A stretch of DNA of 64,000 nt, from positions 29,981,001 to 30,045,000 of the forward strand of contig NC_092568.1 in assembly GCF_037975245.1 (NCBI RefSeq), written 5' to 3'. Numbering within the stretch: the first letter of the stretch is position 1; every line of letters begins with the position of its first letter. Of the stretch, positions 1 through 64,000 are shown in pieces. A program made the translations under genes and the position numbers. Under the pieces are notes generated by a model. It did no database searches. It saw only the letters and a program-made list of their open reading frames with translations, and was not told the origin of the DNA. Source of the DNA: Apostichopus japonicus. Lineage: Eukaryota; Echinodermata; Holothuroidea; Aspidochirotida; Stichopodidae.

Positions 1-1069
1 AGAGTCACACAGTGCATTCTAATACTTAAAAATGAATGGCGCCACCACAAAGGATTTCATACTTAAGTTTTTTTTTGGCACTAGGGCCCAAATCCGATTA
101 CGACATGGATTGTAATGAGCATTTCTCGGGGGCAAAATGTAGACAAAAGTTTGCTCCCTTTTTACGAGATATCGAATTTTAAATGTTATACTAGCGAGGA
201 TTGACATTCTTTTCAATAAAAATGGTTTGACATTATTAATATGATGTAAAGTTATTCTTATATTGGTAACTGAAACATTAATTATTGTTCTTGTAGTATT
301 GTCACTTTTTTAAAACCTAGAATATGGTCATAAACTATTTCTTTGAAATGAAATGAATTTAGCAAAAAACAGGGGGAAAATTCTGCCGCTACTTTGTTGA
401 AGGGAGCAGCACCTCAATCATATAATGAGCCTATGGTGTTGGTTAGGATTTTGGCTTCTTATAAGTTAAGACAAGGCTGACTTCCTTCGTGGCTCAACCC
501 TGATAAGTATCATCATTCGATTGTTATAACACTGTTCATATGAAAAGTGATCAGGGATAATCTTTCGGTGTTCATACGTGTATTCAGCAAAAACAATATA
601 TGTAATTCATAATCCCATGCAATGTATAAGGTACGACGAACACTGGAATAGATGGCGCTATTATTGAACGTGATTTGGGAATTAGACTACATCAGACGTT
701 TCGTCTCAGCACTGACGCATATATCGATGATAGGTACCGAGTGTTATATTACTTTGGGGATATCGAAATACTTCTTTAATCAATTGAAAGAGTCGATCTT
801 CTGTGTAGTTATTCCTGGTCGCATGAACATTCCATGGAATCGAAGTCCACCCAGTTTTACTGCGAACGTGGACTTGTTCTGAGCTGTTTCGGGAAGTTCT
901 TCTGACAGATCTCTCGTATATCAGCTAAAGATGGTGGTTAGTTTTGTGTCAGCTTTTACAGTGTGTTTCAAACCAGGAAATAATTCCCTGGTATACAGCA
1001 ACAACAAGGAGGAAGTTATTAATCGTTTGCTATTTTGAAACAAGTTGTAAAACGTATTTCCTACTCTCA
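1..1069. other. Intergenic, nothing recognised
   Basis: AT-rich sequence with only short open frames that lack codon structure or recognisable motifs. It lies 3' of the fucosyltransferase gene and may contain its 3' UTR, but I see no clear boundary. Confidence 0.5.
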
Positions 1070-2209
1070 TTAGATCATCGTCATTTCAACTACCTTGTCA
1101 GGAACGAACCTTTTGATAACATCTTGACAGTTCCTGCAACCTCCGTACCAACTGTCATCAAATGGATTAAAATCTTGAAATGGTTTATTTATGTCGTCAT
1201 AACAGGTCGCAATTCTGCACTGTGACGTACATGAATAGACTAGATCGTCAGGAAGCTTAGCTCTGGTTATGTTGCCATAGGAACGCCACACGTGGTATGA
1301 GTTATACAACTGGTCGTTACTATCCACAAGAAGGATGTACTCTATTAACTCTTTCATTGTCTTGAAATCTTCCATGTGAATGAAGGAAAGTGGTGGAGCT
1401 ATTTTAGTAAAATCTTCCTTCGAAGCGCCAAAGACAATCGGCACCTGATTAAAACGAATGGCGTTCCAAAACTTTTCGGTGATATATTCCGAACAGCAGC
1501 TGTTTTCTAGGGCTAGAGCGAATTTGTACTGATTCATGATTACTTCACATTGCTTGTATGTTCCACGTGGACAGGTTAGGTTCCCACATGCACCGTACAT
1601 GTCAACACCAATGTATTTACTTAATTCTAGGACAAATTCCTTCCGATTCCATACAAGTGTACCACAATGGCTACTCGTCCAACTTATCAGTTTATTCTTA
1701 CCGTCAGCGTAATTTGCCATACCAACTGGTAACATATGAAGATTGGCTGGAACATATCGTCCGTATGGCGTCGAAAAAGTGGCGCGGGAATGGTAAGTGA
1801 ATGACCAATCAAAGACAGATTTCAGTGAATATGGTGGCGCTAGACGAATTGCAGTTGTCGGACTTTCTCTGGTGGCATAGATCCACTTTTGACGTAACGT
1901 TTTATTCCGGTATAGTTCCTTCCATAGTTCAATGGAGATTCGTATTCTGTAATCCAGAACAAATATGACAAAGTCTGCCTTAGAAATAACCTGAGGGTCT
2001 CCGTATCTTGTCGATATCTCTACGCTGATTCCTCTGTCACAATCACAAATGGTTCCAATCTGAGCAGTATCCCAATGTTGACGAAACCCAACAAAAACAG
2101 ACAACTTTTGAGAAGTGGTGAATCTCAAAAGGCTCCTTAGATCGAATCGGTTGTAGAAGAAAATTCCGACCAAAACAAATATCGGGATGATAAACTTCAA
2201 GTGTCTCAT
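1070..2209 (-). CDS. Alpha-1,3-fucosyltransferase (GT10), single exon
   Basis: The predicted 379-aa type II membrane protein should transfer fucose from GDP-fucose to glycans in the Golgi. A short cytoplasmic N-terminus is followed by one hydrophobic anchor (about residues 6-19, IIPIFVLVGIFFY) and a short stem. The GT10 donor-binding block is at about 229-261, with LENS (234-237), the highly conserved EYITEKFWNA (241-250) and the VPIVFG segment. Upstream are the acceptor-side motif around W135-Y139 and PYGRYVP at 148-154. N-glycosylation sequons lie at 102, 210 and 313, and the C-terminal CxxC-like cysteines (358, 361) are typical. The ATG is genuine and begins directly before the anchor; an intronless fucosyltransferase gene is common in animals. 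Which linkage it makes (Lewis, core or other) cannot be read from this sequence. No neighbour looks functionally linked. Confidence 0.93.
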   Translation of the reverse strand: MRHLKFIIPIFVLVGIFFYNRFDLRSLLRFTTSQKLSVFVGFRQHWDTAQIGTICDCDRGISVEISTRYGDPQVISKADFVIFVLDYRIRISIELWKELYRNKTLRQKWIYATRESPTTAIRLAPPYSLKSVFDWSFTYHSRATFSTPYGRYVPANLHMLPVGMANYADGKNKLISWTSSHCGTLVWNRKEFVLELSKYIGVDMYGACGNLTCPRGTYKQCEVIMNQYKFALALENSCCSEYITEKFWNAIRFNQVPIVFGASKEDFTKIAPPLSFIHMEDFKTMKELIEYILLVDSNDQLYNSYHVWRSYGNITRAKLPDDLVYSCTSQCRIATCYDDINKPFQDFNPFDDSWYGGCRNCQDVIKRFVPDKVVEMTMI

Positions 2210-3640
2210 GTTTGACTCAACTCTCTCTCTCTATGTGCTTACAAACGGGTTTACTATACTGGATCTATCTTGGGTGATTTTCCTATAAAAAAAAATACAT
2301 CAAGAAAACACTAAAATAAAATAATACTGGCTATGTAAAGGAGATCGAAGGTGACGCACATGTCATACAAACAAACCTATATATACTATCAGTCTTGCCT
2401 ATGTATAACGTATGGCACACACAAACATGAATACGCTGAGGCAATGAATATCGTTGCATGAGACTGACTGAATTAAGTATACAAATAACACAAAGAAATA
2501 TAACGTTAGAAACTCTATTACCGGTGTATGCTATATTAATGGATTCAAATTTCCATGTGAAAGAAGACGTTATATGATATCCATGTGGTCGCATATAAGC
2601 GTCGTGGAAATAACTGCCTGATTAGTATTATTAGTTGTTATTATGTACTTTGATACGTCGACTAGTCAGCGTCCATATACCGGTATATGTACCAGCATAT
2701 CTTTTAAACATAACATATCGGTATCACTTAGTTATTAGTTCAACCATCTCAGGAAATAAACTGACCTTAAGGATAGAAAAAAACGTGAACAGATCATACA
2801 AGGAAACCAAATATTGATGATTGGAAGAATGCGCCATGGGTTTCAAGCACGCATTCTGGTCTTATGTATATTAGTCCCAAATATGTCCGAAAAGGCTAGC
2901 ATCTATATTGAGCCAGTTAATTTGTTTGTTGTGATTGTTTAATCTTTGCATTCCTTTCCAATACCATTGTCCTTTGATTGTCTGCTTCGATAAAGCCGCA
3001 TGTTAGCAATGTGAAAGTCATTTCCTTTCCCAAACCAATCTGCCATGTGTCTATATCATCATTTGAGAAGAACGATCATATTGATTTATTTATCTGTAAT
3101 TATTTAATCACACATATTAATCAAGCTATTCTTGTTCGACCCACATTTACACAGTTGATTATAGATAGTATCAGTGAAGCAACGAAATACTGTACTAATA
3201 TGACAATATTGCATAAACAAGTCAAATACTGTACAGGGTCTATAGTGCAAATATACTAAAAGTAGCATGCATTATGAAGAGAATGTTTTTTTTAAATTTG
3301 TCAGCATGTCATGGTTCTGATTAATCAACTGTACTTTGCACATGTAATGCAGGGGTATCTTACAGGCAGTTGAGGTAATTATTAAGTGCCTATAAACACT
3401 CACAAAACCAAATGTAAGAAACTAGAACACAGGTAAGGTAAACGTCAGGCAACTTAAGTTGTATAAACCTCTGAGTTTCAACAGCTACTATGGTACCTAA
3501 CTTGTGTATAAATCTCTTTTCTTACATAATATAAGTAAAAAAGAACCATATTTGCGGTATCTTACACAACTAAGATAAATACTCATTGTGACTACACTCT
3601 GGGAATCGGCAAAATGCCTTGTTGATTGATGTAAAAGTAC
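2210..3640. other. Intergenic, 5' of fucosyltransferase
   Basis: A CT dinucleotide run (about 2221-2232) sits just upstream of the fucosyltransferase ATG and could belong to its 5' UTR or promoter. The remainder is AT-rich with no supported gene. Confidence 0.4.
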
Positions 3641-3671
3641 CAGGGCCGTATAACAACCCGTTTGTCTTTTT

Positions 3672-4104
3672 TATTAAATATTTGATTGATATCAACAATT
3701 ATTTTGTGATATCAGCAATTCTTTAACGATATCACCAATTAACTGCTGATATCATCAAACCATTTGATGATATAACCATGTTTTTTTGGTGATATCAGCA
3801 AATAATTGCTAATATCAGCAAATGAATTGGTGATATCAGCAAATCATTTAATGATATCAACAATTATTTGCTGATATCACCGAATAGTTGTTGGATATCA
3901 GCAATTCATTTGCTGATATCAAAACTTCATTTGCTGAATTCCAACATATCACTGATTAATTATGAGGTATACCGAATTGCTGATACCAGCAAACTATTTG
4001 GTGATATCATTAAATGATTTGCTGATATCAGCAATTGAATTGGCGGTATGTTGGAATTTGCTGATATCAACAACTGATTTGCTGATATCAGTAATTCAAG
4101 CGTA
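3672..4104. repeat. Tandem array of GATATC-centred palindromes, block 1
   Basis: Units of roughly 20 bp with the pattern TTTGCTGATATCAGCAAA, each close to self-complementary, repeated with changes in the arms (GCTGATATCAGC, GGTGATATCACC, AATGATATCATT). About 14 intact GATATC centres occur. Changes on one side are often mirrored on the other. Confidence 0.85.
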
Positions 4105-4730
4105 TCGAACGAACGTCTACAAAAAGGGAATTGGAAACGAGCGCCATCAACTGAACTCCATCCACAAAACCCCCACTAAATCTGAAGTAGTGGCCTAGTT
4201 TCAATTGTAATAGAGTTAGACAGTACCTATGTACGTATATATGGTACAAAGATAGCTACATCGGCTAGGCTAGCCTAGCCTATGCATTTGTGTGACACTG
4301 CATCGTACTAATTGCAAGATGGAAGAAGCGCGTCAAAGTTCCAATCTCGGTTCACAGCGAACCGTTCATAATGTAGTCGGAAGAACGAGCAGCTATTGCC
4401 GCGTCTAGTAAGGAAGCAGATACTGATGGTTTCGATGTTGTCTGACATTTATCCTTTTCAACCCTTTATCAATTTTCTTTTTGCTTGGAGAAGACGTTCT
4501 TTCGCTTCAGAATCATTATCATTGTCAGTTAATAGCCTCTCTACGTCGCCCAAGATCCGAGAAATTCTGTCAAGAACGATCTGTGCCTCATCATCCACCG
4601 CCATCGCCAAGGTGGAAGTAACGTTACCATGTTGTCTTGTCACTGTCATTTGTACAGTACACATGTACTGCACAGAGTACACTGACATCATGTGCGCATG
4701 CTAGTAAGATGGGTTGGCAAGGTTGAATTA
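4105..4730. other. Non-repeat spacer between palindrome arrays
   Basis: Ordinary sequence separating the two arrays. It contains an 18-bp perfect palindrome, GGCTAGGCTAGCCTAGCC, at 4263-4280. An open frame on the minus strand (4458-4691) has no recognisable domain and I do not call it a gene. Confidence 0.4.
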
Positions 4731-5014
4731 TTGATATCAGCAATTGAATTGGTGATATTTACAAAAGAATGCATTATGGTAATATGGACGGTTCACTTAC
4801 TGACATCATTAAATCAATTACTGATATCATCAATTAATTTGCTGATACTATCAATAACTTTAATTTCAACAAAAATTGGTGATATCAGCAAATATTTGTT
4901 GATTTCAGCAACTATTTGATGATATCATCAAACGATTTGATGATATCAGCAGTTAATTGGTGATATCACTAAATAGTTGCTGATATCAGCAAATAAGTGT
5001 TGATATCATCAACT
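4731..5014. repeat. Tandem array of GATATC-centred palindromes, block 2
   Basis: Same unit type as the block at 3672-4104, with about eight intact GATATC centres plus decayed ones. It ends 30 bp before the right terminal inverted repeat. Confidence 0.83.
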
Positions 5015-5169
5015 ATCGAATAAAAAGTAAAACGGCTTGCCAAAGGCCGCGTGGTTAATATTAGTGTTTACACGGGTTCAAAATTCGGGTACCCGAGAGC
5101 CGACCCTCGTGTATCACGATTTTCAAGAAATTACATATTGGATGCTATAATAAATGAATGATATTCTCG

Positions 5170-5565
5170 ACGTGGCGGAGCGTCCATATAGTCAGAGGGG
5201 GGGGGGGCGGATGCCCCCCTGACGGACTCAAATGGACTTCTGGCGCCCTTTTCAGCTTTTTACCACTTTTTACTTATTCGCGATTATTTACTTTTTTATT
5301 GCGCTCTCAAATACCTATTGACTTTTGCCACATTTTGTTGGTGTAATTTTCTTACAAAATGGCGATGACACCTATTTATTCTTCATTTATGTGGAAATTA
5401 GCAAGGCCCGGAAAGGGTCATTTCCGGTGATCTAGGGAGTATCTTTACTCAAAAAACTTCTGTACTCTCCGCGCCAACCTGTGGTGGCGCTCCGCTTAGA
5501 TAGTGTCGAAAGCGCCCCTACAGACCATTCTCGCCCCCCGACCAATACCTCTAGCTCCGCCACTG
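5170..5565 (-). mobile_element. hAT-like MITE, decayed left end
   Basis: The right end TAGCTCCGCCACTG is the reverse complement of a typical hAT start (CAGTGGCGGAGC). The left end reads ACGTGGCGGAGCGTCC, with the first two bases altered. It matches the element at 46035-46409 in opposite orientation over its whole length, and carries the shared core (TGGTGGCGCTCCGCTTAGAT at 5482-5501). No 8-bp target duplication is recognisable here, which fits an older copy. No coding capacity. Confidence 0.75.
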
Positions 5566-6454
5566 GAAGCCACCCGACACTGGAAGTTGTAATCCGATAA
5601 GCCCTTGCATACTTCTCCTACATTTTTGGTCACTGAAGCTGATTATTATTATGTTTATGTAGTTTTAAGACATCCATTGTTATTAACACTAAGAACACTA
5701 AAACAAAATCACCCCAAACTCTCGACTTCTTACGTGATAAGGGCTATGGTGTATTTTTCACCCCGTGTTATGTTAATCTGTGGAACTGTTTGTCTCCACC
5801 AATAGTAATAATTGTGACGAGTAAACCCTGACTTTCTATGTCGGGTGTAAACTACCGTAACTATCTGAACGCTGCCATGTCGTTGAGATCCTTAATTGCC
5901 TGTAGTAAATCGTGTGCTGAATATCTCACTAGCTAACTTCATGCCAATTTCTCTCAATGCATTACCATAGCAACGGTTTTAGCGCAGCTGAGTTCGACAT
6001 CAGCAACCTGTTACTGTGTTAGTGCAGTGCTACTGCTAGTTTTATTGTTACAGACATGTTTTCTTAACCGGTGTATATTTTTCAATGTAAGTGTAGGCTA
6101 AAGCGGAGTTAAAATAAAGCATCGTTACTAATCCCTTTCACCGGTATAATATAGTGCAAGTCTAAGGATATTAACTATTGTACATGTCAAAGTCATATAG
6201 GCTACGGAGTGGTTTAGAACTGCTGCACGATTTAGCCCAACGCTTGGTCTAAAGTCTAACTTAAGTTAATGTAGGCTCTCACTGGTTGCGAACTGTAGTC
6301 TGTAGGCCCTACAGAACTAAATTGATAGGATTGCAAACGTAGGCATAGGCTACCTTAAACCTAAAATTAAGTAGGGCTAGGCTAAGCACATTTTTTGGCC
6401 TTCTGAGGCGATATGAATGAAAGAAACTAGGCATAGCCTAGATTTGTTTCCAAC

Positions 6455-6503
6455 ATAGAAATTGAACTAGGCCTAGGGCCTAGGCCTACTTCAATTTCTA
6501 TGG
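6455..6503. mobile_element. 49-bp palindrome with 8-bp target duplication
   Basis: The arms CATAGAAATTGAA and TTCAATTTCTATG enclose TAGGCCTA-type sequence. The two 24-nt arms pair with one mismatch around a single central base. The palindrome is bracketed exactly by GTTTCCAA on both sides (6447-6454 and 6504-6511). The size is far below any MITE I know, but the arrangement (symmetric insert plus 8-bp direct repeat) is that of a cut-and-paste insertion. Confidence 0.6.
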
Positions 6504-6565
6504 TTTCCAAACATTTATCCGTGACATAGCCTACGGACCTAGCCTATTTGTAACTTGGGTTTTCT

Positions 6566-6660
6566 TTTCATTATCATTAGACCTAGGCTATATTGCTTAA
6601 TAATCTAGCCTTCTGCTAAAAGCAGTGGGCTAGATTATAAAGCAAATGGCCTAGTCATTT
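6566..6660. repeat. Long imperfect hairpin
   Basis: CTGCTaaaAGCAG forms the tip. Arms TAATCTAGCC/GGCTAGATTA, TTGCTT/AAGCAA and AGGC/GCCT extend the stem to about 40 nt per arm with several mismatches. It could be a palindromic insertion or a hairpin-forming transcript; the sequence alone does not decide. Confidence 0.5.
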
Positions 6661-7311
6661 ACAATAACAGTATATTGCAATGAAACTGGACGGAGCTTAA
6701 TGAAAACAGTGCTTAGCTTAGCCCATAACTTATACATTTAGCTTAGGCCTATGCCTAACTAATAAGAACTTAAATGAAAACCCAAGGTCTACCTAAATTT
6801 AGGTTCAAGTCTGATATGATCAAGTCCTACATTCACATTGAAACAGTTACAATTAAAGAACACACATTACTTTTCTAGCCTAGGCCTACAACTTGTCCAT
6901 TAGCTTCATTAATTACAAGTTAGTATGCTCATTCTAACAAACAATGTTGCATAGCATACCTTACAAAAATGGTGCTTTTGGCCATAGCAAAAAGTTCTTT
7001 CTGCCATGGTGGAAACAACCTTTTTCTATGGCAAAACAACCATTTCTCTATGGCTGAATCTAACTGAAGCAAGCTACCATAGTACCGGTAACCACTATAG
7101 CCCTAGCCTAATGCAGATCAGTTTTGGTGACAACTGTCTCTAGCCTAGGTCTAAACGATGATCGAGTAAATAGCTCCCACCAATCACATTAGGTTTGAGA
7201 CTTCAAATGGGTCTAAATGATTAAGAGTCTAACACTGGTAGGTCAAAAATAGCAAAATGTGACGTAAATAGTGCAAAAAAATTGTTGTTTTTCTTATGTT
7301 TAGCAAAGATA

Positions 7312-10300
7312 ATGGAGTCAACAACTAAAGCAGAACCACCATTAACTGAGGTGAACAACAACAGCACTAAAGAGAATGGCCAGAATTCAGCAGAAGAAAC
7401 TAATGCCAATACTAATGCAAATACTTCAAGTGCTAAAGCAACTACACTAAGTGGACTCCGAAGTGGTAAAAGGTCTATTCCATCTCCAATCACCAGTGCT
7501 CATGCTCATACGGCTGCAGATAATCGTGCCATGAGAAGGATCATTGCAGAGGACCCTGAGTGGTCTCTTGCGACAGTGCCGTTACTTACTGAAATGTGTG
7601 TCTCCCACATCGTCAATAATTTTGCAGGTAGATTACTTCACTTTTCTTTAATTTGGATGTCATTGTATATGTATGTATACTATACAAATGTAATATTAAA
7701 ATAATTAGCATGTCTTTCAAATGGTTATGTTGTAAAGACAGTTTTCTGCATCATTATATAGAAGGCATAATTTTTTTGTCTTGAGGTGTGGGAAGTTGAG
7801 TGTGCAAGTTGTAGGGCATACGTCCAACTAAATTTAATAGGTACTGCAGCGACTTGTCATGGTTAACATGACTGTCATTAACAATGATTGACTCAATGAC
7901 TTGTTGTTTAAATTAATGCAGATGTTATCATGTTGGGAACTAATGAAAATGTTGTAGGGAGAAAAATCTCTTGCAAAGGGGTTTGGATTGAAGGGAGGAA
8001 TCTCTGCTCAAGAGTCCTGAAAACACTAGATTTTGATAAAGTCATTACTGTATATTACAAAATGTAACACAGTGTATGGAAGCTCTAAGTTATATTGAGA
8101 AACAACTTTATAATAAAACTCTTATATCTGATGTCTTTTCTGCAGAACCTATTATTTTCTATTGTTCTCTATGGTGTTAATCTCATCAAACACATGATCT
8201 GTCTTTCACAATCCTTTGTTATTCCATTTTCAGAATACCCAAAGTTAGATGAATTGCTTCCAAAATATAAAGCCAAAGTGCTAGAAAAGATTGCGGTAGA
8301 CCTCCCCTTGAAAGTCGTTGCTCATTTAGTCACCGATGAAGGATATTGGAAGAGATGCTGCAAAGCGGGATGGAAAGTCTGCGACGTCTCAAAATACGGC
8401 AACAGTTGGAAGAGGATGTACTTTGAGCGTCATCTGGAGCACATGATAGAGCACTTTGTTCCCGAGTCGACGGACACGGCAGAACTCATGGAGACCCTTC
8501 CCCTGGCGAGTCCGTACGTCAGACAGTTGAACATCATACAGCTTCTTCCTCCAGTGAAAGAGGAAGTGATCAGAGTTAAAGACGACGTCTCGGATGCCGG
8601 CAGCGAAGCTGGTAGCGACTGGGATGGACCTCAGATGGACCACTTTGAATTTAGTCCAGTGATTGAAAGACTCCCTCACTTAGAGAAATTTCAAGTCACT
8701 TACGGAGTTAGAGACTGCGGCATGAACTTTGAATGGAATCTGTTTCAGTTTACACAGAGAGACTGCTTAATGCTCTCCAAGTGCATAAAGAACTGCACCA
8801 CTCTGACGTCCTTCCAGCTCCACCGTAGCAAGGTCGACGACGATAAAGTGAGGGTGTTGATATCCCACATTCTTGACCATCCAACGTTAAAGGAACTCGA
8901 TCTATCCCATAACCTCTTTAGTGACCCAGGTGCCAGAGGTATTGGTAAATTTCTGAATGGTCATAGTCAGTTGGTGAGACTTAATCTATCCAACAACAAG
9001 ATAAAAGCTGCAGGGGCTGCAGCTATTGGCCATGCTCTCAAACGGAATACAACCTTGAAGGAACTGAATCTTGGTCTTAATAGGTTGGGAGATGAAGGTG
9101 AGTTACGCTAGGTAATTTACTGACAATTGTCTTTGCAAGACATGAGCAATAGTTTAGTATAGGGCCCAACTACAGAAGAAAAATATGTTTCAAATTTATT
9201 CAACTTCTTGCAATTAACAGATTGTTTGAGATAAATTAATGGACTGTATTTGGCAAATTGACTTCAGTAGTAGGTATGGTTACTCTGCCTAGAATATCAC
9301 AATTTAAGCCACTTGCAAAACAGTGCAGGTACTTAAATAATCTTCAAGTATTTTCCTGAATTAAGATTCACGTCAGTTATTGTACAGACTATTGAGAAGA
9401 ACCCAGTCATATATACTGATAATAAGCAGTAATAACGCCCTCCTTTGTTATTTCAGAAATCATAAAGATTCTCTTACTGAGGATTGTTAAATGGCTTATC
9501 ATGTGTTTAAGTTTTTCATGTCTACTGGCAGAAAATTGCCAGTGCCCTACAGTAGTTTTTGTTTACTACTGGCAAATGGCAAAATCCACTGGCATTAAGC
9601 CAGTAAACAGCCTGAATTTCAAGTCCTTGTTAATTGTATGGAATAAGGAAATTTCTACCAAATGTTTTGTTTTTCCCAATACCTTGTACTCCCTCCTTTC
9701 CTCCACCTTCATGAAGTGGCCATAAATGTGTTAAACCAGAAAGACCTTTAGTACATATATGTCTTTGCTTAGATCGTACACTATCCTATCATCCAATACA
9801 GTGTTCTCACTTATCTGAATAGTGTTTAAACAGTCTCAGTTTTGTTATAAGATTTTATTATTTTGTGTGACTAGACTAGTTGAGACCTTCAACCTCAAAC
9901 TGAGACATGTATATTGGTGTTTTTTTTTTCTTTTGACTCCTATAGGCGGTCAATCCCTTTGCAAGGCACTCCTGGAGAATGCTACCCTTGAGCACTTGAT
10001 CTTGGCTAGTAACGAGATGAGTGAACCCACTGCTGCTGCAATGGCACAGGTGGCTATCCACAACTCTACCCTCCGGAAAGTCAACCTCTCTTGTAACACT
10101 CTGGGACAGGTGAGCTATAAACAAGCCGAATTAGTTTTGGTAAACCAGTACTCAGTAGAATGAATATGCCATGTATCAAATGAACCCTGTAGGTATCAGA
10201 TATTCACCGATTGCAACAGACAGTATTCGTGAACAAACCTGGGTTGATTTTGATATATCAAAAAAATGTTATGTCCAAACTTAGTGAAATCATTAGAGAC

Positions 10301-12000
10301 TGCTTCGTTGAATCATGAAGTGTATTAAAGAAGTACAGTACGTGGAATGAAATGGATTTATTGTGATCTTCACATGGATGCACACGTTTTTATAGTTTTG
10401 GCCCTCTGTGTTGTATTTCAAACTCAGAAAGATCAGGCTGTAGTAAGAATTTTATGGAACAGAGGTAAGCAAATTGCTGATTGTCTATGGGACTGTGGTT
10501 GGTTTATTATTGTTTGGAGAGTTTCAATCAAATGGAACTGCCACAGTTGAATGAGTAGATAACACATCAATATGACTCGGTATCCTGTTTGAAATTTCGA
10601 CCTTTTAATTATTTCCTTTGAATTTGTTCACTTGTGATAAATTTCTGTTCAGATATTTGTATTCTCAGTTTATTCTATACATGTTTATGAAGGAAACATT
10701 TGCATGATCATCAAATTTTCAATAATTCAACAAACTACATGTTATTCTCTCAAAACAAGAATCTGACTAAGACACCTTCATAGATTTTACAAGAAGTGAT
10801 CATTACTCATGTATTCTAAGAGATTTGTTGTCCGGTATTTTATCTGTCACATGCTAGAAGCAAATTACCAAACTTGGAGTTGTGTGTACCGAGGGGTGGG
10901 GGGATGGGGGTAACTGTCATTTACAGAGAATGCAAATAAAATCATCAGATAAAATTATCACAAATAGTTATTTCATATTCATAATGTGATGCTCCCTCTA
11001 AAAATGTACATATTTGCATATATCATAATTGATATGGTGAGGTATAAATGCTCAAGAGTAACTTAGTAGCATGTCCAACTTAACCTATACAGTATAAAAG
11101 CAAGAGGGCATGATGATGTTATACTTGTAGGATCCTCTTCAGGGACAGACTGAAACAAAAATAGAGCAAAACAAGTTAGACAGACAGATTTCACAATCAC
11201 TAAGTTGATATGAACAATGAAGATACTATAATTATATATATATAATAAGAATAAACAAAGGGTAGTGATATGAAAGGAACAGGAGGTAGGAGCCAGGGGG
11301 CACTGAGGGCACGTGCCCCCCACTTTTTTTTCCAAAATAGCAAATGTGCCCTACAGGAAAATAAAATGTGCCCCTTTGATGAAGAACTGTCTTTTTGATA
11401 TCTTAAGCCTTTGTTAATTTTTAATATTTTATTTAATTATTCACGTGCACCATAATAGTATTGATAGCATACTAACACATATATATTTAAGTGATATGGC
11501 CAGTGTGTATTGGTTTATAGCATAATGAGTGGTGGTTGTGAAAAAGTGCCCCTCTGATGTTGTGCCCCCGCCCACGTTTTGGAAGCTTCCTACCCCCCTG
11601 GAGAGGAAGCAAGTGGTAAAAGGGCTGCTGGAGATGAATGGACTTGTAAAGTGTCAGAATACTTTCCTCTTGTCCAGCCAGTATATAAACAGTCACCCTA
11701 AAAATTCATGTAAAAGATCTCCACTTTATGGTCTTTGTGTGGTGTAACTATACTATTGAAATGCGCCCTTGAGTCTTGTTGTGGTTATCTAATTTTCAAT
11801 GACTTTTTTTTTTCATTTCGCAGGATGGAGGAAAACAATTGCAAGAGGGAATGGAGGAGAACAGCACCATCATTGAACTAGATTTGAGGTTGACTGAGGT
11901 CGGACAGGAAAGTGAATACTGTATCAATCAAATCCTAAAAACAAACAAGGAACGATACCGAGAGCAGATGCTAGCTGAACAAGTAAATCTCGATAGATAA
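7312..12000 (+). CDS. TCTE1: TCTE1 / DRC5, nexin-dynein regulatory complex subunit
   Basis: Exons 7312-7627, 8234-9097, 9946-10109 and 11824-12000 join in phase to 1521 nt (506 aa); every intron has GT-AG ends (GTAGAT, GTGAGT and GTGAGC donors). The human protein is of similar length, about 500 aa. The product is a leucine-rich-repeat subunit of the nexin-dynein regulatory complex, which regulates dynein on axonemal doublets and is needed for sperm and ciliary motility. The low-complexity N-terminus is followed by the family signature MRRIIAEDPEW (74-84), the SWKRM.FERHLE block (163-174), an acidic linker (about 222-238), GMNFEWN (268-274), and about six ribonuclease-inhibitor-type LRRs from about 295 to 475 (LKELDLSHN, LVRLNLSNN, LKELNLGLN, LRKVNLSCN). 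I chose ATG 7312 because it precedes the conserved part and the frame upstream lacks a better ATG. Identification rests on strong remembered similarity to vertebrate TCTE1. Confidence 0.95.
7628..8233 (+). other. TCTE1 intron 1
   Basis: Donor GTAGAT and acceptor ATTTTCAG. It interrupts the codon after its first base (phase 1). Nothing else is visible inside. Confidence 0.85.
9098..9945 (+). other. TCTE1 intron 2
   Basis: Donor GTGAGT and acceptor CCTATAG after a T-run, phase 1. It includes several ACTGGCA/TGCCAGT inverted repeats between 9520 and 9605, a decayed hairpin-type repeat. Confidence 0.85.
10110..11823 (+). other. TCTE1 intron 3
   Basis: Donor GTGAGC, acceptor CATTTCGCAG after a T-run, phase 0. 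It contains the hAT-like MITE at 11280-11600; otherwise no coding sequence or ordered repeat is evident. Confidence 0.85.
11280..11600. mobile_element. hAT-like MITE in TCTE1 intron 3
   Basis: Ends CAGGAGGTAGGAGCCAGGGG and, at the right, GCTTCCTACCCCCCTG are inverted relatives. The flanks GAAAGGAA (11272-11279) and GAGAGGAA (11601-11608) match at 7 of 8 positions, consistent with an aged 8-bp hAT target duplication. The interior has G- or C-rich ends and a TGCCCC motif, and no coding capacity. Confidence 0.65.
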
Positions 12001-14338
12001 AATATAATCCAAACAGGCACTTGGTGAGGATGCTGGTAAAATGCCTCTTATAACGGTACCTTGTTGTGTGGTGCCAGTTTGAGGAGATAACAGAGAGACA
12101 TGAAGGAAAAGAGTAAATAACAATGCACAAGAAAAAATTGAAAGTCTTATATGGTTTTGTCCTATTTTAGTTTTATATTGAGAGGGATGAAACTACAGAG
12201 AAATATGTGTTACATTGCTTGCACTGACAGGACCTACCCCTGCCCCTATCACACTCATATTGTTTGAGAACTGTCCATAAAGTAATGTGTCACCATTGTG
12301 CAATTTATTTCATTATCTTATGAATAACAAAGATACAGGAAATCGCTGTAAACATGAAGACATCACAGCCTGGTCATACTACAACTAGAAAATTCTTCCT
12401 TCAAAACTATAAGTAAAGATCCTCCCAACATCCATGGCAAATGAATGTCTTTACCTCCCTCTCTCCTTCCCTCCACTCCCCCACCCCCATTAACAAAACC
12501 AACAGCAATTGTGGTATAACTTCGACATCATAATCAGGTTTTGTCATATAATATTTTGTATATTAAGGTAAATTTACTATTTTGTCATTGTGTTGACTGA
12601 GGTTATCACCTTTTCCACTAATTAAACTGAAATTTAAAATTCCACAGGCAAGTTTCTTTGATTTTCAAGTCTTTGTGACTGTATTTTGTACTTTTTCAAT
12701 TTAAGCATGTGACAAGTCAAAGCATGTACTATGACGTGAAGGTAACTTTGCAATTGATCAAGAAATAATGAATACAAGTGAGACGCTAATATACACGAGC
12801 GCCATCGTTTTGTAAACTGCGCTGTTGAAGTAACCATCACAATGGAAGGTTCCTACACACTAATACAAAAATTGACAAATAGCACCATGCACCAGTTAGA
12901 CCAAGGTGAAAAGAAATAAAATGTTTACGATATTCAAGTTGCTTTTGAGGATTTTAAGAACACTGAATATATGCTCCTGTTTCTCTCCAGTATTTATATC
13001 TTTTACTGTCGTATCACAAGCCTACCAATTGCTACTTTATTATCTTTCATGAATAAATTGTTGCGAAACGTCACAGATATGTATAAAAATATATATATAT
13101 ATATATATTAAAATTTTAAATCAAAGAAATGTTTGGGGATTTTTAAGGGTTATCTAGACAGGAATGCTATATCACATTTTTCATTGCATGTTGCTTCAAG
13201 CGCACTATTATCGCAGTAATGGAGGTTATGAAGTTAGAACAAATATAACAATACAAGCTATACAATAAGCTATAAAAAAATACATAAATTGATTCTCTTT
13301 CCTGTAAATATATCGTCAATTTTTTTTATATATATATGCAATTTTGGTGACAAACCCAGTGACGCGAATTTTGTTGACCAACCTTAATTTGTTGCAAAGT
13401 AATGGTAAATAAACTATGTTACAGTTCTGTTGAGAGGAATATTTAAAAAATACCGTCCAAGTACTTAAAATAGAAATTTACAAGTGTTTATACCTTTTTT
13501 TTCTTCTTTTCATATCTTGAAAGAGAATGAGAGTGCCTTAAAATAAGGAATTTGTGTTGTGCTTATAACGGGCTGTTCATGAGAAGAATAACATTAAGAC
13601 GAAGATTAGGATCGTTTACTATGAATAATTAATTTCTAAAATCTTTCTTTTTCTTCAACAACAAGAAACAATAAAGAGAAGGGCAAACCTTACTCCAATT
13701 TGTTCTGCAAATATCTATTTTATTAATGATTTTATTAATGATTTCAGTTGCAACACTCATTGCCTCATTAAGGCCCGTAATTAGGGATTACTGAGGTCGA
13801 GGGGCACCAACAATATAAGGAAGGGGAGAGTACTCGTGTCCTGTTACATGTGACCTTTTATGCATATCATGGTGGCATATAAGAGGGGGTAGGGCGGGGG
13901 GTTCTGCACGAAGGGGCGCCCTCTGTACCCGGGGCCAGTCTCTGTACCCGGGCCGATCTCTTTGTCCGTTATTTTCACGTTTTTTGTAACGGCTTAAAAA
14001 AGGAAATATTGCCGGGTCGAAGGGCATGGGGGTGGGGGTGGGGGCGGGTGGTGGGGTAAAAGATATATGACATCACTCGAAATAACTGTATCGCTCGGTA
14101 AGCCTGATCTGAGGATCTGTCGTGATCATGACGTCATCATGAAATCGGATGTTGTCAATCTTCGGAGTTTTTTGTTACTCGGAAATGAAACGTGAAAATG
14201 AAGCTAATTTATGTGTGAGAGAGCTGTTCATACATTTAACTTAAATAGTGAGCATCGGTCAAATCAATAAAGATATAAAGATGAATATGCATTGCAGAAA
14301 ACATTTACGTAAAAACTGCCTTAAGACAAGATTAATAG
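12001..14338. other. TCTE1 3' flank and intergenic
   Basis: The 3' UTR should start here; AATAAA-type signals occur near 12915 and 13053, but I cannot pick the used one. An AT run lies at 13087-13108. A G-rich stretch at 13790-14055 contains a near-duplicate CTCTGTACCCGG motif and GAGGGGCACCAACAAT, which is also found at 39749-39765. No gene. Confidence 0.45.
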
Positions 14339-14362
14339 TCTTCGTCTTCGTCTTCGTCTTCG
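14339..14362 (-). repeat. (GAAGAC)4 microsatellite, possible LINE tail
   Basis: Four GTCTTC units on the plus strand. On the minus strand they lie about 155 bp downstream of the reverse transcriptase stop codon, where non-LTR elements often end in a short simple repeat. The link to the element is inferred. Confidence 0.5.
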
Positions 14363-14516
14363 ATACGGTGACACATCCGCAAAAAGGGACAATATCTCAC
14401 CACACACACGTCAAGAGAGTAATTAATTAGATCTGACCCGAGTACTGATATAAGTGACAGGATTCACAGAACCACTGGAACTACTAATGAGGTCTGAAGG
14501 CAGACTATTCCAATCC

Positions 14517-16394
14517 CTAATTGTATTTGGAAAAAAAACTATACTTATAGCAATTTGTACTGGCATACAGCTGGCAGAAATGCATATCATGCATGTTCCG
14601 ACTCAGAGGCTTTCTTAGGCAGTCAATAGGGATCTGAGCCTGACCATAGATGCCCTTAGCAAATAAGATGATTCTACTTTGTCTGCGCCTCTCTGCCAAG
14701 GGCACCAGGTTTAGGTCCCGTAATAGAGATGAGACAGAGCCAGGCTCTCTTGAATAATCTGAAGCGATGAAACGGGCTGCACGCCTCTGAATGTTTTCGA
14801 GGTTGTGCTGCAAGAAAGCTTGGTGGGGATCCCAGACAGAACTGGCATATTCCAATACTGGCAGGAGGAGACCTTTATATGCAGCCAATTTTGCATCCTT
14901 CGAACAGGGGGATAAGTTTCTACGAAGAACTCCCAATATCCTATTTCCTTTAATACACACATTTTGAATATGCTTTCCCCAGTTGAGATCTGAAGTGATA
15001 TGAATACCCAGATATTTAACACAATCAACCTTAACCAAGTGAACCCCATTGAGCATGTAATTGAAAATTACAGGTTTCCTCTTTCTAGTAATGGTCATAA
15101 TGTTACATTTCACCGGCTGGAAACTCATGCCCCAATCTTTAGCCCATTGCCCTAGTATATTTATATCTTCCTGAAGTTGATGACCATCACTGACATCATC
15201 GATAACCCGATAACAGACACAGTCATCAGCGAACAGTCGGACACCAGAAGAAACAGCATTACCAATATCATTTATGTAGGCCAGGAAGAGAATGGGTCCC
15301 AGAACTGACCCTTGCGGAACACCGGAAGTAACCTTAGAAGGATTAGACCTAGACCCATTGACAACAACCGACTGCTCTCTATCACTCAGAAAAGCATCCA
15401 CCCAGCAGAGAACCTGATGTGAAACACCCATAGTGTACAGTTTAGATTTCAATAATTCGTGAGGAACAGTGTCAAAAGCCTTCTCAAAATCAAGGATGAA
15501 GACATCCACTTGCTTTCTTTGGTCAAGGGAGGAGGCCCATTCGTTGATGACAGAAACGAGCTGGGTCTCGCAGCTATGGTATTTCCTGAATGCATGCTGA
15601 TTGGCAGACAAGATGTTATTATTCTGGAAATGCTCCATGATATTAGAACTGATTATGTGCTCCAAGAGCTTGCAGCAGATACTAGTAAGGGAAACAGGGC
15701 GATAATTACATGGCGAGGATACATCATTCTTCTTATATATGGGGCAGATGTTAGCAGTTCTCCAATCCCTAGGTAGGCTCCCATCAGTGATTGATTGCTG
15801 GAAAATATGGCTGATAGTTGGAGCAATATCAGTAGCCAATTCCTTAAGTACCCAAGGATGAATGTTATCTGGCCCCACAGCCTTTGAAGTTTTCAAACCC
15901 CGCAGCAGCTTCTCCACTCCAAAGGTGGAGACATGAATGTCATCCATCCTCACACACAAAGGACTTTGTAATGGGATTTCATCTGGGGTATTCCTAGTAA
16001 ACACACTGGAGAACTGCTCATTGAAAGCTTCAGCTTTATCTATGTCACTGAACACTATTTTGTCCTTAGTCTGCAGTGGAGGGATGCAATGTTTATCCTT
16101 ACGTTTACCATTTATGTATTTCCAAAAGGGCTTACAGTCAGTTTTGACATCCCCCAGGATGCCATTTACAAAATTTGTGTGTGAAGCTCTAATTTCTTTC
16201 TTTATTCTTGAGCGCATCTCCACCCATTTGTCATAGATATTGGTCTTTCTAGTTCTTTTGTACAGACTATGCAGTCTGTCGCGCCTTCTGATGAGTCTCT
16301 GAATGTGGGTGGACACCCATGGTAATGACTTCCTACCTGAAGACATCTTTGAAGGTATGTTTCTTTTGACATAGTACTGAATGTTACTGCTGAA
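14517..16394 (-). CDS. Non-LTR retrotransposon reverse transcriptase, 5'-truncated
   Basis: The open frame encodes a LINE-type polymerase that would copy element RNA by target-primed reverse transcription. From ATG 16346 it is 609 aa. In order: LPW segment upstream of the domain (8-10), NYRPVSLTS (214-222), the catalytic-block aspartate in VFILDFEKAFDTV (282-294), SGVPQGSVLGPILF (341-354), FADDC carrying the two catalytic aspartates (372-376), then the thumb region with YLGI. The conserved frame continues 16 codons upstream of that ATG (to 16394) before a TGA, so the ATG is not the original start. The apurinic endonuclease that normally precedes this domain is absent, making this a typical 5'-truncated insertion. 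The polymerase itself has no internal stop. It falls in the CR1/Jockey-like group; I cannot assign the clade further. Confidence 0.9.
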   Translation of the reverse strand, partial: FSSNIQYYVKRNIPSKMSSGRKSLPWVSTHIQRLIRRRDRLHSLYKRTRKTNIYDKWVEMRSRIKKEIRASHTNFVNGILGDVKTDCKPFWKYINGKRKDKHCIPPLQTKDKIVFSDIDKAEAFNEQFSSVFTRNTPDEIPLQSPLCVRMDDIHVSTFGVEKLLRGLKTSKAVGPDNIHPWVLKELATDIAPTISHIFQQSITDGSLPRDWRTANICPIYKKNDVSSPCNYRPVSLTSICCKLLEHIISSNIMEHFQNNNILSANQHAFRKYHSCETQLVSVINEWASSLDQRKQVDVFILDFEKAFDTVPHELLKSKLYTMGVSHQVLCWVDAFLSDREQSVVVNGSRSNPSKVTSGVPQGSVLGPILFLAYINDIGNAVSSGVRLFADDCVCYRVIDDVSDGHQLQEDINILGQWAKDWGMSFQPVKCNIMTITRKRKPVIFNYMLNGVHLVKVDCVKYLGIHITSDLNWGKHIQNVCIKGNRILGVLRRNLSPCSKDAKLAAYKGLLLPVLEYASSVWDPHQAFLQHNLENIQRRAARFIASDYSREPGSVSSLLRDLNLVPLAERRRQSRIILFAKGIYGQAQIPIDCLRKPLSRNMHDMHFCQLYASTNCYKYSFFSKYN

Positions 16395-16397
16395 TCA

Positions 16398-17167
16398 GCA
16401 CGTGATCATGGTTTCGCATCATGGAAGTGTGTTTCCATAGTGACGGCACTAAAATTGAGAATATTAATTTGTTTCAAAATGTCCATATTTTAGTTCTAGG
16501 CTATTTTAGGACTAAAGTAGATTTCATTATTACCGGCAATTATTTTTTTTCCACATTTCTACGGGAAAATATAAATAGATAACCATCACATCATTCATGA
16601 CTATAAAAAGAACAGATATTCGAGCTTTGTTTTGTCTTTTAGTTTTATTTCCTTTTCAATTTCATTTGTGGAAATAAAGGATGAATATTTACGAGAACAT
16701 ATCTTTAAAGGTATTGCAAAGGAAATGAAACGTAGTGAAGCATAAAGAATATATTGCTGTATTTGACTTTTGATATCTAAGTACAATATTCAAGTTTATT
16801 AGGCAAGGAATTTTATTACGATTACAGATATATTAATGCATAGAAATTAAAAGACAAAAAATAGTTATTTGGTGAAAGAAGTGAAAGAAAGCTGAGTGTG
16901 GACTAATTAACCATTAAGAAACGTTGCCGTAAAGTTACATTAATGTATGGCATGGTTAAATAATGACACAAGACCTTGTAACGTAAAGAACGTCTTCCAC
17001 ATTTAAAAAAAATATAGTTATTTCTTACTAATTATCCTTGGTTAACCCGATGTTGTCGTAAATGCGTCGTTTCTTATTTTGTCTTTATTGTACGTTTCTC
17101 GCAACACCATGGTCTAACCCATAACAGAGCCTCTCTATATAAGGCTCTGACCCATAAGTGTCAAGGG

Positions 17168-17234
<67 letters not shown>

Positions 17235-17432
17235 GCTAACACCACTTTATACTGGCCTCCCATATCCTGCTTCGAATCACTCGTACTGACAGTATGAACA
17301 AGTCTGAACCTTTTAAACTAATGGAAACAACATTGAAACTGCTTATACTATCAGTACAAGTGCTCTAAAGCATGCATGACATGAAAGTACACTTTATTCA
17401 AAATCCACCTAGATGATTTTTGGTTGCACAAA
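16398..17432. other. Intergenic, AT-rich
   Basis: No gene is seen. An (AT)n run spans about 17172-17231. Confidence 0.5.
17172..17231. repeat. (AT)n microsatellite
   Basis: About 30 uninterrupted AT units. Confidence 0.95.
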
Positions 17433-17800
17433 CAAGGGCGTAGGAACCGGGGGGGGGGCTGGGGGCGCCAGCCCCCCAGTGAAAAATATGGGGGGGCGGA
17501 AGTATCGTTCCGCCCCCCCGCTCCGTAAGTCCGAAAACCCCTTTTTCATTTCCAAATGAGAAAAAAATCTCATTTGAAGCACCAAATTGCATCTAAGGCC
17601 AGGTGAAAATGCAAAATTCTTTACAAAATGGAGTAGGTGTTGAAGTATGCTATATTGCACCAAATTGCATCTGAGGCCACCTGGAAATGCAAAAAAATTC
17701 CAAAGGGGAGGGGGACACCCCCTCCCCTTTGACCCCTCCCCCAGGCCGGCCATCAGTCTTCAGCCCCCCCCCCACTCAAAAGTACCTTCCTACGCCACTG
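17433..17800 (+). mobile_element. hAT-like MITE with exact 8-bp target duplication
   Basis: Starts CAAGGGCGTAGGAACC and ends GGAAGG complement, TTCCTACGCCACTG, so the first 14 bases form terminal inverted repeats. TGCACAAA flanks it at 17425-17432 and 17801-17808. The 368-bp interior carries GC-rich hairpins near both ends and an internal two-copy repeat (GCACCAAATTGCATCT at about 17578 and 17658). It is a close relative, in opposite orientation, of the element at 58244-58610. It is non-autonomous; open frames across it are accidental. Confidence 0.9.
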
Positions 17801-20578
17801 TGCACAAAGCTAGACTCAGCGTTCATCTTCCTAAATGTTGATATGGAAAACAAACAGAGTGAGACAGACAAACACATTTACATGATGACAATCATTAAAA
17901 ACACGCTGGCAACTTCATTAATTAAAGAATGAGATTCAAGTTCATGGACAAAATTCAAGATGAGTGAACCCCTTCATTGCCGTCACAAATAACATATCTC
18001 AGGCTCCAACAGCTCACTCTTAATACAAAAAAAAATAAATTGATATAAGTATTCATAAATGTGAAAGTACTGGATGTTCAATCATCGATCCTCTGGAAAC
18101 ATCATCAGAACCGTGGCTGGGTAAAGTAGAGGTTAATGAACAGCGCATCTCAACACCTTTACGTCTCTTTTCAAGTTTCTATTCAAAATTTATTTCATAA
18201 GGTTGATATTCTGTCAGTCAGTCAGTCAGAGCTTTCACAGTTCATTCTTACTCATAGCAGGCATCCATAAAGTCTAAGCATAACAGAGGTGTTGATAGAT
18301 AATACAGACACGTAGCTATGTAGGTCAAGGGTCATGACGCAGGCCATTAATGAATAGTTAAGTGATAAAACCGTAATATAAACATTGTACGCGAGTAACA
18401 GATGTATTATATATTAGTTCTGGTACTAAAGGCAAGGAATTACCGATAGGGTTGTCACCCTCTGCAATATATTCAGAGCGAATACATAAAGTATACCGTA
18501 ACACAAAAGCATCAACACGCGAAGCAAATTAATCACGTGACAATGTTAAAGCAGCTGCATATGGTTGCGTTTGAAGTTTAATTTCTGTTACCATCAATAC
18601 GTTTGCATAGAAGATAGCCTATATATTGGGCTAGTTGTTTTGGTTTTGTTGTAATGTTACAATATATTGCTCAATTATGTTGCTTTTAAAACCATCGTAC
18701 GATATCAACACTTTATAGCTATAGACCTACCGCAATTTCTTAGCAGACGGTACAGCCCATACTTAGGTGGGTCCTATAGGTATAGCTCAAGTTTCAGTAG
18801 TGTCAATCGGGATAAAAGCAGAATGATCATATGGGAGTTATTTTCATACAATGCAAGACTTTCTCAACATCAAATCAAAATCAGTTGTTATTCTAGCCTT
18901 ACTGACGCCCAGACCCCCTACACTGATAGTCCGTTTCAAAGAGCCAGGGGTCATACCCTCCTCTTTTTAAATTCTGAATCCACCCCTGTAGAGGGCAAAT
19001 AAGTAAGCACTTGTAGTATTGATTTCTAGTCATTAGAAGGGGCACTTGGTCTTGCACACAAACATCTCAACAAGAAATAGCCTATTAATTAATATAATAG
19101 CCTAATAAGCGTTGGCGAGGTGAGGGGAAGGGGACGTAGTTTAATTTCGACGTATTTTGTCCATCTCCTATCGATGTCAAGAAAGAAAAGAGTACGCAAG
19201 ATCAATCTTCATCAATAAACTTGCAAAAGAAGGCAAAGTCAATGAAGACATGCCACATATATGATGTCGTGGAACAGGTAACATAGCCCAGGTATTGATC
19301 TGCGGACGTTCACTGTAACCATAGTAACATACCGAATCACATGATGTATATGCACTTTCCCCCTTTGTCATACAAAATCTCAAGACGATAATCTAAGTCA
19401 AATAATGGTTCGTGTTTATCGAAGACAAAAGTGGAAAATATTACACCTGTGACTCCTAAATCAAAACCAAGCTGCAGTTATAGTCGCGTTGGAGATCATA
19501 ATTCACATACAGGCCTGTATAAGTTACTGGGTATCTTGAATGCATGCATGACTCGGGTTTGATAAATTGGATTCCCACTGAATTTCATGACTTGGCAGTT
19601 ATTTCTTCATTATTCGTTAGAGTCATAAGTGTAATAAACAAAATCTGTAAATAAACCCACTTTTTTGGGTAGTTTTGGTGGTCCCCAAACAATTAATAGT
19701 AAGCCCATTGTAAGTTATAAAATATACTGCGGTATACTCTTTCAATTTTCACCTACTTTGCAAAATTTCCGTCGTACGGCGGGATGCTAACTTTACTAAC
19801 GTACACCAACAGGCATGTTGGTGTATTGTGAGGGCCAAGGGTGGTTATGGCTTTCAATGTAGGCCCAATGGTTTTTTCATTCATGGTGTGGGATGAAATA
19901 TCTATGGGGCCTATAGTACCTTGTCATGGCGCCTTCGGTAATCTTGCGATACGAGTCTGAATATCAAACACGTACATGTGCAAAACACGTGTTCTAATCC
20001 TGTACGTATAAACAATATCACTTGTGGTGTACACCGATACTGCATACGAATAGTTGGAACCAACTTATTTCTGCCATGATTACTCACCCATGGATATAAC
20101 TATTGTTTCAGTCTCTTACAGTTAAGTTATACAAAGTTATACAAGTCCTCTCTTATACCTTATCTGGCTTCATATTACACCCGATTGTGTTTCACAATAT
20201 TCACATATATCAGCCCAGTCCTTCTCTCATTATAACTAATTATAACTCATTGAGACGTACAGAGAGTATTTTCTCCCTCTCTAGAAAAGAGAGAGGGGTC
20301 GTAGGGGAGGGGTTGGTAGCTTGTTATTAGTCACACTACAAATAACAGCTTCTAACCCGGTTCATATTCAAATTAGCAGGCAAAGCATATACATCTGCTG
20401 AATTTTGAAGATAAAAGCCGGATTTAGCCTGAAAGCATGTGTGTAGATGGTCAGATCTGGATGGTATATGAATAAACAATAAATCTCTTCAGCAAACCCT
20501 TCTTTCTGCATTTTAGCAAGTTAGAATGATGTTTTGGAACTGCTGGATAAAAATTACGAATTGATTTTCCCATTGGCT
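17801..20578. other. Intergenic, nothing recognised
   Basis: AT-rich sequence with a (GTCA)n run near 18213-18230 and a short purine-pyrimidine hairpin near 20273-20300. No supported gene. The 3' UTR of the sulfotransferase-like gene would lie at its right end. Confidence 0.4.
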
Positions 20579-23500
20579 TTATACTTTCAACCTGTGTTTA
20601 TGCATCGCTGTGTAATATGGCATCGCTACTTCAACACAGTACCGTATATCGTCCGGTAGTTCGTCAAGGTTTGGTGGCGGTTTGGCAGGTTGTTTGAACG
20701 CAGAGCTGTACGCAGCTTTGGTTATCCAACCATTAAGCCTGCACGCTACGATGGCTTCATAGGATGTCTTCCACGTTTTGATGACGTCATGTTGACCATC
20801 CCAACGTAAGTACCGCTCCTTAAAAGGAACACCGATCATTTGAAAATATTTGGGGAGTAAAATATCTGGATAAGTGGCCAACTCGTCTCCGTCTATGACC
20901 ACGGGGTATCTACCAGTCTCTTCGATCACAAACTTCCACAATTTATAAGATTTTTTGTAAAGTTCGTCAGACGGGTAAACATCTACGTCATTGACTATGT
21001 TAAATGCCGCCCTCTCTACTTCCGTTACCTCGTTCATGAAAGCCTGTTTGTATGAAAGATACATGTTGCGTGGATCCCTGATGATGAAGGTATACTGGAA
21101 TGCTTTTTTGGAGGGCAGAGAACGATAATGGCCGTCTATGGCGAAAGCTGAGTCCTTCACGAAGATCAAATCTTTGTCACGTTCGTCAGCCTCTAATTGA
21201 CCTTTGACCCAGTCGTATCTGAAAGTGTATTGACAAAAGAAAGTTTGATGGTAATTTATACGTCATCAGTGTTGTACCCAAATACGCTAGAAAGTCAAAT
21301 AATGGTCACTACATCAGTTTAAAGATTCTATAAACCTTTCTTTACCTGCCACGATCGAAGTATTTGCTAATCTCTTAGACATTTAATTGACTAATTGCGC
21401 CCCCTATATAGGATAATATAGATAAAAGGGCCCCCCTATATTTATAATAGATAAAGGGGCGTTACATTTTAACTGGGCACTAGAACCAGGGAGCTGCTAG
21501 AGTAGCAGCTCCCTGCTAGAACCAAAGCGAAGACAGGCGGTGAGGGGTGGGGAGAAAGAACAGTGAGTCATTACAGGTATAACGCCTCTTAACATTTCTA
21601 AGTGTTTAATGGCTGTAAGTTAATTTATAGAGACGAAGTTCTTTCAGAATAATTTGACCAAACCTTCTTACGCTAATCTTTTCAAATTGACTTTGACCCA
21701 AAAACAGATCATAAAATGTCGTTCGGATTAGTTTGTGAATCTTGTCACTATAACATTAAAATAGTACACACTGTATAGGCGACGAAGTTATATTTTCTCG
21801 GTATGTATATCTAACGGGGGAAGGGAGAAATGGGGGACCAAGATGTTAGCATACCGCATCTCCAAAAGAAACTAGTTCAAATTGTTCATGACATATAGAC
21901 TATATACCGCTATATATGGACAAGCTGCAAAGAGAACAGAAACACCTCGCTTGGGTTCTATACCAGTATTAGCTAAATCACAATTTTAAGAGAGATAGAA
22001 GATAAATTCAGGGTGTTGATCTAACCAGGTTAATGCAACTCTAACTGTGAGAAGCATATTCCTGATCAACGGGTGATTCCTAATTTCTTATCCACACAAT
22101 ATTAACCTCTACAAAGAATTAAGGTTGAACTATTGTTTGGTTCTTGAAGTTAGTGGACATTATCATCCATTAGTTTCGGAAAGTTAACTTTAACAGCCCA
22201 CGTTGTACTATGAGAAATCGGCCTATATAGCTCTGCAGGTGATTAAACTTAAAGTTCTACCCGGATAAAAATCCGATTCGATCCGATTCGAATCCGAATG
22301 GTAAGTTGCTTTTATATTATGTTTCTTGTCATTGTTTACTTAAAGGAGACAGTTTCAAGGGAGTATTTCCCCCTTGTATTTGTACAGTCGCTAGGAGGAG
22401 ACATTTGTAAAGAACTTAACTGGTTGTAAACAAGAAAACGAATTGTTTACTTTTATTCGTTAAGGCCTATCTCCAACTGATGTGAATTCTCGTTATACCG
22501 CGATGAACAAGTATAAGGTTTATAAACTCCCTGGTATACCTATGGGTATGGAGCTATACAGCCTATTAACACCTGTATATACGGTAACCGCTAACGGCGA
22601 TATGTATAGGCTGATATATATGTACTCGTGAATGTTTGAAGGTTATAGAGGGAGAGGACGGTTAGGCTGGGTTTACCCTGACGTAAAAAGGTAGATAAAG
22701 ACCTAAAATGCGGAACCGAGGGTGAACCGTGACTATAAGGGGAGTGCGCGTAATGAATACGTTTAGCAAAACATAAATCAGACACATTATTTTATGCAAC
22801 TTTGCCCACAGGTCTAGCTGCATCTGGTTTTCGGCATGAGTTGCAATATACCAACCCTCTTAGTTTCTATCCTCCCCTTAAAGCCCGCCCCTTCCCACAT
22901 TACCCCCCCCCCCAACAAAGCAAGACTTGTAAGCAAGAGCCCAACGGGCACTATAGTTCCTTGCTTAAGTGGAATATTAAAGTGTATATGCATCGCGCAA
23001 TATCATATTTATGCCCAAGTGTACCAGATATTTACCAACAACTTTCTTCCAAATTTGGATACAATCTGATTTAAGGTTGTAGAGTAATTTTATTTTAAAA
23101 ATATTGGCCCCTCCAAAAATATTGGGCCCGATAAAATGTTGCGCTTAAGTGGTTCCAAAAAAAATTGGCCCAAACAAATAAATTTACCAAAAATTGGAAC
23201 ACCCAAAATGTGGGCCCAAATGGTCCGAAAAATATTGGGCTCCACAAAATCGGGCCCAAAGAATGTGTCCCAAAATGTATTTGAGGTGGAAATAAAATTT
23301 GGGCCCACCCGGCCCAAAAATGAGTCCGGAATTGTTTGGGGCCTAGAAGGTCCCAAATATTTAGGCTTACATGTAACATTTATTAACTGACAACTGTATA
23401 CCAAGGGTGGTTACAATCCGACTAAAGGTTGCAGAGTTATTGCAATGTAAAGATTTGTTTACGTATGACCCCATAACCTCATTAATATTCTTAAAGTCAG

Positions 23501-26277
23501 CGCAAAAATCACCCAGTTGGGAAAATTTTTCAATACTGTAGTGTTATGTCCCGCTTCAGAGCACACGTATTGTCAGTACGAGCAGTATGAATATCATGTT
23601 CCTATCAGAATCAAGGTTAGGAACTGTTTGTACTGTCAATACCAGTGCTTTGAGAGCATGTTATTGGAGTACAGTTTAGAACTTTAGAGAGGTATTAGCA
23701 TTAGGAAATTGTCCCAACTTGCTGCAACAGATGACAGGGCACACCTTGTCACTATAATACATCTACATAGTAAGTATGACACATATTAATCATACCGTTG
23801 TTGAGTTATCGTGGACCCAAGAAAGTGTCACAGACGCACACAAACACACACATACGAACACACACATGCCAACCTGACTACATAGGCTCCATTGCAAGGA
23901 ACCAAAAATACCAGAACTGATTCATGACATAAGCCTATAGGTTATAAGTACAACCTTTACCCTGATCAAATATTTGGCCAAGTTAAATAATCTGGTCGAA
24001 GTCCCTATCCTCATACAATCACCAACTTTAAGAGTAATGAGGAATTGTTATACGGAAATTCAATGTTTGTGATACTTGAAAGTAGTGAATAATTAATATA
24101 AATAATAAATAAATAATATATTGATAACTGAAATAGTATATCTATCAGGAGTGCCATCCGTCTTTCAATTATAATATGGAAGGCAACTGGTTCCTATTAG
24201 CAGAGCCCTCATTGCCCCCCCCACCACCCCTCATGACGACACGCCACGAATCATAACACACCAGTGGGGCCGAGTGGTTCGGGGATGATAGGTCTATGTA
24301 TACATAAATTTGAAAATGTGACCTAAGCGTCTCCCAGAATGCGTTCAAATATATTGATAAAATCCGGCTGTTATGCCCTAAACTTCGGAAAATTGTTGCA
24401 AGGACACTATATATGTGTCGTGACGTCCTGTACCATAAGCCAATACTGTCAAAACGAACACGTAACCAGGGAACTGCTACTCTAGAGTGTAGACAGTACC
24501 GGATTTACGGCGGGACCCACCGGGGCCCAGGCCCGCCCCCCCCCCACATTAAGGGGAAGCGTTTTCTGCCAAAATTTGTGTGCACGCTACGGGCCAACCT
24601 ATAGTGGCGCTCCGCTTAGATAGTGGGCCTAATCGTGAAAGGGCCTCAAGCTATTTTGGCCCCGAGCCCACACAAGCTAAATCCGGCCCTGGCTCTAGAG
24701 TATACACCCCCTGACGTAACTATGAACAGGACATACATATATTACACAGAACAACAACTTACTGTACGACCAGGTGTGTGCTGCTACTATATGGCAGGTA
24801 TGTAAACGTAGTCGATTATTACTCTTATGAAACATACATTGGAATAAATATTTTGGAAGTGTCAAAGAAAGGTTTTTTATGTCAACACATTTTCGCGGTT
24901 TCATCTGTACGTCTGCAACACATAAGGTTTTGAATTATATTGATAACGTGAGCATATGCGATAAAGTTACGTTCATCTTTATATCATATCATTAAGGAAA
25001 TAGTATTAATATATAAACATAAACCAAGTTATCGCATTCCAGAACAAAGGTAACAGGAAGTCGACGGTGTTCAAAAAAAATTAATGTGCGATGCATAGGC
25101 CTATCAAGACAGACGAAGTCAAACCATGCAGAGCGCTTTGAAAGAAATTTACTGTCCTGAGTTAATCAAAGTTGAAAGATGCGATTGCCACTTAAAATAA
25201 CAGTAAACAGAGTGACTCAGCCAAAACGTGACCTTTGACATTTGCATTGGGAAACATATATGCATAACAACAACAAGAGTTAGTCATATCGTGAGTGTGT
25301 ATACACAAGTCATGTATTTCCATCATGGTTTGCATCCTAATATGGCTTTATTTGTATATCTGCAGAGGGCGTAAATAACATGTTAAAGTTGCAGGGCCAA
25401 TTGTATGTTTTCTCAGGTGTATATAGGAGTTGGTGGAGAGGGGGGTGGTGGGGGAGGGGTGGGGTGATGATGAGTTAAATGATAACTGCAAAGGTTCCGA
25501 TTCAACATAAGCAATAAAAAGAGAAAATTTCCTGGCATGGAAAGCCGTTCTTTGGTAACATATGACTCCTCCAGCAGGACCAAATTCCTAGACTGAGGAA
25601 ATGGGAAATGATTTCAGTTTTTACATCTCGCCCCTGTCGCTTACCCTCACATCTCTGTGTTTTTTTTTTGCTATATTATTTTATTTAACTACTATTTATG
25701 TCGTCTTTAACTTGGAGCAAAATCCAGGGAGTTGCTCTCTGAGCTCCGAATAAGTGCTTAATTGCGTAATACCCCGCAACTCTTATATCTCAAAGTTTCA
25801 CAAGAAATTGCACACTTAATTTAATAAGGTAATAACACACTAAACATGATCATTATATTGACGTACAATTAGGCTCATTATATAAACTGTACTAAATGAA
25901 AAGATTCATACATACCGAAATTGTCTCCAGTGGTGGGCCCTACCCTGCGGGGTTTCCTCCAGAATAGGTCGCATTCTCTCCAGGCCCTCATGAGCCTCCC
26001 TCTCCATCTGCTCACGGTCACTGTCTGGGTGTGTCAGCAGCTCGTTATGGTAACTGTACAGGTAAGGCTCATACCAAACCTGCACATTCTCTACGAAACT
26101 CATACACTTCACAAACACAGTGGAGCGAGACCTTGGAATGGACCAGAGGAATACCCTTCTGGGTCCATCCCGACGTGTACCTGGTTGAGGGCCCGAACCC
26201 GGCAGTGAGGAACCATCCGCTGGTTGGGTGGTGGTGGTAGTATTGGAAGGTGTCGATTGTATAAGTGATGTCATCAT
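20579..26277 (-). CDS. P-loop sulfotransferase-like protein, two exons
   Basis: Exon 1 (26277-25916) and exon 2 (21218-20579) join in phase across a 4.7-kb intron (donor GTATGT, acceptor ACTTTCAG) to 1002 nt, 333 aa. The N-terminus to about residue 40 is low-complexity (Thr-, Pro- and Gly-rich). The sulfotransferase 5'-phosphosulfate-binding loop is RVFLWSIPRSRSTVF (41-55), and the 3'-phosphate-binding motif is FIIRDPRNMYLSY in exon 2. Family knowledge: such proteins bind PAPS or a related nucleotide in a P-loop NTPase fold. Invertebrate deuterostome relatives are often labelled branched-chain-amino-acid aminotransferase-like because of a plant fusion protein, but no aminotransferase domain is present. 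There is no signal peptide or membrane anchor, so a cytosolic location is likely. Substrate unknown. ATG 26277 is followed by a second in-frame ATG and either could be used. Confidence 0.85.
21487..21515. mobile_element. 29-bp perfect palindrome with 7-bp target duplication
   Basis: Arms CAGGGAGCTGCT (21487-21498) and AGCAGCTCCCTG (21504-21515) are perfectly complementary around a 5-nt loop. CTAGAAC flanks it exactly at 21480-21486 and 21516-21522; if the first C is counted with the flank, the duplication is CTAGAACC, 8 bp. Confidence 0.7.
23057..23441. repeat. Degenerate TTGGGCCCAAA repeat block between direct repeats
   Basis: About ten imperfect copies of a GGGCCCAAAA-type word (itself palindromic at GGGCCC) fill 23100-23360. 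A 33-bp sequence with core ACAATC and AAGGTTG flanks the block directly at 23057-23089 and 23409-23441, matching at 27 of 33 positions. Frames open on both strands here because the repeat lacks stops; not a gene. Confidence 0.65.
24467..24713. mobile_element. Palindromic insert split by a nested hAT-like element
   Basis: The outer part begins CAGGGAACTGCTACTC and ends TACACCCCCTG, flanked exactly by ACGTAAC (24460-24466 and 24714-24720). Removing the inner element leaves a roughly 34-bp palindrome of the same type as 21487-21515, centred on CTCTAGAG. Confidence 0.65.
24494..24691. mobile_element. hAT-like MITE nested in a palindromic insert
   Basis: Terminal inverted repeats CAGTACCGGATTTA and TAAATCCGGCCCTG. 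Just outside, CTCTAGAG occurs on both sides (24480-24487 and 24693-24700), a good 8-bp duplication of the palindrome's own centre, although six extra bases separate it from the left end. Carries the shared core at 24601-24621 (minus orientation). Confidence 0.75.
24891..24920 (+). repeat. 30-bp exact direct repeat, copy 1
   Basis: A 30-bp sequence beginning TTTCGCGGTTTCATC and ending TGTACGTCTGCAACA is repeated without mismatch at 26518-26547, on the other side of sulfotransferase exon 1. Confidence 0.9.
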
Positions 26278-26517
26278 GAAGGATGACTCTCGTCAGAAGG
26301 TTAACTTCGGAATGATGAACAGTTTTTCTTGGTTATAACTCGTTCGACTCTTCAGTTGCTAAACGGTGACATTTGATAAAGCAGGTAGATGACGCACTAC
26401 CGCCGGGACCCATACGGCTTAATCCGGAGTAATGAAAACAGTCGCTTGCTTTTCTTTTTTTTAATTAAAACGTCTCCAATGACGAGGCTTTATACACTCC
26501 ACTCGAGGATTCTCTGA

Positions 26518-26547
26518 TTTCGCGGTTTCATCTGTACGTCTGCAACA
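26518..26547 (+). repeat. 30-bp exact direct repeat, copy 2
   Basis: Identical to 24891-24920; the copies are 1.6 kb apart and enclose exon 1 of the sulfotransferase-like gene. Confidence 0.9.
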
Positions 26548-27492
26548 GACAAACACATTGGCAATCCATACGTTAGTAAACATGACGTAACCTGCAGGAG
26601 AACCGTTAGACGTCAACTGACTAGTGATAACGGAAGAAGTAGAATATCAAGGAGGTAAAAAGATGATAGTTGCCGTGCATACGTAACGACGCACATCTTG
26701 CCCGGATAAACAACAGTTTAAGACATTCCTTAAATAGTACGTACTCGGGTCCGGCTCTTATCCAAAGCCCCGGCTGATAAAGAAGTTTGTGTATCAGCGC
26801 TAACGGTGAAGATTGTTTTCCTAGTTGCTTCGACCTTTGAAAGCAATTCTATCTTTGTCAACCTGAGCTCTTACCATCATGCGTGTTTTGCTGGGTTTTT
26901 TTTTACAGCTTGAACGGTTATAATAGTTTCTACAGTGCTATTTGTTGGTGTTGCGTCATTATATGTGTAACCAAAACTGCTGACATCAGCGTGTGCTTCT
27001 ATTACCTGCTGAGGCCAGGTCCCTGAATCAAACCGTCTTTCTCCTTGAATGCACTTCACTATTTAGTCCATAGTCGCAAGGACGTTGAATTAGCCGAGGG
27101 AGATGATGATATACTCTGAAAAGAAAACAACTCTCTCGTTTAGTATAGTATACAATGTACTGCACACAATATAAAGATCTGATCTTTTTTAGCAAGTTAT
27201 CGTCTGGCAACCTGCAGGTGTAATATATTGCGTTGAGAATTAATTGGCTTCAACCGTGCTTACAGATATCCGGCACACCCTTTTAGAGGTGATCAGGTAA
27301 CAGATATCACTACATGCAGAACTTCAGCTCTATACCGGAAACGTTACTGACCCAGAATGGGTTGGACATGTTATTGTTTAACGTTGCGCGTTTATAATTT
27401 AGATGTAGACGTGTTAATGTATCGTTATCAAGTAAAGTTGTGAATACGTGATAATGGATGGACGATCAGGCGGCCAATTTGTCATGCGTAAC

Positions 27493-27521
27493 CCAGTGAG
27501 CTGAAGATGGCAGCTCACTGG
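27493..27521. repeat. 29-bp hairpin without target duplication
   Basis: CCAGTGAGCTG and CAGCTCACTGG pair perfectly around a 7-nt loop. It has the look of the CAGGGAG-type palindromes, but the flanks do not match each other. Confidence 0.6.
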
Positions 27522-28513
27522 TTCAAGATCCTCTGTAGCGGAACCTACCCCTTCCCAATTTTATCTTGCTAAAAATGATCAAAGTGTTTCAATAGTATAT
27601 CCTATAGTGCACATGCACTTAATCAGGAGCATACACCAATTGGCGGTAAGATGTACCTTCGGTCTATCCCACTTCCCTCCCCCACTACCCCACCCCCATG
27701 CAGTCTCCTACCCGTACCTATCATGTTTCTAGAAAGCACGATTTTGTTGTATTTACCAATAATTTCCTGAATACGTTAAAGTATTTTTTAAGTAATTAAT
27801 GCAACTTAGGTGACGAAATAGTACATAACACATTATATCTCAGTCTGCGCGAATATATCTTATCACAGCAATAAGAATAACAAAATCATTTACAAGGATT
27901 GTCTGGTGGCCCAAAGAAGTTACCTTAAAAAATGATAAATAATTTTCCAAACATGTTGTCAAAGTATGAGAACGCTAATGTTGCGTTTGACAGATAAGAG
28001 AAACGACTTTTTTAATCGTTAAAGGGTCTATACAATGAATCCGAAAGAAGCATCGCTTGATGGTACCTAAATGCCGTGTGCAAATCATCCCTATGGCAAC
28101 AAGGCTCCATCGCGTCTAGAGCTTGTGTAAGTGCCTATACACACTGAAACTCGACTCCCAGTAGTGTAAACAATGTGCCTGTAACGTCAGTTAGGCCTTA
28201 CAAGTTACATTCAGGTAGTCTTAGTTAGTGTCAGGATACATGGTAAAAGTATCTGTAATACTGTGAATATAGCCAAAGGCTTGGCCTGAATATCTGACAT
28301 GGGCCTAGTCTAGTTGTATAGTCTAGACTATCATGAATTGCAGCCACCACGGTCGGCTATGGGTATTCATCGAAGCCTCGGAGTAGGATAGGAATATAGT
28401 ACTACTAGGCTAGGCGGTTTCAGTTATTATCCGCACACAGTACTTTCCTCTGAAAAACCAACTCAAAGATATAAAATGATGCAGGCCACTAATTTGGATT
28501 AGGCGATACTCAC

Positions 28514-28607
28514 TGACAGGTACAGTGTGCTGGAACAAAGGAACAGCGGAAACCAAGAATAGCTTGAAACTTGTCAAAATGAAACAGAAAACTGTTGAGT
28601 TATTCAT
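28514..28607 (-). CDS. Candidate first exon with signal peptide, copy A
   Basis: From an ATG the exon encodes 31 residues beginning MNNSTVFCFILTSFKL: a polar start, a hydrophobic core, then SAVPLF, which resembles a signal peptide. It ends at a strong donor, GTGAGTAT, in phase 1. I did not find a matching downstream exon, so the gene, if real, is unidentified and may extend through lower coordinates. The same exon with two residue changes recurs at 29235-29328. Confidence 0.35.
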
Positions 28608-29234
28608 ATTAATTTGTGACAGGTATTACCAGCACGGTCTACGAACTTGAAAGAGGAACTAGTCCTAACTAGTAAGGTTGTTTACACCCAAACTAAGCTA
28701 GGGTTCATTGAGCATTCTGAATGAGTGAGCTGAATTGCGTACATAGTCATTGTGAATCATTCGATGTGAAAAATATGTTTGTTCTACACTTGAATACGGA
28801 CCATGACAACCAATATTTCATCATGCCTCTTCGGAACCTAAGCTATCCTATTGAATCTAGTCTTGGAGCTTAATTCTATCCTGTTACAGTCAAATTCTAT
28901 CTTCTCCATGCTCCTAAAGCAAGTTACATATACAGGTAGTATAGTTAGTGTCAGGACACATGGTAAAAGTATCTGTAATACCGTGAATATAGCTAAAGGC
29001 TTGGCCTGAATATCTGACATGGGCCTAGACTAGTTGTATTGTCTAGACGATCATGAATTGCAGCCAACACATTGGGCTAGGGTATTCATCGAAGCCTCGG
29101 AGTAGGATAGGAATGGTTCTACTAGGCTAGGCGGTTTCAGTTATTATCCGCACACAGTATACTTTCCGCTGAAAAAACCCAACTCAAAGATATAAAATGA
29201 TGCAGGCCACTATTTTGGATTAGGCGATACTCAC

Positions 29235-29328
29235 TGACAGGTACAGTTTGCTGGAACAAAGGAACAGCGGAAACCAAGAGCAACTTGAAACTTGTCAAAA
29301 TGAAACAGAAAACTGTTGAGTTATTCAT
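29235..29328 (-). CDS. Candidate first exon with signal peptide, copy B
   Basis: Duplicate of the candidate exon at 28514-28607, with the same ATG, length (94 nt), phase and GTGAGTAT donor. The differences are Phe-to-Leu in the hydrophobic core and His-to-Gln after it, both mild. Retention of frame and donor after duplication supports a coding role, but the copies may simply be young. Confidence 0.35.
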
Positions 29329-29638
29329 ATTAATTTGTGACAGGTATTGCACGGTCTACGAACTTGAAAGAGGAACTAGGCCTAACTAGTAAGATTGTTT
29401 ACACCCAAACTAAGCTAGGGTTCATTGAGCATTCTGAATGAGTGAGCTGAATTGCGTACATAGTCATTGTGAATCATTCGATCTGAAAAATATGTTTGTT
29501 CTACACGTGAATACGGACCATGACAACCAATATTTCATCATGCCTATTCCGAACCTAAGCTATTCTATTGATTCTAGTCTTGGAGCTAAATTATATCCTG
29601 TTACAGTCAAATTCTATCTTCTCCATGCTCCTAAATCA

Positions 29639-32600
29639 TGTCAATGTGCCTAATCAGTTCAGTTAGCCATTCTGCTCCTCCAAAAACACCTGGTATTTTC
29701 CGCTTACAAAACGTTGTTTTCCGCTGACAAGCTGTGTCAGCGGAACTTGGAAGTACCGTGTGCGGAGAATAATGACACCCCTTCTACTAGGCTACTCCTA
29801 ACTAACCTAATTTTGTGCAGCTATAGGGAATCAATTTATTTACAAAATGATACCTGTGGTCAAAAAGAGCTATTTTATTAGTGCAGTTAACATCGCTGTT
29901 ATAGCCTTACATTTCTTCAAATGGCAATGAGACCTTATTTCGTCCATGGTATTTTGCGTCCTCCAAAAATCCACAAGAAGATAAATAAATTGATGTCGGC
30001 CTACTCATTATAATGTACGAACATCTGATAGGCCTTCCCAATATCACAGATCTATGACAGACAGCGTAAACTTTGTCATTCTTTATCACAGCTACGTTGA
30101 ATATGTGGCGATAAAGTACTTGGCAGCCATCGATTTCAACTTTCACAGAAACCGTCCCAAAGAAAGATGGAGATGGGAATGATGAGTAAGTGTTTCTGTC
30201 TATGCCCTCATCATATGCTTATTTAATATGTGTAGTGAATGGCATTAGACGTACAAGCATTTCATTATGATACCTTTTAGGCACACTTCTGACTCACTTC
30301 ACAACAGAATATTTACATTATTACCGCAGGTGCAATTGGTGGGTTGTGGATTCATTTATGTGTTAAACCAGAGGTTAAATGCATAACTGAAGTGAAACAC
30401 TTTCAAGGTATTTACCTAGTACAGGAGCATACAGTTCTACACTCCTTTTGATGATTTCAATTGTTTTTAGTGAGTATTCCAGTGAAAACAATCAAGAATA
30501 ATTGAGAGCAGCCTTAGAGCTTTATATGTAGATAATTGTTAAAATACCCTGTGTGTTGATTAATTGGAGGTGCACAAAGGAATATGCAAATCACCACCAC
30601 CTGTTATGATATCTTTTCAGGGTCACGGTGAAGTACTCCAAAGCCACCAAACAATGGCATCCGGTACCTGTGAAAGAGCCCAAAACCTATCGATACATTC
30701 TGCATTTCGGGAGAACATCGTGAAAGTTCTGGTAATTAAGCTATGTTCATTCAAACAGGCTGGAAAAAACCCTACTTGATGAACCAAAACAAAGAGTGTC
30801 CACCGTCAATAAGCCAACAATGGAAGACTTACAGAGCCAATATAAGAGTGGGTTTACAGATAATCAATGGTTGTAGATTCTTAAGCCCATTTCCACATAT
30901 ATGTGATATGATTAATCAAACATTAAACAGCAGAAGTTAAAATTATTATTGGCAGTTAAAAAATTGAAGAATGTTTGACAAAACTCTTGACAAAAGAACA
31001 TTCAAAACCGTACCATCATTTGCTATTATTTGATCCCATGCGTTATCACAGCTTGCATTAGACCAAATGTTATAGATGTTAGCTCCTTAATTCACAGGAG
31101 ATAAAATACTGCAAGCAAATTCATCAAACATCATTATTAAATTCATGCCCATATAATTTAATCTCACCAACTTTAGTCACTAAAATGGTATAAGAACTAC
31201 TGACATTGTGCGTACACATTTCTGGTGAAAGTGAGACACGTGAGGCAGTTTTTGTGGACATATCGGCGAGGTATGGATAGTTGCTTTGGAAGAAAAACCA
31301 CCCCATTTTCCACAACTACCTATCCTATATTTGTCAAAGTTGTTCATGCATGACATTGGCCTACATATGTCAAAATAAACATGTCTAGCATTGTATTGTC
31401 TTTTTTCTTAAACAAATACCTGGTCCATTCCGTATATACCCTCAAAGAAAGTTATCTTATAATCCATGATATTTGTTTAACCTAAATGTTTCTTAATTTA
31501 AATATGATTTTCTAAAATATCCCAACTTTAAATCCTGTGTAGTGACAATCCTCTGATGGAAACCTGTTCCTTATGCACCAAACTGCTGCAGGATGGGATG
31601 ACTACACGATTGTAACGTCCACTTCTGACGGCTTTCTCGTAAATAAAGGACCTATATGCAGTGTACCTGTAGGTACTATAACATGACCTGTGTCCCAGTA
31701 TCAGTAGATAATATATTTGGACCATTGCCAGATTCAAAGCTTCAGGTCCGTTATTAATGACCGAAAATGTACGTTTGTTTAATGTATAGGAAGAAAACGT
31801 CTTGACATATGATCTGCTTGGTGCTCGAGTTATAAATGAATGTTATGAAGTTATTGCAACCCTAATCCCAAATATAAATTAGCATGTAAAACTAGCAAAA
31901 CTATTGCAACCAGTATCATATTATTTAGCAATTATTGTCAGCCGATACTCATAGCTAGTACAGTAACTAGGCACCGTTCCTCATTATTACAGTTCGCAAC
32001 TCTCTGTAGACTGTAAATGACCCCAATTCGCCATGAAGATAACCAAGAAAGCCCATGTTCGGGTATATCCGTAGACCTACTTATAGCAAAAAATTACTAG
32101 ATACGACTTCATTTTTCAATCACGTATTAAAGAACTCGCACTCAATGATTGGATACAGCAACTATACTCTCCCACAACCGTGCATCAGTAATTACTAATT
32201 TGTGTTCGTAACATGTGTTACATGACATGAACAGTAGTTACTTACGAGTCATGAGCATCGGTTGTTTGTGTATACAATTAAGGTATCTGATGTGACACTG
32301 TTTTAATGAATACTTCAGAGGCAACCTATGTACAGTAATACTCTGAAATTAGACTTCATAAAATTCAGTATTTTTGTAAAATGATGTGATTGGCCACTGT
32401 ATAAAATTGTCATAAATAATAGAAGGGAGTTACTTTTTGTATGGCTGATGTGATTAATTCGCTCACAAAGACTCACATTGGGTGTTGCCATATATATTCA
32501 TTCTTCAAAGTTCACTAAATTATAAGATCACTTCTCCAAAATAAAACATGATTTATGATGTTGTTCGCAACATATGCCTACAAAAAATGTATGGCAAGTT

Positions 32601-33486
32601 TTTAATTCAATCACACCCTAATATCAGCCCGTCGTTATTGTAAAATGTTCACAAAATAAAGTAAATAAAGGGATTAGGGGCAGGCATTAAACCCAGTTCC
32701 CTCTCCCACAATGAATCCATCGCAAGGTTTCACAATAGAAAGAAAGTCTCAGTCAGATCTGGTCAGTCAAGCTCATTTCACTGTTCCTGCAGTAGGCTAT
32801 ACTCTGACAAAAAGAGATGGTAGGAAAAACTGTACCAATTATAATGGCCGGACTGGTTGCCGGGGTAATTGGTAAGCACCCCCAGCCTTGGCCCCTGAAT
32901 CATCAATTTGAAACTAAAAAATTAAAAATTTTGAACCACTTGTCAGATCTCCTTTGTTTCTTTTGCACCTTTGTGTTTCTGATATTTTTCCATTTTGTAG
33001 CTAATATGGGCCTACCCCGTCCCCACCAACCCCTATCCCTCAACCCCCATCTTAATCATCTGCTACTGTGTCACACTTTTGTCAAAAGCAGAATTATTGT
33101 TGATCTTTGGAGGGGAAGGCATGTCCCAACAAAATATGTCCCACCAAGGTGAAGAATATTACACCCATACATATGTCATATTGAATTACCACTATGCATT
33201 ACATCAGTGAAAAATAACTAACATTATAAATTAGCATCACAACCTTCGCACTTGGCCGACCCGGAAATTTATGAATTTGTTTGCCCACAGTGCAGAGGGG
33301 AACCTTCAATGTGTGAAAAAAATTACCTACATGTCCAACACTACAAATTATAACAGGTCATTCCAAATAGTACATATTAAGACTCCCTTGGCGTTCTCCA
33401 ATAACATAAACATCTAGGCCTATACAGCATTCCAAAGTCATTCTACTATGGTTGAGGTGAAACAGTATTTCACTGTCTGAGCCGCC
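29639..33486. other. Intergenic
   Basis: AT-rich sequence with the weak exon candidate at 29907-30218 and otherwise no supported gene or ordered repeat. Confidence 0.4.
29907..30218 (-). CDS. Possible terminal coding exon, unidentified
   Basis: An open frame of about 103 codons ends at TAA 29907. It encodes a mixed-composition peptide (VEIDGCQVLYRHIF, AVCHRSVILGRP, VSLPFEEM) unlike the low-complexity frames nearby. No good internal ATG is evident and I recognise no family. It could be a last exon entered through an acceptor such as TGTGAAAG, or chance. Confidence 0.2.
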   Translation of the reverse strand, partial: AYDEGIDRNTYSSFPSPSFFGTVSVKVEIDGCQVLYRHIFNVAVIKNDKVYAVCHRSVILGRPIRCSYIIMSRPTSIYLSSCGFLEDAKYHGRNKVSLPFEEM

Positions 33487-33582
33487 CGCGAGTTTTTTTT
33501 ATGCAGGTAGGTTCGTACTATTGTGTATATTGAATAGCCAATCACAGCCAAGTTTATACGATCATCAAATATGACAAGGAAA

Positions 33583-33692
33583 GCATGAAACACTTAATAT
33601 TTAAAGTCGATAAGTTCAACCTGACGTGCTAGCCTGAGCATGAAACACTTAATATTTAAAGTCGATAAGTTCAACCTGACGTGCTAGCCTGA
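33583..33692. repeat. Exact 55-bp tandem duplication
   Basis: Two perfect copies (33583-33637 and 33638-33692) beginning GCATGAAACACTT and ending TGCTAGCCTGA. Identity without a single mismatch implies a very recent event or an assembly error. Confidence 0.95.
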
Positions 33693-34280
33693 TGCAACAA
33701 CAATGCTGCAGTAATCTCTAGCGAAGCTATTCCTTTAGCTTTAGCCATACACCGACTACATTTTTAGTTTTTTAATATGAAATCTGTGTTCGTTCCAAAA
33801 TTTTGGAAACCTGGTAAGAATTCTTTGCCACAAATTTCCTATCTTAGTGATCTTCTTAACGTATCTTTGTGCATACGAATTGTTCAGGGAGTGGTTTTGC
33901 GAAATTTGCAGTTGACACAAAGTATTATTACTTAGACAGTCATTGAGAATTGAAATAATAACAGACCTACAAATTGTATCATTAAAAGGCTACTAGGTTA
34001 GGCCTAATAATCATTATTCTAAGTTTTGCCTTCACAGCTTCAGTGACACACATTACAAAAGATCTAGTATTTATCTAAGAAAGAATCGGAGGAACATTTT
34101 TTCTTGTTGTATGTGATGTGTTGAAGACAATACTGTATTTGTATTGAGTTCACAGTAAAGGTTGCACTTGGGAAGTTATAAAAATGCGAAGAAATGAAAA
34201 AGATTTCTGAACAAAAAAATGCTTGGTTTGGGAGAAAATAAAAGATAAAAACGAGCTAATGACAACAACAAAAATTTTCG

Positions 34281-34365
34281 GCAGATGTGAGATTCGAACT
34301 CACAATGCTCATACAGCATCAGATCGACATTGTTTACAAATCTTACTGCTTTAGAGCGAGTGACA
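34281..34365 (-). ncRNA. tRNA-like sequence (pol III boxes), probably decayed
   Basis: On the minus strand a perfect T-arm, GTGAG-TTCGAAT-CTCAC (34303-34287), includes a B-box-like GTTCGAATC. A class-II-like variable hairpin ATGCT/AGCAT precedes it, an A-box-like TCGCTCTAAAGCAGTAAG lies about 56 nt upstream, and a T-run follows. The acceptor stem does not close, so this is a tRNA-derived relic, not a functional tRNA. It lies inside the TIR element. Confidence 0.4.
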
Positions 34366-34456
34366 CGTGCATATTTGATGACGTCAAAATGAACTTGGCT
34401 GTGATTGGCTTTCAATATACACAATGGTACGAACCTACCTGCATAAAAAACTCGCG

Positions 34457-40782
<6,326 letters not shown>

Positions 40783-40834
40783 ATGCATACGTTTACCACA
40801 AACATTTTAATCTTTATCGTCATTTGCTTGGAAG
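40783..40834 (+). CDS. Possible signal-peptide first exon
   Basis: ATG followed by 17 codons reading MHTFTTNILIFIVICLE, then a GTAAAA donor in phase 1. It looks like a secretory signal and lies upstream of the transmembrane exon at 44582-44794 on the same strand, but I found no ectodomain exons between them. Speculative. Confidence 0.2.
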
Positions 40835-41691
40835 GTAAAATAAGTACTCTATCGGGTTGCATCTTAGGTTTCTTTCTTAGCAATTTCAAATCAGTTAGGC
40901 CTATATACCTGACAAACAGCAAGAGCAGACTTTCATCTCGGCCCCAACAAAGTTTGTTATCGTGCACCATTACTGGAGTTGAATTCTACTTTCATATCCT
41001 AGCAATTGGACAAACATCCTAGGCCTAGTTACAACAGTAGCTTTGCCACAACGAGGACTTTATAGTGATACTATAGTAATACTATATGTAGTTAACTTGT
41101 TGCTAGGGTAGGCAAGCCTTATGCTATTGCCCGTCAGTATCACTGCTAGTGACATGCCAAAGGACAGGCGCAGTCTATCGGTAATCAAATACTGATCGAT
41201 AAAAAAAAATCGGTTATAATTATCCTACGAGTTGTACATTTTGTTCAGTTAAAGCCGCATTTCAAATTCTTGGCACCTTGAAATCCTTGTTAAACGTGCA
41301 ATATGCTTTCGTACGTCCCAGCAGTATACAGATTGAGCAGCAACACACTGTTTCGTGGAACCAAGTTTGCCTATAATTTTTTATGAAAATAAGTTGAAGG
41401 TTCCTTTCGCTTTCCATTCCGCAACCATATACCCTGTGAAGTGGTTCACAGTTATATGTAATTTTTTTATATTGTTTTTATTGAAACAATTTTAACAATC
41501 TGAAAAAAGTTCATTGGTCACTTCATTGCCTGAGGTTAAGATGATGTTAAATTGCTGCAGGCGACAAAGCCGGAAGTAGCTTCTATGTGATCAAATCCTG
41601 TGCTACACGATGAAAAAGGTGTCAAAAAGTCCATCGTCATGATAGCGTGATTATTTATTACACAGTAGTATATGAAAAAGATTGTTTAGAT

Positions 41692-41730
41692 CAGGGAGTT
41701 GTTGTGGTTATATTCCATAACGACTCCCTG
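41692..41730. mobile_element. 39-bp palindrome with 7-bp target duplication
   Basis: CAGGGAGTTGTTGTGG and CCATAACGACTCCCTG pair with two mismatches that would be G-T wobbles in RNA. The flanks TTTAGAT match exactly (41685-41691 and 41731-41737), or TTTAGATC if the first C is shared. Same CAGGGAG ends as 21487-21515. Confidence 0.7.
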
Positions 41731-41864
41731 TTTAGATCGTCGAGATTGGGTGTATAGATAGAGGCTTTAAAGTGACTGGACTATGTAATGGTCTAATACA
41801 CAGATCATAACGTCAGTTCCTCAGATGCAACACCAAATTAATTTAGAAAACATATAAATTTGAT

Positions 41865-42173
41865 CAGGCGCGTATAGCCAAGGGAGGGGGGGGCGAATGG
41901 GACAGCCACCCCCCCTCCTTGAGCATATTTTTTTGTATGTTTTTATGATATCGCTAGTAATTTCAAGGAGAAAATGTTAAGATGCAACTTACAAGGCCTG
42001 GGAAGTGCCATTTCCAGCGACCTGGGAGGCATTTTCAGCCAAACTTTTCTTGTACGCTCCGTGCCAACTCATGGTGGCGCTACGCTTAGATAGTTTGCAA
42101 TGCCGTATCTACGGCTCTGAAAGTTTGCCTACAGTTTCGCCCCTCTCTTGGCAAATTCCTCGCTACGCGCCTG
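41865..42173 (-). mobile_element. hAT-like MITE with exact 8-bp target duplication
   Basis: Ends CAGGCGCGTATAGCC and, at the right, CGCTACGCGCCTG are inverted copies. AATTTGAT flanks it exactly (41857-41864 and 42174-42181). It contains the shared core at 42072-42091 (minus orientation). A relative lies at 51949-52190. No coding capacity. Confidence 0.9.
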
Positions 42174-42519
42174 AATTTGATGGCCTCGAATGACAGGTTT
42201 AAAGTATTTTACAGATTTGGCATGGAAAAATGATGTTTAATGCCATTCAAGGTTGCTCCTTTGCTTATTGAGCGGTAAAACAATATACTTCGTGTGAGTT
42301 ATTAGAAGTTATATAAAACATGGATTGACATTAACATTAAAGCTTGTACTGAATTACCGATGTTATCATCATATTTAGACTTAGAGGAGTATTCCAGCCT
42401 TACATTTATTTCATTATAAAGTTGAATAGTTGAAAACCGGAATATTAGCTTTACAGATACATTATACGACAGCACTTGAACTTTGGCTTGGACTGTGACA
42501 CATCAAGTCATCATATTGA

Positions 42520-44247
42520 CATTATATTGACCATATTGGTATTGTTGTTAATGACAAGTGTGAAATTGCTAATGTCTTCAACAATTTTTTCGCTAACATT
42601 GGAAGTGAGCTAGCTAGTAAATTCGATTCTAGACCCCACACTCCTTCCACAAATGATACTTTATGTAATTTCCGGTTCCAGACAGTTAGCATTGACTCGA
42701 TTGAGAAGCAACTAAAGGGCCTGTCTGCCGGGAAAGCCACTGGCCTTGACAACATAAGTGCTCGTTTGTTGAGGCTATCTGCCTCCCATATTGCTCCTTC
42801 TCTTACTTATATCATCAACTTCTCACTCTCTCATGGGGTTTTCCCTTCTGACTGGAAGACTGCCAAGGTCTCACCAGTTTTCAAAGATGGGACACGCAGT
42901 CAGGTCGACAATTATAGACCTATTTCAGTTCTGCCAGTTGTGTCAAAAATCTTGGAAAGAGTTGTTCATGATCAACTGTATCAGTATCTAACTAGTAACA
43001 AGATCCTTAACAAATGGCAATCAGGCTTCAGACCTGGTTACTCCACTACTACGGCTCTCAGCTATGTGGTTGATGATATTTTGTCAAACATGGACGGTGC
43101 CTGTGGAAGAAAGAACTACACTGGCATCTTGTTCCTTGACTTTAAAAAAGCTTTTGATACAGTTGATCATGACATCTTGCTTGACAAACTTCGGTCATAT
43201 GGAGTTGTTGACTCTGCATTGGATTGGTTCGGCTCTTATCTTGCGGGCAGATACCAAATTGTTCAGATTGAGAACCAGTATTCAGATATGATGGGAATTG
43301 CATTTGGCGTTCCACAGGGATCTATCATTGGGCCATTACTATTCTCTATATACATAAATGATCTTCCATCTGCCACAAGTGAAGGCCAGGCAATTTTATA
43401 TGCAGATGACACAGCTGTTATTTATAGCTCTGAGAAAATAAGTGAAATACAGCAGGTTCTCTCTACAGATCTTATTCTGATTGGCAAGTGGCTGGTCAAA
43501 AACAAATTGACTTTGAATGTAAAAAAGACCAAAAGTATGCTTTTTGGCACACCAACCATGATGAAGAGAGCTGACCCTCTCATTCTCCATTATGACTCAC
43601 ATGATATAGAACAGGTTCATGTTTTTAGGTACCTTGGGGTGCTTTTGGACAGTACCTTAACTTTCAAAGACCATTTATCTATGATTTGCAAGAAAATATC
43701 CTGCCGTCTTGGGATACTTGGGAGGGTTAAGAAGTATCTTCCACACAAATACAGGATTATGGTGTACAATAGTTTGATAAGCCCCCACTTTGATTATGCT
43801 AGTTGTACCTGGTCTAACACCTGTGCCAAGTATAAAAAATGTCTGGTATCTCTGCAAGGAAGAGCAGGTCGAATTATTCTAGATCTTCCTAGGACTGCAC
43901 CTACAGCTGATGTTCTCTCAGCTCTATCCTGGATCCCTATAGAGCAAAGATGGAATTATCACCGTCAGGTTTTTATGCATAAAATCCACATAGCAGCTGC
44001 TCCTGACTATCTCTGTGACAAGTATGCCCATGTCTCCTCGAGTGAATCTGCCACAAGAGCTTCTACCTCTGGTGGTTTCTGCCTCCCACATTCCAACACT
44101 ATTTGGGGGAGACGTCGTCAAACTTGCCATGGGGTTAATCAATGGAATGCACTGCCTCGGCATATTCGTATGTGCAATAACACTGATACCTTTAAAAATA
44201 AACTAAAATGTGCAATTAAAAATGGCCTGGCTTTCTGGAATCTTTGA
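42520..44247 (+). CDS. Non-LTR retrotransposon reverse transcriptase, 5'-truncated
   Basis: The frame is open from 42520 (just after a TGA) to 44247, about 575 codons; no ATG marks a true start because the 5' part of the element is missing. It begins in the segment before the polymerase (VFNNFFANIGSEL), then has NYRPISVLPVVSK, LFLDFKKAFDTVDHD with a catalytic aspartate, FGVPQGSIIGPLLF, and YADDTAVIY (YADD at 43399-43410) with the two catalytic aspartates, followed by the thumb and the RxxxRGVN-like C-terminal region found in CR1/L2-type elements. The endonuclease domain is absent. There are no internal stops, so truncation is recent. It differs clearly from the element at 14517-16394, so two LINE families are present. 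Confidence 0.9.
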   Translation, partial: HYIDHIGIVVNDKCEIANVFNNFFANIGSELASKFDSRPHTPSTNDTLCNFRFQTVSIDSIEKQLKGLSAGKATGLDNISARLLRLSASHIAPSLTYIINFSLSHGVFPSDWKTAKVSPVFKDGTRSQVDNYRPISVLPVVSKILERVVHDQLYQYLTSNKILNKWQSGFRPGYSTTTALSYVVDDILSNMDGACGRKNYTGILFLDFKKAFDTVDHDILLDKLRSYGVVDSALDWFGSYLAGRYQIVQIENQYSDMMGIAFGVPQGSIIGPLLFSIYINDLPSATSEGQAILYADDTAVIYSSEKISEIQQVLSTDLILIGKWLVKNKLTLNVKKTKSMLFGTPTMMKRADPLILHYDSHDIEQVHVFRYLGVLLDSTLTFKDHLSMICKKISCRLGILGRVKKYLPHKYRIMVYNSLISPHFDYASCTWSNTCAKYKKCLVSLQGRAGRIILDLPRTAPTADVLSALSWIPIEQRWNYHRQVFMHKIHIAAAPDYLCDKYAHVSSSESATRASTSGGFCLPHSNTIWGRRRQTCHGVNQWNALPRHIRMCNNTDTFKNKLKCAIKNGLAFWNL

Positions 44248-44475
44248 AATCGAATTAGATTTTTATTTTTATATATATATATTTTTTATTTTTTTATTTT
44301 TATTTTTTTATATTTTTTATATTTTTATATCTATATCTTCTGTATTTATTTATGTGTTCTGTTTGTTATATTTTGTATGTTTTATATGTGCAGGGATCCT
44401 GGGGAGAACACTGGTTTACCAGTGACAGGACCCCTGGTTACGAATAAAGTTAATAAAATAATAAAATAAAATAAT
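44248..44475 (+). mobile_element. 3' UTR and (TAAAA)n-like tail of the LINE
   Basis: A T-rich stretch, then GGAGAACACTGGTTTACCAG, an AATAAAGTT motif and a tail of AATAA/AATAAAATA units ending near 44475, as expected for a CR1/L2-type 3' end. Confidence 0.6.
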
Positions 44476-44581
44476 AGAGTTACACGTTGTTCGGCTAAAC
44501 TGTTTTTGCAGTTTGTAATTTCGTATCAAAGTTATTGTCTATACGATTCATCTGCAACAGCTTCTTTTCTTCTCCATGTAG

Positions 44582-44794
44582 ATATACCAGTACCACTCTA
44601 CCGCCTATACTGCTATGTACTTATTTCAATATATCGTCTGTGTGGTTGTTGGCGTTTTTATACTGCTTTTAATCATCTCTGCTGCCCTCACCCGTTACCT
44701 TGTCAACTTCGTTAAACGGAAACGTGAACGAAAGTCATTCCAACTGACTCCGTTACCTGCAATTCCAGAATCTGACACCAACGAATTTAGGTGA
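44582..44794 (+). CDS. Terminal exon: transmembrane helix and basic cytoplasmic tail
   Basis: A strong acceptor (TTCTTTTCTTCTCCATGTAG) opens a frame of 70 codons ending at TGA 44792-44794. It encodes a short extracellular segment, a single hydrophobic helix (VCVVVGVFILLLIISAAL), a stop-transfer cluster (KRKRERK) and a tail with TPLPAIPESDTNEF. This is the layout of the last exon of a type I membrane protein. The parent gene is not identified; the LINE immediately upstream would sit in its last intron. The frame lacks an ATG of its own apart from one just before the helix, so it is easily overlooked by start-based gene finding. Confidence 0.5.
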   Translation: MYQYHSTAYTAMYLFQYIVCVVVGVFILLLIISAALTRYLVNFVKRKRERKSFQLTPLPAIPESDTNEFR

Positions 44795-46034
44795 CGAATG
44801 TTAAAAAGAAGAAAGAAAGAACGAAAGAAGAAGAAAAAGAAGAAAAAGAACAAAGAAACAGAGAGACACACAGTTAATTATATCTATGAATAGTATCCTA
44901 ATTTTAAACTTGGCCATGTCATTTGGTAGGCTAAGACTAGTGGACGATGTATAGGATCGGTAGCCTACCGAAATGACTACGGAAATATGTAGCGATACAT
45001 TAGTAAATATCGCTAAAAAAGTAAGAACTAAGAAAACAGACGGTGGTATAAGTTTTCACTGTGTACCTTGCTTTGTGCCAAAATTGCAATTCTTTGGAGA
45101 TAGTAATTTTTTAGAGGCGAAAACGTTTCAGACAAGGGGGAGGGGGAGGGGGAGGGAGAGGGGGAGGGGGTGTTGTGGCTCCCTGTATCCGCCCTCGTAG
45201 ACTCTGTCGAAAATGAAGAACTTTTCTTTTGCAATTGGTAACGTATATAGAGTTGTGATTATGACTGATCATTCCTTTTTTTTTGTGGGAGGGGGAGGGG
45301 GGTGAGGAGGTTTGAGGGGTCGGTATGGTGGAGACTGTGGTTAGGGTTTTCTTCTCGTCCCAGACTTCATATGTCAAGCTCTGCAACTAAGTAGAAATGG
45401 AAGTGATTAATTTGATAACACTTTGTAGCAAATTCCTCACATGATTATGTGAACGTTTTATTACTTTTCACGCCACCGGAGGAGTTACCAAATACATGTA
45501 GTTATCGATGGATCGGAACCAGATCAACAAAAGAGAGGGAGCTATGCCTAAATACAAGATAAGATCATAATTGCAGAATTGACACCAGTAGTATATATGT
45601 GTTATGTGCTTTATCTTAACGTTGGAGTTATACTTATTACATATTGATTCAGAGATGATGTCCCCTAATCACGTACGATAGAACGTGAACTCATTTGTTA
45701 CGTGCGTTCAAATTGGGGGATTAACATTTTCCTACATATCCCCCTCACCGCCCCCCATAGTCTTCTAAATTTAGAAACGTTTATGTTTGGCCATGTCATG
45801 TGTAGAGTTTGATTTCCGTTACGATACTTATTCATTTAATTTGTTCTTCACTTGAATTCGATGGCGAGTGACCAAAACAGCATCACTGATTAGTAAAACG
45901 TATCTCTCATTGGTTGCAATGCATGTGCAATAGGTAGATGTTATTTGGCCTCAATTACTAGAGGTTTTATTACGCCAGTATATCAATCAATCATATGCTT
46001 CCATGAATAAAATAATCCATAAATATATCAAATG
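44795..46034. other. Intergenic or 3' flank
   Basis: Includes a purine repeat (GAA/GAAAGAA, 44806-44860) and a G-run array (45134-45172). No other gene. Confidence 0.45.
45134..45172 (+). repeat. (AGGGGG)n G-quadruplex-prone tract
   Basis: Six runs of three to five G separated by single A or AGA; ideal spacing for a G-quadruplex. Probably a simple repeat within a decayed element. Confidence 0.85.
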
Positions 46035-46409
46035 CAGTGGCAGAGCTAGGGGTATTGGTCAGAGGGGGCGAGAATGGTCTGTATGGGCGCTTTCGACTTT
46101 ATCTAAGCGGAGCGCCACCACAGGTTGCCGCGGAGCGTACAGATTTTTTTTGAGTAAAGATACTCCCTAGATCGCCGGAAATGACCCTTTCCGGGCCTTG
46201 CTAATTTGCAGATAAATCGAAGAATAAATAGGTGTCATCGCCAACAAAATGTGACAAATGTCAATAGGTAGATGAGAGCGCAATAAAAAAGTCAATAATC
46301 GCGAATAAGTAAAAAGTGGTAATAGCTGAAAGGGCCCCAGCAGTCCATTTCAGTCCGTCTGGGGGGGGGGGGGCATACGCCCCCTGACTGTATGGACGCT
46401 CCACCACTG
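46035..46409 (+). mobile_element. hAT-like MITE with exact 8-bp target duplication
   Basis: Begins CAGTGGCAGAGCTAGGGG and ends GACGCTCCACCACTG, with inverted termini. ATCAAATG flanks it exactly (46027-46034 and 46410-46417). It has the shared core at 46101-46120. Full-length relative of 5170-5565. Non-coding. Confidence 0.92.
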
Positions 46410-46831
46410 ATCAAATGATTTATCACATTGCATACGAACAACCATTGCTGGCAAATAATAAATCCCGATAACATTTCATATTACGAAGATAATAAACGGG
46501 TTATTTAATAAATGCATATTTCTTCACAGAATTGAGAACAAGATCATGGTATTTACACGAAAAATAGAAGAAGGAAAAATGCAAGAAGCTTATGTTTCTT
46601 TTTAAGCTGAAAAATACTCCTCAAGAGAAGCTAAATTTTTAATTGTTTTTTATATGGCTTTGAGTTCTGTGCTTTATTAACCTGTTTTCTTTCTTTGTTT
46701 GAAGAATATTGTTCAATTATTAATAATAAAATGAAAGCTACTTCTTTTGGTAGAATATTTACCTTTGCATCATGACACCATTCAAATCGTACTGTGTGTT
46801 AATAATTTAATAGCTGATGGCTTATATCTTT
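46410..46831. other. Intergenic
   Basis: AT-rich, nothing recognised. Confidence 0.4.
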
Positions 46832-47467
46832 CAAAGCAGTAATAGCCACGATAAAAGACTCAATGAAGATCGGAGACAAGAACATGATAACCGAGATGGT
46901 TATATTTATATCGATTTTAAATATTTGATTTATCCAACCTGATTACCACCGAGATGAGTAATTTCACATTCACCTGTCAGTGTCACAGATAAGTCAGTGT
47001 ACAATACCATCCATTCGATACACTGTGACAACAATGCTGTGAGTCGCCAAAAAAAGGAAAACGGATTAATTTGCTTATTTTTTTCCAGATAATGCAAAGC
47101 AGTAATAGCCAAACACATGGCCATTGATAATGATATGGCCATTGATAATGCAAAGCAGTAATAGCCAAACAAATGGCCATTGATAATGATATGGCCATTG
47201 ATAATGCAAAGCAGTAATAGCCGACTCCATGTAGATCGGAGACAAGAACAAGATAACCCAGATGGTTATATTTATATCGATTTTAAATATTTGAATTATC
47301 AACCTGATATATACCACTTTTAGATGTGTAATTTCACATTCACCAGTTAGTGTCATGGATAAATCAGTGTAGAATACCTTCCATTCGATACACTGTGACA
47401 ACAATGCTGTGCGTAACCAAAAATAAAGGGGGAAAAGGGGATAAATTTGCTTATTTTCTTCCAGATA
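46832..47467. repeat. Duplicated ~260-bp unit with short tandem repeat between
   Basis: 46832-47092 and 47207-47467 align throughout (AAAGCAGTAATAGCC, GATCGGAGACAAGAAC, GGTTATATTTATATCGATTT). Between them, GGCCATTGATAATGATAT-type units repeat about every 55 bp. On the minus strand both copies keep a potential mini-exon: acceptor CACAG, about 62 nt encoding LLSQCIEW.V.YTDLS.TLT, then GTGAATG donor. Confidence 0.8.
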
Positions 47468-48624
47468 ATATAAAAACAACCTGAAAAGAGGAAAACAAGC
47501 GTATGCAATAACGAAAATACTTCAGAAATGCTTAGTGATCAGATTATCTACGATAATCTCTTATTTGGCCTAGATATTAGTTTGTTATGTTTTAGCACCC
47601 ATCTGAAAGCAACATCACAGTGCAAGTATGTTTGACAATGTCCTACTTTAAATGGCATAGGCGTGATGTGGCATGCATATACCGTCAAGAACGCATTTTG
47701 ATTGACGGTTACCTTTTCATGAGATTTCGCGATAAAAATGCTTTTGTATTGTGACCGCTAAAGGCCTATATGACTTCCGCGAAATTCCCCTTCCTTGAGA
47801 TAATATGTTTGTAAACAAGGGGAGGAGGAGGAGCAGCAGGGTAGTGAGAGGGGTGGGTTTACCCACCACACACAAACGAATGCACATATACCAAGGGTCA
47901 TGCACCCGCATGCATACTCAGACGCATGTTGTTACTGATACAATGTTTGTAATTGTCGTTAAAGCTTAAAAAAAATGATAGATAGTCATCCCATGTGTGT
48001 TATTTGATTGATAAGTCCATTTATTGGTTCATTAGTTACAGATCGTGGTCGATCGTGCTATCGTTTTGTTCATAAATCGTCTTTTATGAATTATTCCTTT
48101 AAGCGTGTTAAACTGTGCGCGTCATGACCGGTCTCTAATTCTAGCGCTCCTAATTGTTTGATTGAGTATCTGTACGCAAAGGTTCGTGCCCAATATGAAT
48201 TTTTATGTTTAATTTAATATACTTCAATATTTAGAAGCATATATGATGATAGCAATTTTCATCTTTTAATACCATGGTCATTAAGAGATATTAACCACAC
48301 TCTCCGGCCGTATCACAAAATGAATCAGTTTCTATCGTTAATAAATGAAATGCTAATGTTGTTTATGCGTTATAATGTTCTTAGTGGGTTTTCATTTGCT
48401 ACCTATTAGTATAAGGTTTATAAAATTAAAACAAGATATTTCATAATCGTACAAAACAGTCAGTCAGACTACAGTTGTGTCCATTTGTTTACTGCAGGAA
48501 AACTGCTAGGTGATACATATATATTTGTATATAGTTGATCATAATCCCAATCTGCTATTTAGGCAAATCTGTCAATATGGTGTCATTGTTTCTTAGAGAG
48601 GAGAGTAGGGCAAGGGATTTTATC
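47468..48624. other. Intergenic
   Basis: No supported feature. Confidence 0.4.
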
Positions 48625-48717
48625 CATCACGGTCCCGTTCGATATGTTGGTAAAACTTCAAGACAAAGAAAAAGAGAAATACAAGGACATATATCTGATA
48701 TGCTGCAACATTCGGCG
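48625..48717 (+). pseudogene. GIY-YIG endonuclease-like fragment
   Basis: About 31 codons read HHGPVRYVGKTSRQRKREIQ then GHISDMLQHS. This resembles the YVGxT, R and H spacing of GIY-YIG nuclease domains found in Penelope-like and some other retroelements. It breaks off directly into the CTCACCTACCCC array. Too short for certainty; it could also be chance. Confidence 0.3.
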
Positions 48718-48725
48718 GTTCTCCT

Positions 48726-48975
48726 CCTTACCTACCCCTCACCTACCCCCTCACCTACCCCTCACCTAACCCCACACCTATCCCTCACCTACCCATCACC
48801 TACCCCCTCACCTAGCCCCTCATCTACCCCCTCACCTACCCCCTCACCTACCCCTCACCTACGCCTCACCCACCCCTCACCTACCCCTTACCTACCCCCT
48901 CACCTACCCCCTCACCTAGCCCCTCATCTACCCCTTTACATACCCCCTCACAACCCCCTCACCTACCCCAACTAA
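48726..48975 (+). repeat. (CTCACCTACCCC)n minisatellite
   Basis: About 20 imperfect 11-13 bp units of CTCACCTACCCC. The open frame through it (Pro, Thr, Ser, His) is a by-product of the repeat. Confidence 0.92.
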
Positions 48976-50609
48976 TAACTGTTTAGCCCGTCCCCATCCG
49001 AAATACTCTCCTACACCTCTGCTATATCAATAATAAAAATCATCAAAGCTGGAGTTTCTCGTTAATCAAAGCTAGAAATAATCTTTGGATGATCCGTAAA
49101 CCTAGATCATCTTTGATAACGTTATACTGAAGTGACATCCGATTGACACATCAGAGATTACAGTAACTACTGTAAATCTTAAAGCAAGTGATCAGTATAC
49201 CATGTTCTGCCCAAGTATACAATATCAATGAGAGACTATTTCCATTCGACATTGGACAGAGGATTACAAAAAGAAATTTCTGCTGATTGGATGTTTCATA
49301 TGTGAAATATAACATGTTATAACTAGCCACGGTATTCAAGTGTTTCATAGTAACAGCGAAGGTGTGCTATAAATGTAGACTGCATGGCCAAATGTTCCGC
49401 AGAAAGGAAGAGCCGGAGAGGGGGGTGGTGGTGGTGGGGTGGTAGTATATATGTGGGGGATCCAAAATTAAGCAGAGGAAAGTTTATGCAAATGTTAAAT
49501 AGCATGTCATCTGTACGATGGTGTTGTACATGGTTGGCCTGTTTATGTAAACTCTTTCCGTTTCGATGAAGATGTTTACACAAATTGTCAATCACGCCTT
49601 GAACTAAATCGAATGTTATCTTGTTTTATTCGTTTATGCTAACGCAGCGGAGTGGACCGATTACTGTCGCAAATGAGAACTGTGACTATACGGTTATGGT
49701 CAAAATATTGAAAAACATGGAACCTCTACTATGTTATTATAAGACAGGAACATTTAACATAGTGTGACTCCGTGTCGGACCGTTAACATCGAATGTGACC
49801 AATTTAATATTTTTATTTTTATGTGCCATATCATATATACGAAACTAGTTGATAAGATGTTACGTAGAACAAGCACTCATTTGGGCCTTACGTCTGTCTG
49901 GTGATGAAGTGGGGTGGGGCTGGGGGAGGGGATGTATGGCTGACAAATTACTGTGCTGTAATGTTTCCCCCATTAAAGGAAGGGTAGCGTCAGTCCCATA
50001 CCATTGAAATATGTCGTAAAAAAGTGAATCGTTTGCTATAATGTTGATCTTTGTTTTTCAATGCACCGGGCTTTCTGAAGATTTTACACATCTATATGAC
50101 ACATCTACGGCAACGACATGAATATGTAACGATATATCTGTGTATGAATATGTAACGATATATAAAAATATCTGTATAGGCCTATGAATATGTGTAGCGA
50201 TGTATAACTTAAATCTGTATATGTATGTATTTAAAGATATCATATATGAAAATGTAACAATAATGTAATAATGTAACGATATAGACATTTGACCTATGAA
50301 GTCTTAACCACGCAGGCACGAGTTTACGTGATCAGGCACCTACCCATCAAGTTTGAACTTGATCGGACTAACGGTCTAGGAGGAGTTCGCGACACACGTT
50401 TATGCTCATTCACGCACACGCAGACCCAATCACTTACGCACACACGTACATTTCTGATGTGGGGTCAAGTACAATATCTCAACTGTCTATACATTACATG
50501 TAGAGAAATGAGATCATTAAATCTGTCAATCCTTATATTAGTTTTCATATTTGGCTAACATCATCATTTCGTCGCATTTCGGCGGTTTGGCTAATATTAT
50601 GTGGTGTCT
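48976..50609. other. Intergenic
   Basis: No gene. A loose repeat of GAATATGTAACGATATAT occurs at 50118-50285. Confidence 0.4.
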
Positions 50610-50739
50610 ATTCCCTTACCAAGGGACTCGTGATACACATTTAACGTTACATCGTCATGATGATACGGTTAGTCTCGATGACAAGGGACTGGTATTGAGA
50701 TCGGATCAGTTCAGTCGTTTGGTTTCCGTGTACAGACTT
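50610..50739 (+). repeat. Dispersed repeat fragment, related to 59490-59605
   Basis: Shares CGTGATACACA, GTCTCGATG and GCGGATCAG/TCGGATCAG with TCAGTCGTT in the same order as 59490-59605. It ends where the 50740-52486 insertion begins. Confidence 0.55.
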
Positions 50740-51415
50740 CAGGCGCGTATCCAGGATTTTCTAACCCGGGGGGGCGCGAATTACTATCTAAGCGGAGCGC
50801 CACCATCGGTTGGCGCTGAGCGTACAAGAAAATTTCTGGTTTTGATACCCCCCAGATCACCGGAAATGGCACTTCTCGGGCATGAAAATGAGCAACCAGA
50901 TGTAGACTTTTGCCTGAGAACCAAGTATTTCCCAAAAGTTTTTTCCATCCATAACCTTTTTGAAGATTGTTAGCAGTCACACATCATGTTCGACCTGATT
51001 GCATGTCCTATGGATGATTGCTTTTGTAGGTGATTCTACGTCACGGCCCACAATATCCGAAAGCCCCACTTTTCAAGGTTTTAAGCCCATTACTTGTTGA
51101 GAATTTGAAAATTGACTTTTCTCGTGAATAAAATGACTTGAAAACATACCCATAATGTTGCAGAAAATTCAATCTATAGACAAGCAATATAGAAAAACCT
51201 CCTTGAACCCCTAACAGACAGGTGAACATTGAACGAGTAGAGGAAAGTATGATGAAGAATGTTGGTGAGGAAATTTTGGAAAATTCCGACACAGTTAATT
51301 TCTTGGTGTATAAATATTGCAACCTCTTATAACGGCTTTTACAAAACTTGGTTGAAGGAACAGAAAAATAGGAGATATTTCCAATATCAGGTATATCGAA
51401 ACCGAACACTTCACT

Positions 51416-51845
51416 CATAGGCGTAGGTCCCGTAGGAGGCGGGGGCTGCAGCCCCCCCCCAATTGTTTTCCCATTTTTTTTGGGCACCTACTGAAAGAAA
51501 AATAAATAGCAATGAATAGCTTTAAATGATCTCCTTGGTAATTGAAATAAAGTTGTAAGCTTGGCCGACATTACCTTTGTAAAAGAGAGTTTTGACATAA
51601 ATGGATCTGTATGGTTTTTCTCCATCTACATAAGACATTTGGTTGTTTACATTAGCATCCGGCGGTATACTGTGCAACTTTGACGGACCGTGCGGTACAC
51701 GATGCCATTTGATGTAATGACCGATCTTGCCTATATGATATTGGCATCGACATGTTGAATGCGCGCTATGCGCGCGAAAAATTTTGGCTTTTTTTTCGGG
51801 CAAGTCATTACAGCCCCCAAATCCAATCTGGCTCCTACGCCTTTG
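51416..51845. mobile_element. hAT-like MITE, aged
   Basis: Begins CATAGGCGTAGGTCCCG and ends GGCTCCTACGCCTTTG, with inverted ends. The flanks ACTTCACT and ACTACACA match at 6 of 8. A GGGGGCTGCAGCCCCC hairpin lies near the left end. Confidence 0.7.
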
Positions 51846-51948
51846 ACTACACACATTGACAGTTTTTGAGGCTGTACATCGTGGAACATGCATTTCAATG
51901 CTCATTGATATGATGTTATATCTGCTCTTTGCTTTACAAATTCGAACA

Positions 51949-52190
51949 GGCGTGTAGCGAGTAATTGCCAAGGGAGGGCGAAGCCTGCAGGCAAACTATC
52001 TAAGCGAAGCGCCACCATGAGTTGGCGCGAAGCGTACAAGAAAAATTTTGGCCGAAAATGCCTCCCAGATCGCTGGAAATGACACTTCCCAGGCCTTGTA
52101 AGTTGCATCTAAGCATTGTCTATTTTGAAATTACTAGCGATGTCATAAAGAAAATTTGCTCGGGGGGCGGTCGCCCCCTTCCCGAAATGC
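51949..52190 (+). mobile_element. hAT-like MITE, partial
   Basis: Left end CAGGCGTGTAGCGAG and following sequence match the element at 41865-42173 in the opposite orientation, including the core at 51998. The right end has decayed and no target duplication is seen; the stated end is approximate. Confidence 0.65.
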
Positions 52191-52559
52191 GTTATGTTCC
52201 CCGACGACTCGGTCGAGTTCAAGTACATTAGTGAGAGAGGAAAAACGGAAACGTCAAAAATGGAGTTGTGTATATAATAGGGATCTTTCTCTTCCTGAGG
52301 TCTTGGCTATCTTCTACTCCCTCCTTTTCTCCTTTTTCTCTCTTTTTTCTTTTTCTTTTCCCTTCCTTCCTCTCCTCCTTTTCTTTTTTCCCCTCCTTTT
52401 CCCTTTTTTCTTCTCTTTTTTTTCTCTCCTCTTTTCCTTACCCGGGGGGCGCGCGCCCCCAACGTCCCCCCCTGGATACGCACCTGGACTTTGAAGACTC
52501 ACCCCAAACCGCGTGCCGCGCTCTGAAAAAGTTAACTTTCCGTTGCTTGCAAATGACGT

Positions 52560-52853
52560 TTTCTTCTTGTCGCCACAAAATGCAGACAGTAATGAAACGT
52601 GATACCTTGTTATCTGTTATCTAGACCTGAGATGTCCACGTTGCTATGTACACTGTGTTGTGGGTAATGACCGTAGCTGTATGTATTGACTGTACACTAG
52701 TGTCTAATTACCGACGGTAGCAAGCTGTGTGTGTATTTTCTGGGATCGATGGTGGTGTCTAACACTTCTGTTACACCTCATTCGAAACTAGATCAGAGTT
52801 CCGGTATGAGACGTTTCTTTGTGCGCGAGTCTTCACACCCTTTAAGTGACTTT
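52560..52853 (+). repeat. Inverted repeat arm A (partner at right window edge)
   Basis: About 290 bp match the reverse complement of 63706-64000 at roughly 90%, for example ACTAGTGTCTAATTACCGAC and GAGACGTTTCTTTGTGCGCG. Not resolved to an element type. Confidence 0.85.
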
Positions 52854-54401
52854 TCATAAAACGTACCATCATCCCATTACAAATTTAAAGAACAACCAAC
52901 CAAACGAACAACACACAAACACACAAGCAAAGGGATAAATTAACTATAACCTTGAATTAATTAACTATCTATGCCCAGTTACACTTGCACGACTAATAGC
53001 TTTAAAACATAACAGTATCTCATAACATCCCAAATCAACAGTCTTATAAAGAAACAAGCGACACCCAAGTGCAATCTCCTGTATACTAAACTGAGCTCGT
53101 AAGAGAGCCAATATATTACATTGTATCTTTTGAGATAAGGTACAGCGAAATGTTATTACCACACACACGCTCAAACGTTGCATGGACAATCACAGGACAC
53201 TGGCAAGAAATCATTGAACAAAACAAATCGAAATCGATCCTTATAAGTTTCTTCGCCGTGCTATAGAATCAGCACAATTTATCATTATTATATATATTTT
53301 AAAATTTGGAGTGTGTATCACAAGGAAGGTGTCAAAAGCAGAGGAAGACAGAAAAAGTGACGCAACTTCTTGATAATTGTACTGAGTTTGTTATAAGATA
53401 CGCCGTCTTTACTGATTAATATTATAGCCGTGCTAGCCGCTACACAGTCTCGAAGTCATATGTGTGAAAGAAGATGATATCATTGTGTTACCCTCAGTCT
53501 TAGCCATCGGTTCTTCTCTCGATGATTTTGCTGTTATTTATAACGTTGTGTTAATTGCTTTCACTATTTTGTTTTCGTTTTAGTAATACATAGACTGTAG
53601 ATCTACGTGAAAGATGTAGCTATTAACAAGGAAAACGAAATATCATATTTGAGTTGGAAGGAAAATTGATTCAATTTTTTGTGTCTTATAACTATAACTG
53701 TTACTACGGTTGCAGGAAGAAGGAGGGGAAAAAAGGTGAACAGTTTTGTGTGAACTTTCTTGGTATTTAAATTTATCAGTGTTAAAGTGAATTTTTTGAG
53801 GATATTTTAATATTACCATTAATCTAACAATTATTAGAAAATAATTGAAGACATTTGAAAGCAAACAAATTAATCGAAATATGGAAACATTGACATCCGA
53901 AATTTGAGGATCAGTTTTTTAATCTCTGCATGGATGATCGGCTATTACATCAAATATCAATATTTCCATTTATCCTGTGACCACAAGGATGCTCATAATG
54001 TGATGACGTTTCACAAATCCTAAATATTGTCTTTAAGTATCGGTTCTTAACATTTTCTTAAATGTCTGGGTGCAGCAATTATTATTAATTTTTACCGTGC
54101 CACCATTTTTGTTTGCGATAATACGGCCTTACCACATATACAATTCGCGGTGTGACGTTTGATTTGGTTTAAATGAAAACTTTGGTTCGTGAAAGCGTAT
54201 AAAGAACATTTTGAGATTTTTCGAACTCTATAAGAATCTTTGATCACACATGACCAGTTGGGTATTATTATTACTATTATTAATATTATTTGCGATGACA
54301 GTGCAATTTGATTATTTTCATGATGTCAAGTTTTCAATGAGCCTTTGGTATCCTCTGAATCTCTGACAGAGAGACAGTTAATCGCATAACACAAACAGAG
54401 A
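52854..54401. other. Intergenic, 5' of K2P exon
   Basis: AT-rich, no gene. The K2P promoter should be near its right end, but no core element stands out. Confidence 0.4.
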
Positions 54402-54457
54402 CACAGGTAAACAAACAGACAAACAGACAAATAAACAAACAAACGAGCGAACAGACA
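54402..54457 (+). repeat. (ACAA/ACAG)n simple repeat before K2P ATG
   Basis: Imperfect AAACAGAC/AAACAAAC units run right up to the ATG at 54458, so they lie in the presumed 5' UTR. Confidence 0.85.
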
Positions 54458-54773
54458 ATGAAGCCGTGGAAGAGATTCATTCTTCTTTTGATATGTTTTG
54501 TTTTTTATCTTTGTCTTGGAGCCATTCTTTTTAATATTTTAGAAGAAGGAATTCAAAAAGAGATTACTGCGAAAGCCAAGGATTTTCATGACGATTTTTT
54601 ACGAGAATACCCCTGTGTCACGACAGAAAAGTTTGTACAGATTGCTCGGAATTCGTATGACTACTGGCAAGATAATATTAATTGGGAGTTGGTTAATGAC
54701 ACCAATCCAGTGTCTCATAAATGGAGCTGGGCCAATTCATTGTTCTTTTCAGCGACGGTGATAACCACTATAG
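54458..54773 (+). CDS. Two-pore-domain (K2P) potassium channel, first exon
   Basis: This exon encodes the N-terminal 105 residues of a background K+ channel of the plasma membrane. Short N-terminus, first transmembrane helix (about 7-27, FILLLICFVFYLCLGAILF), the extracellular cap helices with a single cysteine in YPCVTTE (51-57) that could form the intersubunit disulfide, an N-glycosylation-like NDT, then the pore helix WSWANSLFFSATV (89-101) and selectivity filter TTIG. A GTAAGT donor splits the filter glycine codon after its first base, the well-known conserved K2P intron position; the next exon should start with GT followed by Tyr-Gly codons. I found none to 64000, so the rest lies downstream or this is an orphan exon. 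The subfamily cannot be fixed from the first exon. Confidence 0.88.
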
Positions 54774-57700
54774 GTAAGTGAAATCCCTTCCCACACCCCA
54801 ACTCTCCCTCCCCCCCCCCAAAAAAATGAAACATAAATGCATTCTTTTTACGTTGAATTTTACAGGTTTTTGTTTCAGTCATTATATACAACTTTAAATT
54901 TATAGTTCATGAGTTAGTTTATTTTGCTATTGAAATAATCAATATAACGCTGAATAACGTTACCTTTTTAAAATACCTTGCCTTTCTTGAAAGGTAAGGG
55001 GAGGGAGGGTGGGAGCTTTGCCTGTCTCTAGGCTAATGTAACAGAGTGTCGGGGCGACAAAGTTGAGTCGAAAGGAATCTTGAATGCATAAGCATGAATT
55101 CGTAAATAGGGAAATATATGAAAGAATTTGTTATAAAAGCAATGTTCGTAAATAACTAGTGCAAATCAATATATTCAATACATTGTGTTTCAATGATCAA
55201 GCAGCCATAGCCTGTCTTATTCCTGATAGGTTCATTAATTTTCAATTAAGATGGCTTCCAGTAAGGGTATGGAAATAGTCTATAAATGTCAACTTCAAAG
55301 AAACTCGCGCTTTTCCAAAAAAAAAAAAAAATTGATACCGTTATTAAATTAGTCACAATATACAGCCAAAGTTAAAAACATTGGATAAGCCTACACAGTG
55401 GCCTACTTAGGCGCAATGACGTTCTTTTTTATTATTGTTTCGAGAAAAGCCTTTCAACCCACGCAGACGGGGTGATGTATTTTCCTGCTATGAAAACTAT
55501 GAAAAAAAAACAGGAAGATATATTGCATCTCCCCTTTAGAAGATAAGGAAGCAAATAATATAGCAAATGAAGAAGGATAAAAATATGAAGTATTTGGCAA
55601 GCTAAAACAAACACAATTAATTTGTAATTATAAAACAGTTTTTTAACTCATAAGCTACCTAGTAGTTGGGCACAATGACGTCATCAACACTGCATGGGTT
55701 GTAAATTGCTATGAAGTTTGAAAAGCGTTTCTCGAAAGCAGTGGTTCCTTCATCTGTCCAAATTTTCGCACTCCATAGTAATTGTCAAAAAAGAAAGTTT
55801 GTTTGCACCCATTTCATCATATATGCATCCAACTGTGGATGAACGCCTTTATAGGAATAAGGGTCCAGGGGTCCGTTTAGGGCCCTTGGTGGGATCCAGG
55901 GGGTACAGAATGCGGAAGCCAATTAATCCAGCCAACTACATAAAGACACTGCATGCGTAAACTTGGGTACACACAGTATAAGTCTACCCGATTATAAATA
56001 AAATGCAAACAATCAAAGTTTGAACAATAAATAATTTGTAAACGCTTTGCGCATGAGGGCGTAGGGGCCATGCGGCCCGCAAGACCAGAAACTGCTTTGA
56101 TAATGGCCACATCAGTTTACCCGATTTTACATATATCATACAGAGATTAAATTTGTAACATTAGTAAACTTGAAATTTCAGAAGTTTACATTCACACATT
56201 TTTAATGTACCGGGTAATTTCTGAACAGTCTTGGGGTATATAAATCTCTCTCTCTCTATATTAATTTGGATGTTTTTCCCCCTAATTTTGTGACAATCTG
56301 TCACAAGTTTACATGCACTGGTACCATAAATCAAACTATATATACAGAGAGAAACCAAACGTTTAGCCTCTGAAGCTACATGTGTCATGTTATATTGTTT
56401 ATAGAAATAGAAATATGAAAGAGCGAACTACATATACTGACAAATGTTACCGCGACCGAATTCTCCTCCACTATCCACCCATGGAATTTTGATGGAAAAA
56501 AAGAAAGTCTTTTTCATTTTTTCATTTCATTTCATTTATTTTGTATTTTTCTCAATAAACATATAATTTAGTAGGTTGAATATGTATACTTTTATACAAT
56601 AAATCTAATTTTATTCACTTCACGATGAGAAAGAAAGTGGTAAAAAAACTTTAATAGGCTTAACGAGTAGATCCACTCCTCCAAAAAGGAAAAGAAAACC
56701 GAAAGAAACAAATAACATCAATGTATTAATACACAAGATCAAATGGTCTGAAACATAGCAAAACTCCAGAAAATACAGTTTTAAGTATAATTTATTAGCT
56801 ATTTGAATAATAAATACTAAGATTCTTTGTAAACGAATGCATGCATGAATTCGTAGAACATTTTACCACTAAAAGGTAAAAATACATTGATAGCACTTGG
56901 TTATCGGTCAACACAGACTCTTGAAACAGTGAATGCATGGGATATTGGGGTATACAACCCCCCCCCCCCCCCACTCCTCCGCCCTTTGCATAACCCACAA
57001 AAGTCAAAAAGTATTTTTTCGTGCACAGCCTTGCGTGTAGACCTAATTATATACAAATAAATAACTATTTATTGCCTAAATATGCCTTGGATTGCGTTAT
57101 AGTTTACATCTGACAATTTGAATCTAGGGGAACCACCAAAGACCTCCTAGACGGGAGTCGGTTTAGTATACGTCCCCAGGACAACACCCCCTATTTTCTA
57201 AAATCATGGATAGGCCCCTGATGTAAAGTCTATATCATGCTGTAGATGCTTCTGTAAAAGGCCACGTATACTACTACTATTCAAGGACACATTGTTACTG
57301 CCACCCTTTTTGTTTTGGAGGGGTTACCTAGGCCTTGACAGCTCCAGCAGATTTAAAGGTTAATGAAAAGATCTTTCAGTCACTCCATGACCTGACCATG
57401 ACTATGGATGGTACTTGAGTAGTATCAAGCAGTCAGATGTCACGTATTATACACATTGCGATGAGCATTTATACCAGCAGTTGTGCGCCAATCTGTATAC
57501 TACATACATCCTCACAGAAACACTGAGCAATTATAGGCAGACTGTAATTAGATGATGATATCATGCAACGATGCTTACTTCAAGCCTTTTGCTTCTTTTT
57601 TATGAATCCCATTTAAGTATTAGACGTCTAAATGTTTCTCCACAGTCTCAAACAATTATGATTGCCTAGTTATATTCAAGCCTATATAAGATTTATCTCC

Positions 57701-58079
57701 ATAAACATGTCAACCAATGGCAGCATGTTGTTAGCTATAAATTATATTATAGGCATATATGGTCTGATATTTGAATGTAAGATATTTATGTATATTTGCC
57801 GTATTTTTATTTGTTCTCAACGACCCTACAAAATATTAGACATCTGTTCTGGTTCTATACAAGTCTAAATTTTCGTACCGCATGTATGTATGCTTACATA
57901 TATTTTCGCGGAAGACGCGCGATACGTTCAAAAGAATTCAGCTCATAAAATTTGTTAAATAAACATTTTTACTGGGTGATGATTATTTTGCTGTCGAGTT
58001 TGAGTGTAGTTTTAATACGCAGAGTATACAAATGGCCGAAATAATAAGCTGTTTGCAAGGGGGAGGGGGGGGGGGGTAA
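54774..58079. other. K2P intron 1 (presumed) or intergenic
   Basis: No further K2P exon is recognised. C- or G-runs occur near 54810, 56951 and 58062. No other gene. Confidence 0.45.
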
Positions 58080-58715
58080 GTGGGGACGTGGCGGACATAA
58101 ACGACTGAACATTAACTCCGGTGCCTTTCAATCATAAGGTCCCCGGTTCGAGTCTCTCCCAGATTAATGTATGTCGTCCAGTTACAGAGTTGTTGACAAT
58201 TAACAATTCATAATCATGGACGTTAAATATGAATGTAAGAGACCAGTGGCGTAGGAAGGTACTTTTGAGTGGGGGGGGCTGAAGACGGATGGCCGGCCTG
58301 GGGAAGGGGTCTAAGGGGAGGGGGTGTCCCCCTCCCCATTGGAATTTTTTTGCATTTCCAGGTGGCCTCAGATGCAATTTGGTGCAATATAGCACACTTC
58401 AACACCCACTCCATTTTGTAAGCTTAATTTTGTATTTTCACCTGGCCTTAGATGCAATTTGGTGCTCCAAATGAGATTTTCTTTCTCATTTGGAAATGAA
58501 AAAGGGGTTTTCTGACTTGCGAAGCGGGGGGGCGGAATGATACTTCCGCCCCTCCACATTTTTCACTGGGGGGCTGGCGCCCCCCCAGCCCCCCGGTTCC
58601 TACGCCCTTGTAAGAGACTGACTTCGGTCAGCTTGCGGCTTTGATAAGCCAATGAGGCTTCGTCGCGAGTTCCTGCTTGCAGGAGGATCTAGTATACATA
58701 CATACATACATACAT
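58080..58715 (+). mobile_element. tRNA-derived SINE-like element split by a MITE
   Basis: The head has a tRNA-like anticodon hairpin (CCTT/AAGG) followed by a B box, GGTTCGAGTC, at about 58147. After the inserted MITE is removed, the body continues through CTTTGATAAGCCAATGAGGC and ends in a (CATA)n tail (58692-58715), giving about 260 bp, normal for a SINE. GGGTAA flanks both ends but lies in a G-run on the left, so that duplication is weak. Confidence 0.55.
58244..58610 (-). mobile_element. hAT-like MITE with exact 8-bp target duplication
   Basis: Begins CAGTGGCGTAGGAAGG and ends GGTTCCTACGCCCTTG. TAAGAGAC flanks it exactly (58236-58243 and 58611-58618). It is 367 bp and a close inverted relative of 17433-17800, including the doubled GATGCAATTTGGTGC motif. 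It landed inside the SINE-like element. Confidence 0.93.
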
Positions 58716-59489
58716 GGGTAAAACTGGAGGAGTGTGCGCATAGCGCACAACACGAGCGCCTTGGCGCAAAGACTTTATCGGGTTAGGGACTGATGGGGTC
58801 CAGGACGAAGCTCCCATTGGGGCACAGGGGGCGGACTCACATCTAGAAATCTTCAAGTTTGCTTTTGTTTGATCCCTGAATTGATATGTCAGTTATAAAT
58901 ATATTTTAACAAAAATCACATCTGACTTAAATACAGAAAGATTACCTATTTAACATCCGGGTGTAACTTAGAGCCTTTATCATGATTAATAAAATTGAAA
59001 CTTAAACAAAAAATGGGAACATTCTTAAACTTTGCATACAAGAATAAAATCATTTTGTTAAACAGATGTCTACAACATGCACACATATGGTATCTTAAGT
59101 AGATTTCAAAAGCACCGTTTGATATCTGGATACATTCACTTTATCGGAAATATAAAAATCTATAAAATGAAGATACTTCATGGCCGTAGCCTGGGTAGGA
59201 TCCCTAGGGTGGCAGTTGAGGAACAAAGAAAATATTATGTACCGTCTAAATGCTACATTGTGATGCCTCGATGTGTGAATCTATCAGGGCCATTTTTTAA
59301 AGAAATTTTTTGTTGGGGGGGGGGGGGTGGAGGGGGGTATTTCCCAAAAGGGACTATGATGACACTTTCTAAGCGGAGCGCCACCATCAGTTGGTGCGTA
59401 GCGTAGCAAGAAAACTTTTTGCCAAAAATGCCTCCCAAATTGCTGGAAATGGCAATTTTGGGCTGAATTCATGTGTAGCATTATGTTCC
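58716..59489. other. Intergenic with hAT-core fragment
   Basis: Contains a copy of the shared core (59367-59460) in a MITE remnant between about 59175 and 59470 whose ends I could not define, plus a long G-run (59314-59327). Confidence 0.5.
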
Positions 59490-59605
59490 CCTTGTATGAG
59501 AATCGTGATACACACCTGATGATGATCACACCGTCACAGTCTCGATGCTAGGGGATTTGGGTTGAGAGCGGATCAGTCGTTCGGTTGTTTGCTGTTTAGT
59601 GCCTA
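59490..59605 (+). repeat. Dispersed repeat fragment, related to 50610-50739
   Basis: Same word order as 50610-50739. Further right GTGACTTTTC then AAACAGTACC resembles 52845-52866, as if the two halves were contiguous here but split at 50740-52845. Confidence 0.5.
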
Positions 59606-60011
59606 GGCTCTTTCTTGGGTGACTTTTCTTAAACAGTACCGTGTGATCTTTTTGAACGCCATTCCTACAATACTACAATGAAATGAACATTTCGCTAAAA
59701 CTAACTGAAATAGCGCATACTGTCTATAGGCGTTCACACTATCGTAGGCCCTTTTCTCATTTAGGAAGTGAAAATCTCCGGGAGGTGGGTAGGGAGGGGC
59801 AGCTAGGAGGGACGTGCCCCCTTGCCCCCATTATTGACGCCCCTGCACTGTTTGTTACATCATTGCATAGGTGCACGTGTGCTTACATTATATATAGGCC
59901 TATTAAGCTTCAATATAACTATATTAGCTTATATTCCAAGTTATACTTGATTGAAAAATCAATCAATATAGTTAGATAAGAAACATTAACAATAACTTGT
60001 ATGGGCTTGGT

Positions 60012-61717
60012 CAGTGGCGTCACCAGACTTTTCAGTCTGGGGGGCACAGGGGGGGCACCAGCATTTGATGGGGGGCACTTAGGTGGATACGGACCGCCGT
60101 CCTAGGGGAGGGGTCTAAGGGGAGGGGGTGCCCCCTCCAGGCGCGGCGGAACGGGAAAATATTGGGTTGGGGGGCTAATGTGTAGAGACTATCTAAGCGG
60201 AGCGCCACCATCGGTTGGCGCGGAGCGTACAAGAAAATTTTGGGTTTTTCAACCCCCAGATGGCCGGAAACGGCACTTCCCGAGTGTTTTATGCTGCTAA
60301 TACCTAGCCCTAAAATATGGGTCTCAAGCCTGCAATTTCTCAGATTGCACGTAAAAGTCTGTAAAAACATTGTAATTTGTATATTCGATAGTGTTTTAAG
60401 AGAGTAGCTATTACTCGTAGTGTACTCGCAAGGACGTTTTTGAGTGTAGTAAGGAGATGTTGGAGAACTGGCTGAAATGAAGCAAGTCATTGGCCTAAGA
60501 CGAAGTTGTGTTGCGCTTACCGGTACTCACACTCACTGCTTCCACTTTTCAAGGGGCGTGAAGACGCGGTTGGGGTGACAATGTGGTCTATAGCCAGGGG
60601 ACGGGCCGAGGGTCCCCCCAGCATTTACTAAAATTATTACACCTATAAAGTATACGTGTGCATCGGACAGATCGACAAGTATGCATTGAAAAATGGGCAG
60701 ATGCACGCTTCGGAGCCTTGGTAAATATTGGGGGGGGGGGCTTATCATGCATTTGCCCCTCAACTTTTTCATTGGGGGGGGGCTGAGCCCCCAAGCTCCC
60801 CCGGTTCCGCCGCCACTGCCCCCTCCCCTTTGGAAAATTTTCGCATACGGAGGATGGGCTAGATGCAAAATGCTGCCACATTTGATGCTAAATTCGATCT
60901 GAAGATATCTCCAGAAATTGCTATTTTTGAGGTAATGATTTTAACAAGGCGCAGAATTTTGCAGAAGATATTTGTCGATATTATGCCTAACCCTATATCA
61001 ATAGAACCTACATTTGTTGAATTAATGTGTGCATGACCCCCGACTCCTTTCTTGTCCTTCTCGTTTTCGCCCATTATCTATTAAGATGTAACAGGTTCCA
61101 GCATCGTTATTGGCTCCTATCATGGATCTCACCATGCAATCCAAAGTTTGATCACACATCGAGTATGGCTTAGTATGCAGGTGTGAACATTCGCCATTTG
61201 TTCCTACAAGCATCTGACCTCAAATGACCTCTGCACCCCCTACACAACAGGGTTAATATATGGGTCCACAAATATAGGCAAGTGTGGTGCCTGCGGACCC
61301 TCACATTCTCACATTTCGTCAGCTCCTAACCTGTCAACCTCAGACCAAGGCAACATATTGCAGTACCCTCCCTTCTCACAGTCATGTAGCTCGCGAAGTG
61401 GGCGTGTATATCCGCTGGTATGGCGTGAGTACTGACACATTCAATGTAAATATCGACACATGTTGTGATGGCGCGGGTTACGACTTCGATACCCGACGTT
61501 CAAGGATAAACTTTTTCATTTTTTCGCAGCTCATTTGAAGAAAATACGAATTACTGTGCTTCTTTGTCCTTTGTTGAAAAACCAACTCAGATGATGGGAG
61601 TTGAATATAACAAAATATATATATATATTTTTACCAACCCAAATCTCAGATGGGGGGGGGCACTAGGTTTTCCAGGGGGGCACGTGCCCCCCTGGCCCCC
61701 CCTTGGCCACGCCACTG
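60012..61717. mobile_element. 1.7-kb hAT-like element with exact 8-bp target duplication
   Basis: Begins CAGTGGCGTCACCAGAC and ends CTTGGCCACGCCACTG, with inverted termini. GGCTTGGT flanks it exactly (60004-60011 and 61718-61725). Its interior includes the nested element at 60138-60818 and about 900 bp with no transposase frame; non-autonomous. Confidence 0.88.
60138..60818. mobile_element. hAT-like element nested inside 60012-61717
   Basis: Ends CAGGCGCGGCGGAACGGG and GGTTCCGCCGCCACTG are inverted. GCCCCCTC is present on both sides (60130-60137 and 60818-60825); the exact edges are ambiguous by one base because the flank is C-rich. It has the shared core at 60191-60210. Confidence 0.75.
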
Positions 61718-61943
61718 GGCTTGGTAGGTTATAATTTTACTGCAATCGAATTAACCACTTTTGCCAGCTCATTTTGGAGGCTTAAAATAGTGCATGCCAT
61801 TTTGTTGACACAAATAAATAAAACATACTGGAATTTGAAAAGAAAAAGTGTGATACAGAATTCACGAAGGATCCCGTTTTGTCGGATACCATTGAGTTAC
61901 CATTTTGGTTTCCCCCCTCAAATCAAAGTCTTGATTATACCAA

Positions 61944-62563
61944 CTTCCGCCACCCTGGTTCGATGTTAAGACATACACCTTTATATAGGTTATATCTTCC
62001 GCCACCCTGGTTCGATGTTACGACATCCACCTTCGTGAAGGTGACATCTTCCGCCACCCAGTTCGATGTTACGACATCCACCTTCGTGAAGGTGACATCT
62101 TCCGCCACCCGGTTCGATGTTACGACATCCACCTTTGTAAAGGTGACATCTTCCGCCAGCCGGGTTCGATGTTACGACATCCACCTTTGTAAAGGTGACA
62201 TCTTCCGCCAACCGGTTCGATGTTACGACATGCACCTTCAAAGGTTACATCTTCCGCCACCTGGTTCGATGTTACGACATCCACCTTTGTAAAGGTACAT
62301 CTTCCGCCACCCGGTTCGATGTTACGACATCCACCTTTGTAAAGGTGACATCTTCCGCCAACCGGGTTCGATGTTACGACATCCACCTTTGTAATGGTGA
62401 CATCTTCCGCCACCCTGGTTCGATGTTACGACATCCACCTTTGTAAAGGTGACATCTTCCGCCAGTCTGGTTCGATGTTACAATATCCACCTTTGTAAAG
62501 GTGACATATTCCGCCACCCGGTTCGATGTTACGACATACACCTTTTTAAACTTTACATTTCCG
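61944..62563. repeat. 12-unit ~52-bp minisatellite with internal hairpins
   Basis: Twelve units of 49-53 bp, each CTTCCGCCACC, GGTTCGATGTTACGACATCC, then CACCTTTGTAAAGGTGACAT. Two inverted repeats lie in each unit: GATGT/ACATC and CACCTTT/AAAGGTG. Units 2 and 3 have CACCTTC/GAAGGTG instead. First and last units are the most divergent. Confidence 0.93.
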
Positions 62564-63705
62564 ATCCTAGACAGGCCGCTATTTCAATCATTTTCCCTTT
62601 CTCCTATACTAAAACGTCGCAACTTCGAGTTTGTGTAAATACTGATAACAATTGGATCAGATACGCGAAAAAGGTACTTTGTATTGAAACTGATCGTGAA
62701 AATAACACTATAGTATACTAAACTATATAACCTATAGAAGATATATCATGATATTGTCTGTATATGAATGATTTCAATGAGTTTTGTGCGTATGTGTGTA
62801 TGCGTGTGTGTCCTATCAACGGCGAGTATGCAGCGTATATATCCTATGTTTTAATGTGTTTTCAGCAGCACTGTGAATATAGGCTTATCACTGACCGTTG
62901 CTCTCACAACAGATATGAACCATTACCTCTATAGATGAATGTAATATTAGTGATTGTGCATTTTCCTATATGCAACTAAAGAAACTATTAAAATCAGAAG
63001 GCAGCGTTTAAAAGTGTTTTCCTTATTTTCGTCATATTAATAATGAAACTTCTATCGAAAAAACTAGTGAAAAAATAGTTACGTTTGTTTTTGCCGGAAA
63101 TGTTAAATTTTGTAAGCCGTCATATAGGCTATCATACTAAATACATTTTCGGTTTATAAAAATAAAGTACTATCGACTTTATCCAGAGAAGTTTAAAACC
63201 CGATCTGTCCAGCTTTACAGCTCAACGAAAAGTAATTCATAATTCATATTTTTTGTGCATATTTTCTGGTATTACGTTATTACTCATGAACTTACAAGGT
63301 AAGTCTACAGCTCTGATATCAAACTTATATAAAATACATAAATATATATAGGCCTATACGTTTGTGTTAAATTCTTGTTTTATCCTATGACTGTAAGATA
63401 TATTTTAAGTTCCGCTTCGAAGTGGAGCTTAATTTTCTTTGCGGGATTTGGAATTGAAATATTCATGAGCAAAATAAAAGGAAAAAAAGAAAGCAAGAAT
63501 AAGATATCATGGATTTGGACTCAGAAAGACCACAATTTGAAGTACTTTGCACCCTATTACATCTGACACAGATAAAGAGTCTGTTTTCGTTGAATATTTA
63601 TATAGGCTATGTGTTATAAATCTGTATTAAACCACAATAAGGGTTATACGTACTTGTATGGCAAGAGTTAGTTACACTCTGTAACTCAGTTCTAAGTTGC
63701 ATGGT
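62564..63705. other. Intergenic
   Basis: AT-rich with a TG-rich patch (62788-62812). No supported gene. Confidence 0.4.
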
Positions 63706-64000
63706 GAGACTCCCGTTCCTTTAAAGGGTGTGAAGACTCGCGCACAAAGAAACGTCTCATGCCGGTTATCTGACCTAGTTTCGAATGAGGTGTAACAGAA
63801 GTGTTAGACACTACCATCAATCCCAGAATACACACACACAGCAATTGCTACCGTCGGTAATTAGACACTAGTGCACAGTCAGTACATGCAGCTACGGTCA
63901 ATACCCACAACACAGTATACATATATTAGCAGCGATGGACATCTCAGGTCCAGATAAAAGATAACAAGGTATCACGTTTCATAACTGTCTGCATTTTGTA
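63706..64000 (-). repeat. Inverted repeat arm B, continues past window
   Basis: Reverse-complement match to 52560-52853. The match is still running at the last base, so this copy is incomplete here. Confidence 0.85.

Follow-up and report, generated by a model that had tools for sequence, protein, structure and literature searches.

The 29-bp palindrome at positions 21487–21515 of the window (the whole 64,000-nucleotide stretch of Apostichopus japonicus DNA that was analysed) is best read, with a probability of about 0.85, as the footprint left when a P-superfamily DNA transposon, formerly situated between two copies of CTAGAAC, was excised, and the genome seems to contain thousands of such excision scars. 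The scar anatomy resembles that of Drosophila P excision junctions and the target sequence is close to that of Galileo, which is why the palindrome is assigned to the P type. The palindrome, CAGGGAGCTGCTAGAGTAGCAGCTCCCTG, is composed of perfect arms of 12 bp around a loop of 5 nt, and exact copies of CTAGAAC border it at 21480–21486 (+) and 21516–21522 (+), the 7-bp register being that of 67 copies analysed below; the arms, the loop and the flanks had all been described in an earlier sequence-only reading and were all found in place. The whole scar (21487–21515, unstranded) decomposes into a remnant of one putative transposon end, the first 13 nt of an A-type inverted repeat (21487–21499, +; full end CAGGGAGCTGCTACTCTAAC), and a remnant of the other end, 18 nt of the A-type repeat in inverted orientation (21498–21515, −), the two pieces having the 2 nt TA in common. 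Its designation as a P-type footprint is drawn from this layout, from the duplication and from the parallel with another family, family C, whose parents are identifiable.

A second scar of 39 bp was recognised at 41692–41730 (unstranded) by pattern match and decomposition, with B-type ends, altered arms and inserted bases mid-way, and it is flanked by the 7-bp duplication TTTAGAT at 41685–41691 (+) and 41731–41737 (+). Two sister inserts had been proposed for the window, of which this one was recovered and the other was not: a scan for CAG...CTG inserts of 14–2999 bp, in which 11 or more of the 12 arm positions had to match and the flanks of 7 or 8 bp could differ by one mismatch at most, returned no third insert in the window, and a more degraded copy would escape such a scan. 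The window contains two matches to the pattern CAGGGAG-N5..35-CTCCCTG, whereas 100 dinucleotide shuffles yielded none, and in the genome (671.6 Mb, 35 contigs) the pattern is found 3,057 times per strand, compared with 53 times for a reversed control; the palindrome is therefore not a product of chance, and the same genomic excess bears out the proposal that it belongs to a large family.

Most of the copies examined are built from one of two end sequences, A or B, read inwards from each side. The A-type end is CAGGGAGCTGCTACTCTAAC, whose 20-mer has 381 genome matches, and the B-type end is CAGGGAGTTGTTATGGAA(C), whose 18-mer has 1,690; the window scar at 21487 is of type A and that at 41692 is an altered type B. 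The fetched sample, whose loci are numbered with the prefix L, came mainly from contigs C1–C5. Three dispersed repeats with an internal scar were encountered in it, namely Y (L068, L075, L095, L114), X (L058, L071, L093) and Z (L122, L131, L132), and since these repeats appear to have multiplied together with their internal scar, raw scar counts overstate the number of independent events.

The target duplication was assessed in 67 non-redundant copies with both ends perfect, retained from 105 raw places in the fetched loci and the window after places with near-identical flanks in either orientation had been dropped, places less than 25 bases from a locus end never having been collected. At register 7 the flanks were identical in 43 of the 67 copies and differed by at most one mismatch in 53, register 8 was exact in a single copy, and registers 4–6 and 9–11 were exact in none; when flanks were re-paired in 200 trials, 0.77 exact pairs were obtained on average and at most 4. 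The 7-bp flanks are accordingly a true target duplication marking a transposon insertion, as had been proposed, with 24 of the 67 copies inexact, and of the suggested size of 7–8 bp the value of 7 bp stands and that of 8 bp does not. Flank identity no higher than in shuffled sequence had been named as the outcome that would count against the proposal; in the fetched copies the mean identity at register 7 was 87% against 44% for re-paired flanks, and the proposal survived. In 42 of 53 left copies position 2 is T and position 6 is A, a count made without the symmetrisation of an earlier motif table in which both orientations had been counted, so that the target is palindromic; the first base is most often G and the last most often C, with weak preferences at positions 3–5. 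An empty site is also available, because repeat Y reads GGACATCTCAGGTCC in L070 and L073, with ATCTCAG once, and its scarred copies (L068, L095, L114 and others) read GGACATCTCAG-[25-bp scar]-ATCTCAGGTCC, with ATCTCAG on both sides, which demonstrates that an insertion with a 7-bp duplication took place there.

These duplications bear directly on the affiliation with hAT elements that the sequence-only reading had entertained. CAGGG-type termini are common among hAT elements, and the palindromes could on that account be footprints of hAT transposons. However, hAT elements make 8-bp duplications, and their excision leaves the duplications with a few altered bases and not 10–20 nt of both ends. 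With exact duplications of 8 bp in 1 of 67 copies against 43 of 67 at 7 bp, and with T2 and A6 together in most left copies, a hAT origin is barely credible.

The middle of each scar is the junction between two end pieces. In a list compiled without anchoring on complete ends (46 of 50 listed genome places, four identical copies of a 40-bp scar having been omitted, from which 2 were then removed as an unrelated 37-bp repeat), one end was complete to GGAA in 25 of 33 B scars and complete to 20 nt in 7 of 11 A scars, the B template being 18 nt in this list and 19 nt in the join decomposition. Most sites of the join decomposition had been located by searching with a complete end, which inflates its complete-end counts; the unanchored list is the less biased of the two. 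When the B end was taken as the 19-nt CAGGGAGTTGTTATGGAAC, with its last C adopted from other families, an overlap of AAC was present in 23 of 33 insertion-free B joins against 8% expected from uniform breakpoints. The tip AAC could pair with one or the other of two GTT in the opposite tail, and these alternatives would yield the recurrent 28- and 25-bp B forms. The 15 insertion-free A joins showed no overlap in 6 cases, one base in 8 and two in 1, and the microhomology argument consequently rests on B. In 19 of the 67 scars, bases had been inserted or altered in ways that a plain join does not explain. At L033 and L074 one end is kept to its last base and the other is lost, the scar ending inside the duplication, and at L037 20 nt of A are followed by 9 other bases and then by Y sequence about 60 bp further on than in uninterrupted Y. 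Signatures of end joining are hence present in the CAGGGAG scars, as microhomology in B, inserted bases and the flank deletion of L037, with microhomology weak in A. Past 20 nt (A) or 18–19 nt (B) the next bases vary from site to site or belong to the opposite arm; the A and B templates themselves stop at the presumed cut, so that longer retention would be visible solely in the test with family C described below.

Several compound scars were also observed. Two or three direct tandem 19-nt A-type end pieces lie inside the scars at L020:1501, L025:1501-1539 and L040:1501, and these look like the templated insertions of end joining. At L053:1494-1566 (C1:3254298-3254356) and at L082 two scars stand head to tail with nothing but one 7-bp duplication (GTCTAAC in L053) between them, as if one target had been hit twice, the pair at L082 being a mixed A/B scar and a B scar; and at L141:59-135 (C5:7317428-7317504) a 29-bp A-type scar is followed by 28 bp of other sequence and a complete A-type end in the opposite orientation.

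The sequence-only reading had taken the short palindrome for a mobile unit, and ultra-short non-autonomous elements of 24–40 bp, moved by a transposase that recognises CAGGGAG ends, would indeed account for thousands of copies with true 7-bp duplications and for identical 25-, 28- and 29-bp forms recurring at unrelated sites. The recurrence of the 25- and 28-bp B forms, however, is predicted by the pairing of AAC with either GTT, many other forms are unique joins with inserted bases, an end or flank has been lost on one side at L033, L037 and L074, and the near absence of a spacer between the ends would presumably leave little room for a synaptic complex. With repair-type junctions inside the palindromes, and with family C possessing a parent and longer copies beside scars of the same kind, mobility of the palindrome itself was given up as very improbable. 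MITEs are likewise short, palindromic, flanked by a target duplication and high in copy number; they have transposed themselves, whereas the CAGGGAG palindromes look like repair products and the diversity of their junctions speaks against a mobile unit.

Family C consists of P elements with identifiable parents in the same genome, in which 12 places match PF12017 (Tnp_P_element) and 45 match PF21787 (P-type RNase H domain). Two related copies, one on C13 and one on C17, have about 8 kb in common at 95–97% identity, with P-transposase domains inside the element. The C13 copy (C13:12995314-13003493) carries 32-bp inverted repeats CACTGATCTACACTAACTGGATAGGCTGCGCG, its left flank ends in ACTGCGCG and its right flank begins with ACTGCGC (seven bases read). 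The end of the family-C parent runs for 17 nt, CACTGATCTACACTAAC, to AAC and then continues with TGG; the 20-mer CACTGATCTACACTAACTGG retrieved 42 parent-type ends, from which 16 convergent pairs were formed, 2.2–24.7 kb apart. The corresponding scar pattern, CACTGATC-N4..33-GATCAGTG, has 199 matches per strand against 2 in the control. Family C (the C13 copy and 15 other convergent end pairs) resembles the CAGGGAG types in the kind of scar and possibly in retained ends that do not pass an AAC, and differs from them in its ends (CACTGATC), in the presence of paired-end copies, in the 17 nt to AAC and in one 8-bp duplication, GTTGTATC, at the scar of L004. Eight partial P-type RNase H matches were also seen clustered within about 0.7 Mb at C16:5352856-6080033, all on the minus strand.

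The length of end retained in family C bears on the distinction between transposase-cut tails and internal-deletion derivatives, which would have arisen by abortive gap repair or replication slippage within a larger element. Such derivatives would likewise have the order duplication, end, end, duplication, and gap repair that aborts and is completed by end joining is, according to one study (PMC2895639), a common sequel of P excision. They predict, however, ends of all lengths past the cut, and AACTGG, that is AAC with the next bases of the parent, where parent ends continue with TGG, was present in 0 of the 49 family-C scars listed out of 199 matches; the search patterns for scars allowed short middles alone, and longer derivatives would not be listed. 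Among the listed ends of the parent's own type, 1 of 26 extends over all 17 nt and no end is longer. Most of the remaining ends belong to a longer variant of the family-C end, CACTGATCTGTACACTAAC, with two extra bases, and 13 ends stop exactly at its AAC (19 nt). Over all family-C ends listed, 14 of 98 stop at AAC, 13 of these 14 being of the longer variant, and 5 of 98 match one base beyond; the sole parent type read is the shorter end, and the continuation TGGATAGG was read from it and appended by analogy to two longer end variants. A one-sided flank deletion such as that of L037 moreover presupposes a break at the end of the element or close to it, and on this evidence the origin of the scars by internal deletion is judged improbable. 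Retained ends that do not pass AAC are to be expected of a P transposase whose cuts are staggered by 17 nt, and family C behaves as a positive control for the P-type excision reading, with a P-domain parent, matching inverted repeats and scar ends that do not pass the cut point, although a single parent-type end attains the full length and the other 13 exact stops are of the longer variant.

The scars would then be produced as follows. A P-type transposon would insert and duplicate 7 bp, the duplication being the one observed across the family; on excision, the transposase would cleave the 3' strand at the edge of the element and its partner strand some 17–20 nt inside each inverted repeat, and each chromosome end would retain a 3' single-stranded tail of the terminal repeat, as suggested by the biochemistry of Drosophila P. 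The tails may pair at short complementary stretches and be trimmed or filled, with end joining probably of the polymerase-theta microhomology type, and the product would be duplication, repeat piece, inverted repeat piece and duplication, which is the layout observed. For A and B we infer the strand polarity and the tail length, as well as the parent itself. Several observations weigh against the P-type reading: the fetched places contained no parent of the CAGGGAG scars; the exact stops in family C are nearly all of the longer end variant; the presumed tails, 20 nt in A and 18–19 nt in B, exceed the 17 nt of Drosophila P; microhomology is slight in the A joins; 24 of the 67 duplications are inexact; and the 40-bp A scar (20+20 with no overlap) has no obvious origin as a 3'-tail product unless the self-complementary AACGTT helps.

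The proposed sequence of events can be compared with what is described for P elements. In P transposition one strand is cleaved 17 bp inside the 31-bp repeat, leaving 17-nt 3' extensions, according to a review (PMC7776569). In the P{wa} assay of Chan, Yu and McVey 2010 (PMC2895639, Table 1), Drosophila P junctions consist of a duplication, as many as 17 nt from one end, a microhomology or inserted bases, as many as 17 nt from the opposite end in inverted orientation, and a duplication; deletions and templated insertions were also recovered, and polymerase theta is involved in the repair. The CAGGGAG scars have the same anatomy as those junctions, which were induced, in one laboratory construct, with an 8-bp duplication; here the scars are natural, the duplication is 7 bp, the presumed tails are 18–20 nt and no parent was found. 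Galileo, a member of the P superfamily in Drosophila, has 7-bp duplications with the palindromic consensus GTANTAC (PMC2775673, PMC4168063), and the 7-bp duplications of the CAGGGAG scars are loosely similar to it. The known copies of Galileo are long and bear long repeats that are themselves internally repetitive, whereas the CAGGGAG families are represented here by scars with CAGGGAG ends alone. Among the titles and abstract openings listed from open-licence papers in PubMed Central, no description was found of P scars on a genome scale or of such ultra-short palindromes.

A parent of the CAGGGAG scars was sought from their ends. Among 50 A and 70 B fetched places, drawn from 2,071 end matches genome-wide, none entered a shared interior; the 120 places amount to about 79 distinct ones (32 different left flanks for A and 47 for B), since a number of repeats have a scar in their interior. 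Seven places were without a second arm or a nearby duplication (A: L027, L031, L037, L042; B: L047, L050, L100), and no two of them had a common 10-mer in the next 40 bases. The base that follows 18 nt of B is C in 32 cases, A in 12 and T in 3, and that following 20 nt of A is A in 17, G in 8, T in 4 and C in 3; inspection by eye of 58 B places with unusual next bases revealed scars and single cases and no recurring interior-like continuation. By analogy with family C, CAGGGAG..AACTGG was counted 151 times against 128 in the control, which is no clear excess. Three convergent B pairs were present among 100 matches listed (with 3 divergent), two of the three being scars already read, and the 100 A matches listed contained one convergent pair of 24 kb plus five short ones of 40–77 bp.

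A minority of the P-gene places was also examined for candidate parents. The P gene of L077, a 764-aa ORF with all four P-transposase domains, has no CA-starting repeat pair with a 7–8 bp duplication within 7.8 kb, the three weak pairs there having arms matching at 9–11 of 14 positions and two mismatches in the flanks. No CAGGGAG end pair was seen with the P copies on C3 and C17 (L142 and L143, 99.2% identical) or in the P gene flanks at C3, C19 and C21, of which the C3 flank has a B scar nearby, and the C13/C17 P family, whose ends are different (CACTGATC), was rejected as the CAGGGAG parent and served instead as the positive control. At L148:1719 and L015:274 the distance from a B-type scar to P-transposase-like sequence is no more than about 2 kb, a proximity that may be due to chance. 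As the sample contained no parent of A or B, their membership of the P superfamily is argued from layout, duplication and the family-C parallel and not from a transposase.

A tentative extension, which we consider possible rather than probable, is that the CAGGGAG P-type families, once present at some thousands of sites, are gone completely or nearly, with excision scars as their sole record; their disappearance would follow from excision having been repaired by end joining and not by copying back. A bolder version, in which the elements survive in the germ line and were excised from the somatic DNA that was sequenced, fits poorly with the apparent age of many scars, seen in mismatched duplications and in scars multiplied inside X, Y and Z.

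P excision scars as such are already known, and what would be new here is a natural record of P-type excision and repair on a genome scale. If the P-type reading is correct, a single animal genome has kept the traces of thousands of natural transposase breaks, with their defined ends and the way in which each was repaired, and the choice of microhomology, templated insertion and flank loss would become readable over evolutionary time in a non-model animal. The stagger of P-type transposases could likewise be estimated without biochemistry, at 17 nt for family C and about 19–20 nt for the CAGGGAG families, and scars would offer a means of detecting transposon families of which no other trace is left. 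By the same token, a very short palindromic insert with a target duplication is not necessarily a mini-transposon.

Other features of the window were noted in passing. The sequence at 37520–37700, which scores as a long palindrome, consists almost entirely of AT dinucleotide repeat over about 180 bp and was set aside as a simple repeat unrelated to the scars. Two long reading frames with reverse transcriptase domains (PF00078) occupy 14517–16394 (−) and 42520–44247 (+) and are probably non-LTR retrotransposons, and at 1070–2230 (−) fucosyltransferase domains (PF00852, PF17039) are encoded in a frame that stays open for 386 codons.
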